Source: Chloroflexota bacterium (GTDB taxonomy: Bacteria > Chloroflexota > Dehalococcoidia > UBA2979). From it: DNA of 64,000 nt. Below are positions 1-64,000 of this stretch, piece after piece. Made by a program: the position numbers and the translations under genes. Position 1 is the first letter of the stretch, and each line of letters opens with the position of its first letter. Where the stretch lies: assembly GCA_003228125.1 (NCBI GenBank), contig QGNP01000001.1, positions 1 through 64,000 of the forward strand, read 5' to 3'. The notes under the pieces are model-generated. The model did no database searches. It worked only from the letters and a program-made list of their open reading frames with translations, and was not told where the DNA came from.

Positions 1-56
1 CTTCACCACAAAGATCTTCACCACAAAGATCTTCACCACAAAGATCTTCACTTAAT
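1..56. repeat. 15-bp tandem repeat (cttcaccacaaagat), 3 full copies plus partial
   Basis: Read directly; in frame it encodes SPQRS repeats. Confidence 0.95.
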
Positions 57-284
57 TCAGGTGGAGAAGTAAATAAAACTATGAATTATAGATCTCTTGC
101 AAGTTATAGAAAAAGAAGAATGAAACTTGATCCTGCTTTGCCAGAAGATGTTGCTTTTCGTTCACCTGAAGAGGGAGGGGATATAACTTTAAAAATTCGT
201 CAGACTCATTCGTTTTATTCTCAGAAAGATAAAGCAAGAATTATTTTTTATGATAAAAGTCTTTTTATAGATCATTCAGAATAA
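3..284 (+). CDS. C-terminal part of a protein truncated at the window edge; SPQRS pentapeptide repeats then a basic tail; function unknown
   Basis: Frame 3 is open from base 3 (SPQRSSPQRSSPQRSSLNSGGEVNKTMNYRSL...FIDHSE*) and is continuous with the tracked ORF at 81..284. Confidence 0.55.
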   Translation, partial: SPQRSSPQRSSPQRSSLNSGGEVNKTMNYRSLASYRKRRMKLDPALPEDVAFRSPEEGGDITLKIRQTHSFYSQKDKARIIFYDKSLFIDHSE

Positions 285-286
285 TT

Positions 287-2080
287 TTAATTTCTTACTT
301 TCATTTTTCTAGTTATTCCTAGAAGCATTCCTTGAATCATTGATGAAAATTTTTGATTTTTACCCAAATTAATCCATTTTCTATCTCTTGCTTCTATTCT
401 TTTTTCAGATTCTTCATTTTCTAATTTAATTAAGGAATTAATTAATGATTCATAAACTAATCTTATAGCTTCCTGCTTATTTGTACTTGCACCATTATGT
501 GGCTCAGCAATGATTTCATCAACAAAGCCAAGTTTTTTATGTTCCATCGCTGTGATACCTAGTGCATTAGCGACATCTTCTGCATATTTTTTATCTCTAT
601 AAAGAATAGATGCAGCACCTTCAGGAGATGTAATGGCTAGAAATGCATTTTCTTGCATCAGTATTTGATCTGTGCAACATAAAGCAATTGCACCACCTGA
701 CCCACCTTCACCAATGATAATAGAAATGCTTTCGATAGCTGCATTAGACAATGCAGCTATCGTATCTGAAATAGCATTAGCGAGGCCTTGCATTTCATTA
801 TCTAGACTATCATTTGCTCCTGGTGTGTCAATAAAGCATATAATAGGTAATTTTAGTCTATTAGCAATAGAAATAATTCTAGTAGCTTTTCTATAGCCAG
901 CAGCAGTCACTCTTCCTTTAGTAATTTCTGAATCACCAGCATATTTATTTTGCCCAATGACCATTACATTTTTTAAAGCTACCTTGGCGAATCCACCAAT
1001 AAGAACTTCATCATTTGTTCCATTACGATCTCCTCGTAATTCAAGAAAATCAGAAAAAATTGCTTGAATATAATCAATTGCTCCAGGCCTATCAATTTTG
1101 CGACTATTTGTAACTGAATCCCAGCCTTGATTAGTAGATTGAATAATTTTTGGACCAAGCATATTGGTATTAGCATTCATAGTGTTTGCTGAAATTACAT
1201 TTAGTACTCTTTCTAAATAATCTCTCATATTTTTTCTTGAGAGAATTATATCGATTAAACCATTGTCAAATAATTGTTCAGCAAATATTCTATCTTTTTC
1301 ATCGGAATTCACTGCCCTCACTCTTGGCCCAGCAAAACCAATCAATGCTTTTTCTTCAGCAATTAATATATCAGCTTGATTTGCAAAAGAAGCATATACC
1401 CCACCTGTTGTAGGATTCGCTAGTATTACTATTAAAGGCAATCCAGCTTTATGTAATTTATTTATTGCATTTGTAGTTTTTATCATTTGAGTTAAAGCTA
1501 ATGTTCCTTCTTGCATTCTTGCGCCACCTGAGCAAGTTACTATGACAAGCGGTATTTTATTTCTGATTGCATTTTCTACTGTAGAATTAATTCTTTCACC
1601 AACAACATAACCCATGGATCCTCCCATGAATTTAAAATTAAAAATTACAGCTATAACTTTTTTCCCTCTAACGCTAGTAATTCCTGTTGTAACAGCTGAT
1701 TGTTCGCCAGTGTTCTGTTTGGCAGACTTGATTCTTTCTTTGTATGGTTTCGAGTCATTAAAATGTAGTGGATCTGGTGATTCAAAATTGATAAATTTTT
1801 CATTAAAAGAATTTGGATCAAAAAGAATCTGTATCCACTGTTTTGCAGTTAGTACATCGTGATGACCGCAGTTACTACAAATACCTAATGATAAATATCC
1901 ACTATCTTCAATAAGTTCTAACTTGCAATCTGAACATTTTAACGAAAAATCTGCAGGTTTTTTAATTTTAACAGTTTTAAATGAGTCAATAATTTTAACT
2001 GTTTTATTTTTAACAGTTTTAATTTTAACAGTTTTAAATGAGTCAATAATTTTTTTAATTTTTTGTATATTTGAAACCAT
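287..2080 (-). CDS. accDA: Acetyl-CoA carboxylase carboxyltransferase, beta and alpha subunits fused in one chain
   Basis: N-terminal half has the AccD zinc finger (CSDCKLELIEDSGYLSLGICSNCGHHD) and GGSMGYVVGERI/CSGGARMQEG; C-terminal half has AccA motifs (IDTPGANDSLDNEMQGLANAISDTIAALS, GEGGSGGAIAL, SPEGAASILYRD). Confidence 0.93.
   Translation of the reverse strand: MVSNIQKIKKIIDSFKTVKIKTVKNKTVKIIDSFKTVKIKKPADFSLKCSDCKLELIEDSGYLSLGICSNCGHHDVLTAKQWIQILFDPNSFNEKFINFESPDPLHFNDSKPYKERIKSAKQNTGEQSAVTTGITSVRGKKVIAVIFNFKFMGGSMGYVVGERINSTVENAIRNKIPLVIVTCSGGARMQEGTLALTQMIKTTNAINKLHKAGLPLIVILANPTTGGVYASFANQADILIAEEKALIGFAGPRVRAVNSDEKDRIFAEQLFDNGLIDIILSRKNMRDYLERVLNVISANTMNANTNMLGPKIIQSTNQGWDSVTNSRKIDRPGAIDYIQAIFSDFLELRGDRNGTNDEVLIGGFAKVALKNVMVIGQNKYAGDSEITKGRVTAAGYRKATRIISIANRLKLPIICFIDTPGANDSLDNEMQGLANAISDTIAALSNAAIESISIIIGEGGSGGAIALCCTDQILMQENAFLAITSPEGAASILYRDKKYAEDVANALGITAMEHKKLGFVDEIIAEPHNGASTNKQEAIRLVYESLINSLIKLENEESEKRIEARDRKWINLGKNQKFSSMIQGMLLGITRKMKVRN
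1960..2053. repeat. In-frame 57-bp (19-codon) duplication at the 5' end of accDA
   Basis: Bases 1960-1996 and 2017-2053 are identical at an offset of 57 bp; the protein repeats IIDSFKTVKIK at a 19-aa spacing. Confidence 0.85.
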
Positions 2081-2139
2081 AACAAGTTTAGTCTATCATT
2101 AAATAATCGTTGATAAATCATCTTTAAGAAATTATTTAT

Positions 2140-3768
2140 ATGTATCCAGATTATGTCCATGCTCTGTTATCAAAAGATATTTACATAGAGAATGTTGACG
2201 ATATTTTATTAGAACAAACTCATCTATCATATGTTTTTATTAATGATATTTATGTTTATAAAATTAAAAAAAGTGTAGATTTTGATTTTGTTAAACAATC
2301 TAAGCTTTCGCAGAGAAAAAAATTTTGTTTGCAAGAAATAGAGCAAAATAAGAGATTAGCACCGAAAGTATACATTAAAGTTGTTAAAATTGTTCTCAAC
2401 ATAAAATCTCAGTATGCTATTCGTGAGGGAAAAATTTTTAAGGGAGATAAGATTGTTGAATATGCTGTTAAAATGCATCGTTTAGATTTAAATAATAACT
2501 TAGAGACAATATTAAAGAATAACAACTTACCAGAAAATTTTTCCAAGATTTTTGTTGATAAAATCTTTTCATTTCATCAAAAGGCAGTAAAATTTTCTGG
2601 TTCTAAAAAAACAGGAGGGTATTTAGCAGAAAAAAATTGGTGCATTGATGAAATGAAACAACAAAAAAACCACATTAATTTTACAATAAGTGAAAGTTTA
2701 TTGAAAAAAATTACAGCATATTTAAATAATTTTTTATTAAAGAATCAGGCAGTATTTGATTTGAGATTAAAAGAAAAAAATATTATTTTTGGCCATGGAG
2801 ATCTACAGATTAAACATGTTTATTTGGAAAATTTTTTTAAGTCAAGTAAAATTACAGTCGATGACTTATTGGTTATAGATTGTATTGAATTTTCAAACCT
2901 TTTTCATTTTAAATTCATAGATAAAGGTTACGATATAGCTTTTTTAACTATGGGAATGGACTATTCTCACAATCCACAAATAGCTGATGAAATATGCGGG
3001 CATTATGTTGCTTTAACCGGAGATAAATATTTCGGTATACTTCATAATTATCACAAAATATTGAGAGCTTTAATAAGAGCGAAAGTCGAAGGAATAGCCG
3101 CTAAATCTGATATTATAGATAAGTTAGCAAGAAAAAAATACAAACAACAATCTAAAATATTTTTTCAACTTGTGAAAAAGTATATTGAAATTCCCAGCGA
3201 TCCTTTAGTCATAGTCGTTGGTGGATTTTCAGCATCCGGTAAATCAACATTTGCAGGTGCTTTGGCTAGTCGACTTGGAGCAGCTTATGTTTCCTCTGAT
3301 GTAATACGGAAAAAAATGTTTAATGTTGATATTCATCATAGGCCATCAAAGTCAATAACTCAAAAAATGTATAATTCAAATGTAACAGTGCAGGTATATT
3401 CTAAATTATTAAAAGAAGCCAGCATGCTTATGAAGCAAAATTTTTCAGTTGTTATTGATGCTGCTTATTTATTAAAATCAGAGAGAGATATTACTAATCA
3501 ATTTATACAAGAGTCGTCTTTACCATCTTTTTTTCTTTGGCTTGATGCATCAGAAAATGTTATTAATAGTAGAGTTAAAGCAAGAACAAGTACCCAATTA
3601 AAAATTTCTGATGCAAATATCGGTATTATTAATAAACAATTTAAAAGTTTTGAAAAAATTAATGAGAATGAAAAAATCTATATTATTAATAATAACAAAA
3701 CTATGCGTAACTCATTTTTACAAGTATCTAAAATTTCTAAACTACTGAGAGACAAAATTATTTTTTAA
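2140..3768 (+). CDS. Bifunctional aminoglycoside phosphotransferase-like / P-loop kinase protein
   Basis: APH-like half (FGHGDLQIKHVYL, LLVIDCIEFS) followed by a P-loop (VVVGGFSASGKSTFAGALASRLGAAYVSSDVIRKKM). Confidence 0.8.
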   Translation: MYPDYVHALLSKDIYIENVDDILLEQTHLSYVFINDIYVYKIKKSVDFDFVKQSKLSQRKKFCLQEIEQNKRLAPKVYIKVVKIVLNIKSQYAIREGKIFKGDKIVEYAVKMHRLDLNNNLETILKNNNLPENFSKIFVDKIFSFHQKAVKFSGSKKTGGYLAEKNWCIDEMKQQKNHINFTISESLLKKITAYLNNFLLKNQAVFDLRLKEKNIIFGHGDLQIKHVYLENFFKSSKITVDDLLVIDCIEFSNLFHFKFIDKGYDIAFLTMGMDYSHNPQIADEICGHYVALTGDKYFGILHNYHKILRALIRAKVEGIAAKSDIIDKLARKKYKQQSKIFFQLVKKYIEIPSDPLVIVVGGFSASGKSTFAGALASRLGAAYVSSDVIRKKMFNVDIHHRPSKSITQKMYNSNVTVQVYSKLLKEASMLMKQNFSVVIDAAYLLKSERDITNQFIQESSLPSFFLWLDASENVINSRVKARTSTQLKISDANIGIINKQFKSFEKINENEKIYIINNNKTMRNSFLQVSKISKLLRDKIIF

Positions 3769-3785
3769 TGGTATAATTTTTTTTG

Positions 3786-3877
3786 TTCCGCAAGGGGAGC
3801 ATTATGCTGAGAGGTTTTTGTAACCAACCCTTCGAACCTGAACATGATAAATCATGCGTAGGAATGCGGTTTTTTTT
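3786..3877 (+). promoter_or_regulatory. TPP riboswitch (thi-box) upstream of the thiamine ABC transporter
   Basis: Conserved core GGGGAGC...GCTGAGA...ACCCTTCGAACCTGAACATGATAAATCATGCGTAGGAA; P1 CCGCA(3788-3792)/TGCGG(3865-3869), followed by a T8 tract. Confidence 0.93.
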
Positions 3878-3940
3878 ATATAAGAATCACCCTTTTCGTT
3901 ATTATGTTTAGAAAATATAAAATATAACATTTGTGTATAT

Positions 3941-4969
3941 GTGGTACTTTCTATGTGTAAATTTATTCTAACTATTTTGTTTTGTTTTTCAGTAACACTA
4001 GTTGGGTGTCAAAATAATTCTAAATCTGTTCTTACAATGTTAACTCATGATTCATTTGACATAAAACAAGATATTCTTGATGATTTCAGTAAAAAAAATA
4101 ATCTCAAGGTAGAAATTATAAAAGCCGGTGATGCTAATCAGGTATTAACAAGAGTACTGCTAAATGCAGGAAATCCAGAAGCCGATTTAATTTTTGGTAT
4201 CGATAATATTGCTTACAAACGAATTGAGAAGATAGATGAATTATTTATACCACATGAATTAGAAATCACAGATATAATTTCAAGAAATATTTTGAATGAA
4301 TTTAATGATCATTCATATTTAGTCCCAATTGATTATGGCTTTGTGAATATTAATTATGATCAAGCACTTTATAATATTAACCCTCCCGCTTCTTATGATG
4401 ATTTAATTTTAAATAAATGGAATGGTAAATTTATTGTTTTAGATCCAAGCATGTCATCGCCAGGTTTACAATTTCTTATTTCTACTATTTTACATTTTGG
4501 TGAAGATAGGTGGCAAGATTATTGGAAAGCATTAAAGAAAAATGATGTTTTAATAGTTGATGGGTGGGAAACAGGTTATTATACTCACTTTTCACATAAT
4601 GGAGGGAACAGACCATTAGTTGTGTCATATACAACAAGTCCAGCTGCCGAAGCTTTTTTTGGCAATTTAACAGATCCTCCAACAAAGAATATCATTCCTG
4701 GTAAATTATTTAGGCAGGTCGAATCAGTTGGAATTTTAAAAGGTTCTAGGAATATTGTGAATGCAAAAAAGTTTATTAAATTTATGTTATCAGATAAATT
4801 TCAAAAACAAATTCCGGAAACTATGTTTGTATATCCAGTAAGAGAAAATTTGAAACTCCCGATTTGGTGGCAACATGCACCTCAAATTACAGATATATCA
4901 AAAATTGAATTTAACAATCAGGATTTACAAAGATGGATAGTGGAATGGTCAAAAATAATGCGCTATTAA
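3941..4969 (+). CDS. thiB: Thiamine ABC transporter substrate-binding lipoprotein (ThiB/TbpA-like)
   Basis: Lipobox (VTLVGC), LTMLTHDSF, VPIDYGFVNINYD; located downstream of a TPP riboswitch; alternative ATG start at 3953. Confidence 0.85.
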   Translation: MVLSMCKFILTILFCFSVTLVGCQNNSKSVLTMLTHDSFDIKQDILDDFSKKNNLKVEIIKAGDANQVLTRVLLNAGNPEADLIFGIDNIAYKRIEKIDELFIPHELEITDIISRNILNEFNDHSYLVPIDYGFVNINYDQALYNINPPASYDDLILNKWNGKFIVLDPSMSSPGLQFLISTILHFGEDRWQDYWKALKKNDVLIVDGWETGYYTHFSHNGGNRPLVVSYTTSPAAEAFFGNLTDPPTKNIIPGKLFRQVESVGILKGSRNIVNAKKFIKFMLSDKFQKQIPETMFVYPVRENLKLPIWWQHAPQITDISKIEFNNQDLQRWIVEWSKIMRY

Positions 4970-6642
4970 GAGGAATGCTAAATTTTTTTTTAGATTATCC
5001 TATTGATAAACATATTGCTATGTGTGGATCGCTATTACTTATTATATTCATTTTTGTTCCATTTATTCAGTTAATTTATTTGGTTTTTTTCTCTTCATCT
5101 GCGTTAGAAGGAAATATTTATTTTTCTTCATTAATGAATAATTATTTCCTTTCAAGGCTATGGTTTACTACATATCAAGCTATGATTTCAGTAGGTGCTT
5201 CATTACTAATCGGACTACCCGCTGCCTATATTTTTTACAGAATAGATTTTCCATTCAAAAATATTCTTTTAACATTTGCAACTATCCCCTTTATCTTACC
5301 TGTGGTTGTTGTTGGATTAGCATTCAAAGAGCTATTTGGAACCAATGGTTTGATTAACTATATTTTAAATTTTTTGCATTTTTCGTCAATTAATTTACAG
5401 GGAACTATTTGGCTCATTATATTAGCTCATGTATATTATAATATCCCAATCATTATTCGAATTGTCGGTACCCATTTACAAAGAATACATCAGGACTATG
5501 ATGATGCAAGTTCTCTATTAGGAGCTGGTAATTTTAGAAAATTGATTAGTATATACTTTCCATTGTTAATTTCTCCAATTCTTTCTAGCGCACTGTTAGT
5601 TTTTTTATTTTGCTTTACTTCCTTTGGTATTGTATTAATTTTAGGTAATTATCGATTTGATACTATAGAAGTAGTAATATATAGATTTACTACAGGTCTT
5701 TTTAATCTTCAAGAAGCAATGTCCATTTCAATATTTCAGATCATTTTTTGTGTTTTAGTTTTTGCTTTGTATTCAAAAATGAATTCTTTTATAAAATCAA
5801 ATAGTATTACAACAAAAACACATTTTACTAAAATTAACGAGTTGAAATTTATAAAAAAAATGTTCGTAGTCGTATTTATTCTATTTATATGCATATTCAC
5901 TTTTTTGCCAGTTGGAGTTTTATTTTTTCAAGCATTTACAATAAATAGTAGCAATTTCATTACTTTCCAAAATTTTATTACACTATTTACTGACACTGGT
6001 AATTTTTCTTATATATCACCAATTAATGCTATTTGCTGGAGCATTGTCCTGGCAATATTTTCTTCATTATTTGCAGCTATAATAAGTTTTTTTTCTGCAT
6101 CATATATAGATAGAAAATCACATAAACTTAAAAGTCTTTTTGGTACATTGTATGTCATGCCTTTAATGATTCCTGCTATAACTTTGTCCATTGGATTAAT
6201 TATAACTTTCAATAAATCATTTATTGATTTACGTCATTCAGTTGTTCTCTTAATTATTGCCCATACACTATTAGCGATACCATTTTTGTATTATTTGTCA
6301 ATACTCGCAATTAACTCCATTCCAAAAGATATTAAGGATGCATGTTTATTGCTAGGTTGTAATAGAAATAAAGTATCTTATAAAATTTATTTGCCCATAG
6401 CTAGAAATTATATTTTAACTGGTATAATTTTTTCATTTGGGATATCTTTAGGAGAGTTTGGTTCTGCCTCAATGTTGAGAGGTAGTAATTTTTATACAAT
6501 TCCTTTGGCTATTTATCAATTTTTGAGTCATCCAGGAAGTATTAATTTGGGAAATGCTTTTGCTTTATCTGTTTTATTAGTTATGATTTCTTTTATAATT
6601 TTTTATGTTATAGAAAAATTTAAATTGTCCATTTTTAGTTAG
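4933..6642 (+). CDS. thiP: Thiamine ABC transporter permease (ThiP-like, two fused permease domains)
   Basis: Polytopic, with two EAA-type regions (DDASSLLGAGNFRKLISIYFPL; KDACLLLGCNRNKVSYKIYLPI); between thiB and an ABC ATPase. Confidence 0.85.
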   Translation: MDSGMVKNNALLRGMLNFFLDYPIDKHIAMCGSLLLIIFIFVPFIQLIYLVFFSSSALEGNIYFSSLMNNYFLSRLWFTTYQAMISVGASLLIGLPAAYIFYRIDFPFKNILLTFATIPFILPVVVVGLAFKELFGTNGLINYILNFLHFSSINLQGTIWLIILAHVYYNIPIIIRIVGTHLQRIHQDYDDASSLLGAGNFRKLISIYFPLLISPILSSALLVFLFCFTSFGIVLILGNYRFDTIEVVIYRFTTGLFNLQEAMSISIFQIIFCVLVFALYSKMNSFIKSNSITTKTHFTKINELKFIKKMFVVVFILFICIFTFLPVGVLFFQAFTINSSNFITFQNFITLFTDTGNFSYISPINAICWSIVLAIFSSLFAAIISFFSASYIDRKSHKLKSLFGTLYVMPLMIPAITLSIGLIITFNKSFIDLRHSVVLLIIAHTLLAIPFLYYLSILAINSIPKDIKDACLLLGCNRNKVSYKIYLPIARNYILTGIIFSFGISLGEFGSASMLRGSNFYTIPLAIYQFLSHPGSINLGNAFALSVLLVMISFIIFYVIEKFKLSIFS

Positions 6643-6658
6643 TTAGTTAGTTAGTTAG
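6635..6658. repeat. TTAG tetranucleotide repeat, 6 copies, spanning the thiP stop codon
   Basis: Read directly: TTAG x6; all three frames read a stop. Confidence 0.95.
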
Positions 6659-6660
6659 CT

Positions 6661-7716
6661 TTGGTTCATAATATGAATTTATTAAATTTGCAAAATGTTA
6701 ATTTTAGTTATGATGATTTTAAATTGTCTAATATTGATTTTTCTTTAGAATCAGGTAATACTCTCGGTTTATTTGGTCCTTCAGGTTCAGGTAAATCTAC
6801 TATTCTGAAGTTGATTGCTGGGCTAGCACAACCTAGTTCTGGCGATATTTTATTAAATAATAACTCAATCATTACTGTCTCTCCAGAATTGCGGAAAATT
6901 GGAATGATTTTTCAAACTCATGCTTTGTTTCCTCATTTAAATGTTTTTGAAAATATTGCTTTTGGATTAAAAATGAAAAAAATGGACAAAAATCAGATCT
7001 TTGATGAAGTTACTGAACTACTTGATTTATTAAATATAAGTCACTTAAAAAGCAGGCATGTGTCAGAATTATCTACTGGTGAATCACAGAGAGTGGCAAT
7101 TGCTCGTTCTTTAGCACCAAGGCCAAAATTATTATTAATGGATGAACCTTTTAGCTCATTAGATAATTCTTTAAAAATAAGTTTGAGAGCGGAGATCTCA
7201 AATATTTTTCACAACCTTGGTATATCTGCAATTATCGTTTCACATGATATTTTAGATATAGTACCTTTTACTAGTAATATACTTTTTATTGACAATGGTA
7301 TTATAGTGGACAAAAGAAATTTACAAGATATATATTCCAATCCTATTTCCACAGCATCAGCAAAAATGCTCGGCTTTATTTCCTTAAATACTATCTTTGC
7401 TATGCAGTATACTTTTAATAATTTTAAGGAAGTTTTTTTAAATAATAATCCTAAATTGCATGATTTTAGTGAAATTAATATTTGTGCTCATCCAGAAATA
7501 ATGACCGCTTCTGATGATAAAATAAAAAATTCTATAGCTTTAAAATGCGTAGTTGTTAAATCTTTTTACCCAGGGCCTAATTTGTTTGTTACTTTAAAAA
7601 TAATAGATAGTCAAGAAATTATTGCTACGAATGTTCGTTGGGTTTCTAAAAAAGTTCCTTATAATGGGCAGCATGTTTTTTTATGTTTAGTAAAAGAAGA
7701 TTTAAAAATTATATAA
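6661..7716 (+). CDS. thiQ: ABC transporter ATP-binding protein (thiamine, ThiQ-like), with C-terminal extension
   Basis: Walker A GPSGSGKST, signature LSTGESQRVAIARSLA, Walker B LLLMDEP; third gene of the riboswitch operon. ATG at 6673 is an alternative start. Confidence 0.82.
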   Translation: MVHNMNLLNLQNVNFSYDDFKLSNIDFSLESGNTLGLFGPSGSGKSTILKLIAGLAQPSSGDILLNNNSIITVSPELRKIGMIFQTHALFPHLNVFENIAFGLKMKKMDKNQIFDEVTELLDLLNISHLKSRHVSELSTGESQRVAIARSLAPRPKLLLMDEPFSSLDNSLKISLRAEISNIFHNLGISAIIVSHDILDIVPFTSNILFIDNGIIVDKRNLQDIYSNPISTASAKMLGFISLNTIFAMQYTFNNFKEVFLNNNPKLHDFSEINICAHPEIMTASDDKIKNSIALKCVVVKSFYPGPNLFVTLKIIDSQEIIATNVRWVSKKVPYNGQHVFLCLVKEDLKII

Positions 7717-7722
7717 AGTTAT

Positions 7723-8220
7723 TTAAGGTAATATTACTTTGTAGCCAATTTCTATCTTATTTTTTGTAAACCAGTGTTTAGGAGCTTCAATCGCATATTT
7801 AAATGGCATATTTATTGTGTATATATTTTGATTTAATGCTGTCATCTCTTTTATAGAGACGATTTTTTTTTCAGCATTAATGAATGCAATTGATAAATCA
7901 ATATAAGTATTTTTCATAGAAAAACCTCGATGCTTATTAGAATTTTGGAATGTGAATAACATGCCTCTATTAGATAATTGTTTTCTGTTTGATAATCCAA
8001 TGCCATAGTCAATTTCTAGAGGAACTTCAACTGGAAGTTTTACTATTCTTTCAGTAATTGGATTTAAAAATTGAGCTATTGGGAGAGTAGTTGATGGGAA
8101 ATTGTTATTTAATTCATTTGTTGCATGATTTATTTTGAAGTTATTTTGAAAAATAATATACGAAATTACAATGATTAGAATTACACATAAAATAATATTT
8201 TTGTTTTTTATTAATTTCAT
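7723..8220 (-). CDS. DUF192 family protein, membrane-anchored
   Basis: N-terminal TM segment; GLSNRKQLSNRGMLFTFQN...FSMKNTYIDLSIAFINAEKKIVSI matches the DUF192 pattern. Confidence 0.8.
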   Translation of the reverse strand: MKLIKNKNIILCVILIIVISYIIFQNNFKINHATNELNNNFPSTTLPIAQFLNPITERIVKLPVEVPLEIDYGIGLSNRKQLSNRGMLFTFQNSNKHRGFSMKNTYIDLSIAFINAEKKIVSIKEMTALNQNIYTINMPFKYAIEAPKHWFTKNKIEIGYKVILP

Positions 8221-8272
8221 CTCTTTGCCCTATTTCAATTGTATATAATGATACTTATCTAATAAATAGAAA

Positions 8273-9031
8273 TTGAGCTCAAAACTTGTGAATAATGAAT
8301 TGCTTGCTAATATTCAAACTAACTGGAATCAACTCCGAGACACTGGTTCTTTAAATGATACTTCAATTTTAGATATTTTATTAAGTCGAATTGGCATTGA
8401 AGGTGCTCCAGGATATGACTGTGGTATTCGTTCCACCTTTTCTGTATTTCCTCCTAATATTAATGCTGAATTAATTCTTCCTACAGGTGAGAAATCGGAA
8501 TCTGATGAAGACGCTAGATTCATTGCTCATATCTTAGCTCTAAGATTATTTTTGGGAGCAGGCTTAGGCTTTGAATCAAGGATTGTTGATGCGATTGCTA
8601 ATACATATGGGTTATCTTGGACAAAAAAAATAGGTGGAAACTATGAATGTTCAACAGTTGCACTAGCTAATTCAATTTGGCTTATTGCCCTAGATCCAAA
8701 ACCTGAATCAGATATGCCCTTAGATATTGATTGGTCCTTGCCATGTTTTCAAAATGAACATTTGTGGGATAAAAATTATAATTTGTTTTCTAGATACGAT
8801 ATTAAAGAAAGAATGTTAGACTGGCTTATTTATATGAGTATTGATGAAAAGAAGTTAGTTGAAATTTCTATTTTTACTTTCTTAGAACCAATAATTCGCA
8901 TGAAAAATGATTCACGAGTAAAAATGATTTTGAGTAAATTTAGTAAATATGAAGATTATCATCATAGTGATAGTGCAGTTGTATTGATGGAAAAAAAGAG
9001 AATATTAAATTTGTTGATTCAAAAAGAGTAA
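8273..9031 (+). CDS. Hypothetical protein
   Basis: Clean 252-codon ORF in a gap between genes; no family recognised. Non-ATG start (TTG, or GTG just inside). Confidence 0.6.
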   Translation: MSSKLVNNELLANIQTNWNQLRDTGSLNDTSILDILLSRIGIEGAPGYDCGIRSTFSVFPPNINAELILPTGEKSESDEDARFIAHILALRLFLGAGLGFESRIVDAIANTYGLSWTKKIGGNYECSTVALANSIWLIALDPKPESDMPLDIDWSLPCFQNEHLWDKNYNLFSRYDIKERMLDWLIYMSIDEKKLVEISIFTFLEPIIRMKNDSRVKMILSKFSKYEDYHHSDSAVVLMEKKRILNLLIQKE

Positions 9032-9042
9032 GAAGTCGAATT

Positions 9043-9432
9043 TTATTTTTTATTTTTCTCTCTAATGTCATTTAAAACTTTTATTAATTCATCATCATCT
9101 TCTTTAGCAATATCAGGAATATGATATCCACCAAAAACTTGAACTACTGATTCGTGATCATCAATAACGTAGTCAATTTCTATATTAACACCTAATTTAG
9201 GAAGTCTAGCCCTATGATCGTACAATGGTTTAATAAAATAATTTGTAACATATTTATCAAGTTCAACTTTTTCGATTTCTTTTTTTCTTATACCAATTCC
9301 TGACCATATATAAATAGTATGACCATCTTCTAATATTTTTTGAAAAACTTCTTCTGAGTGGTTTCTAAGCTTTCCATCCCACATTATAAGAGTGTTATCA
9401 ACATCGAAAAAAATATTCATAGGAAATTTCAT
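9043..9432 (-). CDS. Small HAD-like hydrolase
   Basis: FFDVDNTLIMWDG (DxDxT motif), IYIWSGIG, DYVIDDHESVV. Confidence 0.72.
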   Translation of the reverse strand: MKFPMNIFFDVDNTLIMWDGKLRNHSEEVFQKILEDGHTIYIWSGIGIRKKEIEKVELDKYVTNYFIKPLYDHRARLPKLGVNIEIDYVIDDHESVVQVFGGYHIPDIAKEDDDELIKVLNDIREKNKK

Positions 9433-9626
9433 TTCTAAATTTTGTATAATTTTAAGGACATTATTGATTATAGATGAGAAATTTATATGAACAAACTATT
9501 AATTAATGTTTATATGTATATATTCAAAATCATTCAAAGTAAGTTATAAAAAAATATTTTTTTAATTTTGATTTTCAATAATTGATTTAATGAGATAATA
9601 AATTTAATGATTTATAGAAATTAATT

Positions 9627-10793
9627 ATGAATTTAAATAAAATGACTGCATCAATTTTAGATGAAATGATTAGTCCATCAAAAATTCCAGGTGTCAAATT
9701 TGACCTAAGCGTAGGAGTTCCTGACGAAGAATCTTTGCCAAGTGCAGAATTATTAATTTCAGTTCAAAATGTTTTAAAAAAAGATTATAGAAGTGCACTT
9801 ATTTATGCAGGAGTAAATGGCTTTGTTGGATTAAGATTATGGATTGCCAATAAGGCTAATCAAATATCTGATAATAAATTTAATGAAGAGAATGTATCTT
9901 TAGTATCTGGCAGTGCGCATGGTTTAGATAATATTGCTAGAACATTTTTAGATTTTAACGACGTTGTTATTATTAGTTCTCCAACTTATAACGGAGCTAT
10001 TAGAACTTTTAAAGCTTGTAATGCAGAAATTATTGATATTAATTCCGATGATCAGGGCATGGACATTGTTCAATTGCAATTAAAAATTGATCAATGTAAA
10101 AAAGAGAAAAAAAACATTAAATTATTATATCTTGTTTCAGATTATAATAATCCAACTGGTGAAAGTTATAGTTTGGAAAGGAAAAAAGAAATAGTCAAGC
10201 TTTGTTATGAAAATAATATTTTAATTATTGATGATAGGGCATATGCAGAGATTTCTTTTGAAGATCTTGTAAGCTTTCCTCTTATAGCTGATATCAATCA
10301 CTCTTGCGTTATAGAATTGGGTACTTTTTCGAAAACGATAGCAACTGGATTAAGAGTAGCATGGATCCTTGCAGATGAATCAATTATTAAAAAATTAAAC
10401 ATGATGAGGTTTGATAATGGTGGTTCAAATTTGATCCAGAGAACTATACATAATTTTGTAGATTCTCCAGTATATCCCGATCATCTTCTTAGATTGAAAA
10501 GTATATATAAAATTAAAAGAGATATTGTTTCTGATGCTTTGCAGAAATATTGTTTAAATAATGTTGAGTTTAATTCTCCTCAGGGTGGGTTTTATCATTG
10601 GGTAAAAATTTCTTCTAATATTTCAAATGATGTTATTAAAGACAGAGCATTGAATAAAGGAGTAGCAATCAATTCAGGAAGTGTATATTATTCTAATAAT
10701 GATAATAAAGAACATTTAAGAATTGTGTATTCAAAATTAGATCAGCAGCAATTAGAAAAAGCTATAAAGCTATTATCTGAATGTTTTTATTAG
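9627..10793 (+). CDS. PLP-dependent aminotransferase, class I/II (MocR/2-aminoadipate-aminotransferase-like)
   Basis: YLVSDYNNPTGESYSLERKKEIV, IIDDRAYAEISFE, ELGTFSKTIATGLRVAWI (Schiff-base Lys motif). Confidence 0.88.
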   Translation: MNLNKMTASILDEMISPSKIPGVKFDLSVGVPDEESLPSAELLISVQNVLKKDYRSALIYAGVNGFVGLRLWIANKANQISDNKFNEENVSLVSGSAHGLDNIARTFLDFNDVVIISSPTYNGAIRTFKACNAEIIDINSDDQGMDIVQLQLKIDQCKKEKKNIKLLYLVSDYNNPTGESYSLERKKEIVKLCYENNILIIDDRAYAEISFEDLVSFPLIADINHSCVIELGTFSKTIATGLRVAWILADESIIKKLNMMRFDNGGSNLIQRTIHNFVDSPVYPDHLLRLKSIYKIKRDIVSDALQKYCLNNVEFNSPQGGFYHWVKISSNISNDVIKDRALNKGVAINSGSVYYSNNDNKEHLRIVYSKLDQQQLEKAIKLLSECFY

Positions 10794-10812
10794 TAGTTGA
10801 AGGAAAATAAAA

Positions 10813-11589
10813 TTGTATAATTCTTTACAAAATCAAACAGCTTTAGTTATTGGTGGCACTAGAGGAATTGGGCGAAGTATTTCTACTAGATTGGCTTCTG
10901 AGGGAGTTAATCTAATTATTAATTATCATAAATCTGATGATTTGGCTAATCAAACTGTTATTGAATGTGAAAAATATGGTGTAAATGTAAAATTAATTAA
11001 AGCAGATATTGGTATGCCTGATGATCTTAAAAATATTATTGATGAAATTATCTCTTTAGAAAAATTAGATATTTTAATTCTTAATGCAGCCAAAGGATTA
11101 GAGCGACCTAGGCAAGCTATTGAACAGAAAATTGGACATTTGCGCTCTACTTTAGACACTAATGTTTTAGGACCTTGGGAAATTATCAAATCTTCAAGTA
11201 CGGTGATGAAAAAATCTGGAGGAGGTACAATTATAGGACTTTTAACACCAGGCTCACATTATTATATTGATGGATATTCTGCAGTTGCTGTATCAAAGGC
11301 AGCATTTGAGACTTTAATTAAATACACAGCTGTGGAACTAGCATCAGAGAATATACAAGTTAATGGAGTTATGTCTGGTCTTGTTGAGGGAACAATTGGA
11401 AGTAAATCATTTGAAAACTTTCTTGATAAAATCGCAAAAATTACTCCGTCTGGTAGGAATATTAAAACCGAAGATGTATCGAACCTTGTCGCTTGGTTAT
11501 GTTCAAATGAGTCTAAGATGATTGTGGGACAAACAATCAATATTGATGGTGGATTTACATTGGCTTCTTGGAAAAATTTTCAAGACTAA
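10813..11589 (+). CDS. SDR-family oxidoreductase, FabL/FabG-like
   Basis: [50 protein letters not shown] start. Confidence 0.82.
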
Positions 11590-13259
11590 CTAGTTACAGC
11601 GCCAATAGCAGCACTAGAGACATTCTTAGCATACTTTGCAAAAACACCTCTTTTATATTTATGATTAATTGGTTGCCAATCAGATTTTCTTTTTTCTAAA
11701 GTTTTTTTATCTATTAATACCTCAAGTTTTCTATTAGGTATATCAAATTTAATGGTGTCTCCTTCAATCACAAGAGCAATTGGTCCACCAACTGCAGCCT
11801 CAGGAGCTACATGACCAGCCATTAAGCCTCTAGTTGCACCACTGAATCTTCCGTCAGTTAGTAACGCTACTGAATCATCAAGGCCAGCACCAACAAGAGC
11901 AGCTGTTACACCAAGCATTTCTCTCATGCCAGGACCACCTTTCGGTCCTTCGTTTCTTATAATTAAAACATCACCTTTATTTATTTGATTATCCAATACT
12001 GCTTTCATGGCATCCTCTTCTTGCTCAAATATCCTTGCTGGACCTTCATGGGTTAATCTTTCATGTCCAGCAACTTTAATGACCGATCCATCTGGAGAAA
12101 GATTGCCTTTAAGGATTACTAATCCCCCTGTAGGCTTAATAGCATCTTTAATATCGAGTATGACTTTTTGATCTTTTGTTTCAACTGCATCTTCAATTTC
12201 CATAGCAAGAGTTCTTCCAGTAACTGTGAGAATATTTCCATCAATTTTTTTTGCTTCTAGCAATTTTTTTGCAAGTAATTTTGTACCGCCAGCAATATCC
12301 CAGTCTAAAGCAACATATTTACCACCTGGTCGAAGATCTCCTATGAGAGGTGTCTGAGAACTAATTCTATCAAAGTCATCAATCTCTAATGGGACACCAG
12401 CCTCATGAGCTATAGCAAGCAAATGCAATACGACATTTGTTGAGCCGCCGGTTGCAGCTGCGCAAGCTATACCATTGATCAATGCTTGTTTTGTTATAAT
12501 ATTTTTTGGTAGGATTCCTTGTTCTAAAACCTTCATTATTAACTGCCCAGATTCATATCCAAGTACTTTTTTTCTTTTGTCAGTAGCTCCAACTGTTGAG
12601 CTACCCATTGGAGACATTCCAATAAATTCCAAAACAGTTGCCATAGTATTTGCAGTATATTGTGCACCGCACGAACCTGCACCAGGACAAGCAGCATCTT
12701 CAAGCGATGTTAATTCTTTTTCATCAAGATTGCCTGCAGCGTGTTGTCCAACTGCTTCAAAAACATCTTGTATTGTCACATCATTTCCTTGAAATTTTCC
12801 CGGTGCTATTGAACCACTATAAAGAATTACTGTAGGAATATTTAATCTTGCTGCAACCATTGCCCCTGCTGGAATCGTTTTGTCACATCCGACTATGATA
12901 ACTGCTGCATCAAAAGAATATCCGACTGCTGCTAATTCAATTGAATCTGCTATTAATTCTCTGCTAACTAGAGAAGCTTTCATTCCTTCAGTTCCCATAG
13001 ATATTCCATCGCTAATTGATATTGTATTTACTTCCATTGGAGTACCGCCACTATTTGCAACGCCAGCCATAACATCTTGAGCTAACTCCCTGTGACTAAA
13101 ATTACAAGGCATTGTACCAATCCAACTATGCGCAACCATAACTAACGGTTTTTTTAAATCTTCAGAGTTATAACCAACTGATTTAAAATAAGATCTTGCT
13201 GGGGCTCGATCAGGTCCATCAACTAATTTTTTACTTTTATGCCTTTGATCGAATGTCAT
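11586..13259 (-). CDS. ilvD: Dihydroxy-acid dehydratase
   Basis: [79 protein letters not shown]. Confidence 0.97.
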
Positions 13260-13269
13260 TTTTTTCCTA

Positions 13270-13797
13270 TTATATTAATTTTGGAAGATCTGCATCTTTT
13301 GAATGGCCATTTTTTTTAGGACAGAATAGGCAATTGCCATCTTCTTCAACAATTTTATGGCATAATGGGCATTTTGGTCTACCTGTCGAAGCAAGCAGTC
13401 TTGTTTTTTCAATAAATTCATTAGTCATTTTTCTAGATAGTTCAATTCTTAATTTTGGACTTTCTCCATTTTCGATTGATTCTTGGTCGTCAAATAATAT
13501 AATGATGTGGTCTTCGCTAGCAAGATAGTCAACTCCAATCCTTAATAAATTAATTTCTAGGCTCGGTGTCAATGGAAATTCTATTTCTTCTAATGCATTT
13601 ATTATATTTTTTTCAATTGCTACTACGTTATCTGCTAATAATTGAGAGCATGCTCTACCGAGAGAAATAAGTTGATCTTTTTCTATCCATAATAAGCAAA
13701 TATCAGTATTTTTTTCAATTAAAATATAAAATATTCTGTTTCCTGCTTGTCCTTGAAAATGCGTATCTATTCTATTTACTAGTTGATAATTTTTCAT
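13270..13797 (-). CDS. DUF3090 family protein
   Basis: N-terminal [14 protein letters not shown]...LWIEKDQL and C-terminal zinc-binding [27 protein letters not shown]. Confidence 0.8.
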
Positions 13798-13923
13798 ATA
13801 TTTATTCTCGCATTATTATTTATATAAAATTTATATAAAATTAATAATAATTTTATCATTCATTATTAACAAAGAATGTTTAGATAAACTATCATATCAC
13901 TATGAATAAGTCAGCACATCATT

Positions 13924-14847
13924 ATGAATAACTCAATGTATCCTAATTTATCTGCACATTCACGGGTCTTTATTGACGAAAACTTGTCTAAGCATACTTA
14001 TATACGCATTGGCGGTAAAGCTAAATACTTTATTAAAGTAGGTTCAATAATTGATCTAAAAAAATTATTAAGTTGGGTAAAATCAAAAAATATCCCATAT
14101 ATAATTCTTGGTGCTGGGTCTAATGTATTAGTAGATGATGATGGTTGGAATGGTTTAGTCATTTCATTTAAAGATTCAATGAATAACTTGCAAGTAAAGC
14201 AAAATAAAATTGTTGCTGGCTCAGGCGTTATGTTGCCTAAATTATCCAAAGTTGCACAAAAACATTCACTCGCTGGACTTGAATTTGCAATTGGAATTCC
14301 CGGAACGTTAGGTGGAGCTTTATATAGCAATGCTGGAATCAGTAATGTTGATCAAATTAGTAAGATTATTAAGAATGTAACTGTTTTACGAGATAGTAAA
14401 TTGTTAACTATTGACTTAGAAAACATCAAATTTGATTATAGATATTCAAGTTTGAAAGAAAATTGCGAAATAATTGTAGAAGCTGAATTAAGCTTAAGTT
14501 TAGAAAATCAAGAAATTATTGATAAAAAAATGCAATGTATTATGCAATATCGTAAGTTAACTCAGCCAGCTTCAACAAAAAATGCCGGTTCAATTTTTAA
14601 AAATCCTGCGGATTTATCCGCAGGAAAATTGATTGAAGAAGCAAATCTTAAAGGGGTCCAGATAGGAGGAGCAATGGTTAGTTCTAAGCATTCAAATTTC
14701 ATTGTTAATGAAAAAAATGCCACTGCAAAGGATGTTGCTGATTTGATGATGATTATTCAAAATAAGGTATATGAAAATACTGGGATTTTATTGCAACCTG
14801 AGGTAGAATGGTTAGGGAATAAAAAAATTCCAAATATTTTTCAATAA
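13924..14847 (+). CDS. murB: UDP-N-acetylenolpyruvoylglucosamine reductase
   Basis: HTYIRIGGKAKYFI, ILGAGSNVLVDD, GLEFAIGIPGTLGGALYSNAGI, NAGSIFKNPADLSAGKLIEEANLKG. Confidence 0.96.
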   Translation: MNNSMYPNLSAHSRVFIDENLSKHTYIRIGGKAKYFIKVGSIIDLKKLLSWVKSKNIPYIILGAGSNVLVDDDGWNGLVISFKDSMNNLQVKQNKIVAGSGVMLPKLSKVAQKHSLAGLEFAIGIPGTLGGALYSNAGISNVDQISKIIKNVTVLRDSKLLTIDLENIKFDYRYSSLKENCEIIVEAELSLSLENQEIIDKKMQCIMQYRKLTQPASTKNAGSIFKNPADLSAGKLIEEANLKGVQIGGAMVSSKHSNFIVNEKNATAKDVADLMMIIQNKVYENTGILLQPEVEWLGNKKIPNIFQ

Positions 14848-14881
14848 TTTTGAGTTAATTTTTTAAATTACGTAGGTAAAA

Positions 14882-15466
14882 ATGGGAAAAACATATGATT
14901 CTGAAAAAGAGGTCTCCATTGAGGTTTCTGAAGATTTGAAGAATGAAATTTTTTTATTTATTCGAGATTGGAAAAATACTCGCGCTTGGTTAATGACAAG
15001 AAGAAAAGATACTCGAGAAATAATGCGTCCAGTTGGTTCTTTTATAAATAAAGATTGGTCGGTTGGCACAATAACGCAAGATTTACATATCAAAACCACG
15101 CATGTTAAAAATGATCCAATCACAGGATATTTATGGGTAGAAATGGATAGTGAAAGATACGGAAGAATGGATTATCCAAGAAATGTTTGGATGCAAGGCT
15201 CTGCTGATTTAATAGATGATGAAAAAGAAGTTAAAAATTTTTTTGATAAAAGATCTGCAGCAACTGGCAGAGGAGATGCTCATCCTACAGATGATACTTA
15301 TAAAAGAATGTTGATTAATACTAAACCAGAGTATATTCGTGCCGAAGGTTTTTATAAGGACAATCCTATGAGGGCAGTGATTATTCGCGACTTTTCATTA
15401 CATATAAATTTAACCGATGATGAAATATTTAATACATTAAATAATGAAAGATCATTGGAGCAATAA
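14882..15466 (+). CDS. PPOX-class (pyridoxamine 5'-phosphate oxidase-like) protein, possibly F420/flavin-dependent; copy 1
   Basis: Split-barrel pattern (RDWKNTRAWLMTRRKDTREIMRPVGSF, VWMQGSADLI) and GRGDAHPTDDTYKRMLINTKPEYIRAEGF shared with the next gene. Confidence 0.75.
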   Translation: MGKTYDSEKEVSIEVSEDLKNEIFLFIRDWKNTRAWLMTRRKDTREIMRPVGSFINKDWSVGTITQDLHIKTTHVKNDPITGYLWVEMDSERYGRMDYPRNVWMQGSADLIDDEKEVKNFFDKRSAATGRGDAHPTDDTYKRMLINTKPEYIRAEGFYKDNPMRAVIIRDFSLHINLTDDEIFNTLNNERSLEQ

Positions 15467-15467
15467 A

Positions 15468-15977
15468 ATGGGAGAAGTCTGGAATAAAGAAAAAAAGATC
15501 GATGATAATGAATCTGAGCAATATAGAGATATTATTCGTGAATTTATTTCAAAGTATCATTCTACAACATTATCTTATTTTTTAACGATTAGAAAAAATG
15601 GCCAACCAGTGATGAGACCTGTTTCAACTTTTGTAGAAGGATGGGATATATATACAATAAGCCAGCATCACCAAGTTAAAGTTCAACATGTTAAAAATAA
15701 TGCCAATGTGGGTTATTTATTTACTGATAATGAAGGAGATGCCTACATGCCACTTGGTTATACCAAAAATGTGTGGGTTTCAGGTATTTGTGAAATTATT
15801 ACTGATCAATCAGAAATAGAAGAATTTTTTATCAGACGTGAAAAAGGGACTGGGCAAGGCGATGCACATCCGCATGATAATACTTACACCAGACTTTTAT
15901 TTAAAACTAAATTGAACTATTTACGTGCAGAAGGATTTGCTGAGCATGCAAGACCTATTATCTATAAACATTTCTAA
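15468..15977 (+). CDS. PPOX-class protein; copy 2
   Basis: TLSYFLTIRKNGQPVMRPVSTFVEG, VWVSGICEII, GQGDAHPHDNTYTRLLFKTKLNYLRAEGF; the ATG at 15468 directly after the upstream stop is likelier than the tracked 15444 start. Confidence 0.75.
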   Translation: MGEVWNKEKKIDDNESEQYRDIIREFISKYHSTTLSYFLTIRKNGQPVMRPVSTFVEGWDIYTISQHHQVKVQHVKNNANVGYLFTDNEGDAYMPLGYTKNVWVSGICEIITDQSEIEEFFIRREKGTGQGDAHPHDNTYTRLLFKTKLNYLRAEGFAEHARPIIYKHF

Positions 15978-15979
15978 TT

Positions 15980-16345
15980 ATGAATAAAATTAATAAGCTT
16001 GCTGGTGTGATTATCTGGACAGAAAATTTTGATGTGATGTATGATTTTTATACTCAAAAATTAGGGTTAGTGCCTCATACATTAAAAAAAGAATCTGTCA
16101 ATTTTCACTGGGACAACTTAAAATTTACTATAGCCTTTCATCAAAAAGTACGATCATTTTCTAAAGACAAATATCGTATTATGTTAAATTTTGAAGTAGA
16201 TAATATTGATTCAATGTATAAATTATTTTTTTCAAAAGATGTTGAATTTATTAGAAAACCAAGTGATGAAAAATGGGGCAAAGTAGCTAGTTTTTTAGAT
16301 CCTGATCAAAATATTATACAAATAATACAAAATTATAAAAAATAA
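15980..16345 (+). CDS. VOC (glyoxalase/bleomycin-resistance-like) family protein
   Basis: GVIIWTENFDVMYDFYTQKLGL ... FLDPDQNIIQIIQ; length typical of a single VOC unit. Confidence 0.78.
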   Translation: MNKINKLAGVIIWTENFDVMYDFYTQKLGLVPHTLKKESVNFHWDNLKFTIAFHQKVRSFSKDKYRIMLNFEVDNIDSMYKLFFSKDVEFIRKPSDEKWGKVASFLDPDQNIIQIIQNYKK

Positions 16346-16402
16346 TATTTTTTTGTCTAGCTTTTTAGTGTTTTCATATTAGAATTAATTTATTATTGGA
16401 GT

Positions 16403-16666
16403 TTGATAATGACTCAATTAGTTTTTTGGTTACTTTCTTTTGTATTAATTTTTTTAATGGGATTTATGGGATTTCGTTCATTTATTGGTAATGCAAATGC
16501 TGGAAAACACACAATATATACTCATTTAGAGAATAGAGAAAACATAATGAAAAAATTATTGCAGGATGATTTTTTAAATAAAATTGTTGTTTTTTCAGGC
16601 GCATTGACTCTCCTTTTATTAAATACCTTACTTGTATTAGCTTTATTGTTTTTTCCTTCTCACTAA
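16403..16666 (+). CDS. Small membrane protein, about 2 TM segments, unknown function
   Basis: Hydrophobic N- and C-terminal segments; fits between co-directional genes; likely starts at TTG 16403 or the following ATG. Confidence 0.5.
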   Translation: MIMTQLVFWLLSFVLIFLMGFMGFRSFIGNANAGKHTIYTHLENRENIMKKLLQDDFLNKIVVFSGALTLLLLNTLLVLALLFFPSH

Positions 16667-16688
16667 ATATAAAATTTGGAATGAGTAA

Positions 16689-17417
16689 TTGTTGATTAAT
16701 ATTGCACATAGAGGCTTGTCTGCCATTGCTCCTGAGAACACACTTTATTCCTTTGATCGTGCACTTCAATCTGGGATGAATCATTTAGAATTTGATATAC
16801 AATTGAGTTCAGATAAAATTCCTGTTGTTATTCATGATGACAGACTAGATAGAACTACAAATTTAGTAGGAAAAGTAAATGAACGTACTATTGCAGAGCT
16901 TAGAAAAGCTCAAGCATTAAATAATTTTAATTCACTGCATAATGTAGATAAAAAATTATTAGGAATTCCAACTCTTGATGATTTATTAATTCGGTATACA
17001 GATAAAGCACATTTGTATATTGAGCTAAAATCTCCTGATCATGCTTTACCTGAAATTGTTGCAGAAAGTTTAATTAAAAATAATGCTCTGAAATACTCGT
17101 CTAGTCCACCTCAATCAGCCCCAGGATTAACTATTATTGGATTTTCTCTAGAACAAGTTTTACGTTCTAAGTATCTTTTACCGAAAGTTAAACATGGATG
17201 GCTAAGATACGATCTTCATGAAATCGATATTAATTTAGTGAGTAACTTAGAACTTGATGGTATCTATCCTTTTGTTAAAAATATTAAAAAAGATTTAGTT
17301 CATTTTGCAAAGAAAAAAAATATAGTGGTTGGTGTATGGGGAGTTGAAACAAAAAAAGAATATAATAATTTATTATCGATGGAAGTCCACGGCGCTACAG
17401 TTAATTGGGTGCCTTAA
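16689..17417 (+). CDS. Glycerophosphodiester phosphodiesterase family protein
   Basis: NIAHRGLSAIAPENTLYSFDRALQSGMNHLEFDIQLSSDKIPVVIHDDRLDRTTN; VGVWGVET. Confidence 0.92.
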   Translation: MLINIAHRGLSAIAPENTLYSFDRALQSGMNHLEFDIQLSSDKIPVVIHDDRLDRTTNLVGKVNERTIAELRKAQALNNFNSLHNVDKKLLGIPTLDDLLIRYTDKAHLYIELKSPDHALPEIVAESLIKNNALKYSSSPPQSAPGLTIIGFSLEQVLRSKYLLPKVKHGWLRYDLHEIDINLVSNLELDGIYPFVKNIKKDLVHFAKKKNIVVGVWGVETKKEYNNLLSMEVHGATVNWVP

Positions 17418-19081
17418 CTTTTCTTTTGCGCTTGCATTTTTCCTTTTTCAATGTTTACAAACTTTAATAGTATCATGCCTGCTATCATCAAAATAAGTAA
17501 AGAAAGAATTGCAATTTTGCTGTCCCATTTAGAAGAAAAAATTGCATAACTTAATGGCCCTAGAATAGTGGCAGTTCTTCCAATTAATGCAAAAAAACCA
17601 AAAAATTCTGCGCTTTGATCTACTGGTACCATGTATGCATAAATACTTCTAGCTAATGCTTGGCTACCTCCCATAAAAATACCTAATAAACTGCCTAATA
17701 TTAACCACTGTATATTAATGCCAATGTTTAAAGGTATCCATACATTATTTCTAACTAAATTAGTCCACCAACTTAATTTATATCGTTCAATATTTGAAGG
17801 GTGCAAATTTCCTACTATTGTTTTTATTCCTGTATTTTCTTGAGTTGCGATACTTAACTTGTAGTTATTATTTTTAATTTCTGTAAATATGCTATCTATT
17901 TCTTGACGAGTTAATTCTTGTTTATTTTCAAATACTTTGTTGGTAGGTAAAATCTGATTAATTTTTTTTAATTCACTATCACTAATTTTATTTATTTTTT
18001 CTATTATAAAAGTTTGATTAATTTCTACTATTTGAACATCGAATTCATCGAATTCATTTGGAATCATTGGTGCAAATGCCAGAGCAAATATAGTTAATCC
18101 AATCCAACCAAACAGAGCAATTATGAGAGCTTTTTTAGCAGTGAGTATCTCTGCTATTTTAGAAAATAATAATGCGCCAGGCGCAGCAATAAATTGAACT
18201 ATCAAGATAGTAGACATATTAGAAATTAATGACACTCCTAGAACATCGGCTCCAAATGCTCCTGCTACTGACAATACTGTCGCAATACCATCAGTGAATA
18301 ATAAGTATGCAATTAAATAAATTCCAAGTATTTTATAGCGCCTGATATTTTTGATAGTCTGGAATACTTTTTTAAAAGATTCATCTAAAGATTTTTTTGC
18401 AATGATTTTATTACTTTGCTCTTTTTTTGGTTCTGGGACTAACTTGAATGTTAATATTGACCAACCAATCCACCATAATCCAACTGATGCAATACAAGCA
18501 CGTGTTATTAAATCGAGGGAATCAGAATTTGTATATGATACAACAATTGCTAAATGTATCAACAAAAGTAGTCCTCCTCCAATGTATCCATAAGCAAAAC
18601 CACGTGCACTTACTTTATCTAGAAATTTTGGAGCAACAACATGAGGTAGTAATGCATTATAAAATGCTGTTCCACCGATAAATCCTATATTTGCAGTTAC
18701 GAAGCATCCAAAAAACCAAGCCCATGGATTATTAAAGTAAGGTGAAAAAAACATAAGCATGGTTGCTATAGAGCCTATTGCTGTATAGATAAGTAACATT
18801 TTTTTCTTCGTTCCAGTTTTATCTGCGAAAGCACCCAAAACTGGACCAGTAAACATGACAATACTAGCTGATAAAGCAATAGCAAGACTCCACATAGCAC
18901 TTCCAGATAAATTCATTCCCAAAAAATTGGCTGTGTCACCAAATTTATCTTGAAATAAAGCTATAAAATATATGGGAATTATGGCAACAATAGTCGTCGC
19001 AAAACCAGAATTTGCCCAGTCATACATGCACCAGCCATTGATTATTTTATGTTGTTCTTTTGACAAATCTTTAAATTGCAT
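17414..19081 (-). CDS. MFS transporter, UMF1/Atg22-like permease, with an inserted soluble loop
   Basis: Polytopic; WCMYDWANSGFATTIVAIIPIYF; GPVLGAFADKTGTKKKML; GGSQALARSIYAYMVPVDQSAEFFGFF. Confidence 0.85.
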   Translation of the reverse strand: MQFKDLSKEQHKIINGWCMYDWANSGFATTIVAIIPIYFIALFQDKFGDTANFLGMNLSGSAMWSLAIALSASIVMFTGPVLGAFADKTGTKKKMLLIYTAIGSIATMLMFFSPYFNNPWAWFFGCFVTANIGFIGGTAFYNALLPHVVAPKFLDKVSARGFAYGYIGGGLLLLIHLAIVVSYTNSDSLDLITRACIASVGLWWIGWSILTFKLVPEPKKEQSNKIIAKKSLDESFKKVFQTIKNIRRYKILGIYLIAYLLFTDGIATVLSVAGAFGADVLGVSLISNMSTILIVQFIAAPGALLFSKIAEILTAKKALIIALFGWIGLTIFALAFAPMIPNEFDEFDVQIVEINQTFIIEKINKISDSELKKINQILPTNKVFENKQELTRQEIDSIFTEIKNNNYKLSIATQENTGIKTIVGNLHPSNIERYKLSWWTNLVRNNVWIPLNIGINIQWLILGSLLGIFMGGSQALARSIYAYMVPVDQSAEFFGFFALIGRTATILGPLSYAIFSSKWDSKIAILSLLILMIAGMILLKFVNIEKGKMQAQKKS

Positions 19082-19153
19082 GTTATTAATTAGTTACTAG
19101 CATATTGTTTTTTTAATTTGATTAAAATTTGTTTATCCAATTAAGGATTTTTT

Positions 19154-19891
19154 ATGGAAATAATAATCATCATAGGTATGATATGTTTTTTTGGAGCATT
19201 TGTACAATCATTAATTGGATTTGGTTATGCAGTTTTCGTAACACCATTAATTTCTCTTATACTTGGTCCAAAATTGGCAATAGTTTTTTCTATTATCACA
19301 AGTACATTTACTTCCTATATACTTTTTTTTCATCGTGGTGCTTATTCAGAATTAAAAAATGTTAGGACACTGGCATTAATGGCAATTATTGGCACGCCGG
19401 TAGGTATATTTTTATTATTTTATTTTAATGAAAATATTATTCGTTTTTTAATTTCCATCGCTATTTTTGTGAGCGCTGGTGTTACATTAAGAAAGAAAAA
19501 TAATGCCAAGCATAATGATAGAATCTCTCTGCAAATTATTTTTGGTCTAATGTCAGGTGTTATGAGAGGGACTGTTTCAATGGGAGGGCCACCTGTAGTT
19601 ATTTATCAAAATTGGGTAGGTGGTACGCCAGATGTTATTCGTAATAAAATGTATGCTTTTTTTGCGTGGATCAGTCCAGTTGGAATTATTTTTCTTCTAC
19701 CATCCGGACTAATTGATTTTGATTTAATTAAATTAATTCCAACCTCCATTGTATTTATTAGCTTGGGAATATTCGTAGGTGTGAAAAATAGAGCCAAGAT
19801 TTCTAGTAGATTGTTTCATTATTTATCTGTATCATTATTATTCTTGGTAAGCGTGATTGGCATTACAAATACTCTATTGATATGGTTTTAA
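19154..19891 (+). CDS. Sulfite exporter TauE/SafE (TSUP) family permease
   Basis: GAFVQSLIGFGYAVFVTPLISLILGPKLA and MSGVMRGTVSMGGPPVVIYQ. Confidence 0.85.
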   Translation: MEIIIIIGMICFFGAFVQSLIGFGYAVFVTPLISLILGPKLAIVFSIITSTFTSYILFFHRGAYSELKNVRTLALMAIIGTPVGIFLLFYFNENIIRFLISIAIFVSAGVTLRKKNNAKHNDRISLQIIFGLMSGVMRGTVSMGGPPVVIYQNWVGGTPDVIRNKMYAFFAWISPVGIIFLLPSGLIDFDLIKLIPTSIVFISLGIFVGVKNRAKISSRLFHYLSVSLLFLVSVIGITNTLLIWF

Positions 19892-20199
19892 TAGATTTTA
19901 TTAAGGAGGATATTATCAATCCATTAGATGAAAATCAAATAGAAATAAATTTAGCTGAATTAAATGATTGGAAATATATTGACCATAGCATCGTTAAATC
20001 TTTCAAAACTAATAGTTTTACAGAAGCAATAGGCTTTATTGTAATGATTTCCATTGAAGCAGAAAAAATGAATCATCATCCTGTCATTATAAATACTTAT
20101 AATGAAGTTAAAATTAAGCTATCAACGCATGATTCTTCTGGCATTACAAGTAAAGACTTTTTGCTAGCTAAAAAAATTGATTCTCTTTTCTCTTTTTGA
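19882..20199 (+). CDS. 4a-hydroxytetrahydrobiopterin (pterin-4a-carbinolamine) dehydratase
   Basis: LAELNDWKYIDHSIVKSFKTNSFTEAIGFIVMISIEAEKMNHHPVI pattern. Confidence 0.8.
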   Translation: MVLIDFIKEDIINPLDENQIEINLAELNDWKYIDHSIVKSFKTNSFTEAIGFIVMISIEAEKMNHHPVIINTYNEVKIKLSTHDSSGITSKDFLLAKKIDSLFSF

Positions 20200-20227
20200 A
20201 AAAAATGATACAGACTAAGAAATTTCA

Positions 20228-21619
20228 ATGCGAAAATTAAAACTGAATTCAAATGTTATTACTGATGGTCAATGTATTATTTATGTGATGAGTCGAGATC
20301 AACGATTAAAAGATAATCATGCAGTTATTTATGCTCAAAATTTATGTTTAGAATTAAAATTACCATTAATAATTGTGTTTAATATTTTAGAAAAATCAGG
20401 AAACAGATCCAGGGAACATTATTTATTTATGCTAGAAGGTTTAAAGTTAATTGAACATGAATGTCAAGAGAAAAATATTACTTTTGTATTAACAATTGGT
20501 GATGCAATTAAAGAAATCACTGCTTTAGCAAAAAAAATGAATCCTCAAGAAATTGTCTTTGATTTTAATCCATTAAAAAGAACTCGTAACATTCAAAAAT
20601 CTATTACTTCAAAAATTATGTGCGCATCGGTCGTAATAGATACACACAATATTATTCCGATTTGGACGCTGTCTGATAAGGAGGAGTATGCTGCTCATAC
20701 TATTAGGCGTAAAGTTCATAAAAATTTAAAAGATTGGTTAGTTGAGCCAGCTAAAATTATCATGCATCCTTATAAATTAAATATTCATATTGAAGATAAT
20801 AATTGGATTAAAGCACGACGATCGATTAATTTTGTTAAATCAAGTGGAATTAAAATCATGTGCAAGCCAGGTTATCAGGAAGGATCATTGATGCTCAGAG
20901 ATTTTATTTTTAATAAACTTGATAATTATGCTCAATTACGTAATTCTCCAATAGAAAATGGTCAAAGTAACTTAAGTCCATATATTCATTTTGGACATAT
21001 TTCATCTTTGCGAATAGCATTAAATATTTTAAAAACATGTAATGAAGAATTATTATTATTTCAATTTGGAAAACTCGTTTCATATGAAGGTATCCCATCT
21101 AGGATGGACAGTATTAATGCTTATATTGAAGAACTGGTTGTCCGTAAAGAATTAGCAGATAATTTTTGTTTTTATAATCATAAGTATGATTCATTAGAAG
21201 GTGCTAAGGAATGGGCGAAGTTAACATTAAAACTGCATGCTAATGACAGACGTATATTTCAATACAAACTTCAAGATTGGCAAAATGCAAAAACGCATGA
21301 TTTAGCATGGAATGCAGCACAAAAAGAACTGTCGCATACTGGAAAAATGCATGGATATATGCGAATGTATTGGGCAAAAAAAATACTAGAATGGTCAGAA
21401 TCTCCAGAATCAGCAATTGAAACAGCAATATACTTGAATGATTTTTATTCATTAGATGGTGGAGATCCTAATGGTTATGCGGGAATTATGTGGTCAATTG
21501 CTGGAGTTCATGATCGTGCATGGTTTGAAAGAGATGTGTTTGGAAAGATTCGATATATGAATTATAAAGGACTTAAGAGAAAATTTAATTTAGAAAAATA
21601 TATTCAAATGTGGCAATAA
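20228..21619 (+). CDS. Class II CPD photolyase
   Basis: YVMSRDQRLKDNHAVIYAQ, VIDTHNIIPIWTLSDKEEYAAHTIRRKV, GQSNLSPYIHFGHIS, MHGYMRMYWAKKILEWS, GGDPNGYAGIMWSIAGVHDRAW. Confidence 0.93.
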   Translation: MRKLKLNSNVITDGQCIIYVMSRDQRLKDNHAVIYAQNLCLELKLPLIIVFNILEKSGNRSREHYLFMLEGLKLIEHECQEKNITFVLTIGDAIKEITALAKKMNPQEIVFDFNPLKRTRNIQKSITSKIMCASVVIDTHNIIPIWTLSDKEEYAAHTIRRKVHKNLKDWLVEPAKIIMHPYKLNIHIEDNNWIKARRSINFVKSSGIKIMCKPGYQEGSLMLRDFIFNKLDNYAQLRNSPIENGQSNLSPYIHFGHISSLRIALNILKTCNEELLLFQFGKLVSYEGIPSRMDSINAYIEELVVRKELADNFCFYNHKYDSLEGAKEWAKLTLKLHANDRRIFQYKLQDWQNAKTHDLAWNAAQKELSHTGKMHGYMRMYWAKKILEWSESPESAIETAIYLNDFYSLDGGDPNGYAGIMWSIAGVHDRAWFERDVFGKIRYMNYKGLKRKFNLEKYIQMWQ

Positions 21620-21662
21620 TAAAATATATTCAAATAATATGAAATTACTGATTTTCTTTGAT

Positions 21663-21737
21663 TGGTGAGCCCGGTGAGATTCGAACTCACGACCGAATGC
21701 TTAAAAGGCATCTACTCTACCGCTGAGTTACGGGCCC
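21663..21737 (-). tRNA. tRNA-Lys (anticodon TTT), CCA encoded
   Basis: Reverse complement GGGCCCGTAACTCAGCGGTAGAGTAGATGCCTTTTAAGCATTCGGTCGTGAGTTCGAATCTCACCGGGCTCACCA folds as a cloverleaf with anticodon loop CTTTTAA. Confidence 0.95.
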
Positions 21738-22107
21738 AGATCTATGTTCCTGAAAAACACCAATAGTGTCAATAGATATCTTTCTAATCTGTTAGCTTTA
21801 CTTATTTTCTACCTTTATGTTTAATAACCAAAACTAAAAGAACTACCTATACAATTCTTTTTTCTGTTACATGGCGCAAAATATTGCAATTGATTATTTT
21901 TTTCTTGAGGTAATTTATTAGAAAAACCATCGCTAGTCATATTATTATCGAATATTTATATTAAATGTTTTATATGGAAACAGTACGTGAGTAGTGCGTT
22001 AAGTATCTAGCATTCTGTTAGGAAATAATTAAAGTATGTAGGCTGGTTTACCTGTTTATTTTGATTATAAAATACTACAAAATACATAATGAACAACACA
22101 AAAAGAA

Positions 22108-22136
22108 ATGTCCTCAGAGTAGAAATCTGAGGACAT
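22108..22136. other. 11-bp perfect hairpin ATGTCCTCAGA-gtagaaa-TCTGAGGACAT
   Basis: Direct inverted-repeat reading. Confidence 0.9.
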
Positions 22137-22273
22137 CATTAACAATTTAAATAGTGTTAAAAGTATACCAGGTGTAAATGAAGAAATGGAAATAGAATCT
22201 GATTACTCAGAGACTATTTCCACCGGTTTGGCACCGAATTCAAGTATACCAGAAGGTTCTTAAAAATATGACA

Positions 22274-22325
22274 TAAAAAAACGCACTTCGTGGAAAAGTG
22301 CGATTATATATTATAGCACTTTTTT
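22274..22325. terminator. Overlapping, mutually exclusive hairpins forming a probable bidirectional terminator
   Basis: CGCACTT(22282-22288)/AAGTGCG(22296-22302) is followed on the minus strand by T7; AAAAGTGC(22294-22301)/GCACTTTT(22316-22323) is followed on the plus strand by further Ts. Confidence 0.7.
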
Positions 22326-22371
22326 AATAGAACGTTCAATGCTTTTACATGATAAAATTTGTATTAATTTA

Positions 22372-22944
22372 CTAAGTTCTGAATAGATAGCTAAAGATTT
22401 TATAAGTCATTTTTTTGAATTTGATAATTACAAATTTTATTATTACCAGCACAGTGACAGGGATAAGTATCCATATAAGTTCATTAAGTATTACCTGAAG
22501 TCCACGTTCTCCAAAGAATGCACCAAGATTTAATGGCGAAACCTCTATTGGAGTAAATGGAAAAAAATATCTACTATTATCAAATGGTGCAAAAAATGCC
22601 ACGCCTTCACCTCCATTAGTAAGTCCATCTAGAATACCGTGGGACATTGTTATTAATGAGAAATAAATAATTAGAAATAAAGAGTTTTTTCTAGACATAT
22701 TTTCCTTTCGGAAAAAAATAACCCAGACAATGATTCCTAATAATAAAGCAAAAAATATTGAATGAGTAATCCCACGATGTCCAAATAAATCTAAATAATT
22801 AACACCAAAATACCAACCTATGACATCTGCATCGGGTATTGCTGGGCAAATTAAAGATAAGATCCAAAATCTTTTCTTATTACTCTGTTGGAATATTTTT
22901 CCTGCGGCAAGTCCTACCATTGAGTGACTAAATATGGTTGGCAT
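22372..22944 (-). CDS. Membrane-bound metal-dependent hydrolase (YdjM/DUF457-like)
   Basis: MPTIFSHSMVGLAAGKIF, CPAIPDADVIGWYFG, LFGHRGITHSIFFALLLG. Confidence 0.85.
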   Translation of the reverse strand: MPTIFSHSMVGLAAGKIFQQSNKKRFWILSLICPAIPDADVIGWYFGVNYLDLFGHRGITHSIFFALLLGIIVWVIFFRKENMSRKNSLFLIIYFSLITMSHGILDGLTNGGEGVAFFAPFDNSRYFFPFTPIEVSPLNLGAFFGERGLQVILNELIWILIPVTVLVIIKFVIIKFKKMTYKIFSYLFRT

Positions 22945-23076
22945 TATAAAAATTGCATTTCATTTGTATTTATTAAATTTTATATCATATGTATATTATC
23001 TAATACATGTATTTTAATAATATAATTCGAAAATAAAACTTTTATAAATTCCACGTGGCAAGACATATAATGTCAT

Positions 23077-23106
23077 TTGAAAACAAGATGGTGAAAATGA
23101 TATAAT
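23077..23106 (+). promoter_or_regulatory. Putative sigma70-type promoter for the DUF805 gene
   Basis: TTGAAA - 18 bp - TATAAT, 18 bp upstream of the ATG at 23124. Confidence 0.5.
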
Positions 23107-23123
23107 TTTTTTAAGGATTAAAT

Positions 23124-23582
23124 ATGACGTTAATAACTTGTCCAGATTGCAAAACAAAAATTTCTGATTCTGCAATTAGTTGTATTGAATGTTATCGTCC
23201 TATGGAATCAGAAAGTGTATCAGTCAATGCTCAAATGCATGCTCTTCCGCCATCCTTAGGTTTTAATGATGCAAGTGCAACTTGCTTGCGTAAATATTTT
23301 GACTTTACTGGAAGAGCAGGAAGATCAGAGTATTGGTATTTTTATCTCTTTATTGCTTTATTGAGTAATGTGGTGGCATTTATAGGTTTTTGGCCATTAA
23401 ATATAATCACACTTTTGGTGTGTTTTATTCCTATACTTTCAGCAGGAACAAGAAGATTACATGATACGAATAAATCTGGTTGGCGGCAGTTATGGATCTT
23501 AACGGGAATTGGATTTTTCTTTGTACTGTATTGGTTAATTATAAAAGGCGATACTGTTAAAAATTCATATGATTTAAATTAG
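23124..23582 (+). CDS. DUF805 membrane protein with N-terminal zinc ribbon
   Basis: CPDCKTKISDSAISCIEC ribbon; YFDFTGRAGRSEYWYFYLF...AGTRRLHDTNKSGWRQLW typical DUF805. Confidence 0.88.
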   Translation: MTLITCPDCKTKISDSAISCIECYRPMESESVSVNAQMHALPPSLGFNDASATCLRKYFDFTGRAGRSEYWYFYLFIALLSNVVAFIGFWPLNIITLLVCFIPILSAGTRRLHDTNKSGWRQLWILTGIGFFFVLYWLIIKGDTVKNSYDLN

Positions 23583-23676
23583 CGGTGCAATTTATATGCT
23601 TTACTATTTTCTCTAGAGGAAGTTGCTCCAAATAATCTTGGTCATAAGGTCGCAAAAAATATTTGTTTATCCATAT

Positions 23677-24240
23677 TTAGGTTACTTTTAAAGGAACATT
23701 ATCTTTACATAGCGGACATTCATTTTCTTCATAGTTTTCTAAAGTAATTTTTACTAATGATATCGAGGGGACATTAAAGTGTATTGGTTGCATTGATCTA
23801 TCTGCAATTATTGCTATGCCGATTACAGTTCCATTAGCATTTTTTACTGCATCCATTGTTTCAAAAATGGACTGGCCACTTGTCAGGATATCATCTACAA
23901 CAAGTACTTTTTCACCTGGTTTTATTAAATAGTCTCTACCAATAGTTCTGCCCTTTTCTGCTTTTTCAGCAATGATGCTTCTGACACGATAGTTTCGTGC
24001 TACTTCATATGCAATGATCGCACCACCAGTAGTTGGTCCAACAATTAAATCTGGTTGTAAGTCCTTTGTTAGCTCGTAAATGTCTTTACAAATTATTTCT
24101 GTAAGATCCGGCCATTGTAATAAATTAAATTTTTCTAAGTATGTATTAGAATGAACGCCTGAATTGAGTTTGAAATGCCCACTTTGAATGACTTTTGCAT
24201 CAATTAATAATGCTCTAATTTCTTCTTGATTTTTTACCAT
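23677..24240 (-). CDS. pyrE: Orotate phosphoribosyltransferase
   Basis: HFKLNSGVHSNTYLEKF, VGPTTGGAIIAYEVAR, VLVVDDILTSGQSIFETMDAVK (PRPP motif). Confidence 0.92.
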   Translation of the reverse strand: MVKNQEEIRALLIDAKVIQSGHFKLNSGVHSNTYLEKFNLLQWPDLTEIICKDIYELTKDLQPDLIVGPTTGGAIIAYEVARNYRVRSIIAEKAEKGRTIGRDYLIKPGEKVLVVDDILTSGQSIFETMDAVKNANGTVIGIAIIADRSMQPIHFNVPSISLVKITLENYEENECPLCKDNVPLKVT

Positions 24241-24244
24241 TATT

Positions 24245-25090
24245 TTACTTTCCTAAATCGTATTGTACACTATGTTCTATTTTCCCCATTCTATCTTTAG
24301 GCCAATATATGAATTCTGTTTTTCCATAAACTTGGTAAGTTTTTATAAATCCCCAAAATCTAGAGTCAAATGAATTATATACATTGTCACCAAGTACAAA
24401 AATACTTCTTTCAGGCACAATCATTTTTTTAAATTCTGATGTTAGCTTAATATAATTATTATTAGTATCTAATTTTTGGATGATCTTTCCATCGACTTTT
24501 ACTATACCATTTTGATACTCAACTGTTTGGCCAGCTACTGCGACTACTCTTTTAACTAAAAATTTTTCAACATTTTTGGAACCATATTTAAAAACAACTG
24601 AATCACCAGCTTTAATGTTTTCCCGGATATACCATCTTTCAGATTCAAAAAATGGAATCCATTTCATGGGAATAGATTTTTGAACTAATTTATTTACAAA
24701 TATTAAATCATTGTTATAGAAAGTTGGCTCCATTGACATTCCAGAAACTTGATAATTTTGAAAAAATTGCCTACTAAACATAAATATAATTAATGCAACT
24801 AATACAACCTTACCTATCTCTTTATAAACAATCTTGATTGTATCAAAGAATGTTGAAATTCCCTCTTCGTTGATTTGGTCAAGCTCAATTGCATTTTCAA
24901 AATCTAAAATAATTTTTTGAATTTTTTTATTTAAAATATATTTTTTAATTGGCACTGAATAATTATTGGAGTAAAAGTATATATTTCTAGAAGGAGGGAG
25001 GTTATGTATATTTAAATTAAAGAAATCAATCTTTTTTTTATTGATTTCTGGAAGAGATGTTGATACTTTACGAAAATTTAATTTATGCAT
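24245..25090 (-). CDS. lepB: Signal peptidase I
   Basis: VSGMSMEPTFYNNDLIFVNK (catalytic Ser), FLVKRVVAVAGQTVEYQNG (Lys), VLGDNVYNSFDSRFWGFI. Confidence 0.93.
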   Translation of the reverse strand: MHKLNFRKVSTSLPEINKKKIDFFNLNIHNLPPSRNIYFYSNNYSVPIKKYILNKKIQKIILDFENAIELDQINEEGISTFFDTIKIVYKEIGKVVLVALIIFMFSRQFFQNYQVSGMSMEPTFYNNDLIFVNKLVQKSIPMKWIPFFESERWYIRENIKAGDSVVFKYGSKNVEKFLVKRVVAVAGQTVEYQNGIVKVDGKIIQKLDTNNNYIKLTSEFKKMIVPERSIFVLGDNVYNSFDSRFWGFIKTYQVYGKTEFIYWPKDRMGKIEHSVQYDLGK

Positions 25091-25119
25091 TTAAATTTTA
25101 TACTAATCGCTAAGTTGAT

Positions 25120-25947
25120 TTATTTATAGTCATTTCTATTTGAATTTAATTCATTACAGATTTTAATTACAAATTTTTTAAGACTATTTATATTTGCTAA
25201 GTTTATCATTTTTTTAGACTGATTATTGTTATAAAATATCTTATGAAGCGCTGTACCAAAATTAATTTTTTTTATTCCATGCTTATTTAGTAATAAAAAG
25301 TGCTCAGCATTTAATCCTGATCCTCCATGAACAACAAGTGGAATATTGACTTTATTATTAATTTCCTTCAATATTACTTTATTTATTTTTCCTGCTATTC
25401 CATGCATTGAGCCAATTGAAATAGCTAATGAATTTACATTTGTTTTTTTAATGAAATAGGTCGCTTCTTCAGGGTCGGTGTATAAATTTTTTACTATTTC
25501 TCCTTTTTTGATAAGTTCTGATTGACCGCCAACAATACCAAGTTCTGCTTCAAATCCAAACTTTGATAAAGTAAATTTATTTTTAACATTGATGGTTAAT
25601 TTAATATTTTTTTCTAGTGTATATTCGGAATAATCTGCCATAAAAGATGAGTAGTTGTTCATTAATGCTGATTTAAACATGATTAATTTTTTTGCGTGAT
25701 CAAGATGTAATGCAACTGGGAGAGGATGCAAATTAACTAGTTCATTTAATTCTTTTATATTGCCTCCATTTGCATTTATATTATTTATATTAATCGGATT
25801 TGTTTGTAAAAAAATAGGCGAATTGGCTTGCTTTGCTCCCTCTAAAACTACTTTTGCCATTTGAATAGAAGATACATTAAATCCTGGAACTATATAGTTA
25901 TGAGTTTGTGCTTCTCTTAGTAATGAAATTCCATTTACTTTTACCAC
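25120..25947 (-). CDS. Class II fructose-bisphosphate aldolase family protein
   Basis: YIVPGFNVSSIQMAKVVLEGA, PVALHLDHAKK, FEAELGIVGGQ, YTDPEEATYFIKKTNVNSLAISIGSMHG, LVVHGGSGL, KINFGTAL. Confidence 0.85.
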   Translation of the reverse strand: MVKVNGISLLREAQTHNYIVPGFNVSSIQMAKVVLEGAKQANSPIFLQTNPININNINANGGNIKELNELVNLHPLPVALHLDHAKKLIMFKSALMNNYSSFMADYSEYTLEKNIKLTINVKNKFTLSKFGFEAELGIVGGQSELIKKGEIVKNLYTDPEEATYFIKKTNVNSLAISIGSMHGIAGKINKVILKEINNKVNIPLVVHGGSGLNAEHFLLLNKHGIKKINFGTALHKIFYNNNQSKKMINLANINSLKKFVIKICNELNSNRNDYK

Positions 25948-26016
25948 TGCTTTTCCCCTTTGTTGATTGATTGAAAGATGTATAATTATTTAAACATATA
26001 AGGATGGTGAAATAGA

Positions 26017-26787
26017 TTGAATATTTTTAATTATCGGTCATTTATTTTAGTTATGGTCATTGCAATTTTTTTTGGAAATATCTCTTTAATTATTGATAAT
26101 AGAAATCAGAATGATAGTACAAGTAATCAACAAAAAATTCAATCACCTACTGATACTAGAACAATTAAAGTGAACGGGTCGGGAATAGTAAACGTTGTTC
26201 CTGATATTGCATCTATCAATATTAATGTATTTTCACAGAAAAAAACTGCAAGTTCTGCTAGAGAGAGTGCTGCTCAATCAATGCAATCTTTGATGGGCGT
26301 GTTTAAAAAATTTGGCATTGAAGATAATGATCTGCAAACAAAAAATTACTCATTATACCCAGAGTATGTGTATGAGAAAAATGAAATAAGGCGGATTGAA
26401 GCCTTTAATGTCTCAAATAATCTTTATATAATTATTCGTGATTTAGATGACCTAGGTGCGGTTTTAGATGCTTCTATTGAATTGGAGAGTGATAATATTC
26501 GAATAGATAATATTGCTTTTAATATAGACAATGATAAATTGTATAAAATAAATGCTAGAAAGAAAGCCATTGATGATGCTTTAATGAAAGCAAAAGAAAT
26601 CGCTAATGGCATTAATCAAGAAATTGGATTACCTATCAGTATCATAGAATTAGTTGATATGCCATATAGTAGCCCTATTGGTATATCAAGAGTTATGATG
26701 GCAGAAAAATCTTCTACCCCTACTTCTATTTCGCCTGGACAAATTGTGATAGAAGTAAGAGTCGATGTAACTTATCAATTAAAATAA
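26017..26787 (+). CDS. SIMPL (DUF541) domain protein with N-terminal signal/anchor
   Basis: TIKVNGSGIVNVVPDIASININVFSQKKTASSAR...FGIEDNDLQTKNYSLYPEYVYEK...IVIEVRVDVTYQL. Confidence 0.85.
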   Translation: MNIFNYRSFILVMVIAIFFGNISLIIDNRNQNDSTSNQQKIQSPTDTRTIKVNGSGIVNVVPDIASININVFSQKKTASSARESAAQSMQSLMGVFKKFGIEDNDLQTKNYSLYPEYVYEKNEIRRIEAFNVSNNLYIIIRDLDDLGAVLDASIELESDNIRIDNIAFNIDNDKLYKINARKKAIDDALMKAKEIANGINQEIGLPISIIELVDMPYSSPIGISRVMMAEKSSTPTSISPGQIVIEVRVDVTYQLK

Positions 26788-26838
26788 TTATGCTAATATT
26801 GAGTATATTATAATTACAATATAAATAAGGAATGACCA

Positions 26839-27402
26839 TTGGTTTTAAGCGATCGTTCAATTAAGGCAGCATTAGCATCTGGTAAAATAGTTGTTAGTCC
26901 ACTAGGTGAAAATGCTATCCAACCAGCATCTTTAGATATTAGATTGGACAGAGAATTTCGTGTTTTTAGAAATCATAGAGATTCGTTTATTGATATCAGG
27001 ACCCCAATGGAGACATTAACAGAATTAGAAACAATTAGTGACGATCAATCCTTTGTTCTGCATCCTACTGAGTTTGTATTAGGATCAACTATAGAGCTCG
27101 TTGAGCTTCCTAATGATATTGTCGCTCGAGTCGAGGGTAAATCTTCTTTAGGGCGCTTAGGCCTCTTGGTTCATGCAACTGCTGGATATGTGGATCCTGG
27201 ATGGAAAGGAAAATTGACAATGGAACTATCAAATGTTTCAAATCTTCCTATTAAATTATATTATAATATGAAAATTGGACAACTTTCATTTTTTGAATTA
27301 TCCACTCCATCTGACAACCCTTATGGTTCTAGTAATATCAAATCTAAATACCAAAATCAGGAAGGACCTACTGCTAGTAAGGGCTATTCTGACTATGAGT
27401 AG
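26839..27402 (+). CDS. dcd: dCTP deaminase
   Basis: QPASLDIRLDREFRVFRNH, VARVEGKSSLGRLGLLVHATAGYVDPGWKGKLTMELSN; TTG start. Confidence 0.93.
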   Translation: MVLSDRSIKAALASGKIVVSPLGENAIQPASLDIRLDREFRVFRNHRDSFIDIRTPMETLTELETISDDQSFVLHPTEFVLGSTIELVELPNDIVARVEGKSSLGRLGLLVHATAGYVDPGWKGKLTMELSNVSNLPIKLYYNMKIGQLSFFELSTPSDNPYGSSNIKSKYQNQEGPTASKGYSDYE

Positions 27403-27419
27403 TTTGCAATCTTAATTTT

Positions 27420-28523
27420 ATGAGTAATCAAAAAGTTTCACAATTCATGCTTGAAGCAATTACGCTTACAAAAAAACCTAAAATTAATGTATCCCCTAAC
27501 CCTTTTGTTGGAGCAGTGATTGTTAGAAATAATAAAATTATTGGTAAAGGCAGTACTCGTTTATACGGGGGAAATCATGCAGAAATTATTGCTATAAATA
27601 GCGTAAAAGATAAAAAAAAATTAGATGATGCAACATTATATTCAACTCTTGAGCCATGTGTACATTTTGGTAAAACACCTCCTTGCGTCGATGCTATTAT
27701 CAAATCAGGCATTCTTCGAGTTGTGATTGCCATCATTGATCCAGATAAAAAAGTAAACGGTAAAGGTGTAAAAAAATTACGATCTAATTTAATAGATGTA
27801 AAAATTGGTGATGGAGCTAGTATCGTTAGAGATGAGTTAAAAGAATATATTTTTAATAGAAAAAATAGCAGGCCATATTTTAGTGTTAAATTAGCTACAT
27901 CTATTGATGGTAAAATTGCTACGAAAAATGGAGATTCAAAATGGCTTTCAAATAAAAAAAGTAGATCAGAAGTTCATCAATTTCGAAAAAATGTTGATGC
28001 AATATTGATTGGTTCAAAAACGGTTATGCAAGATAACCCTTTTTTAACTGCTAGAAATAATGATAAATTGTATAAGAGGCAGCCAGTAAGAATAGTGATT
28101 GACTCCAAAGGTGCAGTACCTTTACATTCAAATATTTTTAATCATCAATCTAAAACACTTGTTATAACCACAAAATTTTCTTCTGCAAATTGGAAGAAAA
28201 AAATAATAGAAATGAATCATGATTATATAGAGATTGAAGCAATTGATAAGCAAATTAATTTAATAAAATTTGTTGAAAAAATGCATGACTTAGGGTTTAT
28301 CCATATCTTAGTTGAAGGTGGAGGGAAGTTAGTTGGTGCCTTATTAAGATATCAATTGATTAATAAAGTGTATTTTTTTATAACGCCTCAAATTATTGGC
28401 AGTGGTGGTTCAGTAAATGCAGTTGATGGTTTGAGTATAAATTCAATGGCAGATACATTAAAGTTAAGAAACACTTCTTATAAATTATTGAAAAATGATA
28501 TTCTTGTATCAGGTGAAATTTAG
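27420..28523 (+). CDS. ribD: Bifunctional riboflavin deaminase/reductase
   Basis: GNHAEIIAINSV, STLEPCVHFGKTPPCVDAII, then RibD_C SVKLATSIDGKIATKNGDSKWLSNKKSR, LVEGGGKLVGALL. Confidence 0.95.
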   Translation: MSNQKVSQFMLEAITLTKKPKINVSPNPFVGAVIVRNNKIIGKGSTRLYGGNHAEIIAINSVKDKKKLDDATLYSTLEPCVHFGKTPPCVDAIIKSGILRVVIAIIDPDKKVNGKGVKKLRSNLIDVKIGDGASIVRDELKEYIFNRKNSRPYFSVKLATSIDGKIATKNGDSKWLSNKKSRSEVHQFRKNVDAILIGSKTVMQDNPFLTARNNDKLYKRQPVRIVIDSKGAVPLHSNIFNHQSKTLVITTKFSSANWKKKIIEMNHDYIEIEAIDKQINLIKFVEKMHDLGFIHILVEGGGKLVGALLRYQLINKVYFFITPQIIGSGGSVNAVDGLSINSMADTLKLRNTSYKLLKNDILVSGEI

Positions 28524-28548
28524 TATAGTTATTTTTTGGGAGAGCATA

Positions 28549-29127
28549 ATGTTTACTGGCATTATTGAAGAAATTGGTATTGTTGAAAAAAATAAATCAG
28601 GACAATTGATAATTCAATGTTCAAAAATATTGAGCGATGCCCAATTAGGTGACTCTATTGCTATAAATGGAGTTGATTTGACCATTTCTAAAATATTTCC
28701 TAATTCTTTAGGATTTGATATAATGCCAGAAACTTTTCGAAAATCAAATCTTGTAAATTCAATTGAAAAATCTAAGGTAAATTTAGAACGATCTTTAACA
28801 TTGCAGACAAAATTATCAGGTCATATTGTAAGAGGGGTCATTGAAACTACTTGCAATTTGTTTTCTATGGATAAAGAAGACAATGCAATTATTGCTACTT
28901 ATCAAGTTAGCCCTCAATATTTAAATTATATTCTTAAAAAAGGTCCAGTTGCCATAGATGGAGTTTCTTTAACTGTTATTTCTAAGAACAAAGATTCTTT
29001 TTCAGTTTCTTTAGTTGAATGGACTCAAAAAAATACAAATCTTTTAGAAAGAAAAATAGGCGCATTAATTAATTTAGAAACTGATATTTTAGCTCGTTAT
29101 GTTGAGCAACTAATTGATCGTGATTAA
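28549..29127 (+). CDS. ribE: Riboflavin synthase alpha subunit
   Basis: MFTGIIEEIG start at 28549 (tracked ORF begins 28495); GDSIAINGVDLTI, GHIVRGVIETT, GPVAIDGVSLTV. Confidence 0.95.
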   Translation: MFTGIIEEIGIVEKNKSGQLIIQCSKILSDAQLGDSIAINGVDLTISKIFPNSLGFDIMPETFRKSNLVNSIEKSKVNLERSLTLQTKLSGHIVRGVIETTCNLFSMDKEDNAIIATYQVSPQYLNYILKKGPVAIDGVSLTVISKNKDSFSVSLVEWTQKNTNLLERKIGALINLETDILARYVEQLIDRD

Positions 29128-29158
29128 TTATCTAGTATTATCTTAAAAAGGAGATAAA

Positions 29159-30406
29159 ATGATTCCAACAAAAGAACAAGACAAATATAAATATTTGCAT
29201 ATTGATGCCGAGCAGGCAATCTCTATGTTTAAAGAAGGTAGCCCATTAATAATTGTAGATGATGAAGATAGGGAGAACGAAGGTGACGTAGCAATCCCTG
29301 CACAATTTTGTACTGCAAGTATGGTGAATTTTATGGCTAAAGAAGCAAGAGGTTTAATATGTACACCATTAGATGCATCAATTGCTAACAAATTAAATTT
29401 AAGTTTAATGACTGGCTCAGAAGGTGACACAGTTGAAAGCACAGCTTTTACAGTTACTGTTGAAGCGGCTGTTGGAATTACTACCGGTATATCTGCTCAA
29501 GATAGAGCGACAACAATCAGCGTTTTGGCGAACAAAGATAGTATTGCAAGTGACTTAGTTAAGCCCGGACATGTATTTCCACTTAAAGCACGAGAAGGAG
29601 GAACTCTAGTAAGGGCTGGCCAAACAGAAGCATCAGTTGATCTTTGTAAGATGGCAGGAATTTATCCTGTTGCAGTTATTTGTGAAATTATGAAAGACGA
29701 TGGCGAAATGGCAAGAATGAATGATCTTGAGAAATTTGCTGAAAAACATAAGTTAAAAATAGTAACCGTAGAAGAGTTAATTAGTTATAGAATGTCTCAA
29801 GAAAGACTAATTAAACGAGTTACTGAGACAGTTTTACCTACTAAATATGGAGAATTCAAAGTAATTGCATATCATACAACAATTGATTCCAAAGAACACA
29901 TTGCATTAGTAATGGGTGATGTAGCAAATGAAGAATCTTGCCTAGTCAGAGTGCATGATCAGTGTGTAACCGGAGATGTGTTTGGTTCACAAAGGTGTGA
30001 TTGCGGAGAACAATTAGATGCAGCTATGGACATAGTCTCTAAAAATGGAACAGGAATTATTGTCTATATGGATCAAGAAGGCAGAGGCATAGGGTTGCAC
30101 AATAAATTAAAAGCATATAGTTTGCAAGATCAAGGTTTAGACACGGTCGAAGCGAATGAAGCATTAGGTTTTGCAGCTGATAAAAGAGACTATGGAGTGG
30201 GATGTCAAATATTGGTTGATTTAGGAATTCAAAAAATGAGACTGATTACAAATAACCCAAAGAAAAGATCTGGCCTAGAGGGTTTTGGGTTAAGAGTTGT
30301 AGAAAGAGTACCTATTGAAATTAATCCTAATGAGCATAATTTAAAATATTTAAAAACTAAGAGAGATAAAATGGGTCATTTACTAAATTTAGATGATCAA
30401 AGATGA
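29159..30406 (+). CDS. ribBA: Bifunctional DHBP synthase / GTP cyclohydrolase II
   Basis: VDDEDRENEGDVAIPAQF, AREGGTLVRAGQTEASVDL; then CVTGDVFGSQRCDCGEQLDAAM, YMDQEGRGIGLHNKLKAY. Confidence 0.96.
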   Translation: MIPTKEQDKYKYLHIDAEQAISMFKEGSPLIIVDDEDRENEGDVAIPAQFCTASMVNFMAKEARGLICTPLDASIANKLNLSLMTGSEGDTVESTAFTVTVEAAVGITTGISAQDRATTISVLANKDSIASDLVKPGHVFPLKAREGGTLVRAGQTEASVDLCKMAGIYPVAVICEIMKDDGEMARMNDLEKFAEKHKLKIVTVEELISYRMSQERLIKRVTETVLPTKYGEFKVIAYHTTIDSKEHIALVMGDVANEESCLVRVHDQCVTGDVFGSQRCDCGEQLDAAMDIVSKNGTGIIVYMDQEGRGIGLHNKLKAYSLQDQGLDTVEANEALGFAADKRDYGVGCQILVDLGIQKMRLITNNPKKRSGLEGFGLRVVERVPIEINPNEHNLKYLKTKRDKMGHLLNLDDQR

Positions 30407-30837
30407 ATCAAGAAAAAATAAAAATTGCTATCGTCATGTCTAATTTTAATCAAGAAATTTCTTCAAATTTATTAGAAAATTTTTATGATCATGCAAGAAA
30501 TATAAATTTTCCAGAAAAGAATATAACTCTATACAATGTTCCTGGAGCTTTTGAAATTCCATATATGGTCAAACGAGTCGCTTTAACAGAGAAATTCAAT
30601 GCGATTGTATGTCTTGGATCTTTAATTAAGGGCGAAACAATACATTTTGAAATTATTGCTAGTGAACTTGCTCATGGCATTAGTCAAATTAGTCAACAGC
30701 ACTTATTGCCAGTAATTTTTGGTGTTTTGACAGTGAATAATTTAAAGCAAGCTAATGATAGAATTTTTAAAGCAGCTGAATTTTTAGATACAGCGTTATC
30801 AATGATCAATGTTAGTGAAGAATTTTTAAGGCCATAG
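30403..30837 (+). CDS. ribH: 6,7-dimethyl-8-ribityllumazine synthase
   Basis: VPGAFEIPYMVKRVA, VCLGSLIKGETIHFEIIASELAHGISQIS, PVIFGVLTVNN. Confidence 0.94.
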   Translation: MNQEKIKIAIVMSNFNQEISSNLLENFYDHARNINFPEKNITLYNVPGAFEIPYMVKRVALTEKFNAIVCLGSLIKGETIHFEIIASELAHGISQISQQHLLPVIFGVLTVNNLKQANDRIFKAAEFLDTALSMINVSEEFLRP

Positions 30838-30838
30838 C

Positions 30839-31129
30839 ATGAAGTCATGGTTAGATAATAAAAATGCATCAGGCGGTGATGAACTTGATGTAAATACAAT
30901 ATATTCAATTAATTTAGCATATAAATTAATCAAGAGATTTCCAAAATTAGAAAAAAGACACAGAGTTGTTGCTGGAGGATTGGCCGTTTCTTCTGCATTG
31001 ATAATTCTTGCAAGTATTGCAATTTCTAAAAGAATAAAAAAAGGTGAAAATATTAAGACTGCATTAAATTCTATTTCTGAACCAGAAATAGAAGAAATGA
31101 AATTGAAAAAAAAGAATAAAAAGACGTAA
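30839..31129 (+). CDS. Hypothetical protein with one hydrophobic segment
   Basis: 96-codon ORF abutting ribH; hydrophobic VVAGGLAVSSALIILASIAI. Confidence 0.55.
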   Translation: MKSWLDNKNASGGDELDVNTIYSINLAYKLIKRFPKLEKRHRVVAGGLAVSSALIILASIAISKRIKKGENIKTALNSISEPEIEEMKLKKKNKKT

Positions 31130-31135
31130 TTTTAA

Positions 31136-31184
31136 TTTAGAATTATTTTAGAAATATTTTAGAATTATTTTAGAAATATTTTAG
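31136..31184. repeat. 22-bp tandem repeat, 2 copies plus partial (tttagaattattttagaaatat)
   Basis: Direct reading; copies at 31136-31157 and 31158-31179. Confidence 0.9.
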
Positions 31185-31189
31185 CTAAG

Positions 31190-31218
31190 TTGCTCGATAA
31201 GGCTACAGCCCTTATACT
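31190..31218 (+). promoter_or_regulatory. Putative promoter for dnaN
   Basis: TTGCTC - 17 bp - TATACT. Confidence 0.5.
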
Positions 31219-31273
31219 CTTGATGCTAATGTGTTAACTCACTTTAACAAATATTATTATTTTTTGGTTATTT

Positions 31274-32398
31274 ATGAAGTTTACTTGCGATCAAGACAAA
31301 CTACAAAAAGCATTGAGTGCTGTTTCAAGAGCAATACCAAATCGCTCTTCTTTGCCAATAACTAATCATATATTAATTGATGCTGGAAACAATGAAATTG
31401 TTATTTCTGCAACTGACGCAGAAACTATGGCTATAACATATTCTTTGCCAGCAAATGTAGGTGAAATGGGAGCATTGGCACTTCCTTCACGATTGCTTAC
31501 AGACTTTATTAGCTCTTTACCACCTGATATAATAAATTTTGGTAAAAATGCTGATTCTTATCAAGCACTACTTACTTGTGCAAAAAATAAATCTTCAATT
31601 GAAGGAATTAATCCATCAGAATTTCCACCAATACCAAAAAATACTGGTTCTACCCAATTTAAATTGTCCGCAAGTAAATTCAAAAATGCAATTGCAAAGG
31701 TTGTTTTTTCTGCTGCTACTGATGATTCACGACCTATATTAATGGGAGTCCAATTCTTAATTCAAGATAGCAAGCTTACTCTTGCAGCTGCTGATGGATT
31801 TAGATTGTCTGTCTGTAAAATTAAATTGGACACCGATCAAACTGCTACCTCTTTTGTAGTACCTGCAAGAGCATTAAGTGAGCTTGGTAAATTATTAGTT
31901 GAATTAGGTGACAATCAATTTACTATGACTGTTAATGAACAAAATACACAAGTTGAATTTGATCTAGGTTTTTCTAGAATGGTTTCTCAGTTGTTACAAG
32001 GGACTTTTCCTAAATATGATCAATTAATTCCAGATGATTGGAAGACAAAAATTACTATTTCTGCTAAAGAATTTATTCGCGAAACAAAAATTGCATCAAT
32101 ATTTGCAAGAGACGGGAGTGGGATTATTCGATTACATGCAGAGGCATCTTCTGGTAAATTACAAATAATGGCTAAGGCTGAAGAATTAGGCAATAATGAA
32201 AGTGAACTAATAACAGAAATACAGGGTGATGATTTAAAAATAGCATTTAACAGCAGGTATTTAATGGATATTTTACAAATTTTAGAAAATGGAATGTTAA
32301 TAATTGAAGGTTCATCGCCTCAAAGTCCAGGTGTCATTAAATCTGCTGATCATGAAGATTTTATTCATGTAGTGATGCCTATGTTTGTGCAGTGGTAG
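31274..32398 (+). CDS. dnaN: DNA polymerase III beta subunit (sliding clamp)
   Basis: MKFTCDQDKLQKALSAVSRAIPNRSSLPITNHILI, DDSRPILMGVQFLI, AADGFRLSV, SRYLMDIL, VVMPMFVQW. Confidence 0.96.
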   Translation: MKFTCDQDKLQKALSAVSRAIPNRSSLPITNHILIDAGNNEIVISATDAETMAITYSLPANVGEMGALALPSRLLTDFISSLPPDIINFGKNADSYQALLTCAKNKSSIEGINPSEFPPIPKNTGSTQFKLSASKFKNAIAKVVFSAATDDSRPILMGVQFLIQDSKLTLAAADGFRLSVCKIKLDTDQTATSFVVPARALSELGKLLVELGDNQFTMTVNEQNTQVEFDLGFSRMVSQLLQGTFPKYDQLIPDDWKTKITISAKEFIRETKIASIFARDGSGIIRLHAEASSGKLQIMAKAEELGNNESELITEIQGDDLKIAFNSRYLMDILQILENGMLIIEGSSPQSPGVIKSADHEDFIHVVMPMFVQW

Positions 32399-32444
32399 TT
32401 TGTATTTGCGGGGGTTAATTGATTAATTAATAAAGATTAGTTGG

Positions 32445-33908
32445 TTGCCTATGAACAGAAGAAATTTTTTAAAATCAGCATCGCTTTCAAGCTTTGGTTT
32501 ATTCCTTGACCCTAATAGTATATTTAGGAAACCATCTAATAAAAACTTGCAGAATTCTTTTCAATCTTTAATAAAGCATGAAGGTCCGCATGATCGTTTA
32601 TCTATGACGAATCAAAAACACTTACTTTGGGTATGGCAATTTAGTGAAGATGGTACAAAATATGAAATTAGAGATAATTTAGTAAAGTATAATTTAGGAA
32701 TTGTACTCAAAACTCATGATGGAACGGATTGGATGTCAGAATTTGATCCATCTCCTGATGGCATTGATGGGCCAGATAAAATACATGAAATGTCTCAATT
32801 TTTTGAATCAGCTGGTGTTCCGTTTCATACATGGTCAGTTCCTCATGGAATTGAACCACTTAAAGAAGCTGAAATGACATTATTGGCACATGCAGCAGGT
32901 TCAAGGAGTATTTATTTAGACGTTGAAGATGCTGGTGGGTTTTGGAGAGGCACTTCTAAAGCAGCACAAATCTATGGTAATAAATTAAGAAATGTTTCTC
33001 CTGATATGAGAATTATCACAAGTATTGATGGCAGACCTTGGAATATTGATTCAATTCCTATTGATGAATTTGCTTCTTTTAGTGATGTTTTAGCTCCTCA
33101 ACTATATTGGAAAACTTTTGGAACTTGGGATAATATTTACACATATAACTATCATGGCTATCAAGTTCCAGAAATTGGAGTTACGCCTAGTTTTATTGTA
33201 CAAAGTGCATATAAAAAGTTAGAAAAATATAACATGCCAATTCAACCAGTTGGTGAAGGAAGTGCAAATAATGCAATGGAATGGAGTGAATTTATTCAAT
33301 CCTCATTAGCAAGAAATGCTGAAAGTGTTTCTGCATGGAGATATGGAACAATGAGTACAAATATTATGAATTTAATGTCTAATAATGATCCCTTACCTAA
33401 ATTTTATTCAATAACTAGTGGTGATTCTTTGTTTGACTTAAGTCAACAATGGGGAGTTAATGTAGATACAATTGTTGATTGGAATCAACATATTTTTAAT
33501 CCTAATATTTTATCAATTGGACAAGTTATCAGAATACCTGACGGTAATCATCCGATGCAAAAAGAGGTGAAGCACACTGTTCAATTTGGAGAAAATTTAT
33601 CTATTATTGCTGAAAATTGGGGAACAGATTTAAAGAATATCATTGATTACAATCAAATTATTAATCCGAATCAGATTTATGTTGGTGATGTGATTAAGAT
33701 TCCACTAGATAATTACTCTAAAGATATAGATAATTCAACAGTTATCATAAATAAAAAAAATCAAACACATAAAATTAGTGATGGTGATAATTTATGGGAT
33801 ATATCAAATAAATGGAATGTAAGCATAGAAAAAATTATCAATCATAATAATATTTTTGATCCTAACTTAATTCAAATTGGTTCAATATTAAAAAATCCAA
33901 ATTATTAA
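32445..33908 (+). CDS. Exported protein: possible Tat signal, unassigned TIM-barrel/GH-like domain and three LysM repeats
   Basis: N-term NRRNFLKSASLSSFGLF; C-term three LysM units (YSITSGDSLFDLSQQWGVN..., HTVQFGENLSIIAENWGTD..., HKISDGDNLWDISNKWNVS...). Confidence 0.75.
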   Translation: MPMNRRNFLKSASLSSFGLFLDPNSIFRKPSNKNLQNSFQSLIKHEGPHDRLSMTNQKHLLWVWQFSEDGTKYEIRDNLVKYNLGIVLKTHDGTDWMSEFDPSPDGIDGPDKIHEMSQFFESAGVPFHTWSVPHGIEPLKEAEMTLLAHAAGSRSIYLDVEDAGGFWRGTSKAAQIYGNKLRNVSPDMRIITSIDGRPWNIDSIPIDEFASFSDVLAPQLYWKTFGTWDNIYTYNYHGYQVPEIGVTPSFIVQSAYKKLEKYNMPIQPVGEGSANNAMEWSEFIQSSLARNAESVSAWRYGTMSTNIMNLMSNNDPLPKFYSITSGDSLFDLSQQWGVNVDTIVDWNQHIFNPNILSIGQVIRIPDGNHPMQKEVKHTVQFGENLSIIAENWGTDLKNIIDYNQIINPNQIYVGDVIKIPLDNYSKDIDNSTVIINKKNQTHKISDGDNLWDISNKWNVSIEKIINHNNIFDPNLIQIGSILKNPNY

Positions 33909-33981
33909 TTTTATACATAATTTTCTATCAATAATGATTTAGTATTAGTATTAGTATTAGTTTTAGTAGATTGTATTAATT

Positions 33982-34746
33982 ATGTGCTTTGATATTGATT
34001 CGTATCCGCCTATAAAGAAAATTTCTGGTGCCTCTGTTTTACACCAAGATTTAGTGCTGAGCTCTAAAGATGGGACAGAATTTGCTGCTTTTTATGCAGA
34101 AAGCAGTGAGCCTAAAGGTCCTGCTGTAATTATTTTACCAGATGTAAGAGGCTTGTATAGTTTTTATGAAGAATTAGCATTAAGATTTTCTGAAAATGGA
34201 TATGATGCAATTGCTATTGATTATTTTGGAAGAACAGCTGGCATTAATAAGCGTGATGATAATTTTGAATTTATGCCGCATGTTGCTCAGACTAAAGTCC
34301 AACAAGTTACTGAAGATGTTACTGCGGCAATTAATTCAGTTATGAAGAGGCCTAATTATGAAAATCGTAATATATTTACTGTAGGGTTTTGTTTTGGAGG
34401 TAGTTCATCATGGCTACAAGCTGCTGGTCAAAAAAGAATTAGCGGTGCTATAGGTTTTTATGGGCATCCCAGTAGAGACAATCGAGATGGGACCCGAGGA
34501 CCAATTTATCGAGTTGAAGAATTTAATGCTCCTATTTTAGCTTTGATGGGTGGAGCAGATAAGGGAATACCCATCGAGGAAGTCAATAATTTTAGAATTG
34601 CTTTGGATAAAGCAACTATTGATAATGAAGTAATTATTTATGACAATGCTCCGCATTCTTTTTTTGACAGAAAGTTCGATGATTTTCAATCAGAATCTGA
34701 AGATGCCTGGAAGAAAATTTTAAACTTTATTATGAAAAATTCTTAG
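33982..34746 (+). CDS. Dienelactone hydrolase family protein
   Basis: VIILPDVRGLYSFYEELALRFSENGYDAIAIDYFGRTAG, VGFCFGGSSSWL, FYGHPS, YDNAPHSFFDR. Confidence 0.9.
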   Translation: MCFDIDSYPPIKKISGASVLHQDLVLSSKDGTEFAAFYAESSEPKGPAVIILPDVRGLYSFYEELALRFSENGYDAIAIDYFGRTAGINKRDDNFEFMPHVAQTKVQQVTEDVTAAINSVMKRPNYENRNIFTVGFCFGGSSSWLQAAGQKRISGAIGFYGHPSRDNRDGTRGPIYRVEEFNAPILALMGGADKGIPIEEVNNFRIALDKATIDNEVIIYDNAPHSFFDRKFDDFQSESEDAWKKILNFIMKNS

Positions 34747-34767
34747 TAATATTGAATAGGTGAATAA

Positions 34768-35664
34768 ATGTTATTTAGTGCTTGGCCAGCTCCTAGTAAA
34801 TGGGAATATATGCTAAATGATTGGCAATATTTAGCGTCTAAAAATTGGGATGGTTTATGGATGATGGATCATTTTATGGCTCCAAATAATCCACAAGACA
34901 ATCCAGTTTCTGAATCATTCACCTCTATTGCTGCATTGGGTTCATTAATAGACAATGTACGCATCGGAACTATGGTTGCAGGCAATACTTATCGTCATCC
35001 TGCTGTCTTGGCTAAGATGGCAGTAAATTTAGACCATATTACTAAAGGCCGTTTTATTTTAGGTATTGGATGTGGCTGGCAAGAATTAGAACACTCTGTT
35101 TTTGGTATTGATTTTCCTCCTATTAGCCAACGTGTCAAAATGTTAAATGAATCTGCTGATATACTAAGCAATCTATTAAGTGGGAATGAAGTTAATTTTT
35201 CTGGTGATTATTATAACTTATCTCAAGCGAAATTATCACCAGCCCCGTTGACTGATAAAATTCCTTTATTAATTGGCGGAGGTGGAGAAAAAGTTACTTT
35301 AAAGACCGTTGCAAAATTTGCTGATGCATGGAATATATGGGCCTCTCCTTCTTTATTTGAAAGGAAATTAGCAGTACTAACTAAGCATTGTGAATTAATT
35401 AATAGAGACGTATCAGAAATTCACAAAACAGTTGCTATTAATATTTTATTTTCAGATGATCGACAAAAAATTCAACAACTTAAAACGAACTCATGGTCAT
35501 TGATAGGTGGAAATATTGACGAAATTACTCAAAGAATTGGCGAGTTTATAAATATGGGCGTTAATGAAATTATTGTAGCAGCTTATAATAAAGATTCTTA
35601 TCAAAGAGTTAGCTTAGAGCAATTAGATATTTTTTCAGAAAATATTATTCCATTATTTAATTAG
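34768..35664 (+). CDS. LLM-class flavin/F420-dependent oxidoreductase
   Basis: NWDGLWMMDHFMAP, VRIGTMVAGNTYRHPAVLAKMAVNLDHITKGRFILGIGCGWQELEHSVFGIDFP, IPLLIGGGGEKVTLKTVAKFADAWN. Confidence 0.92.
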   Translation: MLFSAWPAPSKWEYMLNDWQYLASKNWDGLWMMDHFMAPNNPQDNPVSESFTSIAALGSLIDNVRIGTMVAGNTYRHPAVLAKMAVNLDHITKGRFILGIGCGWQELEHSVFGIDFPPISQRVKMLNESADILSNLLSGNEVNFSGDYYNLSQAKLSPAPLTDKIPLLIGGGGEKVTLKTVAKFADAWNIWASPSLFERKLAVLTKHCELINRDVSEIHKTVAINILFSDDRQKIQQLKTNSWSLIGGNIDEITQRIGEFINMGVNEIIVAAYNKDSYQRVSLEQLDIFSENIIPLFN

Positions 35665-36937
35665 CTATTTTTATACATAATTGGGAAATTATAGAATATG
35701 TCATTTCGCATCCCAAATAAAAATTATCTATAGTAATGTATTCATCATGATTATGAAATCCGTTTCTTTCTTCAGCAGAAAATAATGATGGGATAAACCC
35801 ATAGGCATTGATACCAATATTTCTTAAAAATCTATTATCAGTTGCATATGCAGATGTGAGTGGAAAAATTTTACTTTCTGGAAATTTTTTATTAATTGTT
35901 GATTGTATTATTTTGATTAATTCTGTATCCCATTCACAATTAATTTTCATATTTTTTTCATCTGTTGAAATACTTTCTACTAATATTTCAGGATTATTTA
36001 ATAATTTTTTAATCATTGTAATAAATCCTTCACGATTAATTGTACCAGGGAGCCTGCAATCAAGAATTGCCTCTGCTTTTGATGGAATTACATTGTGTTT
36101 ATTACCAGTATGGAGTTGTGTTATATTTATTGTTATTTGATTCATAGCAATGAGCTCTACATCATTAATTTTTTTATTTTCTTCAGCATTAAAAAACTGT
36201 TTATTTCCAGAAAATACGTGCTGATAGTTTGAATTGTGCCACTTATGTATTTTAGCTAATGCATTAGTCAGTTTTAGAGGCGCATTGTTGAAATTTGGCT
36301 GACTGCCATGGCCAGTTTCTCCAAAAGTAGTTATTTTTAATTGACATATTTCTTTTTCATTATTTGCAATTCCAAAGATAGGTTTATTATTGATTTCTAT
36401 ATCACTAAATCCGTAACCTCCTTCATTAAGAGAATATTCGATATTTAGTAATTCTGGCTTATTTTTTATTAGCCACGACATACCATACATCGAACCTATT
36501 TCTTCATCTGGCACAAGACAAAAAATGACATCTCTATTTAGTACTTGATTATTTTTTTTGAGAAGAAGAAATGCAATGAATTGCATTATCGTGCAACTCT
36601 TCATATCTATAGCACCTCTACCATAGATTTTATTATTTCTTATTTTTCCTCCAAATGGCTCTATGCTCCATTTATCTTTTTCTACTGGCACAACATCAGA
36701 ATGACTGCATAGCATTAATCCTTTTTTTGAATTATTTCCTTTAATTTTTGCATATAAGATTTTACGTTTGTTTGCAGTTGTAAAAGTTTGAAATTCTATT
36801 TGATTGATCTTTAAGTGATATTCAAAAAAATCTGTTGCTAAAATTTCATTACCAGGTGGATTTGAGGTATTAATTTTAAGATATTCTTGAAGCATTAATA
36901 ATGCTTGTTTGTTTATTTTATTCCAATCCATTTTCAT
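35657..36937 (-). CDS. M20 family metallopeptidase (ArgE/DapE-like)
   Basis: LCSHSDVVPVEKDKWSIEPFGGKIRNNKIYGRGAIDMKS, PDEEIGSMYG, GHGSQPNFNNAP. Confidence 0.9.
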   Translation of the reverse strand: MKMDWNKINKQALLMLQEYLKINTSNPPGNEILATDFFEYHLKINQIEFQTFTTANKRKILYAKIKGNNSKKGLMLCSHSDVVPVEKDKWSIEPFGGKIRNNKIYGRGAIDMKSCTIMQFIAFLLLKKNNQVLNRDVIFCLVPDEEIGSMYGMSWLIKNKPELLNIEYSLNEGGYGFSDIEINNKPIFGIANNEKEICQLKITTFGETGHGSQPNFNNAPLKLTNALAKIHKWHNSNYQHVFSGNKQFFNAEENKKINDVELIAMNQITINITQLHTGNKHNVIPSKAEAILDCRLPGTINREGFITMIKKLLNNPEILVESISTDEKNMKINCEWDTELIKIIQSTINKKFPESKIFPLTSAYATDNRFLRNIGINAYGFIPSLFSAEERNGFHNHDEYITIDNFYLGCEMTYSIISQLCIKIAN

Positions 36938-37022
36938 TTCTTAATTATAAAGGTAGTTTATTAATTACAGCTATGGCGTAGTGTTATTGATCGCTATATT
37001 TATATTATTCATTGGAGTTAGC

Positions 37023-37406
37023 ATGTCAGAAATTAAAAGAATTTGTTGGGTAGGACTAGGTGTGCTGTGTGTCATTATTGGTGCTATTGGAGTTATTGTT
37101 CCAGGCTTGCCTACAACAGTTTTTGTTTTAATCGCTCTTTGGGCATTTGCTAAGTCTTCTCCACGATTGTATAGATGGTTACTTAATAATAAAATTTTAG
37201 CCGGTAGTGCAAAGAAGTTCATGGAAACAGGCACTATGACAACGAAATTAAAAACTATAATTATTAGTTGCATTTTAATTTTTTGTTCTATCTCAATTCT
37301 TTTTATACTACCCCAAGGCTTAGTGACAATTAAGTCTATGATTTTTATTGTAGGAATCATTGGAATTTTATATATCTTGCATATTCCAGTAGCTAAAGAA
37401 AAATGA
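37023..37406 (+). CDS. DUF454 (YbaN-like) inner membrane protein
   Basis: GVLCVIIGAIGVIVPGLPTTVFVLIALWAFAKSSPRLYRWLLNN; start ATG 37023 preferred over tracked 36981. Confidence 0.85.
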   Translation: MSEIKRICWVGLGVLCVIIGAIGVIVPGLPTTVFVLIALWAFAKSSPRLYRWLLNNKILAGSAKKFMETGTMTTKLKTIIISCILIFCSISILFILPQGLVTIKSMIFIVGIIGILYILHIPVAKEK

Positions 37407-37454
37407 TTTGAATTCCTATGTTATTTGTTGAATAATATATTTATAAAGTATAAA

Positions 37455-37530
37455 TGGTGCGCTCGGTAGGATTCGAACCTACGACCTGCGGATTAGAAGT
37501 CCGCTGCTCTATCCACTGAGCTACGAGCGC
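37455..37530 (-). tRNA. tRNA-Arg (anticodon TCT), CCA encoded
   Basis: Reverse complement GCGCTCGTAGCTCAGTGGATAGAGCAGCGGACTTCTAATCCGCAGGTCGTAGGTTCGAATCCTACCGAGCGCACCA; cloverleaf with anticodon loop CTTCTAA. Confidence 0.96.
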
Positions 37531-37561
37531 ATAATAATTATCCATAGATAGAATATATTAT

Positions 37562-38512
37562 ATGAATATACATAATAATTTAACTGGTTCCAAGGTTCTA
37601 GTCACTGGTGGGCAAGGTTTTGTTGCTCAACATTTAAATTTAAGCCTATCTTCTATAGGAGCAAAAGTTTATACATTAGACATAATACCTCCTAAGCATT
37701 CATCCAATAATCCTAATGTTATTCAAATTACATCTGATATTCTTGATTTTGAAAGCATGGAATTAATTTTTAAAAAAATAAAACCTGATTTTGTTTTTCA
37801 TTTAGCAGCTAAAGTTTCAGTTCTTGATTCAGAGAAATTTCCTGATGAATATATATTGATTAATGAGGATGGGAGTGAAAATATTGCCACACTTTGTGCT
37901 CAGTATAATGTAAAGAAAGTTATTTTTTTCTCTACGGGCGGCGCTATGTATAATTATCATTTTACTATTAATGAAAAAACAAAACCAAATCCTATATCTG
38001 TATATGGCAGGAATAAGCTTAATGCTGAAATAATAATGAATAAAATTCTATTAAAAAGCCATAGTAATTTTTCGATTATTAGGCCTGCTAACATTTATGG
38101 CCCAAGTATTAATTATAATCATTGGAAACCTCATGGAGTTATAGATATTTTTATAAAAAATATGATGGAAAAAAATGATGTTATAATATTTGGTGATTGT
38201 TCAAGAGATTATATATATGTTGAAGATGTTATTAAGATAGCTATAGCTACATTATTTTTAGACATTCCAATTGTTCTTGCTGGTTCTGGTAAAAGTATTA
38301 ATACGAAAGATTTATTTCATAAAATATCTAAATATCTTCATTATGATTTAGATCCTATAATAAAAAATATTCGTCATAATGAAGTTAAAAGTATAAGCTT
38401 TAATGTTGACAAAGTGATTGAAAGTTTATCAATAATGGACTTAGTATTACTTGATGAGGGTTTATTAAGAACCATTAATCAATTGAAAAAAAATTACAAG
38501 GATATTTTATAA
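37562..38512 (+). CDS. NAD-dependent epimerase/dehydratase (extended SDR)
   Basis: VLVTGGQGFVAQHLNLSL, FHLAAKVSV, ISVYGRNKLNAEI, IIRPANIYGP. Confidence 0.88.
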   Translation: MNIHNNLTGSKVLVTGGQGFVAQHLNLSLSSIGAKVYTLDIIPPKHSSNNPNVIQITSDILDFESMELIFKKIKPDFVFHLAAKVSVLDSEKFPDEYILINEDGSENIATLCAQYNVKKVIFFSTGGAMYNYHFTINEKTKPNPISVYGRNKLNAEIIMNKILLKSHSNFSIIRPANIYGPSINYNHWKPHGVIDIFIKNMMEKNDVIIFGDCSRDYIYVEDVIKIAIATLFLDIPIVLAGSGKSINTKDLFHKISKYLHYDLDPIIKNIRHNEVKSISFNVDKVIESLSIMDLVLLDEGLLRTINQLKKNYKDIL

Positions 38513-40041
38513 TGAACAAAACTTTACGTGTTGCAGTAAAAACTACGCCTACAATTTTTGATGTTGAACAACCTGCTGGCTTTGGTGACGATCTAGGGTC
38601 AGATTTATTTGGCAGTTTTTATGATCAATTAGTTTCTCCATCGACTTATTTTGACCCTAAGGGTTTTTCCCGATTAGATTGGCATAATTTGAAAAATGTC
38701 TTAGCAGAGAAATGGTGGTTTGCTGATGATAAATTGGCATGTTATTTTCAAATTAGAAAAAATATCATGAGTAAAGATGGCAATGAATTAACAGCTGATT
38801 CTGTGCTCTGGGGGTGGGAAAGAGCTTTTGCATTACGTGATGTTGGTAAATGGGTTGCACGTCTTGGGTCAGTACAAGAATTTGAGAATATAGAAGTTGT
38901 TGATAAATATGTAATTAAATTTAACTTAACTTCACCTAATCCAGCTTTACCACGATTAATGTGCCAGAATGCTCCTTCAGTTTATGACATTGAAATTTTG
39001 AAAAATAAATTAACCAAAGATGATCCATGGGGTAAAAATATAATATCATCGGAATCTTTTGGCTTTGGTCCATATATCTTTAGTTCTGTTACCAATGATA
39101 CAGTGTCAATAAAGTCACATGAAAATTATTGGCAAGGAGCGCCATCTATAAAAAATATCGATATGATACGTTATGACGATCATCAAAAATCAATAGATGC
39201 TCTTATGTCAGGTGAGATTGATCTTATGCCCGGAGTTTTAGATAAAGATCTTAGTACAATTGCTAAAAATAATAATCTTACAGTTAATATGAATGCGATG
39301 CATGCAGGAATGTTTTTACATCTTGATCCTGAATTTCCCCCATTAAATGACATTAAAGTTAGGCAAGCTTTTGCCCATGCTATTCCAATTGATGATGTTA
39401 TTGGACAGATTTATCAAGGCAATGTAGATCGATGGAATAGTTTTGTTAAAATTGAAAGTCCTGGCTACGATCACTCTACATGGCCATATGAATATAATAT
39501 TAAAAAAGCAGTGCAATTGCTTCACTCATCATCTGCTCCAGATGGCTTTGAAGCAGATTTTTATGTATTTCCTGGTGATGGTTTTTTTGAATCTGCAAAA
39601 TTTATTGCTAATTCTTTATCAGAAATAGGTATTAAATTAAATATTTTATCAGGTGATGATGTTACTGATAGAAACAAACAAATGAGAGAAGAAGGACATG
39701 TTGCTCCAATTATGATGCGAGGAAGCACAGATGGTAGGGGGATGCGAGTTGCTGATCCAATGTACGCTTTTTATCATGATTTTGGACCTGGGCGCATGCG
39801 GTTATTTCCATTTAGATATCACAATGAAGAATTTTTTAATGAATTGGCAAAATTGCCTCAAGTTGGACATGGACAACAATGGGTGCAGCAAGTAAAAAAA
39901 TTACAAATACTATTGAATCAAGATGCTGTCATGATTCCTATATGTAATCAAATTTATAAGATTGCCCATACAGTAAACATTGATGGTTGCAGACAACTAC
40001 CTGACAATCGTTTGCCTTTTGGTGATATGCATTGGAAATAA
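38512..40041 (+). CDS. ABC-type peptide/nickel substrate-binding-protein family (SBP_bac_5), no evident signal peptide
   Basis: FQIRKNIMSKDGNELTADSVLWGWERAF, FGPYIFSS...ENYWQGAPSIKNIDMIRYDD, PPLNDIKVRQAFAHAIPIDDV. Confidence 0.82.
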   Translation: MNKTLRVAVKTTPTIFDVEQPAGFGDDLGSDLFGSFYDQLVSPSTYFDPKGFSRLDWHNLKNVLAEKWWFADDKLACYFQIRKNIMSKDGNELTADSVLWGWERAFALRDVGKWVARLGSVQEFENIEVVDKYVIKFNLTSPNPALPRLMCQNAPSVYDIEILKNKLTKDDPWGKNIISSESFGFGPYIFSSVTNDTVSIKSHENYWQGAPSIKNIDMIRYDDHQKSIDALMSGEIDLMPGVLDKDLSTIAKNNNLTVNMNAMHAGMFLHLDPEFPPLNDIKVRQAFAHAIPIDDVIGQIYQGNVDRWNSFVKIESPGYDHSTWPYEYNIKKAVQLLHSSSAPDGFEADFYVFPGDGFFESAKFIANSLSEIGIKLNILSGDDVTDRNKQMREEGHVAPIMMRGSTDGRGMRVADPMYAFYHDFGPGRMRLFPFRYHNEEFFNELAKLPQVGHGQQWVQQVKKLQILLNQDAVMIPICNQIYKIAHTVNIDGCRQLPDNRLPFGDMHWK

Positions 40042-40050
40042 TTGATTCAT

Positions 40051-40845
40051 TTATCCAAAAGTAATTTTTAATTCATGACGATATATTTTGTTCCAGTAAG
40101 GAATAACGAATTTATTAACAAATTCTTTGTGCTCTTTGCTATTTCTGTAATTGTCTAGATCTTCTTGGTTTTTAAATTCAGCGATGAAACCAAAATTTGG
40201 TGCTTCGTTAATTTTTTCATAAGGCAATGGCCCTGTACCTCTTGGAACTAATCTATCTTCATGTACTAAGCACTCACTGCCATTAGTACCTAAAAATTTT
40301 CTTCCAAAAGATAGGTAGCCTATATTTGGTATTGTATCTTTAAATTTTTTCATTTCTTGAAACATTTTAGTCACAATTTTTTCAGGAACATCTTCATTCA
40401 TTTCCCATAAAACCATATGCAATATTGATGCTTCTCCAAAAATACTAGAGTTTTGAAAAGTAAAGGCTGATTCATGTAAAAAATCTGTTGCTAAGTATTT
40501 TGACCACATTGTGGCACATACATCCCATGCAAAACCTGATTTTCCATGGGATGCTTGAGGATTATCATGTGCTTCAGAAGAGATATATCGTTTATATGAT
40601 TCTTCATCTTGAAAATCCATTATAAAAAAAGAATTGTAAGCTGGGGCAATTTTCTTAAAGCCATCAGAATCTTTAATAAAAACCCCACTTTGCGACTCTT
40701 CTTTTTTTTCATTAGGCAGTAAATAGCCATATATCATCTTTTTCATATCATTGGCATTTTCATTCTGCATTCTTTGCATGCCTGATTCTATCAAATCTCT
40801 TTTTGCTTGATTATTTTCATCCCATAGCAATATGTGAAAAAACAT
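40051..40845 (-). CDS. Protein with one clear and one possible Dabb-like (dimeric alpha/beta barrel) domain
   Basis: C-terminal half ILHMVLWEMNEDVPEKIVTKMFQEMKKFKDTIPNIGYLSFGRKF...FGFIAEFKNQEDLDNYRNSKEHKEFV; N-terminal half MFFHILLWDENNQAKRDLIE...FFIMDFQDEESYKRYISSEAH. Confidence 0.65.
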   Translation of the reverse strand: MFFHILLWDENNQAKRDLIESGMQRMQNENANDMKKMIYGYLLPNEKKEESQSGVFIKDSDGFKKIAPAYNSFFIMDFQDEESYKRYISSEAHDNPQASHGKSGFAWDVCATMWSKYLATDFLHESAFTFQNSSIFGEASILHMVLWEMNEDVPEKIVTKMFQEMKKFKDTIPNIGYLSFGRKFLGTNGSECLVHEDRLVPRGTGPLPYEKINEAPNFGFIAEFKNQEDLDNYRNSKEHKEFVNKFVIPYWNKIYRHELKITFG

Positions 40846-40857
40846 TATTTTCCTTAA

Positions 40858-41223
40858 TTAAACTTTTCTTCCAGGGGGAACGTACTCATTTAACAATTTA
40901 CCTGATATTTGCTCAACATTCAAATTGTTAGTAAAATTATTTAATTCAAATAATTGCACATTAATTGAATTAATCATGCTGTATGCTTCATCTTTTAACT
41001 CATTGTTCCATCGATCGCTTTCAAAAAATGCTTTGTATTGTATCGCTTGTTCTTTTGTATCTTGAAATGTTCTTATCCAAATAAAATTATCTTTTTCAAA
41101 TTTATAATCTATAATATGCATATTTAATGATTTCATCATTGGCAGTGATTTTTTTTCAAACCAATATAAAAAATTATCTTTCTCAATTGGTTTAATAGCG
41201 TATGTTCTAAATTCAATTAACAT
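40858..41223 (-). CDS. NIPSNAP-family-like protein
   Basis: MLIEFRTYAIKPIEKDNFLYWFEKKSLPMMKSLNMHIIDYKFEKDNFIWIRTFQDTKEQ. Confidence 0.7.
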   Translation of the reverse strand: MLIEFRTYAIKPIEKDNFLYWFEKKSLPMMKSLNMHIIDYKFEKDNFIWIRTFQDTKEQAIQYKAFFESDRWNNELKDEAYSMINSINVQLFELNNFTNNLNVEQISGKLLNEYVPPGRKV

Positions 41224-41242
41224 AATTAATTCCTAATTTTTT

Positions 41243-42082
41243 TTATTTAGAGACGAATTCCATAATAGCTTGCATCCATTTATTTGGATCTTGATTATGC
41301 GTGAACATCCCCTGAGATATATTTTTATTTGTATTTAGTTGCACTAATAAACTAGTTTTTAACGCATCAGATATTTTTTTACCCACGTTCAGTAATTTAC
41401 TTTCAGTCCCATATATTAATAAAGTAGGAACTTTTATTTTTGCTCCATTTTCTACTGAATCATAAGAGCAAAGTGCATAAGGCCCCGCACCTTCCCATCC
41501 CATATTCCCATAAATTTCACACCCATCTGCAGAATTGACTATAAGAGTATCAATGAATTTTTGAGTTATCATTTTGATATCTGCATGTTCATGATTGCCT
41601 CCTGATTTTTCCCAGAGTTTAATGAGATGTCCTCCATTTTCTTCTGCTGGATAATAGCTATGAATTTTTGATTGTAATTCAATTCCTTCTGGATTAGCGT
41701 AATTACCTACTTCATCGAGAATCAGATGATCAATTCTTTCTTGATTATTAATTGCAACTTCAATAGCTATAATTCCACCAGTATGTGTTCCAAATAAATC
41801 AAAGTTATCAATTGCTAAGCCATCTAGAAACCATTGCACTGATTGGGCATATTCTTGTATGGTTGTATAAGGTTTATGAGGCTTAGATGATTCTCCATAA
41901 CCGATTGTAGTCATTGCTATTAATCTACGATTTTTAGGGAAAAGAGAAAAATAGTTTGCAAAATAAGCAGATGAAACTGGAGTAGCATGCATAAAGATAA
42001 TTGGCTTTCCTTCACCGATTTCTCTGTATTCAATTTGTCCATCAGGAGTATTAACAAATCCTCTTTTAATATTCATTAGCAT
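41243..42082 (-). CDS. Alpha/beta hydrolase
   Basis: GEGKPIIFMHATPVSSAYFANYFS, DLFGTHTGGIIAIEVAINN (Thr where the nucleophile-elbow Ser is usual), VPTLLIYGTES. Confidence 0.82.
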   Translation of the reverse strand: MLMNIKRGFVNTPDGQIEYREIGEGKPIIFMHATPVSSAYFANYFSLFPKNRRLIAMTTIGYGESSKPHKPYTTIQEYAQSVQWFLDGLAIDNFDLFGTHTGGIIAIEVAINNQERIDHLILDEVGNYANPEGIELQSKIHSYYPAEENGGHLIKLWEKSGGNHEHADIKMITQKFIDTLIVNSADGCEIYGNMGWEGAGPYALCSYDSVENGAKIKVPTLLIYGTESKLLNVGKKISDALKTSLLVQLNTNKNISQGMFTHNQDPNKWMQAIMEFVSK

Positions 42083-42109
42083 CCTTAATATAAAAAATTG
42101 TTATTTATA

Positions 42110-43291
42110 TTATAACCTAAAATCTTTTTTATTATTTATTAAACTGAAATCAGCGATAGTCTCTAGTGCTCTAGATTCAATAGGAGGGTTGATTAGACCT
42201 GAACGAGCATCTCTAAATAATCTTTCAAATTCATGATTTTTTTCTAAAGCTATTCCACCAACAAGGCGCATCACTTTATCTGTAACAAATACAGCTGTTT
42301 CAGTAGCTTCTCTTTTTGCTGCTACTATATAGGGGTATATTTCTTTTCGTGGTATTTTTTTATCTTCCCATGATTGTGTAATATTGATTAAAAAACTTTT
42401 TGCAATCATAATTCTTGATTCTATTTCCCCAAGTTGATATTTAATAAAAGGTATTTCAGAAATTGATTTTTCATATCCAGACGGCCTCCTATTTTGTAAA
42501 AATACTATAAGTTTATTCCTGGCTTCAATTGCTATTCCCATACTTGTTGCAGCGATAATCAAAGGAAACCAAGCATTAATTGGGATTTTTTCATATTTTT
42601 TTGATTTTCCATGTTCATAGAGTATGTCTGTTTTTTTAATTAATACATTTTTAAAAATTACTTCATGAGATTCTGTCGAACGCATGCCTAATCCATTCCA
42701 ATTTTTGTTTATTGAAATACCCGGACTATTTGTTCGTATGAGCACTCTGCATAGTCTATTAGTTTCTTTGTTTATTGCATAAACAACCATAAATGTTAAA
42801 CCTGTCGATAGTGTTGCCCAATTTTTTTTACCATTTAGTCTCAATTTATTTAAACTATCAATGGAAATTTCTGTAGTAGGCAGACCTCCATTTTTTGGAG
42901 AACCTAACTCAGCTTCTGATGCAATATTATTTATTAACAGACCATTTTGAACAATACTTGTAAATATTGATTCTCTTTGTTTTTTTGACCAAAGAAAATT
43001 TTCTGATTCATAACCACATACTATAGTATGCATTCCAATGCCCAGTGCAGTCGATGCGTCGCCTTTTGCAAGTTCTAATTGAGCCAATATAATTGTAGGC
43101 ATGCTAATGTTTAGCCCACCTAATGATTTAGGAATTGCCAAAGTTAAATATTTTTTCTTAATTAATAAAGTAAAGTTTTGTTCTTGAAATTGTGGATTTT
43201 CGTCGTAATACAATGCCTTTTTTTTTATTGTTTTAGAGATTATTCTAGCGATGTTAAGTATTTTTTCTTCTTCAAGTTCTTGTTTATTCAT
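42110..43291 (-). CDS. Acyl-CoA dehydrogenase family protein
   Basis: IPKSLGGLNISMPTIILAQLELAKGDASTALGIGMH, LNGKKNWATLSTG, AVFVTDKVMRLVGGIALEKNHEFERLFRDARSG. Confidence 0.88.
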   Translation of the reverse strand: MNKQELEEEKILNIARIISKTIKKKALYYDENPQFQEQNFTLLIKKKYLTLAIPKSLGGLNISMPTIILAQLELAKGDASTALGIGMHTIVCGYESENFLWSKKQRESIFTSIVQNGLLINNIASEAELGSPKNGGLPTTEISIDSLNKLRLNGKKNWATLSTGLTFMVVYAINKETNRLCRVLIRTNSPGISINKNWNGLGMRSTESHEVIFKNVLIKKTDILYEHGKSKKYEKIPINAWFPLIIAATSMGIAIEARNKLIVFLQNRRPSGYEKSISEIPFIKYQLGEIESRIMIAKSFLINITQSWEDKKIPRKEIYPYIVAAKREATETAVFVTDKVMRLVGGIALEKNHEFERLFRDARSGLINPPIESRALETIADFSLINNKKDFRL

Positions 43292-43371
43292 TTAATCCTT
43301 ATTGAATAATAAATCGTATAATTTATTATAGTTAATAAATAGCTTCTTGTATATTTTAGGGTATGCTGAAA

Positions 43372-43487
43372 GCAAACCTGTTTTTTTTTGGATGCATACA
43401 ACATGGAAAATTCAATATTTGTTTTAATTACTATAGTAGGGATATCTATAGCAATAGTTGACGTATATTTAAAAAAAACAGGTTTGC
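43372..43487. repeat. 17-bp perfect inverted repeat bracketing the antiporter start codon
   Basis: GCAAACCTGTTTTTTTT (43372-43388) and AAAAAAAACAGGTTTGC (43471-43487). Confidence 0.92.
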
Positions 43488-45226
43488 CAGTCATTATTTT
43501 TTATTTAATCATAGGATTACTTGTAGGTGTTTCAGGATTAAATATTTTAAATTCTCATGGACTAAATGAAATATATTTCTTAGCAATTGAAATTATGGTA
43601 GCTTTAATTGTTTTTGAAGGTGCTTTTGCAATTAATATAGAATCTCTAAAGAGGGTGAGTAGTGTTGTCAGAAAACTAATCTCTATTGGTTTTCTAGTTA
43701 CATTTTTTGCCTCGTCTTTTGTTGTGTATTTATCTGGTTTATTAGATCTTCAAACATCTTTCATTGTAGGCTCACTAGTGACTGTATCTGGCCCAACTGT
43801 AATAAGCCCTTTGGTTAAAAGAGCATCATTAAATGAAAAAGTTAAAGCAGTTTTGATTGGTGAATCAATACTAATCGATCCTATTGGTGCAATTTTTGCT
43901 ATTTTTGTATTGGACATTGTACTTTCAGGCATACATGCGGATCCTATTTTTTGGATATTTTCTAGAGTAATTATTGGTATTTTGTTTGGACTTATTGCTA
44001 GTTTAATAATGTGGTTGTGCTTAAGAATTAGCAAAAAATTTGAAAAAGATGAAATATTATTATTGTTAGTTGGCTCAGCAGTTGCAACGTTTTCTTTTTC
44101 AGAAATTATTGCTGATGGATCAGGCCTTTTAAGCGTAGTTACACTGGGAGTAATGCTTTCAGGAATGGACATACCATCTAAAAAAGAAGTTCAAAAAACT
44201 CAAGACATCTTTGTTCGAATATCTATTGCTGGAGTTTTTATATTAGCAAGTGCTGTCGTTGATCTTAATGTTGTTATTGCTCTATGGCCAAAGGGGTTTA
44301 TTGTTATAGGATTAATTGTATTATTGATTCGACCATTATGTGTATTGATTTCATCATATCAATCAAGTTTATCTATTAAAGAAAAGGCATATATTTCTTT
44401 AGTTTCACCAAGGGGCGTTGTGGCTGCAGCGCTAGCAGCATTTGCTGGTGAAAAAATATCTTCCGATGATGGGGCTATCGTAGTTGCATTAGTTTTTTTA
44501 ATTATTGTTATAACTGTAGTTTCACAATTTTCATATGCAGGGTTATTATCTAGATTGTTAGGAGTTGAATCGATGAAAGCATTAATTTCTGGAAATGGAG
44601 AAATATCTAAAAGGATTGCCGATGAGCTATCATCTAATGGTTATCAAGTTTTAGTTATTTTATCTAATGAAGAAGATGGTTATTTTGATAATAGTGATGA
44701 AAAAATAAAAATTTATAAAGGCTCAGCTGCAGATGAAAAGTTTATTCATTCACTCAACTTACGTGAAGTAAATATTGTAGCTGGTGTTTCTGATAGTGAT
44801 GAAAATAATTTATTATTTATACAAATTGTTAAGACTATTAAACCTGACGTAAAATCGTATGCTCTTGTTAATACATTAGATTCTATTACAGCCTTTGAAT
44901 CTTTAGGCATTAAGGCAATTAAGAAAGCAGATGCTGCAGCTAGTTCATTACTTGAATTAATGGGTAATCCTTCAATTCATAATGTTATTGGAGGCGAGGG
45001 TGAGCCTAGATTAGTTTTAGAAGTAGAAGTAGCAAGAGGGATTAAAGGTAAAAAAGTTAAATCTCTTTCTTTGCCAAATGGCGTACTAGTAATTTTGATA
45101 CATAGAAAAGATGATGAGGTTGTACCAAGAGGAGAAACTGTTCTTCAAAATGGTGACAAACTTTTATTGTTTGGCAGATCTACTAATGTTAATTTAGCTA
45201 GAGACATGTTGTTGCAATTTAATTAA
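43388..45226 (+). CDS. Cation/proton antiporter with C-terminal TrkA-N/TrkA-C regulatory domains
   Basis: Polytopic; GSLVTVSGPTVISPLVKRASLNEKVKAVLIGESILIDPIGAIFAIFVL; ISLVSPRGVVAAALAAF; soluble ALISGNGEISKRIADELSSNGYQVLVI. ATG at 43403 is the likelier start. Confidence 0.9.
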   Translation: MDAYNMENSIFVLITIVGISIAIVDVYLKKTGLPVIIFYLIIGLLVGVSGLNILNSHGLNEIYFLAIEIMVALIVFEGAFAINIESLKRVSSVVRKLISIGFLVTFFASSFVVYLSGLLDLQTSFIVGSLVTVSGPTVISPLVKRASLNEKVKAVLIGESILIDPIGAIFAIFVLDIVLSGIHADPIFWIFSRVIIGILFGLIASLIMWLCLRISKKFEKDEILLLLVGSAVATFSFSEIIADGSGLLSVVTLGVMLSGMDIPSKKEVQKTQDIFVRISIAGVFILASAVVDLNVVIALWPKGFIVIGLIVLLIRPLCVLISSYQSSLSIKEKAYISLVSPRGVVAAALAAFAGEKISSDDGAIVVALVFLIIVITVVSQFSYAGLLSRLLGVESMKALISGNGEISKRIADELSSNGYQVLVILSNEEDGYFDNSDEKIKIYKGSAADEKFIHSLNLREVNIVAGVSDSDENNLLFIQIVKTIKPDVKSYALVNTLDSITAFESLGIKAIKKADAAASSLLELMGNPSIHNVIGGEGEPRLVLEVEVARGIKGKKVKSLSLPNGVLVILIHRKDDEVVPRGETVLQNGDKLLLFGRSTNVNLARDMLLQFN

Positions 45227-45235
45227 GGTTTCTAA

Positions 45236-45988
45236 ATGTTAAATCCAAGCTATAAAGAAATTAATTTTTTTTATTCTAATTTTTCTCGACCTTATTTAAT
45301 TTCTAATATGATTATTTCTTCAGATGGTAATGCCTTGTTTACAGATGAAGATAATAATGGCCTAGGATCTGATGTTGATAGAAGATTGATGAGTGAATTA
45401 CGTTTTCATGCAGATGTTGTAATTAATGGAGCTGAAACACTAAGAGTTTGTGGTTCATCGTCATTGATTAAAGAAAAAGAACTGGTGAAACAAAGAGTTT
45501 CTAATGGAAAATCTGCTCACCCTATTGCTTCTGTTGTAACAAATAGTGGTAATTTGCCTCTAAATAATCGTTTTTTTACTTCTGATGCGTTTGATTCTAT
45601 AATTTTTCTTGGTGATGAAGCAGATCAAAGTGTGCTTAATTTTTTATCAAATTATTGTGAGGAAATTGTTAGTGTACCGAAAGATAATAGAGCAAGATTT
45701 ATTCTTAATTATTTGTATGAAAATTACTCATCAAAAATTATTTTATTAGAAGGAGGCCCAAGTATTAATGGATTATTTTTTGAAAATAATTTAATTGATG
45801 AATATTTTATTACAATTAGTCCTGAAATTTTTATTCCTCAAAACTCTTTTACAACAATTAATCCTAGTAAATATTTAGGCATATACAAGCAAGATTTAAT
45901 CTTAGTTTCGGTACAACACTCTGATGAATCAGGAGAGGTTTTTTTAAGATATAAAAGAAAAAATAAATTTAAAGTTATTAAATCATAA
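45236..45988 (+). CDS. RibD C-terminal/dihydrofolate-reductase-fold pyrimidine-reductase-like protein
   Basis: RPYLISNMIISSDGNALFTDED...LRFHADVVINGAETLRV...IILLEGGPSINGLFFENNLIDEYFITISPEI. Confidence 0.82.
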   Translation: MLNPSYKEINFFYSNFSRPYLISNMIISSDGNALFTDEDNNGLGSDVDRRLMSELRFHADVVINGAETLRVCGSSSLIKEKELVKQRVSNGKSAHPIASVVTNSGNLPLNNRFFTSDAFDSIIFLGDEADQSVLNFLSNYCEEIVSVPKDNRARFILNYLYENYSSKIILLEGGPSINGLFFENNLIDEYFITISPEIFIPQNSFTTINPSKYLGIYKQDLILVSVQHSDESGEVFLRYKRKNKFKVIKS

Positions 45989-46000
45989 GGAGTCTTTATA

Positions 46001-47404
46001 ATGAACAATAATACGAATCTTACTAATGATGCTATTGATTTTTTTGAACGTGCGGAATTTAATGATTTTACTCCTGACATGATTCATATGGCAAAAAGAT
46101 GTTTTATGGATGGACTTGCAGTAATTATTGCCGGTACTGAACAGCCAGCTTTAGTAATTATGGAAAAAATGTATGCAAGATTACCATATCCTGATGAATC
46201 ACGAATACTTGGTAAAAGTTCAATTAGCATGCCAGTTGAAATGGCAGCTAGATGGAATGGTTTAGCTGGGCATGCTATGGATTGGGATGATACTCAATTA
46301 TCAAAGGGAGCAGATAGATTGTATGGACTGCTCACTCATCCCACTATTCCTCCTTTAGCATCAGGCATTGCTGTATCTGATAAATTGGGAAATATTTCTG
46401 GTAAAAAATTTATTGAAGCATTTATAATAGGCTTTGAAGTTGAATGTAAATTAAATGAAGTAATTAATCCCGATCATTATGTCAAAGGTTTTCATAGCAG
46501 TGGAACTTTTGGAACTTTTGGCGCTGTTACGACTACTGCAAAATTAATTGGATTAAGTAGTATTCAATATGCTAATGCTCTAGGTATTGCATCATCAATG
46601 GCAGCAGGCATTAGAGTAAATTTTGGTACTATGACTAAGCCTTTGCATGTAGGAAGGGCTGCAGAAAATGGTGTAACTGCTGCTTTATTAGCTCAAGCAG
46701 GATTTACAGCAAATGAAGAATCTATGGATGGCCCGTGGGGCTTTATAAATGTTGCTGGGCAGACAGGAGAACCTGATTTTTCTTTAGCTACATTTGGAGA
46801 ACCATACAGCATCATTGATCCTGGAGTAAGTATTAAGCCCTATCCATCAGGAGTTTTGACACATCCAAGCATGGATGCAATGAAAAAAATTATGGAAGAA
46901 AATGAATTAACTCCAAATGATATTAAATCAGTACAATTATTTGCAGGTCAAAATATTTTAGCACCAATTAGATATGAAGTTGCTAATACTGAGCTCGAAG
47001 GAAAATTTTCAATGGCTTTTCTTTTATCAGCGATTATTATTTCAGGCCAGGCTGGCAAAAAAGAGTTCACAGATGAATATGTTAAATCTCAAGATGTTCA
47101 GGAAATGCAACGAAAGATATCTACTGTCTATGACCCAGAAATTGAAAAATTAGGAGTTGATAAAATAAGATCTAGGATTGAACTAGAAACTCGTAGTGGT
47201 GAAAAATTTAGCATTATTGCTAATGAGAATTATCGTGGAGGTCCTGATAACCCATTGTCTGATAATGAATTGGAAAATAAATTTGAAATTTGTTCTGAAG
47301 GACTATTGGATAATGAGCAAATTATAAAAGCAAAAGCTTTTATATGGAATTTAGAAAAAGAACAAAAGGTTAATAAAATTATAGATCTAGTGAGTTATCA
47401 ATAA
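46001..47404 (+). CDS. MmgE/PrpD family protein
   Basis: RWNGLAGHAMDWDDTQ, FHSSGTFGTFGAVTTTAKLIGLSSIQYANALGIASSMAAGI, KPLHVGRAAENGVTAALLAQAGFTA. Confidence 0.93.
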   Translation: MNNNTNLTNDAIDFFERAEFNDFTPDMIHMAKRCFMDGLAVIIAGTEQPALVIMEKMYARLPYPDESRILGKSSISMPVEMAARWNGLAGHAMDWDDTQLSKGADRLYGLLTHPTIPPLASGIAVSDKLGNISGKKFIEAFIIGFEVECKLNEVINPDHYVKGFHSSGTFGTFGAVTTTAKLIGLSSIQYANALGIASSMAAGIRVNFGTMTKPLHVGRAAENGVTAALLAQAGFTANEESMDGPWGFINVAGQTGEPDFSLATFGEPYSIIDPGVSIKPYPSGVLTHPSMDAMKKIMEENELTPNDIKSVQLFAGQNILAPIRYEVANTELEGKFSMAFLLSAIIISGQAGKKEFTDEYVKSQDVQEMQRKISTVYDPEIEKLGVDKIRSRIELETRSGEKFSIIANENYRGGPDNPLSDNELENKFEICSEGLLDNEQIIKAKAFIWNLEKEQKVNKIIDLVSYQ

Positions 47405-47406
47405 AT

Positions 47407-48204
47407 CTATAATTTTAATTTTTTCTTTATAATATCTTTTAATTTTATTGGTGGAGTTGTAGTCCAAAAATCATTGTTATTATTATCGATTATTTTTTGT
47501 TCATTTATTTTTGATTGCAAAGATTCAATTGTAGTTTTCATAGCATCAACTACTGTCGCTTTTTTATATTTAAATATTTTATTTTTCCAAAGTATTTCTG
47601 CAAAAACCATTTGTCCTGGAATAATTATCTCTGCTCCTTGAAGTATTGCTTTTTCACTTGCTTTATTGAATGCATTAATTAGTTGCTCGGGATCCTGAAA
47701 TGCTTTTATAACATTATTGTAGTCAATATCAATTGCAATTGATGGGATAGCATTATCTGAGAAATTATTAATTTTAATTTGATGATTAATTAGATCAAGT
47801 AAATTTGGATTAAATGCAAGAACAGCAAATTTTTTTTCAACTTTTTGAGCATATTCCATGGATGCTTGACCATATCCTACAACTGGCATGTCTAATAAAC
47901 TATTAATTTCATTGAGTGCTAAATTTTGAATCATTCCAATTGCAAATCCATCAAATTTTTCTTCTTCTGCTCTTAAAGCATTTTTCAATAGCTGATTACT
48001 GAAAACCATACTACTAGATGCATATCTAGTAACTTCTGCCGGACTAGTGTCTTTAAAAAAATTCGGAGGCATACCATTAATAGTAATAGTTGTATGATCA
48101 TCCTCAATAGTTTTTACATGTTCTTGTAGTAATTTTTGATATTCAGGAATTGAACTAATTTCTAAATATCCTTGATACCAAATGTTTATTATTTTTCTTT
48201 TCAT
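47407..48204 (-). CDS. Aspartate/glutamate/hydantoin racemase family protein
   Basis: DGFAIGMIQNLALNEINSLLDMPVVGYGQASMEYAQKVEKKFAVLAFNPNL ... GAEIIIPGQMVFAEIL. Confidence 0.7.
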   Translation of the reverse strand: MKRKIINIWYQGYLEISSIPEYQKLLQEHVKTIEDDHTTITINGMPPNFFKDTSPAEVTRYASSSMVFSNQLLKNALRAEEEKFDGFAIGMIQNLALNEINSLLDMPVVGYGQASMEYAQKVEKKFAVLAFNPNLLDLINHQIKINNFSDNAIPSIAIDIDYNNVIKAFQDPEQLINAFNKASEKAILQGAEIIIPGQMVFAEILWKNKIFKYKKATVVDAMKTTIESLQSKINEQKIIDNNNNDFWTTTPPIKLKDIIKKKLKL

Positions 48205-50622
48205 CTATTTTGCGCTGACAACTTTTTCTTTTATTAGATTATTGACGTCTTTTTTTTCATATCCAAGTTCTTTTAGTATAGCTTTGGTATGTTCTCCGCA
48301 TTGCATTGGTGAAGTAATTATATTCTTGGATTTAGAAAAATTTATTACTGGTGAGTGTCTTGACAAAGTTCCCCATTTTGTGGTTATTGGAGATACTAAT
48401 TGATTTAATTTTGCATGTTGATTGTCTATAATAAAGTCACCAAATTTTTCCCCGTCTGCTTTTACGCATGCAATACTCTTGTCAATAAATATTTTTTCAA
48501 GCTTGTTCGCTTCGTATTTTTTAAAAAATATTTCTAGATTAATTCTAGCTTTTGCATTATTGCCGTAATCTTTGTATGAAATTTTACTATGTGAATAAAT
48601 ATTTTTTATTATATCACAGCATTTTTTCCATTCATTCAAGTTTGTAATTTTTAATAAAACCCAAGTATTGTTTTTAGTTTTATAAAGCATATTAAATGGT
48701 GATGTTCCTAATAACTCATCATCTAATTTTATAGCCTTCTGCCTGCCTTTATAATTGTAAAATTCGTGTATTTGAGCATATGAATTCGCCCCTAGCATAT
48801 TTACTTCAATATTTTGTCCTTGCTTATTAACCTCCTTGTTGTAAAGACCTAAAATCATAGCAGTTGCTGCAACGACAGAAGTGTTTGGATCAGGACTTGG
48901 TTCATTTGCAGCATGGATCTGTCTAGCAATATCTGACACCTGATCAATGTTTAATTTATTATAATCAATTTTTTTATCATGGATACTTTGACCAGCTTGT
49001 TTTAATGCTCCTCCAAGTACAGCTCCTGCAATCGGATGTGCTCCTGGCCTATTGGCACTATCTCCTTTTGATCCATAAGCATTAACCCAAGTAAATATAA
49101 TATTTTTATTAATTTTTTTTATTGATTTATAATCAAATCCTAATCGTTCAGCAACACCAGGTCTATTATTATGGATTAAAATATCAGCATTCTTGAGAAG
49201 TTGGTGCATAATTTTTTTCCCATTCTTTGTTTTTAAATCTATAGCTATGCTTTCTTTTCCAACATTGACTTTAGTGATAGGTATTTCATCTCTATACGAT
49301 CGGAATGGATCTCCATTGGGAGGTTCAATTTTTATGACTCTGGCTCCTAGGTCAGCTAACATTGAACTTGCTAATGGAGCAGCTATAACAGATGCTATTT
49401 CTATGATTGTATAACTTTCCAAAGGAGCTTTATTGTTCGATAGAGGTGTTTTTGATCTTGATTTTGATGCTTTAAAGTTAGCTAGAGTTGATTCATGATG
49501 CTCATTTATTTGTGGAGCAGGATTTTTTATAGATGGCTTTAAATTAGAAAAATTTGCAAAAAAACCTACTTGTTTAATTTTTCCTAAAATTGGATCAGGA
49601 TAACTAATGATATTTTTATTTTTAACAATGTCCTTTTGCTTCATTGATTCTTTTGTATTTAAATAAATTTCTGCAGCAATATTGCCATTCTTTATAAATT
49701 TTTTTAACCAATAATTTGCTGTTTTCTTTCTTCCTTCTATTAAAATAATTTTTCTTAATTTTTCTTTAATAATTAAAAAATCTTTATGAAAAAATGCTTG
49801 ATTACTCTGTTCAATTAATTCTTCATCTAAATTCATTTCTTTAGCGAATGCTTTAAATAAACGATCAACTAAATTTCCTGTTTGAATCCATTGATTATCT
49901 TTAGTTAGGAATGGTTGATATGATAATGCTGGCATTTTATCAATTGTTCCAAATTCACCATTGGGTCCATATAAATGTTTGTTTTTTTTAGACAATTGAT
50001 TTAAAAATAATTCATGAAAATCGTACAACATTAATGATTTAAGTAAATTAATTTGAACCAATTGTCCAATATGTGTCTTTTCTCTAACTATTAATGCCGA
50101 GACAATACCGCTTACTGAATTAAAAGCAGCAGCATGACTTGCTACTGGGACAATACTGTAGGAAGGACCTTTTCTTTTCGTTATAGATGATAAAGTTTGC
50201 ATTCTTCCAGCTATTGCAGATACTATTGATTCATATCCGGGATAATTTGCATATTTTCCTTTTTCTCCAAAAGCAGAGATAGTGCAATAAATTATATTCG
50301 GATTTATTTTTTGTAAAGCATGAAAACCAATACCTAATTTTTGTTGTTGCTTTGGATTTCTTGCAGAAATTACAACATCTGTATTTTTCAAAAGTAAAGC
50401 AAGCTCTTGCTTACCTTTTTTAGAACTTAAATTTAATGCTATGCTTTCTTTGCCCCTCATCCACACAGGCGACGAGCCCATTTTTCTAAATGGATCTCCT
50501 CCGGGTTTTTCTATACATAAAACTGATGCTCCAAAATCCGCTAAAATCATTGAAGCTAAGCCAGCCACTGGTCCAATTCCTAGATCCAGCACATTTATTT
50601 TTTTAAATAATTCAGTTTTCAT
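48205..50622 (-). CDS. Tandem-fused CaiB/BaiF CoA-transferase (two class III CoA-transferase domains)
   Basis: Domain 1: VLDLGIGPVAGLASMILADFGASVLCIEKPGGDPFRKMG; domain 2: IIEIASVIAAPLASSMLADLGARVIKIEPPNGDPFRSYRDE. Confidence 0.9.
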   Translation of the reverse strand: MKTELFKKINVLDLGIGPVAGLASMILADFGASVLCIEKPGGDPFRKMGSSPVWMRGKESIALNLSSKKGKQELALLLKNTDVVISARNPKQQQKLGIGFHALQKINPNIIYCTISAFGEKGKYANYPGYESIVSAIAGRMQTLSSITKRKGPSYSIVPVASHAAAFNSVSGIVSALIVREKTHIGQLVQINLLKSLMLYDFHELFLNQLSKKNKHLYGPNGEFGTIDKMPALSYQPFLTKDNQWIQTGNLVDRLFKAFAKEMNLDEELIEQSNQAFFHKDFLIIKEKLRKIILIEGRKKTANYWLKKFIKNGNIAAEIYLNTKESMKQKDIVKNKNIISYPDPILGKIKQVGFFANFSNLKPSIKNPAPQINEHHESTLANFKASKSRSKTPLSNNKAPLESYTIIEIASVIAAPLASSMLADLGARVIKIEPPNGDPFRSYRDEIPITKVNVGKESIAIDLKTKNGKKIMHQLLKNADILIHNNRPGVAERLGFDYKSIKKINKNIIFTWVNAYGSKGDSANRPGAHPIAGAVLGGALKQAGQSIHDKKIDYNKLNIDQVSDIARQIHAANEPSPDPNTSVVAATAMILGLYNKEVNKQGQNIEVNMLGANSYAQIHEFYNYKGRQKAIKLDDELLGTSPFNMLYKTKNNTWVLLKITNLNEWKKCCDIIKNIYSHSKISYKDYGNNAKARINLEIFFKKYEANKLEKIFIDKSIACVKADGEKFGDFIIDNQHAKLNQLVSPITTKWGTLSRHSPVINFSKSKNIITSPMQCGEHTKAILKELGYEKKDVNNLIKEKVVSAK

Positions 50623-50732
50623 GAGTCCTTAATATAAAATTATAAATCTCTATTAACATTTCCTTTGATAAAATTGTTAATATTATCATACTGTTTTGAA
50701 AAGTAATTATCAGTAATAAAAAACAAGAAACA

Positions 50733-51560
50733 TTGAAAGGAATATTTGCTATGACTCTTAAATGGGCTCACGATAAAATTATTTACACTAAAGAAGATCA
50801 TGTTGCATTAATCACAAAGAATAGGCCAGATAAATTAAATGCGATGGACAAAGAAATGATGGATGCTTATTATGAGTCTCTTGCAGATGCTGAAAGTGAT
50901 GATGATATAAGGGTTATAGTGATAACTGGTAATGGAAAAGGATGGCATCCTGGTGCTGATCCTGAAATGTTTGTGAAAGGTACGGCAGCAATGAAAAAAG
51001 GTAATCTTCCTTCTTGGAAGAGACCTCCAGCAACTACTCCTCAAATAGCTGCTTTGCGAAATTCATCTAAAATTATTATTGGAGCAATAAATGGATATGC
51101 TTATGGAGCTGGTTTTGGTGATGCTCTATGGTGTGATATCAGAATTATTGCTGAATCAGCAAAACTAGGACCGGTATGGGCAAAGTTTGCTGCTCCTATG
51201 GAAAATGTCACAAGTGCTAATCTAACAAGTATTGTTGGTCCATCAAAAGCTTTAGAGCTTTATTTGCTACGTGAGCCAATTGAATCTGATTATGCTTTAA
51301 AGCTTGGATTAGCTAATTGGGTTGTTCCAGACAATGAATTAATGGACTTTACAATGAAAATGGCAAAAAAAATGGCAACTAACTCACCTTATGGTACTGC
51401 TTTATCTAAATGGATGGTATATAAGTTTGCTGCACCTGATATTGGCCAGCATGTTGAATTGTTTCGACTAGCTGAAAATATTACTGGATTAACTGAAGAT
51501 TCAAAAGAAGGTGGTGTAGCATTCCGTGAGCGAAGAGACCCAGATTTTAAGGGGATTTAA
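50733..51560 (+). CDS. Enoyl-CoA hydratase/isomerase family protein
   Basis: VALITKNRPDKLNAMDKEMMDAYYESLADAESDDDIRVIVITGNGKGWHPGADPEMF, GAINGYAYGAGFGDALWCDIRIIAESAKLG. Confidence 0.92.
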   Translation: MKGIFAMTLKWAHDKIIYTKEDHVALITKNRPDKLNAMDKEMMDAYYESLADAESDDDIRVIVITGNGKGWHPGADPEMFVKGTAAMKKGNLPSWKRPPATTPQIAALRNSSKIIIGAINGYAYGAGFGDALWCDIRIIAESAKLGPVWAKFAAPMENVTSANLTSIVGPSKALELYLLREPIESDYALKLGLANWVVPDNELMDFTMKMAKKMATNSPYGTALSKWMVYKFAAPDIGQHVELFRLAENITGLTEDSKEGGVAFRERRDPDFKGI

Positions 51561-51678
51561 ATTAAATAGGCACTATTAATAATCGGATATGTTAATGATA
51601 TTGATGATATAGGGACATCCACTCAAATTAGATAAAAAATGTTTTTACAGTAATTATGAATAAATATAGGAGTAATAA

Positions 51679-52737
51679 ATGGCAAAAAAAAATAAGCGCG
51701 GCATATCTTTAGCTTATTCTGATTTAGAAGTGAAGCCACAATTAGCAAAAGATGCAGAAGATGCCGGCTTTGATATTATTTGGAATTCAGGTGAGAGTAT
51801 TCCATTATTTGGTTCGATTTCTAAAACAACTCAAGAAATTCCATTTGGATCAGGAGTTATTAGGGCTTTTGCTCATGACATTAGAGAATTAGCACAATCA
51901 TCAGTAGATTTACAAAGATTATCAAATAATCGATTTATTCTTGGGCTTGGCGGTGGGACAAAAAGAATGAATATTAATCAACTTGGACAAGAGTTTGATC
52001 ATCCTGCTACTAGATTAAGAGAAATGATACGAGGATTAAAACATGCATGGAAAACTCCTTATAACAAGGATATGAATTTTGATGGTAAATACTATTCAAT
52101 GCAAGGAAAAGGCTTAAGAGGTGTAGTATCTGATTCTGGATTAGCTGGTTTTGGTGGATTAGACACAAAAACACCTCCTAAACCAGCCGCAATTTATCTT
52201 GCAGCAGTTAATAAAGCAATGTTTCGTTTAGCTGGGGATCTTTGTGATGGATTGTGCGGACATCCAATTGCATCTGTGAGGTTTATTAATGAAGTAGCCT
52301 GGCCTTCTATTGATGAAGGTTTGAAAAGAAGCAATAGAAGTCGAGACGATTTTGATCACAATGCCTGGATTGTCACTGCTATTTCTAGTGATCAAAAACA
52401 AGCAGAAAAAGAAGCTAAATATCACATTGCTCGATTTATGGCTACGAGAAGCTATGGTATTATACTTGATTCACAAGGACACACAGATCTTAAAGAAAAA
52501 ATACAAAATGAATTTTTTAATAATCCTGACGATGTTGAATCTTTAATTAATGCTATTCCTGATGAAATAGCTCGAGAACATTCTATTTATGGAACCATTG
52601 ATCAAGTTCGAGAACAGGCAGAAAAATATGAGGGAGTTGTTAACACATCAACTTTCTATTGTGCTTCTGCCCTAATGTCACATGATCGTATTCATGAGAA
52701 CATACAATTAATGATTGAAGCATTTGGAAATAATTAG
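51679..52737 (+). CDS. LLM-class flavin/F420-dependent oxidoreductase
   Basis: QLAKDAEDAGFDIIWNSGES, DLQRLSNNRFILGLGGGTKRMNINQLGQEFDHPATRLREMIRGLKHAW, AAIYLAAVNKAMFRLAGDLCDGLCGHP. Confidence 0.88.
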   Translation: MAKKNKRGISLAYSDLEVKPQLAKDAEDAGFDIIWNSGESIPLFGSISKTTQEIPFGSGVIRAFAHDIRELAQSSVDLQRLSNNRFILGLGGGTKRMNINQLGQEFDHPATRLREMIRGLKHAWKTPYNKDMNFDGKYYSMQGKGLRGVVSDSGLAGFGGLDTKTPPKPAAIYLAAVNKAMFRLAGDLCDGLCGHPIASVRFINEVAWPSIDEGLKRSNRSRDDFDHNAWIVTAISSDQKQAEKEAKYHIARFMATRSYGIILDSQGHTDLKEKIQNEFFNNPDDVESLINAIPDEIAREHSIYGTIDQVREQAEKYEGVVNTSTFYCASALMSHDRIHENIQLMIEAFGNN

Positions 52738-52740
52738 AAA

Positions 52741-54012
52741 TTATTCAGTATATTTATTACTAATAACTTGTTTTTTATAAAAAATATCAATTTCTTTTTT
52801 TGAAAAACCTAAATTATCTAAAATAATTTCATTGTGTTCTCCTAATAAACCAGCTGGCAAATACCATTTTTGTGCATCAGGCTTTATGTCCCATAAAAAA
52901 CCAGACATTAATCTGTTGCCTAAAAAATCATGATCTATGCTTTGCCACCAATTTCTAAATGTCAATTGTTCATTTGTTAATAAATTTGGGGCATTAACAA
53001 CTGGAGCTGCTATAACATTGCTACTTGTTAAAATATTAATAATTTCTGTACGATCTCTTTTTACAACTTCTTGCTGTATCCAAGCATGTATTTTTTCTCT
53101 ATTTTTAATTCTTCCTTGGATAGTAGACCAGTCATGTTTTATGTTTGCAAATTCATCTTTTAGAAATACATGACAAAGATTTGCCCACTGTTCATCATTT
53201 TCTGCAGCTATTACAATCCATTCTTGATTATTGTTAGTAACAAAGCATCCATGAGGAACAAAGCTTTCATCTAAATTTCCTAACTGCTTTGGAAGTCTTT
53301 TGTTCCATTTCCATTCAGAAAGCATGCCAGGCAAATACCAGGCGAATGATTCTAAGTGAGAAAGGTCAATGAAAGAACCAATACCAGTCTGTTGTTTTCT
53401 GTACATTGATGAAATGGTTGCAAACATTACTTCTAAAGGAGCACTAGCATCCGTTTGAATTGTTCCTAATATATCTTCTGTAGATTTTTGTGAATTTCCT
53501 CTAGTAATAACATGGCCTGATGAAGCTTCTACCAAAGATCCAAGAGCTGTATACCCGGAATATGGCCCATCTACTCCCCATGCAGGCATAGAAAGCATAC
53601 TTATTTTATTATTAATATTATGTATTTTTTCCCAATCAAATCCTAATTTTTCAATTACTCCTGCTGCATAACCATCAATAATAATATCAGCCCATTGTAT
53701 TAACCTGGTGAATATTTCTTTACCTTCTTTTTTATTTAGATTGAGAGATAGAAATAGTTTATTTCTGTTTCCTTGAGTTTGCGGAGCTGTTTTTTCATAT
53801 GCTGGGCCAGGTCCGTCTGCTACTCTTGCATCAATAGAAATTGGCCTAGTCAGTGACCTACGTGGATAGGATTCTACTTTTATCACTTCGGCACCCATGT
53901 CTGCCATTAATGATATGCCAAATGGAGCAGCAAAAACTTCTGCAAAATCGATGATTTTGATATCTTGCAGTGCCAAGCAACGATTTTCGTTTGATACAAC
54001 GTTATTCAGCAT
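52741..54012 (-). CDS. CaiB/BaiF CoA-transferase family protein
   Basis: DIKIIDFAEVFAAPFGISLMADMGAEVIKVESYPRRSLTRP; IQTDASAPLEVMFATISSM at the catalytic-Asp region. Confidence 0.92.
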   Translation of the reverse strand: MLNNVVSNENRCLALQDIKIIDFAEVFAAPFGISLMADMGAEVIKVESYPRRSLTRPISIDARVADGPGPAYEKTAPQTQGNRNKLFLSLNLNKKEGKEIFTRLIQWADIIIDGYAAGVIEKLGFDWEKIHNINNKISMLSMPAWGVDGPYSGYTALGSLVEASSGHVITRGNSQKSTEDILGTIQTDASAPLEVMFATISSMYRKQQTGIGSFIDLSHLESFAWYLPGMLSEWKWNKRLPKQLGNLDESFVPHGCFVTNNNQEWIVIAAENDEQWANLCHVFLKDEFANIKHDWSTIQGRIKNREKIHAWIQQEVVKRDRTEIINILTSSNVIAAPVVNAPNLLTNEQLTFRNWWQSIDHDFLGNRLMSGFLWDIKPDAQKWYLPAGLLGEHNEIILDNLGFSKKEIDIFYKKQVISNKYTE

Positions 54013-55261
54013 AAGAATTTCCGATGACAGATTTATTATAAAGTTTTACTATTTCTTTTTTTGCATAACCTAACTCTTGCAATATTTCTTCGTTATGCTC
54101 TCCGACTTGTTCGGTTCTATATTCATAATTTGGTGAATCAGGTTGCATGTTCCATAGAAAACCTGGCATAAGTCGTTCGCCTAAATAAGGCAAATTGATT
54201 GCTTTGAACCAATTTCTATGATGCATTTGTAAATTATTAAACATGCCAGGTGCATCTACGATAGGACTGGCAATAGCACCGCATTGTTGAATAAGGCTAA
54301 TTATTTGTTCGCTATCTTGTTTTAAGCAAATTTTTTTTATTTCATTATCAATTTTATTTCTATGTTTTAGTCTGCCTGTTATTGTGCTCCATTTATGTTC
54401 TATTGAACTCCACTCTGATTTATCTAATGCGAGGCATAATTTTTGCCACTGTTCATCATTTTCTGCAGATATAACTATCCATTTATTATCCAATGTAGGG
54501 TAGATATTATGAGGAACAATATATTTATCAGAATTACCAAGTTGTTCCGTTTCTCTATTATTAAGTATCCATTCACCTAATGGACCAACTAAATGCCAAG
54601 CAAATGCTTCTGCTTGAGAAAGATCAATAAAAGATCCTTTGTTTGTTATCTTTCTTTTATTTAATGATATCAAGGATGCCAAAACTACTTGAATAGGCGC
54701 TGTGGCATCTGTAATAAAATTGCCTGGTATATGAATGATATCTTTAGAATTGTTACCTCTAGTTAATGCATGGCCTACGCTTGCTTCTATTCCGGAACCT
54801 AATGCAACATACCCTGCATATGGTCCATGTACTCCCCAAGCAGGCATAGATATGACATTGATTTTATTATTAATATTATGTATTTTTTCCCAACCAAAAC
54901 CTAATTTTTCAATTACTCCTGCAGCAAATCCTTCAATTAAAATGTCAGAATTCTCTATTAACTTTCTTAGAATGATATTACCTTCTTCATGTTTAACATT
55001 TAATGCGATGTTTCTTTTATTTCTATTTCCTTGTATTTGAGAAGTAGTTCGTTCATATGCTGGACCAGGTCCATCTGCTACTCTTGCATCTTCAATTATT
55101 GGCCTTGTTAACGACCTTCTTGGAAAAGATTCAATTTTAATTACTTCTGCACCAAGATCTCCGAGCATGGATGCTCCGAATGGACCTGCCCAAACTTCAG
55201 CAAAATCCAGCACTCTAATTCCTTTAAGAGATTGCGATTTATTAAACTGTTGTCTAACCAT
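54002..55261 (-). CDS. CaiB/BaiF CoA-transferase family protein, close paralogue of the preceding gene
   Basis: GIRVLDFAEVWAGPFGASMLGDLGAEVIKIESFPRRSLTRP; FITDATAPIQVVLASLISL. Confidence 0.92.
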   Translation of the reverse strand: MVRQQFNKSQSLKGIRVLDFAEVWAGPFGASMLGDLGAEVIKIESFPRRSLTRPIIEDARVADGPGPAYERTTSQIQGNRNKRNIALNVKHEEGNIILRKLIENSDILIEGFAAGVIEKLGFGWEKIHNINNKINVISMPAWGVHGPYAGYVALGSGIEASVGHALTRGNNSKDIIHIPGNFITDATAPIQVVLASLISLNKRKITNKGSFIDLSQAEAFAWHLVGPLGEWILNNRETEQLGNSDKYIVPHNIYPTLDNKWIVISAENDEQWQKLCLALDKSEWSSIEHKWSTITGRLKHRNKIDNEIKKICLKQDSEQIISLIQQCGAIASPIVDAPGMFNNLQMHHRNWFKAINLPYLGERLMPGFLWNMQPDSPNYEYRTEQVGEHNEEILQELGYAKKEIVKLYNKSVIGNSYAE

Positions 55262-55263
55262 TA

Positions 55264-56445
55264 TTATCTAATTGCTCCAATCTTAAATAAGGCAATTTGT
55301 TCTTCTTTTGAATATTTTAATTTTGTTAATATTTCTATAGTGCTTGAACCAAAATCTGGAGGAGGCAGTGCTTCCCAAGAGTCCTCTATTTTGAATGGTG
55401 GTCCATGAATAATTGTTTTGCCAATTTGACTGTGTTCAATTTCTACAAAAGAATTACGAGCAATTGCTTGTTCGTCATCGGTGACTTCTGACATATTCAC
55501 AACTGGAGCTACCATAACTCTGTATTGTTGCATTTCTTTAAATACTTCTTTTTTTGTTCTATTGGAAAGCCATGGATCAAGGTATTCCATAAAATCTTCG
55601 AAATGTTTTGATTTTTCTATTGGATCATTGAATCTTGAATCATTGATTAATTCTGGATGTCCTATAGCTTCGCATAATCTTGCGAATTGAGGTCCAAGCG
55701 TTGCAGCAAACATCACATATCCATCCTTGCACTTGTAGTTGCCTATAGGATAATTATCTGTATTTCTTCCCATACCACTTTTTCGTTGAGTTCCTAGTAG
55801 TACCCAATCAACGTAACCTGTATCAACATTTCCTGCTAATGCTTCTACGCTTGATAAGTCTACGTCTCTTCTAATACCATCATGTTCGTGACCCCAAACT
55901 ATTGAAAGTCCAACAGCCGCTGCCGTGGCTCCAATCTGAATAGTGGCAACATGCGGACCATATCTAAGTGGTTCAGATCCATCATGACCGTGTCTTTCCA
56001 TTCTTGTGGTCCAAGCAAATATGGACATTTCATTTTCAATTCTGTTACTGTATGGTCCCTCAAGTCCATGAGGACTTATTGCAACTGTACTTGGTCCTGA
56101 TTCTTTGTTAAGTAAGTTAAGAATTTTTTTTGATTCTGTGACTGGTAAATCAATAATAACTAACTGGGCATCATTGCAAATTCTAGTAATTATTTCTTTA
56201 CCAGAATTTGATAAGTGATCAATTACTATTGATTTTTTTCCAGTATCTAATGCAATATGAAATGCTCCAGTTTCTAAATTTGGAATATCTTGAAAAAATG
56301 GAGGAGTTCTTCGAATTTCACCTCCATTTAATAATTCAATTTTTATAACTTCTGCTCCAAAATCTGTGAATTGTTTAGACGCAGAAGCTGCCGCAATAGT
56401 GCTACCTATTTCAATAATTTTTATACCATTTAGAGGTTTTTGCAT
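55264..56445 (-). CDS. CaiB/BaiF CoA-transferase family protein, apparently lacking the catalytic Asp
   Basis: GIKIIEIGSTIAAASASKQFTDFGAEVIKIELLNGGEIRR; ATIQIGATAAAVGLSIVW at the catalytic-Asp region. Confidence 0.88.
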   Translation of the reverse strand: MQKPLNGIKIIEIGSTIAAASASKQFTDFGAEVIKIELLNGGEIRRTPPFFQDIPNLETGAFHIALDTGKKSIVIDHLSNSGKEIITRICNDAQLVIIDLPVTESKKILNLLNKESGPSTVAISPHGLEGPYSNRIENEMSIFAWTTRMERHGHDGSEPLRYGPHVATIQIGATAAAVGLSIVWGHEHDGIRRDVDLSSVEALAGNVDTGYVDWVLLGTQRKSGMGRNTDNYPIGNYKCKDGYVMFAATLGPQFARLCEAIGHPELINDSRFNDPIEKSKHFEDFMEYLDPWLSNRTKKEVFKEMQQYRVMVAPVVNMSEVTDDEQAIARNSFVEIEHSQIGKTIIHGPPFKIEDSWEALPPPDFGSSTIEILTKLKYSKEEQIALFKIGAIR

Positions 56446-56519
56446 ATTTATTCCAAAACATCGTGAGACATGTATTATACATGAAACAAAAAAAACCTTA
56501 TGGTTTTAATTAATAAATA

Positions 56520-57809
56520 TTAGTCAGGCCTATTAGCTACATGATTGCCAGGTGTTATTTTTGTAGAATTAGAAGATACTTTTTTCATAAATACAATCAT
56601 GATAGATGCAAAAAATGAGAGCATGCTAAAAACTATCCATATCCCTGTGTAGTTTCCTACTGAATCGTAATATGCTGACACTAATAAAGGGCTTGTTGAT
56701 GAAAGAATAATCATAAATGGCATTACTGCTCCACGTATGCTACCAATATGCTTTCTGCCAAATAATAAAGGCCAAACAATTTCTTGAAGAGGCACAACTC
56801 CAGAGATACTAATCCCTAAAGTTAAATAACCAATGATTACTAAATTATAGTTTAATGATTGAGTTCCAATTAATACTATTCCAATTCCAATGGGACAAGC
56901 AATGAATGCAAAACAAGAAAGATATCTAATATCGATTTTTTCAGCAATAATACCCCAAATGGGTCTAGTTAATAAACCTGGAAAAGCAAATAAGGACAAC
57001 ATTGCAGCTGCTCTTGTCCTTTCAAAGCCAGCATCAGTTAAAAAAGGAATTGTATGTGCTCCAACTGCTGGAAAAGTTAAACTTGCCAGAGAATATGCAA
57101 CTAACACTATCCAAAAATTTGAGGTTCTCATTGCTTGTTTTCTTGTGATTGATTTTTCTTCAATATTTTGAACATTATTTTTATCATCAGTAGTATTTTT
57201 TTGAATTCCATCTGGGAGCATGCCATAATCTTCCGGCTCCCTCCTCATAGTTAGGGCAGCTGGGTATAACAAACATGCTGTCAACAATGCCATTATTTGC
57301 CAGCCTGCCCGCCATCCAAATTCGTCTACAAAAGGAGTTAGTAAAGAGGGAGTCATAATTCCTGTAATTGATAATCCTACAAGGGATATCCCGATGGCTC
57401 TTCCTCGATATCTTACAAACCATTTTGCTATAGCTGCTTGTACAACTAAGAACGTAGCAAGCGCAACTCCAATAGATAGGAACACTCCTCTAATTAAGTA
57501 CCATTGCCATAAATTTTCAATTTCTGCGAGCAACAATAAGCATATAATCATTATTGTTGTTCCAATAAACATCAGTTTTCTGCCTCCATGACGATCGAGA
57601 TATCCACCAATAAAAACTGCTATTATCGCTGTTACGATGTACGAAACTGTTATTGAGCCTATAAACTCTGTTCTTGTCCAATTAAATTCTTCGCTCATAG
57701 GTATAAAAAAAACACCAGTAGCATAACCTTGGACGGAACCACCGATAAACATTGTTGCCATGGCTGCAAGTACGATGTACCAGCCAAAAAAAATATTAAT
57801 TTTTTTCAT
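56520..57809 (-). CDS. MFS transporter (monocarboxylate/oxalate-formate-type)
   Basis: 12-TM pattern; FGWYIVLAAMATMFIGGSVQGYATGVFFIPMSEEFNWTR, GGYLDRHGGRKLMFIGT. Confidence 0.88.
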   Translation of the reverse strand: MKKINIFFGWYIVLAAMATMFIGGSVQGYATGVFFIPMSEEFNWTRTEFIGSITVSYIVTAIIAVFIGGYLDRHGGRKLMFIGTTIMIICLLLLAEIENLWQWYLIRGVFLSIGVALATFLVVQAAIAKWFVRYRGRAIGISLVGLSITGIMTPSLLTPFVDEFGWRAGWQIMALLTACLLYPAALTMRREPEDYGMLPDGIQKNTTDDKNNVQNIEEKSITRKQAMRTSNFWIVLVAYSLASLTFPAVGAHTIPFLTDAGFERTRAAAMLSLFAFPGLLTRPIWGIIAEKIDIRYLSCFAFIACPIGIGIVLIGTQSLNYNLVIIGYLTLGISISGVVPLQEIVWPLLFGRKHIGSIRGAVMPFMIILSSTSPLLVSAYYDSVGNYTGIWIVFSMLSFFASIMIVFMKKVSSNSTKITPGNHVANRPD

Positions 57810-57896
57810 AAGTTATAATTTCTATTTTAAAAATTTGTTATCTTATTATTATCTAAAAAACTATATGGTGATATGCTTATTTAGAAAAGAGATAAT

Positions 57897-58505
57897 ATGA
57901 ATAACAATCAATCAGATAATGTAGAAGTATTTTTAGCAAAAGCCGTTGCAGATAAATTAATTAGTGCAGCTAATAATTTTCCAGAACCTGTAGCAGGAGT
58001 TCAGCTGTCTATTAATGGTAGAAAAGATGGAGCATTTGATCATAAATTATCATTGATTGATAAAGGCACTGAAAATCCATTGGATATTGTTCAAGAAATT
58101 AATGAAACACTTAATTTATATATTGAGATTAAAAATGCGGAATATTTACATGGACTAAAGATTGATTTTGATGAAACCAATAACAGTTCTAATGGTTTTA
58201 TTTTTAATAATCCTAACCCAATTTGGAAAGAGCCCATTGCAATAAAATTACAAAAATTTTTTGATGAGCAAGTTAATCCATCAATTGCTTCTCATGGAGG
58301 AATGATTAACTTGATTGACATAAAAGGTTCTTCTGCATATGTAGAAATGAGCGGTGGATGTCAAGGATGCGGAATGGCAAGTGTGACTCTGAAGCAAGGA
58401 GTGGAAGTTATGGTCCAAGAAGCAATACCTGAAATTACCGAACTTATTGACAGCACAGATCATTCTAGTGGCGAGAATCCTTATTTTGCTTCTGAAAAAA
58501 AATAA
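57897..58505 (+). CDS. NifU C-terminal-domain (Nfu-type) Fe-S protein with N-terminal extension
   Basis: KFFDEQVNPSIASHGGMINLIDIKGSSAYVEMSGGCQGCGMASVTLKQGVEVMVQEAIPEI (CxxC Nfu motif). Confidence 0.9.
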   Translation: MNNNQSDNVEVFLAKAVADKLISAANNFPEPVAGVQLSINGRKDGAFDHKLSLIDKGTENPLDIVQEINETLNLYIEIKNAEYLHGLKIDFDETNNSSNGFIFNNPNPIWKEPIAIKLQKFFDEQVNPSIASHGGMINLIDIKGSSAYVEMSGGCQGCGMASVTLKQGVEVMVQEAIPEITELIDSTDHSSGENPYFASEKK

Positions 58506-58509
58506 CGAA

Positions 58510-59952
58510 ATGATTAGTTCAAAATCACCATCTCAAATTTTAAACGTAGTACTTATTTCTTTATATGATCTTGGCCATCAGCCACTTTCAATTGCTTCAG
58601 CAGCTGCCTTGCTTAAAGAGTATAATTGCAATATAGAAATTATCGAATTATCTAATTTAAAAATAGCGAAAGAATCTATTAAGAATGCAGAATTAATTTT
58701 ACTTTCTGTTCCAATGCATACTGCCGCACGTATGGCAGTTAAACTGGTACCTGAATTGAGAAAAATTAATTCTGATGCACATATATCTATATTTGGACTT
58801 TATGCATTGCATTTGCAAGATGCTTTAGATGAAAGAATAATTGATTCTGCAATTTCTGGAGAGTTTGAATCATCTCTTAAAGTTTTAGTTGAAGAATTAC
58901 TCACTAATCAAAAAGAAGATGATCGGTCTATTAATAGTTGGATAAGTCCAAAAATAAGTTTTGAAAGACAAATTTTCTTAACTCCTTCTAGAGAAAATTT
59001 GCCACCATTAGAACAGTATGCAAAAATGTCGATTAACAATAGTGAAAAACTTACTGGCTATATTGAAACGAGTCATGGCTGTGCCCATTCTTGTCCTCAT
59101 TGTCCAGTTACGGCAGTTTATCAAGGAAAATTTAGAATAGTAGATAAGAAATCAATATTGAAAGATGTAGATAATTTGATAAAAATAGGAGCGGAACATT
59201 TTACTTTTGGTGATCCTGATTTTTTTAATGCTCCTAAGCATTCTCTTGATATAGCATCATCAATAAAGAAAAAATATCCTCATATAACTTTTGATGCAAC
59301 TATAAAAGTTGAACATATTTTGGAACATAAAGATTTAATTAAAAAATTAAAAGACATGGGATTTTTGTTTATTATATCTGCATTTGAATCAACAAATAAT
59401 CATGTATTAAATAAGCTTGAAAAAGGACATTTATTTAATGACATGCAACTTGCTATTGATATTTGCAAGAGCAGTAATTTGATTATTAAGCCAACATGGA
59501 TTCCATTTACGCCATGGATGCAATTTTCTGATTATCCTGTTCTGATTAATTTTATAATTAAGAATGATTTAATGAATTTAATTTCTCCAGTACAATATGG
59601 CATTAGACTTTTAATACCTAAGCTATCCACTTTAGTTTCTCAATTGAATGAAGATGGCATCAGCATAACTTATTCTAAAGAAAAATTGACATATGAGTGG
59701 GATCATTTAGATCCTAACGTTGATATTTTATTTGAAGAAATTACAAATTTAATTAATAAAGATATAAATACGGAAGAATTAAGCACTAATTTTTTTGATG
59801 ACATTTACAATTTAGTACAATCAAAGACAAACAATTCAATGCTGCCTTATCAAATTATTAATCATGAGACAGTTGGTTCTACAGAAGATTGGTATTGTTG
59901 TGCTGAACCAACAAATAGACAAATTTTATCTGTAGATTCTATTTTAAATTAG
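58510..59952 (+). CDS. Radical SAM protein with C-terminal CCAEP tail (CUAEP/CCAEP-tail type)
   Basis: Cluster motif GYIETSHGCAHSCPHCPV (CX3CX2C); tail WYCCAEPTNRQIL; ATG at 58510 just after the NifU stop preferred over tracked 58447. Confidence 0.85.
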   Translation: MISSKSPSQILNVVLISLYDLGHQPLSIASAAALLKEYNCNIEIIELSNLKIAKESIKNAELILLSVPMHTAARMAVKLVPELRKINSDAHISIFGLYALHLQDALDERIIDSAISGEFESSLKVLVEELLTNQKEDDRSINSWISPKISFERQIFLTPSRENLPPLEQYAKMSINNSEKLTGYIETSHGCAHSCPHCPVTAVYQGKFRIVDKKSILKDVDNLIKIGAEHFTFGDPDFFNAPKHSLDIASSIKKKYPHITFDATIKVEHILEHKDLIKKLKDMGFLFIISAFESTNNHVLNKLEKGHLFNDMQLAIDICKSSNLIIKPTWIPFTPWMQFSDYPVLINFIIKNDLMNLISPVQYGIRLLIPKLSTLVSQLNEDGISITYSKEKLTYEWDHLDPNVDILFEEITNLINKDINTEELSTNFFDDIYNLVQSKTNNSMLPYQIINHETVGSTEDWYCCAEPTNRQILSVDSILN

Positions 59953-61172
59953 GATAGCGTTATTTTAATTTGAGCATTAGCTTTTTGCAATGATTTTATT
60001 ATGCCTTTTTTAGATTTTCCCTCCGCAAAAATAAAACCAATATATATATTTGCTTTAGGAAGTTTTTGTATTTTTTGATTTTTGTGTACTGTGATTTGAA
60101 TATCTGTTATATTTTTTATTTTTTTTGCTTCATCTATCCCAGATATTGATTCAATAGTTCCTTCGTGAATAGTTGGTATCATCATTACTGCAGTCAATGT
60201 TTGTTTATTTTTAGCACTAAATTTATTTCCTAATGCATTATTAAGTATTATTTCTTCAAGAGTAATGTTGTTTTCAAATTGTATAATCCTTGCACATAAG
60301 CCACCAATTGATCTTGCGCCGACATCTATTGGATAGATGCCTGTTTTATTAACTCTATATTCGATATGAACAGGGCCTTCATTAATTCCAATAGCTTCGA
60401 TTGTTTTCTGTGAAGTTTGAATTATTTGATTAATAAAATGACTAGTACAAAGCGGCATTGATAAATATATTGTTTCTTCAAAATAAGGACCTGTTAATGG
60501 TTTTGGTTTTTGAAATACTGCGAGCAACTTAAACCTTTTTTGTTCAACAATTCCTTCTACTGCATATTCTTTTCCTGGCATGTAATTTTGAATAAGAATG
60601 TTTTCTTTTTCAAAGGCGTTATTGCATTCATTCTTGAGTTCATTTTGTAATAAATTAAATAAAAAATTTTTGTTTTTTATGAATTCAATTTTATTATTAA
60701 CCCTTATAACTCCTCTACTTGATGACAAGCCAAGAGGTTTAATAACTGATGGGTATTTAATCTTATTTTTTTGATTTTTATTATTATTTATTAGAAAAAA
60801 ATTAGAATCTATTAAATTATTTCTAAATAAAAGGATATTTAATATATATTTATTTTTTGTCGCGCTAACAGATTCAAATGAACTGTGATTTATGTTTAAT
60901 TTTTTTGAAGCTAAGCTTGCTAACAATACTCCTTGATCGTCTACGGCTAAAATTTTGTCAATTTTTTTTTGTATTGAAAAATTATATATTTTTGTAGTTG
61001 ATAATTTTAGTTTATGAAAATCAAGCATGAGATAACGATCTGGTAACTTTTGACTAAGTGCCTGCGTTTGATCAGTACCTATAACTATATTAATTTTTAT
61101 TTTTAGAGCAGCAACAATAAAGTCATTTGCCCTATAAGTGTTACCTGGTAATAGCAGAAGTATTCTTTTCAT
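59949..61172 (-). CDS. ATP-grasp domain protein
   Basis: YPSVIKPLGLSSSRGVIRVNN, LIQNYMPGKEYAVEGIV, GPVHIEYRVNKTGIYPIDVGARSIGGLCARI. Confidence 0.85.
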   Translation of the reverse strand: MKRILLLLPGNTYRANDFIVAALKIKINIVIGTDQTQALSQKLPDRYLMLDFHKLKLSTTKIYNFSIQKKIDKILAVDDQGVLLASLASKKLNINHSSFESVSATKNKYILNILLFRNNLIDSNFFLINNNKNQKNKIKYPSVIKPLGLSSSRGVIRVNNKIEFIKNKNFLFNLLQNELKNECNNAFEKENILIQNYMPGKEYAVEGIVEQKRFKLLAVFQKPKPLTGPYFEETIYLSMPLCTSHFINQIIQTSQKTIEAIGINEGPVHIEYRVNKTGIYPIDVGARSIGGLCARIIQFENNITLEEIILNNALGNKFSAKNKQTLTAVMMIPTIHEGTIESISGIDEAKKIKNITDIQITVHKNQKIQKLPKANIYIGFIFAEGKSKKGIIKSLQKANAQIKITLS

Positions 61173-61256
61173 TATTCTTCACATTTTCCTGCATCTTGTT
61201 TATAATTCATATATAGTTTATTAAAAATTTATATTTAATATAATAGAAAGTGAATC

Positions 61257-62189
61257 ATGACAAATTTTAATTCCTTAGTTTTACCTTCAACTTTAAAACT
61301 TGAGTCAGGCAATAATGCGAATGCATTTTATGATATCCATCCTGGTCCGCTAGGAAACTATCAAGTTATATTTACTAATGATGATGTTAATAGATGGGCA
61401 AGAATTTATGAAGATAGATTTCCATGGGCACCTAATGAAAATTCTATTTTATCAAATGTTGCTCCTGCATCTATTTTTTATTATCCTAGCATGAATGCTT
61501 TGAAGCCAATTAGATATTTTGGTGAAAAACCCAATGATCCAAATCCACAAGTATCCGGTCCTGGTGGCTTAGCAAGAATGTGGATGGAATTACATGGGCC
61601 TATTCCAATAGGAAAAAAAATCGATATTGATGCAAAAGTTACTGATAAATATCAAAGGCGGGGCATTGGGTATACTGAGTGGGGACTTGACGCTTATATT
61701 GATGGTGAATTAATACATAAGCATCGTAAATCTTGGGCGACTACAGTATCTAAAGAAGAACTTGTAAAATGGCCAGAAAAAGCTAGTTCACCTAGGCCGC
61801 CAGAAATGAATGAAAATAGTAAAATTTTGGGGACATTAGAATATGTTACTTCTCAAGAACATGTTGACGACCTTGAAGGACCAGGTGAAATTAATAATCA
61901 CACTGATGTACAGGCTGCGCTCGCAAATGGAGATCCTGCTCCTAGAGCTCAAGGCGCGCTTGCTTTTGGCTTGCTTTCGAGATTAATGTGTGAAGAAATT
62001 GGAGATAAATTTTATCTTTCAGGAACTTTAGACATTAAATTTGTTAATAATGTTTTTGCCGGTGACACCCAAAAAGCTAAAGGTGCATTTATAGAAAAAA
62101 ATGAAGACAATATAAATATTTATAGAGTTTGGACAGAAAATCAATCAGGTGCATTGACAGCTATTGGTACTGCTACAGTTAAAGATTAG
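61257..62189 (+). CDS. MaoC/hotdog-like dehydratase family protein
   Basis: Two-part hotdog-like layout: IFTNDDVNRWARIYEDRFPW...GPGGLARMWMELHGPIPIGKKI; ALAFGLLSRLMCEEIGDKFYLSGTLDIKFVNNVFAGD. Confidence 0.65.
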   Translation: MTNFNSLVLPSTLKLESGNNANAFYDIHPGPLGNYQVIFTNDDVNRWARIYEDRFPWAPNENSILSNVAPASIFYYPSMNALKPIRYFGEKPNDPNPQVSGPGGLARMWMELHGPIPIGKKIDIDAKVTDKYQRRGIGYTEWGLDAYIDGELIHKHRKSWATTVSKEELVKWPEKASSPRPPEMNENSKILGTLEYVTSQEHVDDLEGPGEINNHTDVQAALANGDPAPRAQGALAFGLLSRLMCEEIGDKFYLSGTLDIKFVNNVFAGDTQKAKGAFIEKNEDNINIYRVWTENQSGALTAIGTATVKD

Positions 62190-62204
62190 TTATATTAAGA
62201 GATT

Positions 62205-62238
62205 AAGAGGATAGTTATATTAATATAACTATCCTCTT
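62205..62238. repeat. 34-bp perfect palindrome at a convergent gene junction
   Basis: AAGAGGATAGTTATATT|AATATAACTATCCTCTT; overlaps the last codons and stop of the minus-strand gene. Confidence 0.95.
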
Positions 62239-63485
62239 GGCAAACCTAAGCCACGAGTAGCAATAATATTTCTCTGTATTTCATTTGTTCCGCCAGCAAT
62301 AGTTCGTGAGATGCTATGTACGGAATTTTGAGTAAATCTAGCATTCATCGGTGCCCATTTAGATAAAGAATCCCATATTTGTGCGTACAAGCCAAACGTT
62401 TTCATTCCTGTTTGTTGAAGTTGCTGTTGTACGCTAGCTCCGAAAACTTTTGATGTTGAAGCTTCATAATTAGGTATTTGATCTGCTGCTTGCATAGAAA
62501 TAATTCTCATAGCAAAGTTGTTAAGTACTTCTGCTTCTATAAAATGATCTACTATTTTATTTTTTACAGACGCCCTATCTTTTACTGTAGATTTTTTTAC
62601 ACCTTCTTCAGTTTTTAAAAATTTTATAAGTGATTGAATATCTTTTTTAAGCTCAACTGCACCTGTAATATTAGAACGTTCATAATCTAATAAAGTCATT
62701 CCAACATACCAACCTCTATTTTCTTCACCTACTCTTCTTGAAATTGGAATTTTAACATCAGTATAAAATGATTCGTTAGTGGCATGTTCCCATCCACCAC
62801 TAATAAGAGGCCTTACTTCTACTCCATTTTCTCTAGTATCAGCTAACACGAAGGTAATACCACGATGCTTAGGTGCTTCAGGATCTGTTCTTACAAGCAT
62901 AAAAAACCATGTTGCTTTATGTCCCTGTGATGTCCATATTTTTTGACCATTTACTATATAGTTATCACCATCTTTTACTGCTCTTGTTTGCAAAGATGCA
63001 AGATCTGAACCTGCGCCAGGTTCAGAATAACCTTGAGCCCATAATATATCTCCATTAAGAGTTTTTGGTAAAAATTCTTTTTTTTGCTCTTCTGTACCAT
63101 GATGAATAAGTGTTGGTCCTAACATTGCTACGCCAGAACCTCCTACTAATGGAGCACCATTTAAAGCTAATTCTTGCTTAAATATAAATTGTTCCATTGA
63201 AGAAAGCCCGCCGCCTCCATATTCCTTTGGCCAATGAGGAGCAGACCAACCATTTTCTGCCAAAGCTTCAGCCCATTCTTTAGCACCTTTTTTAGCTTCA
63301 TCTGAACCAAGCGCTAGATCATGTTGCCAGTCTTCATGATATTGAATACCATTTTCATCAGCTTGAAGTGCTGTTCCTGCTGGTTTTTTAGATTTTTCTC
63401 TATAATATTGAGGCAATCTATCTTTAATAAAATTTTGCACTGCTGCACGAAAATTATTTTGTTCTTTTGTGTCTTCCCAGTTCAT
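62229..63485 (-). CDS. Acyl-CoA dehydrogenase family protein
   Basis: WPKEYGGGGLSSMEQFIFKQELALNGAP, WAQGYSEPGAGSDLASLQTRAVKDGDNYIVNGQKIWTSQGHKATW, RTIAGGTNEIQRNIIATRGLGLPRG. Confidence 0.95.
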   Translation of the reverse strand: MNWEDTKEQNNFRAAVQNFIKDRLPQYYREKSKKPAGTALQADENGIQYHEDWQHDLALGSDEAKKGAKEWAEALAENGWSAPHWPKEYGGGGLSSMEQFIFKQELALNGAPLVGGSGVAMLGPTLIHHGTEEQKKEFLPKTLNGDILWAQGYSEPGAGSDLASLQTRAVKDGDNYIVNGQKIWTSQGHKATWFFMLVRTDPEAPKHRGITFVLADTRENGVEVRPLISGGWEHATNESFYTDVKIPISRRVGEENRGWYVGMTLLDYERSNITGAVELKKDIQSLIKFLKTEEGVKKSTVKDRASVKNKIVDHFIEAEVLNNFAMRIISMQAADQIPNYEASTSKVFGASVQQQLQQTGMKTFGLYAQIWDSLSKWAPMNARFTQNSVHSISRTIAGGTNEIQRNIIATRGLGLPRG

Positions 63486-63620
63486 TTTTGTACCAATCTA
63501 TTGTTTTTTTTCAGATAAATTTTTCAATATTTTAAAAATTAATTATTATTAAAATAGAATTCTATTATACTAGATAAGTTGCAAATTTTAAAATAGTAGA
63601 CACATTTATAAAGGTTAATT

Positions 63621-64000
63621 ATGAACATTGTTATATTCTCTGGAGGAGTTGGTGGAGCAAGATTTTTATATGGATTAAAGGATTACAAAGGTATTGCTCA
63701 AATTAATTGTACTGTTATTTCTAATGTAGGGGATGATTTTTTTTGGAATGGATTGAAGATTTGCCCTGACATAGATACTGTGATTTATCACTTAACTGAT
63801 CAATCTGGAAAATTTGGATGGGGAATTAAGGATGATTCCTTCGAAGTCCTTTCAAATATAAAGTTTTTAGGATTAGATAGTTGGTTTAAAATTGGCGACA
63901 AAGATATGTCTACGCATTTATATAGAACTAAATTATTAGCTGAGGGAAAAACATTATCTGATGTTACTCAGAGTATTAGTGATCTTTATGGGTGTTCTTT
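63621..64000 (+). CDS. cofD: 2-phospho-L-lactate transferase (coenzyme F420 biosynthesis), truncated at window end
   Basis: My translation from ATG 63621: MNIVIFSGGVGGARFLYGLKDYKG...VISNVGDDFFWNGLKICPDIDTVIYHLTDQ...WFKIGDKDMSTHLYRTKLLAEGKTLSDVT; not in the supplied ORF track because it runs off the end. Confidence 0.88.
   Translation, partial: MNIVIFSGGVGGARFLYGLKDYKGIAQINCTVISNVGDDFFWNGLKICPDIDTVIYHLTDQSGKFGWGIKDDSFEVLSNIKFLGLDSWFKIGDKDMSTHLYRTKLLAEGKTLSDVTQSISDLYGCS

Follow-up and report, generated by a model that had tools for sequence, protein, structure and literature searches.

A CCAEP-tailed radical SAM enzyme of the Chloroflexota and its probable partners, an ATP-grasp ligase and a lysine-tailed iron-sulfur carrier

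Radical SAM enzymes of the CUAEP/CCAEP family are widespread and mostly contain selenocysteine, with a function so far unassigned to the family. A member encoded next to an iron-sulfur carrier in a Chloroflexota bacterium (assembly 1.1 Mb, 84% complete) raises the question of what such an enzyme acts upon, and with which partners. The stretch of DNA analysed here (the window; positions 1 to 64,000 of contig QGNP01000001.1) contains the following features at this locus:

56520-57809, minus strand: MFS transporter gene, divergent neighbour of the locus
57897-58505, plus strand: NfuA-type Fe-S carrier gene (202 aa; degenerate A-type N-terminal domain, then NifU domain at aa 120-182)
58488-58502, plus strand: Lys tail ASEKK (after NPYF) of the NfuA carrier, proposed modification or docking site
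58510-59952, plus strand: CUAEP/CCAEP-tail radical SAM gene, Cys form (480 aa; NF040546, E 3e-147)
59080-59103, plus strand: radical SAM [4Fe-4S] motif CX3CX2C (Cys191/195/198)
59896-59910, plus strand: C-C-A-E-P tail of the radical SAM protein (C-U-A-E-P in most homologues)
59949-61172, minus strand: ATP-grasp ligase gene (407 aa), convergent with the radical SAM gene

As the first-pass annotation of this DNA had read, 4 bp (58506-58509) separate the carrier gene from the radical SAM gene, which starts at an ATG (58510). The stop codons of the radical SAM and ATP-grasp genes overlap. A search for a small precursor peptide or missed short ORF, which the annotation had proposed, came up empty: the intergenic gaps of the locus are too small for a separate short precursor gene, and only spurious ORFs turn up in the window. 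The candidate for a ribosomal substrate, if there is any, is the C-terminus of the carrier. A graspetide or classic RiPP cluster was rejected because no precursor gene lies beside the ligase and the best match of the ligase is not of the RimK-like type. Homologues of the MFS transporter occur near CUAEP loci in a few genomes, all of the same family, and the gene is not conserved elsewhere; it is possibly an accessory in close relatives only. Ahead of it, upstream of the locus, lie three CoA-transferase-like genes in a row (52741-56445).

Family placement of the radical SAM enzyme

By its tail, its position in the tree and its full-length match, the enzyme belongs to the CUAEP/CCAEP family, as the first-pass annotation had suggested, with a score just under the cut-off: NF040546 (NCBIfam) matches at 490.9 bits, 9 bits short of 500, and a same-genus homologue scores 475 bits. 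The next-best NCBIfam model is ArsL NF040542 (310 bits; cut-off 450). No family of known function claims the protein, and the earlier description of its reaction as uncharacterised stands. In the tree, CUAEP sequences split from ArsL at 100/100, and the window protein lies inside a same-family clade (100/90) on a long branch in common with one same-genus genome.

The tail motif WYCCAEP occupies aa 461-467, the tail reading ...EDWYCCAEPTNRQILSVDSILN, and Cys463-Cys464 are encoded at 59896-59901 as TGT-TGT, in agreement with the Cys-Cys pair annotated. The tail is conserved in orthologues: of the 80 named homologues, 76 have a readable C-[C/U]-A-E-P motif, with Sec (TGA) in 56 and Cys in 20. When a homologue carries Sec, it takes the second position of the pair (C-U-A-E-P), not the first position that had been supposed. 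In a 61-sequence homologue alignment, CX3CX2C is invariant (61/61, and also in 4/4 ArsL-family proteins), Cys/Sec463-464 are found in all sequences, and these five positions are the only conserved Cys/Sec; an auxiliary cluster is not evident. In the Cys-form enzyme of Thermogemmatispora (L031-L036, L123-L125), a C-terminal extension past CCAEP carries additional Cys-Cys pairs, e.g. ...SCCGPARQEQSAAAASSGCCSVGT.

Comparison of Sec and Cys lineages, another suggestion of the first-pass annotation, reveals both forms interchanging: parsimony on a quick tree needs 10 changes or more, and well-supported branches force 6 of these. Folding downstream of the Sec/Cys codon is the stronger at Sec loci, with a mean z of -1.36 versus -0.05 at Cys loci. 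The window gene has no in-frame TGA at the Sec position and hence is not a selenoprotein gene. Loss of the Sec machinery was rejected as the origin of its Cys form, since the genome encodes SelA (522 bits) and SelB (302 bits). With SelB at G000:C9:22425-24260 and SelA at G000:C10:30595-31920, this genome may make other selenoproteins.

A phylum sample of 400 genomes, including Ktedonobacteria and Thermomicrobia, comprised 98 CUAEP-positive and 302 CUAEP-negative genomes; 92 of the 400 have a member above the cut-off. CUAEP homologues were found in records labelled Chloroflexota, Thermomicrobiota, Nitrospirota, Nitrospinota, Rokuibacteriota, Gemmatimonadota, Poribacteria, Planctomycetota, Acidobacteriota, Latescibacterota, SAR324, Elusimicrobiota, Ignavibacteriota and Bacteroidota. 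The family is mentioned neither by name nor by accession in a review of selenoproteins in prokaryotes that appeared in 2026.

The AlphaFold2 model of the radical SAM protein (pLDDT 90.3, pTM 0.90) is nearest in fold to OxsB, AprD4, MgmA and TsrM; its N-terminus is Rossmann-like of the B12 type, as in a possible cobalamin enzyme, but has no DxHxxG, and the Pfam B12-binding domain scores only 20.7 bits. MiaB and LIAS, also among the fold matches, bring to mind sulfur insertion of the lipoyl-synthase type, in which the sulfur would come from a sacrificial cluster, bound in part by the Cys-Cys/Cys-Sec tail and afterwards replaced by a dedicated carrier. A precedent is NfuA, which restores the auxiliary cluster of lipoyl synthase (PMC9585516). 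Such a reaction is highly improbable, considering that only two conserved Cys/Sec lie outside the radical SAM motif and that the carrier is kept in genomes without the radical SAM enzyme.

The ATP-grasp ligase and the iron-sulfur carrier

The ATP-grasp partner is closest to L-amino-acid ligases of the BL00235 type by domains (PF13535, ATP-grasp_4, 91.6 bits; PF18603, LAL_C2, 45.9 bits), by sequence (profile match to BL00235, 3VOT, E 9e-64) and by fold (model pLDDT 90.7; Foldseek to 3vot_A, E 3.5e-31, TM 0.82). It was found in 96 of the 98 CUAEP-positive versus 34 of the 302 CUAEP-negative genomes of the phylum (Fisher p 3e-60, no phylogenetic correction), the two positive genomes without it being incomplete assemblies (about 84%), and in 31 of 33 CUAEP-positive genomes from about a dozen other phyla. 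The 34 genomes that hold the ligase without the CUAEP enzyme imply that the radical step is optional, which counts against the reading proposed below.

The carrier of the window has a NifU domain (PF01106, 72.7 bits) with its CxxC inside GGCQGCGM, and matches TIGR03341 NfuA at 94 bits (equivalog cut-off 269) over aa 51-197 of 202, with the A-type plus NifU architecture; it is the single NifU-domain protein detected in the genome assembly (84% complete). When the flanks of CUAEP loci were searched by six-frame HMM searches, with some antisense ORF clusters in high-GC genomes set aside as spurious, a carrier gene on the same strand (Nfu, YggX or A-type) lay no more than 1 kb from the enzyme at 47 of 80 named loci and 33 of 61 relatives, and every YggX/Nfu match above 50 bits in the named-locus flanks was within this distance. 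Other recurrent neighbours are the ATP-grasp gene, a formyltransferase (with YggX) and DUF169. This recurrence, together with the genome co-occurrence, bears out the earlier suggestion that the Nfu and ATP-grasp neighbours are relevant. Many CUAEP loci (Thermomicrobium, Gemmatimonadota) have no adjacent partner, which again counts against the reading proposed below.

Either enzyme may have the carrier as its neighbour: YggX lies beside the radical SAM gene in Ktedonobacteria, where the ligase is encoded elsewhere; several other genomes show the reverse, with YggX beside the ligase and a separate radical SAM gene; and NfuA or YggX adjoins the ligase in 17 of 18 sampled genomes with the ligase and without the CUAEP enzyme. 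NfuA and YggX are unrelated proteins, and are mutually exclusive among the ligase-positive genomes checked for both: 66 of 67 have one or the other, and none of the 67 has the two together. In several Ktedonobacteria (L117, L121, L192, G318, G324, G397, G409, G415), the YggX encoded beside the radical SAM gene consists of two YggX domains fused in tandem. At Nitrospirota loci L143, L146, L148, L149, L153 and L154, a DUF169 gene lies between the CCAEP enzyme and the ATP-grasp gene, and DUF169 may replace the Lys-tailed carrier there. On the evidence of linkage and co-occurrence, the radical SAM enzyme, the ATP-grasp protein and the tailed carrier very probably form a functional unit.

The first-pass annotation had explained the upstream Fe-S carrier by cluster delivery; the carrier is confirmed, and the explanation fares less well. 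In a fuller form of that explanation, the radical SAM enzyme of an aerobic host would simply depend on an Nfu, YggX or A-type carrier for insertion or repair of its oxygen-labile [4Fe-4S] cluster, with the tail as a docking peptide. Consistent with this are the three unrelated iron or Fe-S carriers that take the same place beside the radical SAM gene, the NifU-family gene adjoining lipA in Polaromonas, and the service of NfuA to lipoyl synthase (PMC9585516). The 17 of 18 ligase-only genomes indicate that the carrier there is not solely for the radical SAM enzyme, since it stands beside an ATP-grasp protein that needs no Fe-S cluster; moreover, the conserved Cys of the enzyme leave no evident auxiliary cluster to be served. 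Cluster supply alone is accordingly an unlikely explanation.

The proximity of ArsL to the CUAEP family brings up an arsinothricin-like pathway, in which the aminocarboxypropyl group of SAM would pass to a thiophilic element (arsenic or other) on the Cys-Cys/Cys-Sec tail, the ATP-grasp protein would couple the product into a peptide, and the carrier would supply Fe-S only. ArsL belongs to a sister family with 55 invariant residues in common, the tail Cys pair among them, and by itself yields hydroxyarsinothricin in E. coli (PMC8552651); an ATP-grasp gene is also present in three of the four RCCLKC/ArsL plasmid loci inspected; and predicted selenoproteins with metal-related roles repeatedly carry Cys-Sec pairs (PMC13188914). 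Against these points, arsenic genes were present in 4/4 ArsL loci inspected and are nearly absent beside CUAEP genes, where the flanks hold one ArsM-like gene at 1.9 kb and a few ArsB-like transporters, with no ArsR, aquaporin, ArsN or ArsC; for this reason an arsenic resistance or arsinothricin context was rejected. The ATP-grasps linked to ArsL are superfamily relatives only, and the pathway leaves the carrier tail and the ligase-only genomes unexplained, making it distinctly improbable. Specific orthology of the window ATP-grasp with those beside ArsL was likewise rejected, the plasmid matches being scattered ATP-grasps with superfamily-level similarity. The ArsL-family plasmid loci L197, L198 and L200, with RCCLKC tails, also carry a CobW-like GTP-binding gene and MFS or aquaporin genes in addition to ATP-grasp.

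The lysine tail of the carrier

The window carrier ends NPYF-ASEKK, and the NCBIfam NfuA model stops at aa 197, five residues short of the end. A Lys extension is present in 58 of 59 linked Nfu fragments, where NP[YF][YFH] is followed by a short Lys-containing extension that is sometimes repeated, as in L104 (PYYQGSKGG/PYYQPAKGG/PHHQPAKGG/PQFTPAKG). The Nfu tails of L092, L095, L104 and L232, with two to four aromatic-x-x-x-Lys-Gly repeats, are reminiscent of multi-core substrate peptides. Linked YggX proteins have a Gly/Ala/Pro/Lys extension (49 fragments; median 31 residues past the FxF anchor, 3 Lys).

As controls, five close YggX proteins of ligase-lacking genomes stop shortly past EGWTPE, whereas the YggX proteins of same-family, ligase-positive genomes end PSKGGPRK; E. 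coli NfuA ends HSYY with no Lys extension, and the other Proteobacterial Nfu/NfuA proteins checked have none either (Acinetobacter NfuA ends YFK). Acidobacteriota NfuA has the Lys extension in 6 of 6 cases beside the ligase or radical SAM gene, compared with 1 of 24 unlinked (p 1.2e-5), and the lone unlinked case is cut by a contig end. Tailed NfuA is also found in CUAEP-positive genomes of many further phyla, often adjoining the ligase. Taken with the results above, the computational comparisons show that the three genes are linked, that NfuA and YggX exclude each other, and that the Lys tail depends on the partners.

There are exceptions. In four Nitrospira-type genomes with the enzyme, the ligase and DUF169, the only candidate carriers are distant YggX-like proteins, which lack the Lys tail; the linked A-type carriers of Nitrospinota are untailed, which counts against the reading proposed below, and in two of those genomes a tailed Nfu is encoded elsewhere; and a terminal Lys alone is not diagnostic, because four YggX proteins of Latescibacterota/Gemmatimonadota finish in a short RPPQ[ST]K, and that of E. 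coli in EDKK with no extension.

The gain of the tail mainly where the ligase or radical SAM enzyme is present suggests that it is bound or modified by them. The tail tracks the ligase even where the radical SAM gene is not adjacent, a further point against cluster supply, and there is a reasonable probability that the ligase is the enzyme that binds or modifies it. Its role as a covalent substrate, and not a docking tag only, falls just short of an even chance.

Proposed mechanism and comparison with known systems

The best reading of these data is that the Lys tail serves as a substrate, scaffold or docking site common to the ligase and the radical SAM enzyme, with the chemistry inferred. 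As an account of the tail data, a docking tag is nearly the equal of a substrate; known L-amino-acid ligases act on free amino acids, which counts against the tail as substrate. If the tail is a substrate, the ATP-grasp protein would most likely activate the carboxylate of an amino acid and join it to a tail Lys by an isopeptide bond; the radical SAM enzyme would modify the carrier tail or the tethered residue, its Cys-Cys/Cys-Sec tail probably lying near the reaction; and the carrier would either stay modified for good or be the base on which a small product is assembled before its release. The order of steps, the attached group and the part played by the Cys/Sec pair are conjectural. The residues in common with ArsL hint that the radical SAM enzyme might perform ArsL-like aminocarboxypropyl chemistry, a doubtful but possible assignment.

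As an explanation of the whole, we give an even chance to a three-part unit in which both enzymes have the tailed carrier as their partner and ligation precedes radical SAM modification. The fuller reading, a system of protein modification or carrier-based biosynthesis in about a dozen phyla, in which the ligase charges the Lys tail of NfuA, or of YggX as its interchangeable counterpart, with an amino acid that a (seleno)radical SAM enzyme then modifies, is offered tentatively. We found no account of a radical SAM/ligase/tailed-carrier system in the literature reached, an earlier mention being possible in the 2023 and 2025 selenoprotein papers of Haft and colleagues. Linkage to a specific ligase and to a carrier whose tail depends on both enzymes places what had been an orphan enzyme within a system and names a candidate for its substrate; should the tail be modified, NfuA and YggX would have a further function, that of modified or scaffold proteins.

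LysW/LysX, PEARL peptides, EF-P with EpmA/EpmB, and diphthamide have in common a ligase that uses ATP and, alone or together with a radical SAM enzyme, works on a single residue or on the C-terminus of a carrier protein. These systems are analogies only, having no carrier or ligase homologous to those described here. The NfuA-lipoyl synthase pair is alike in that an NfuA-type carrier serves a radical SAM enzyme; it differs in that the carrier here is Lys-tailed and follows the ATP-grasp gene even without the radical SAM enzyme. BL00235 (3VOT), RizA and BacD resemble the ATP-grasp partner in fold and sequence, but they make free dipeptides, whereas the gene here is tied to a carrier protein. 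ArsL (NF040542) resembles the window enzyme in about 33% identity, the common invariant residues, a Cys pair near the C-terminus and, at some loci, a nearby ATP-grasp gene, but has an RCCLKC tail, a separate clade and an ars operon, unlike the window enzyme with its CCAEP tail, sub-threshold ArsL score (310/450 bits) and no ars operon. The NF040546 family is the closest: the window enzyme differs from it in its slightly low score, long branch and Cys form despite SelA and SelB, and is like it in full-length match, C-[C/U]-A-E-P tail and nesting among same-family genomes.
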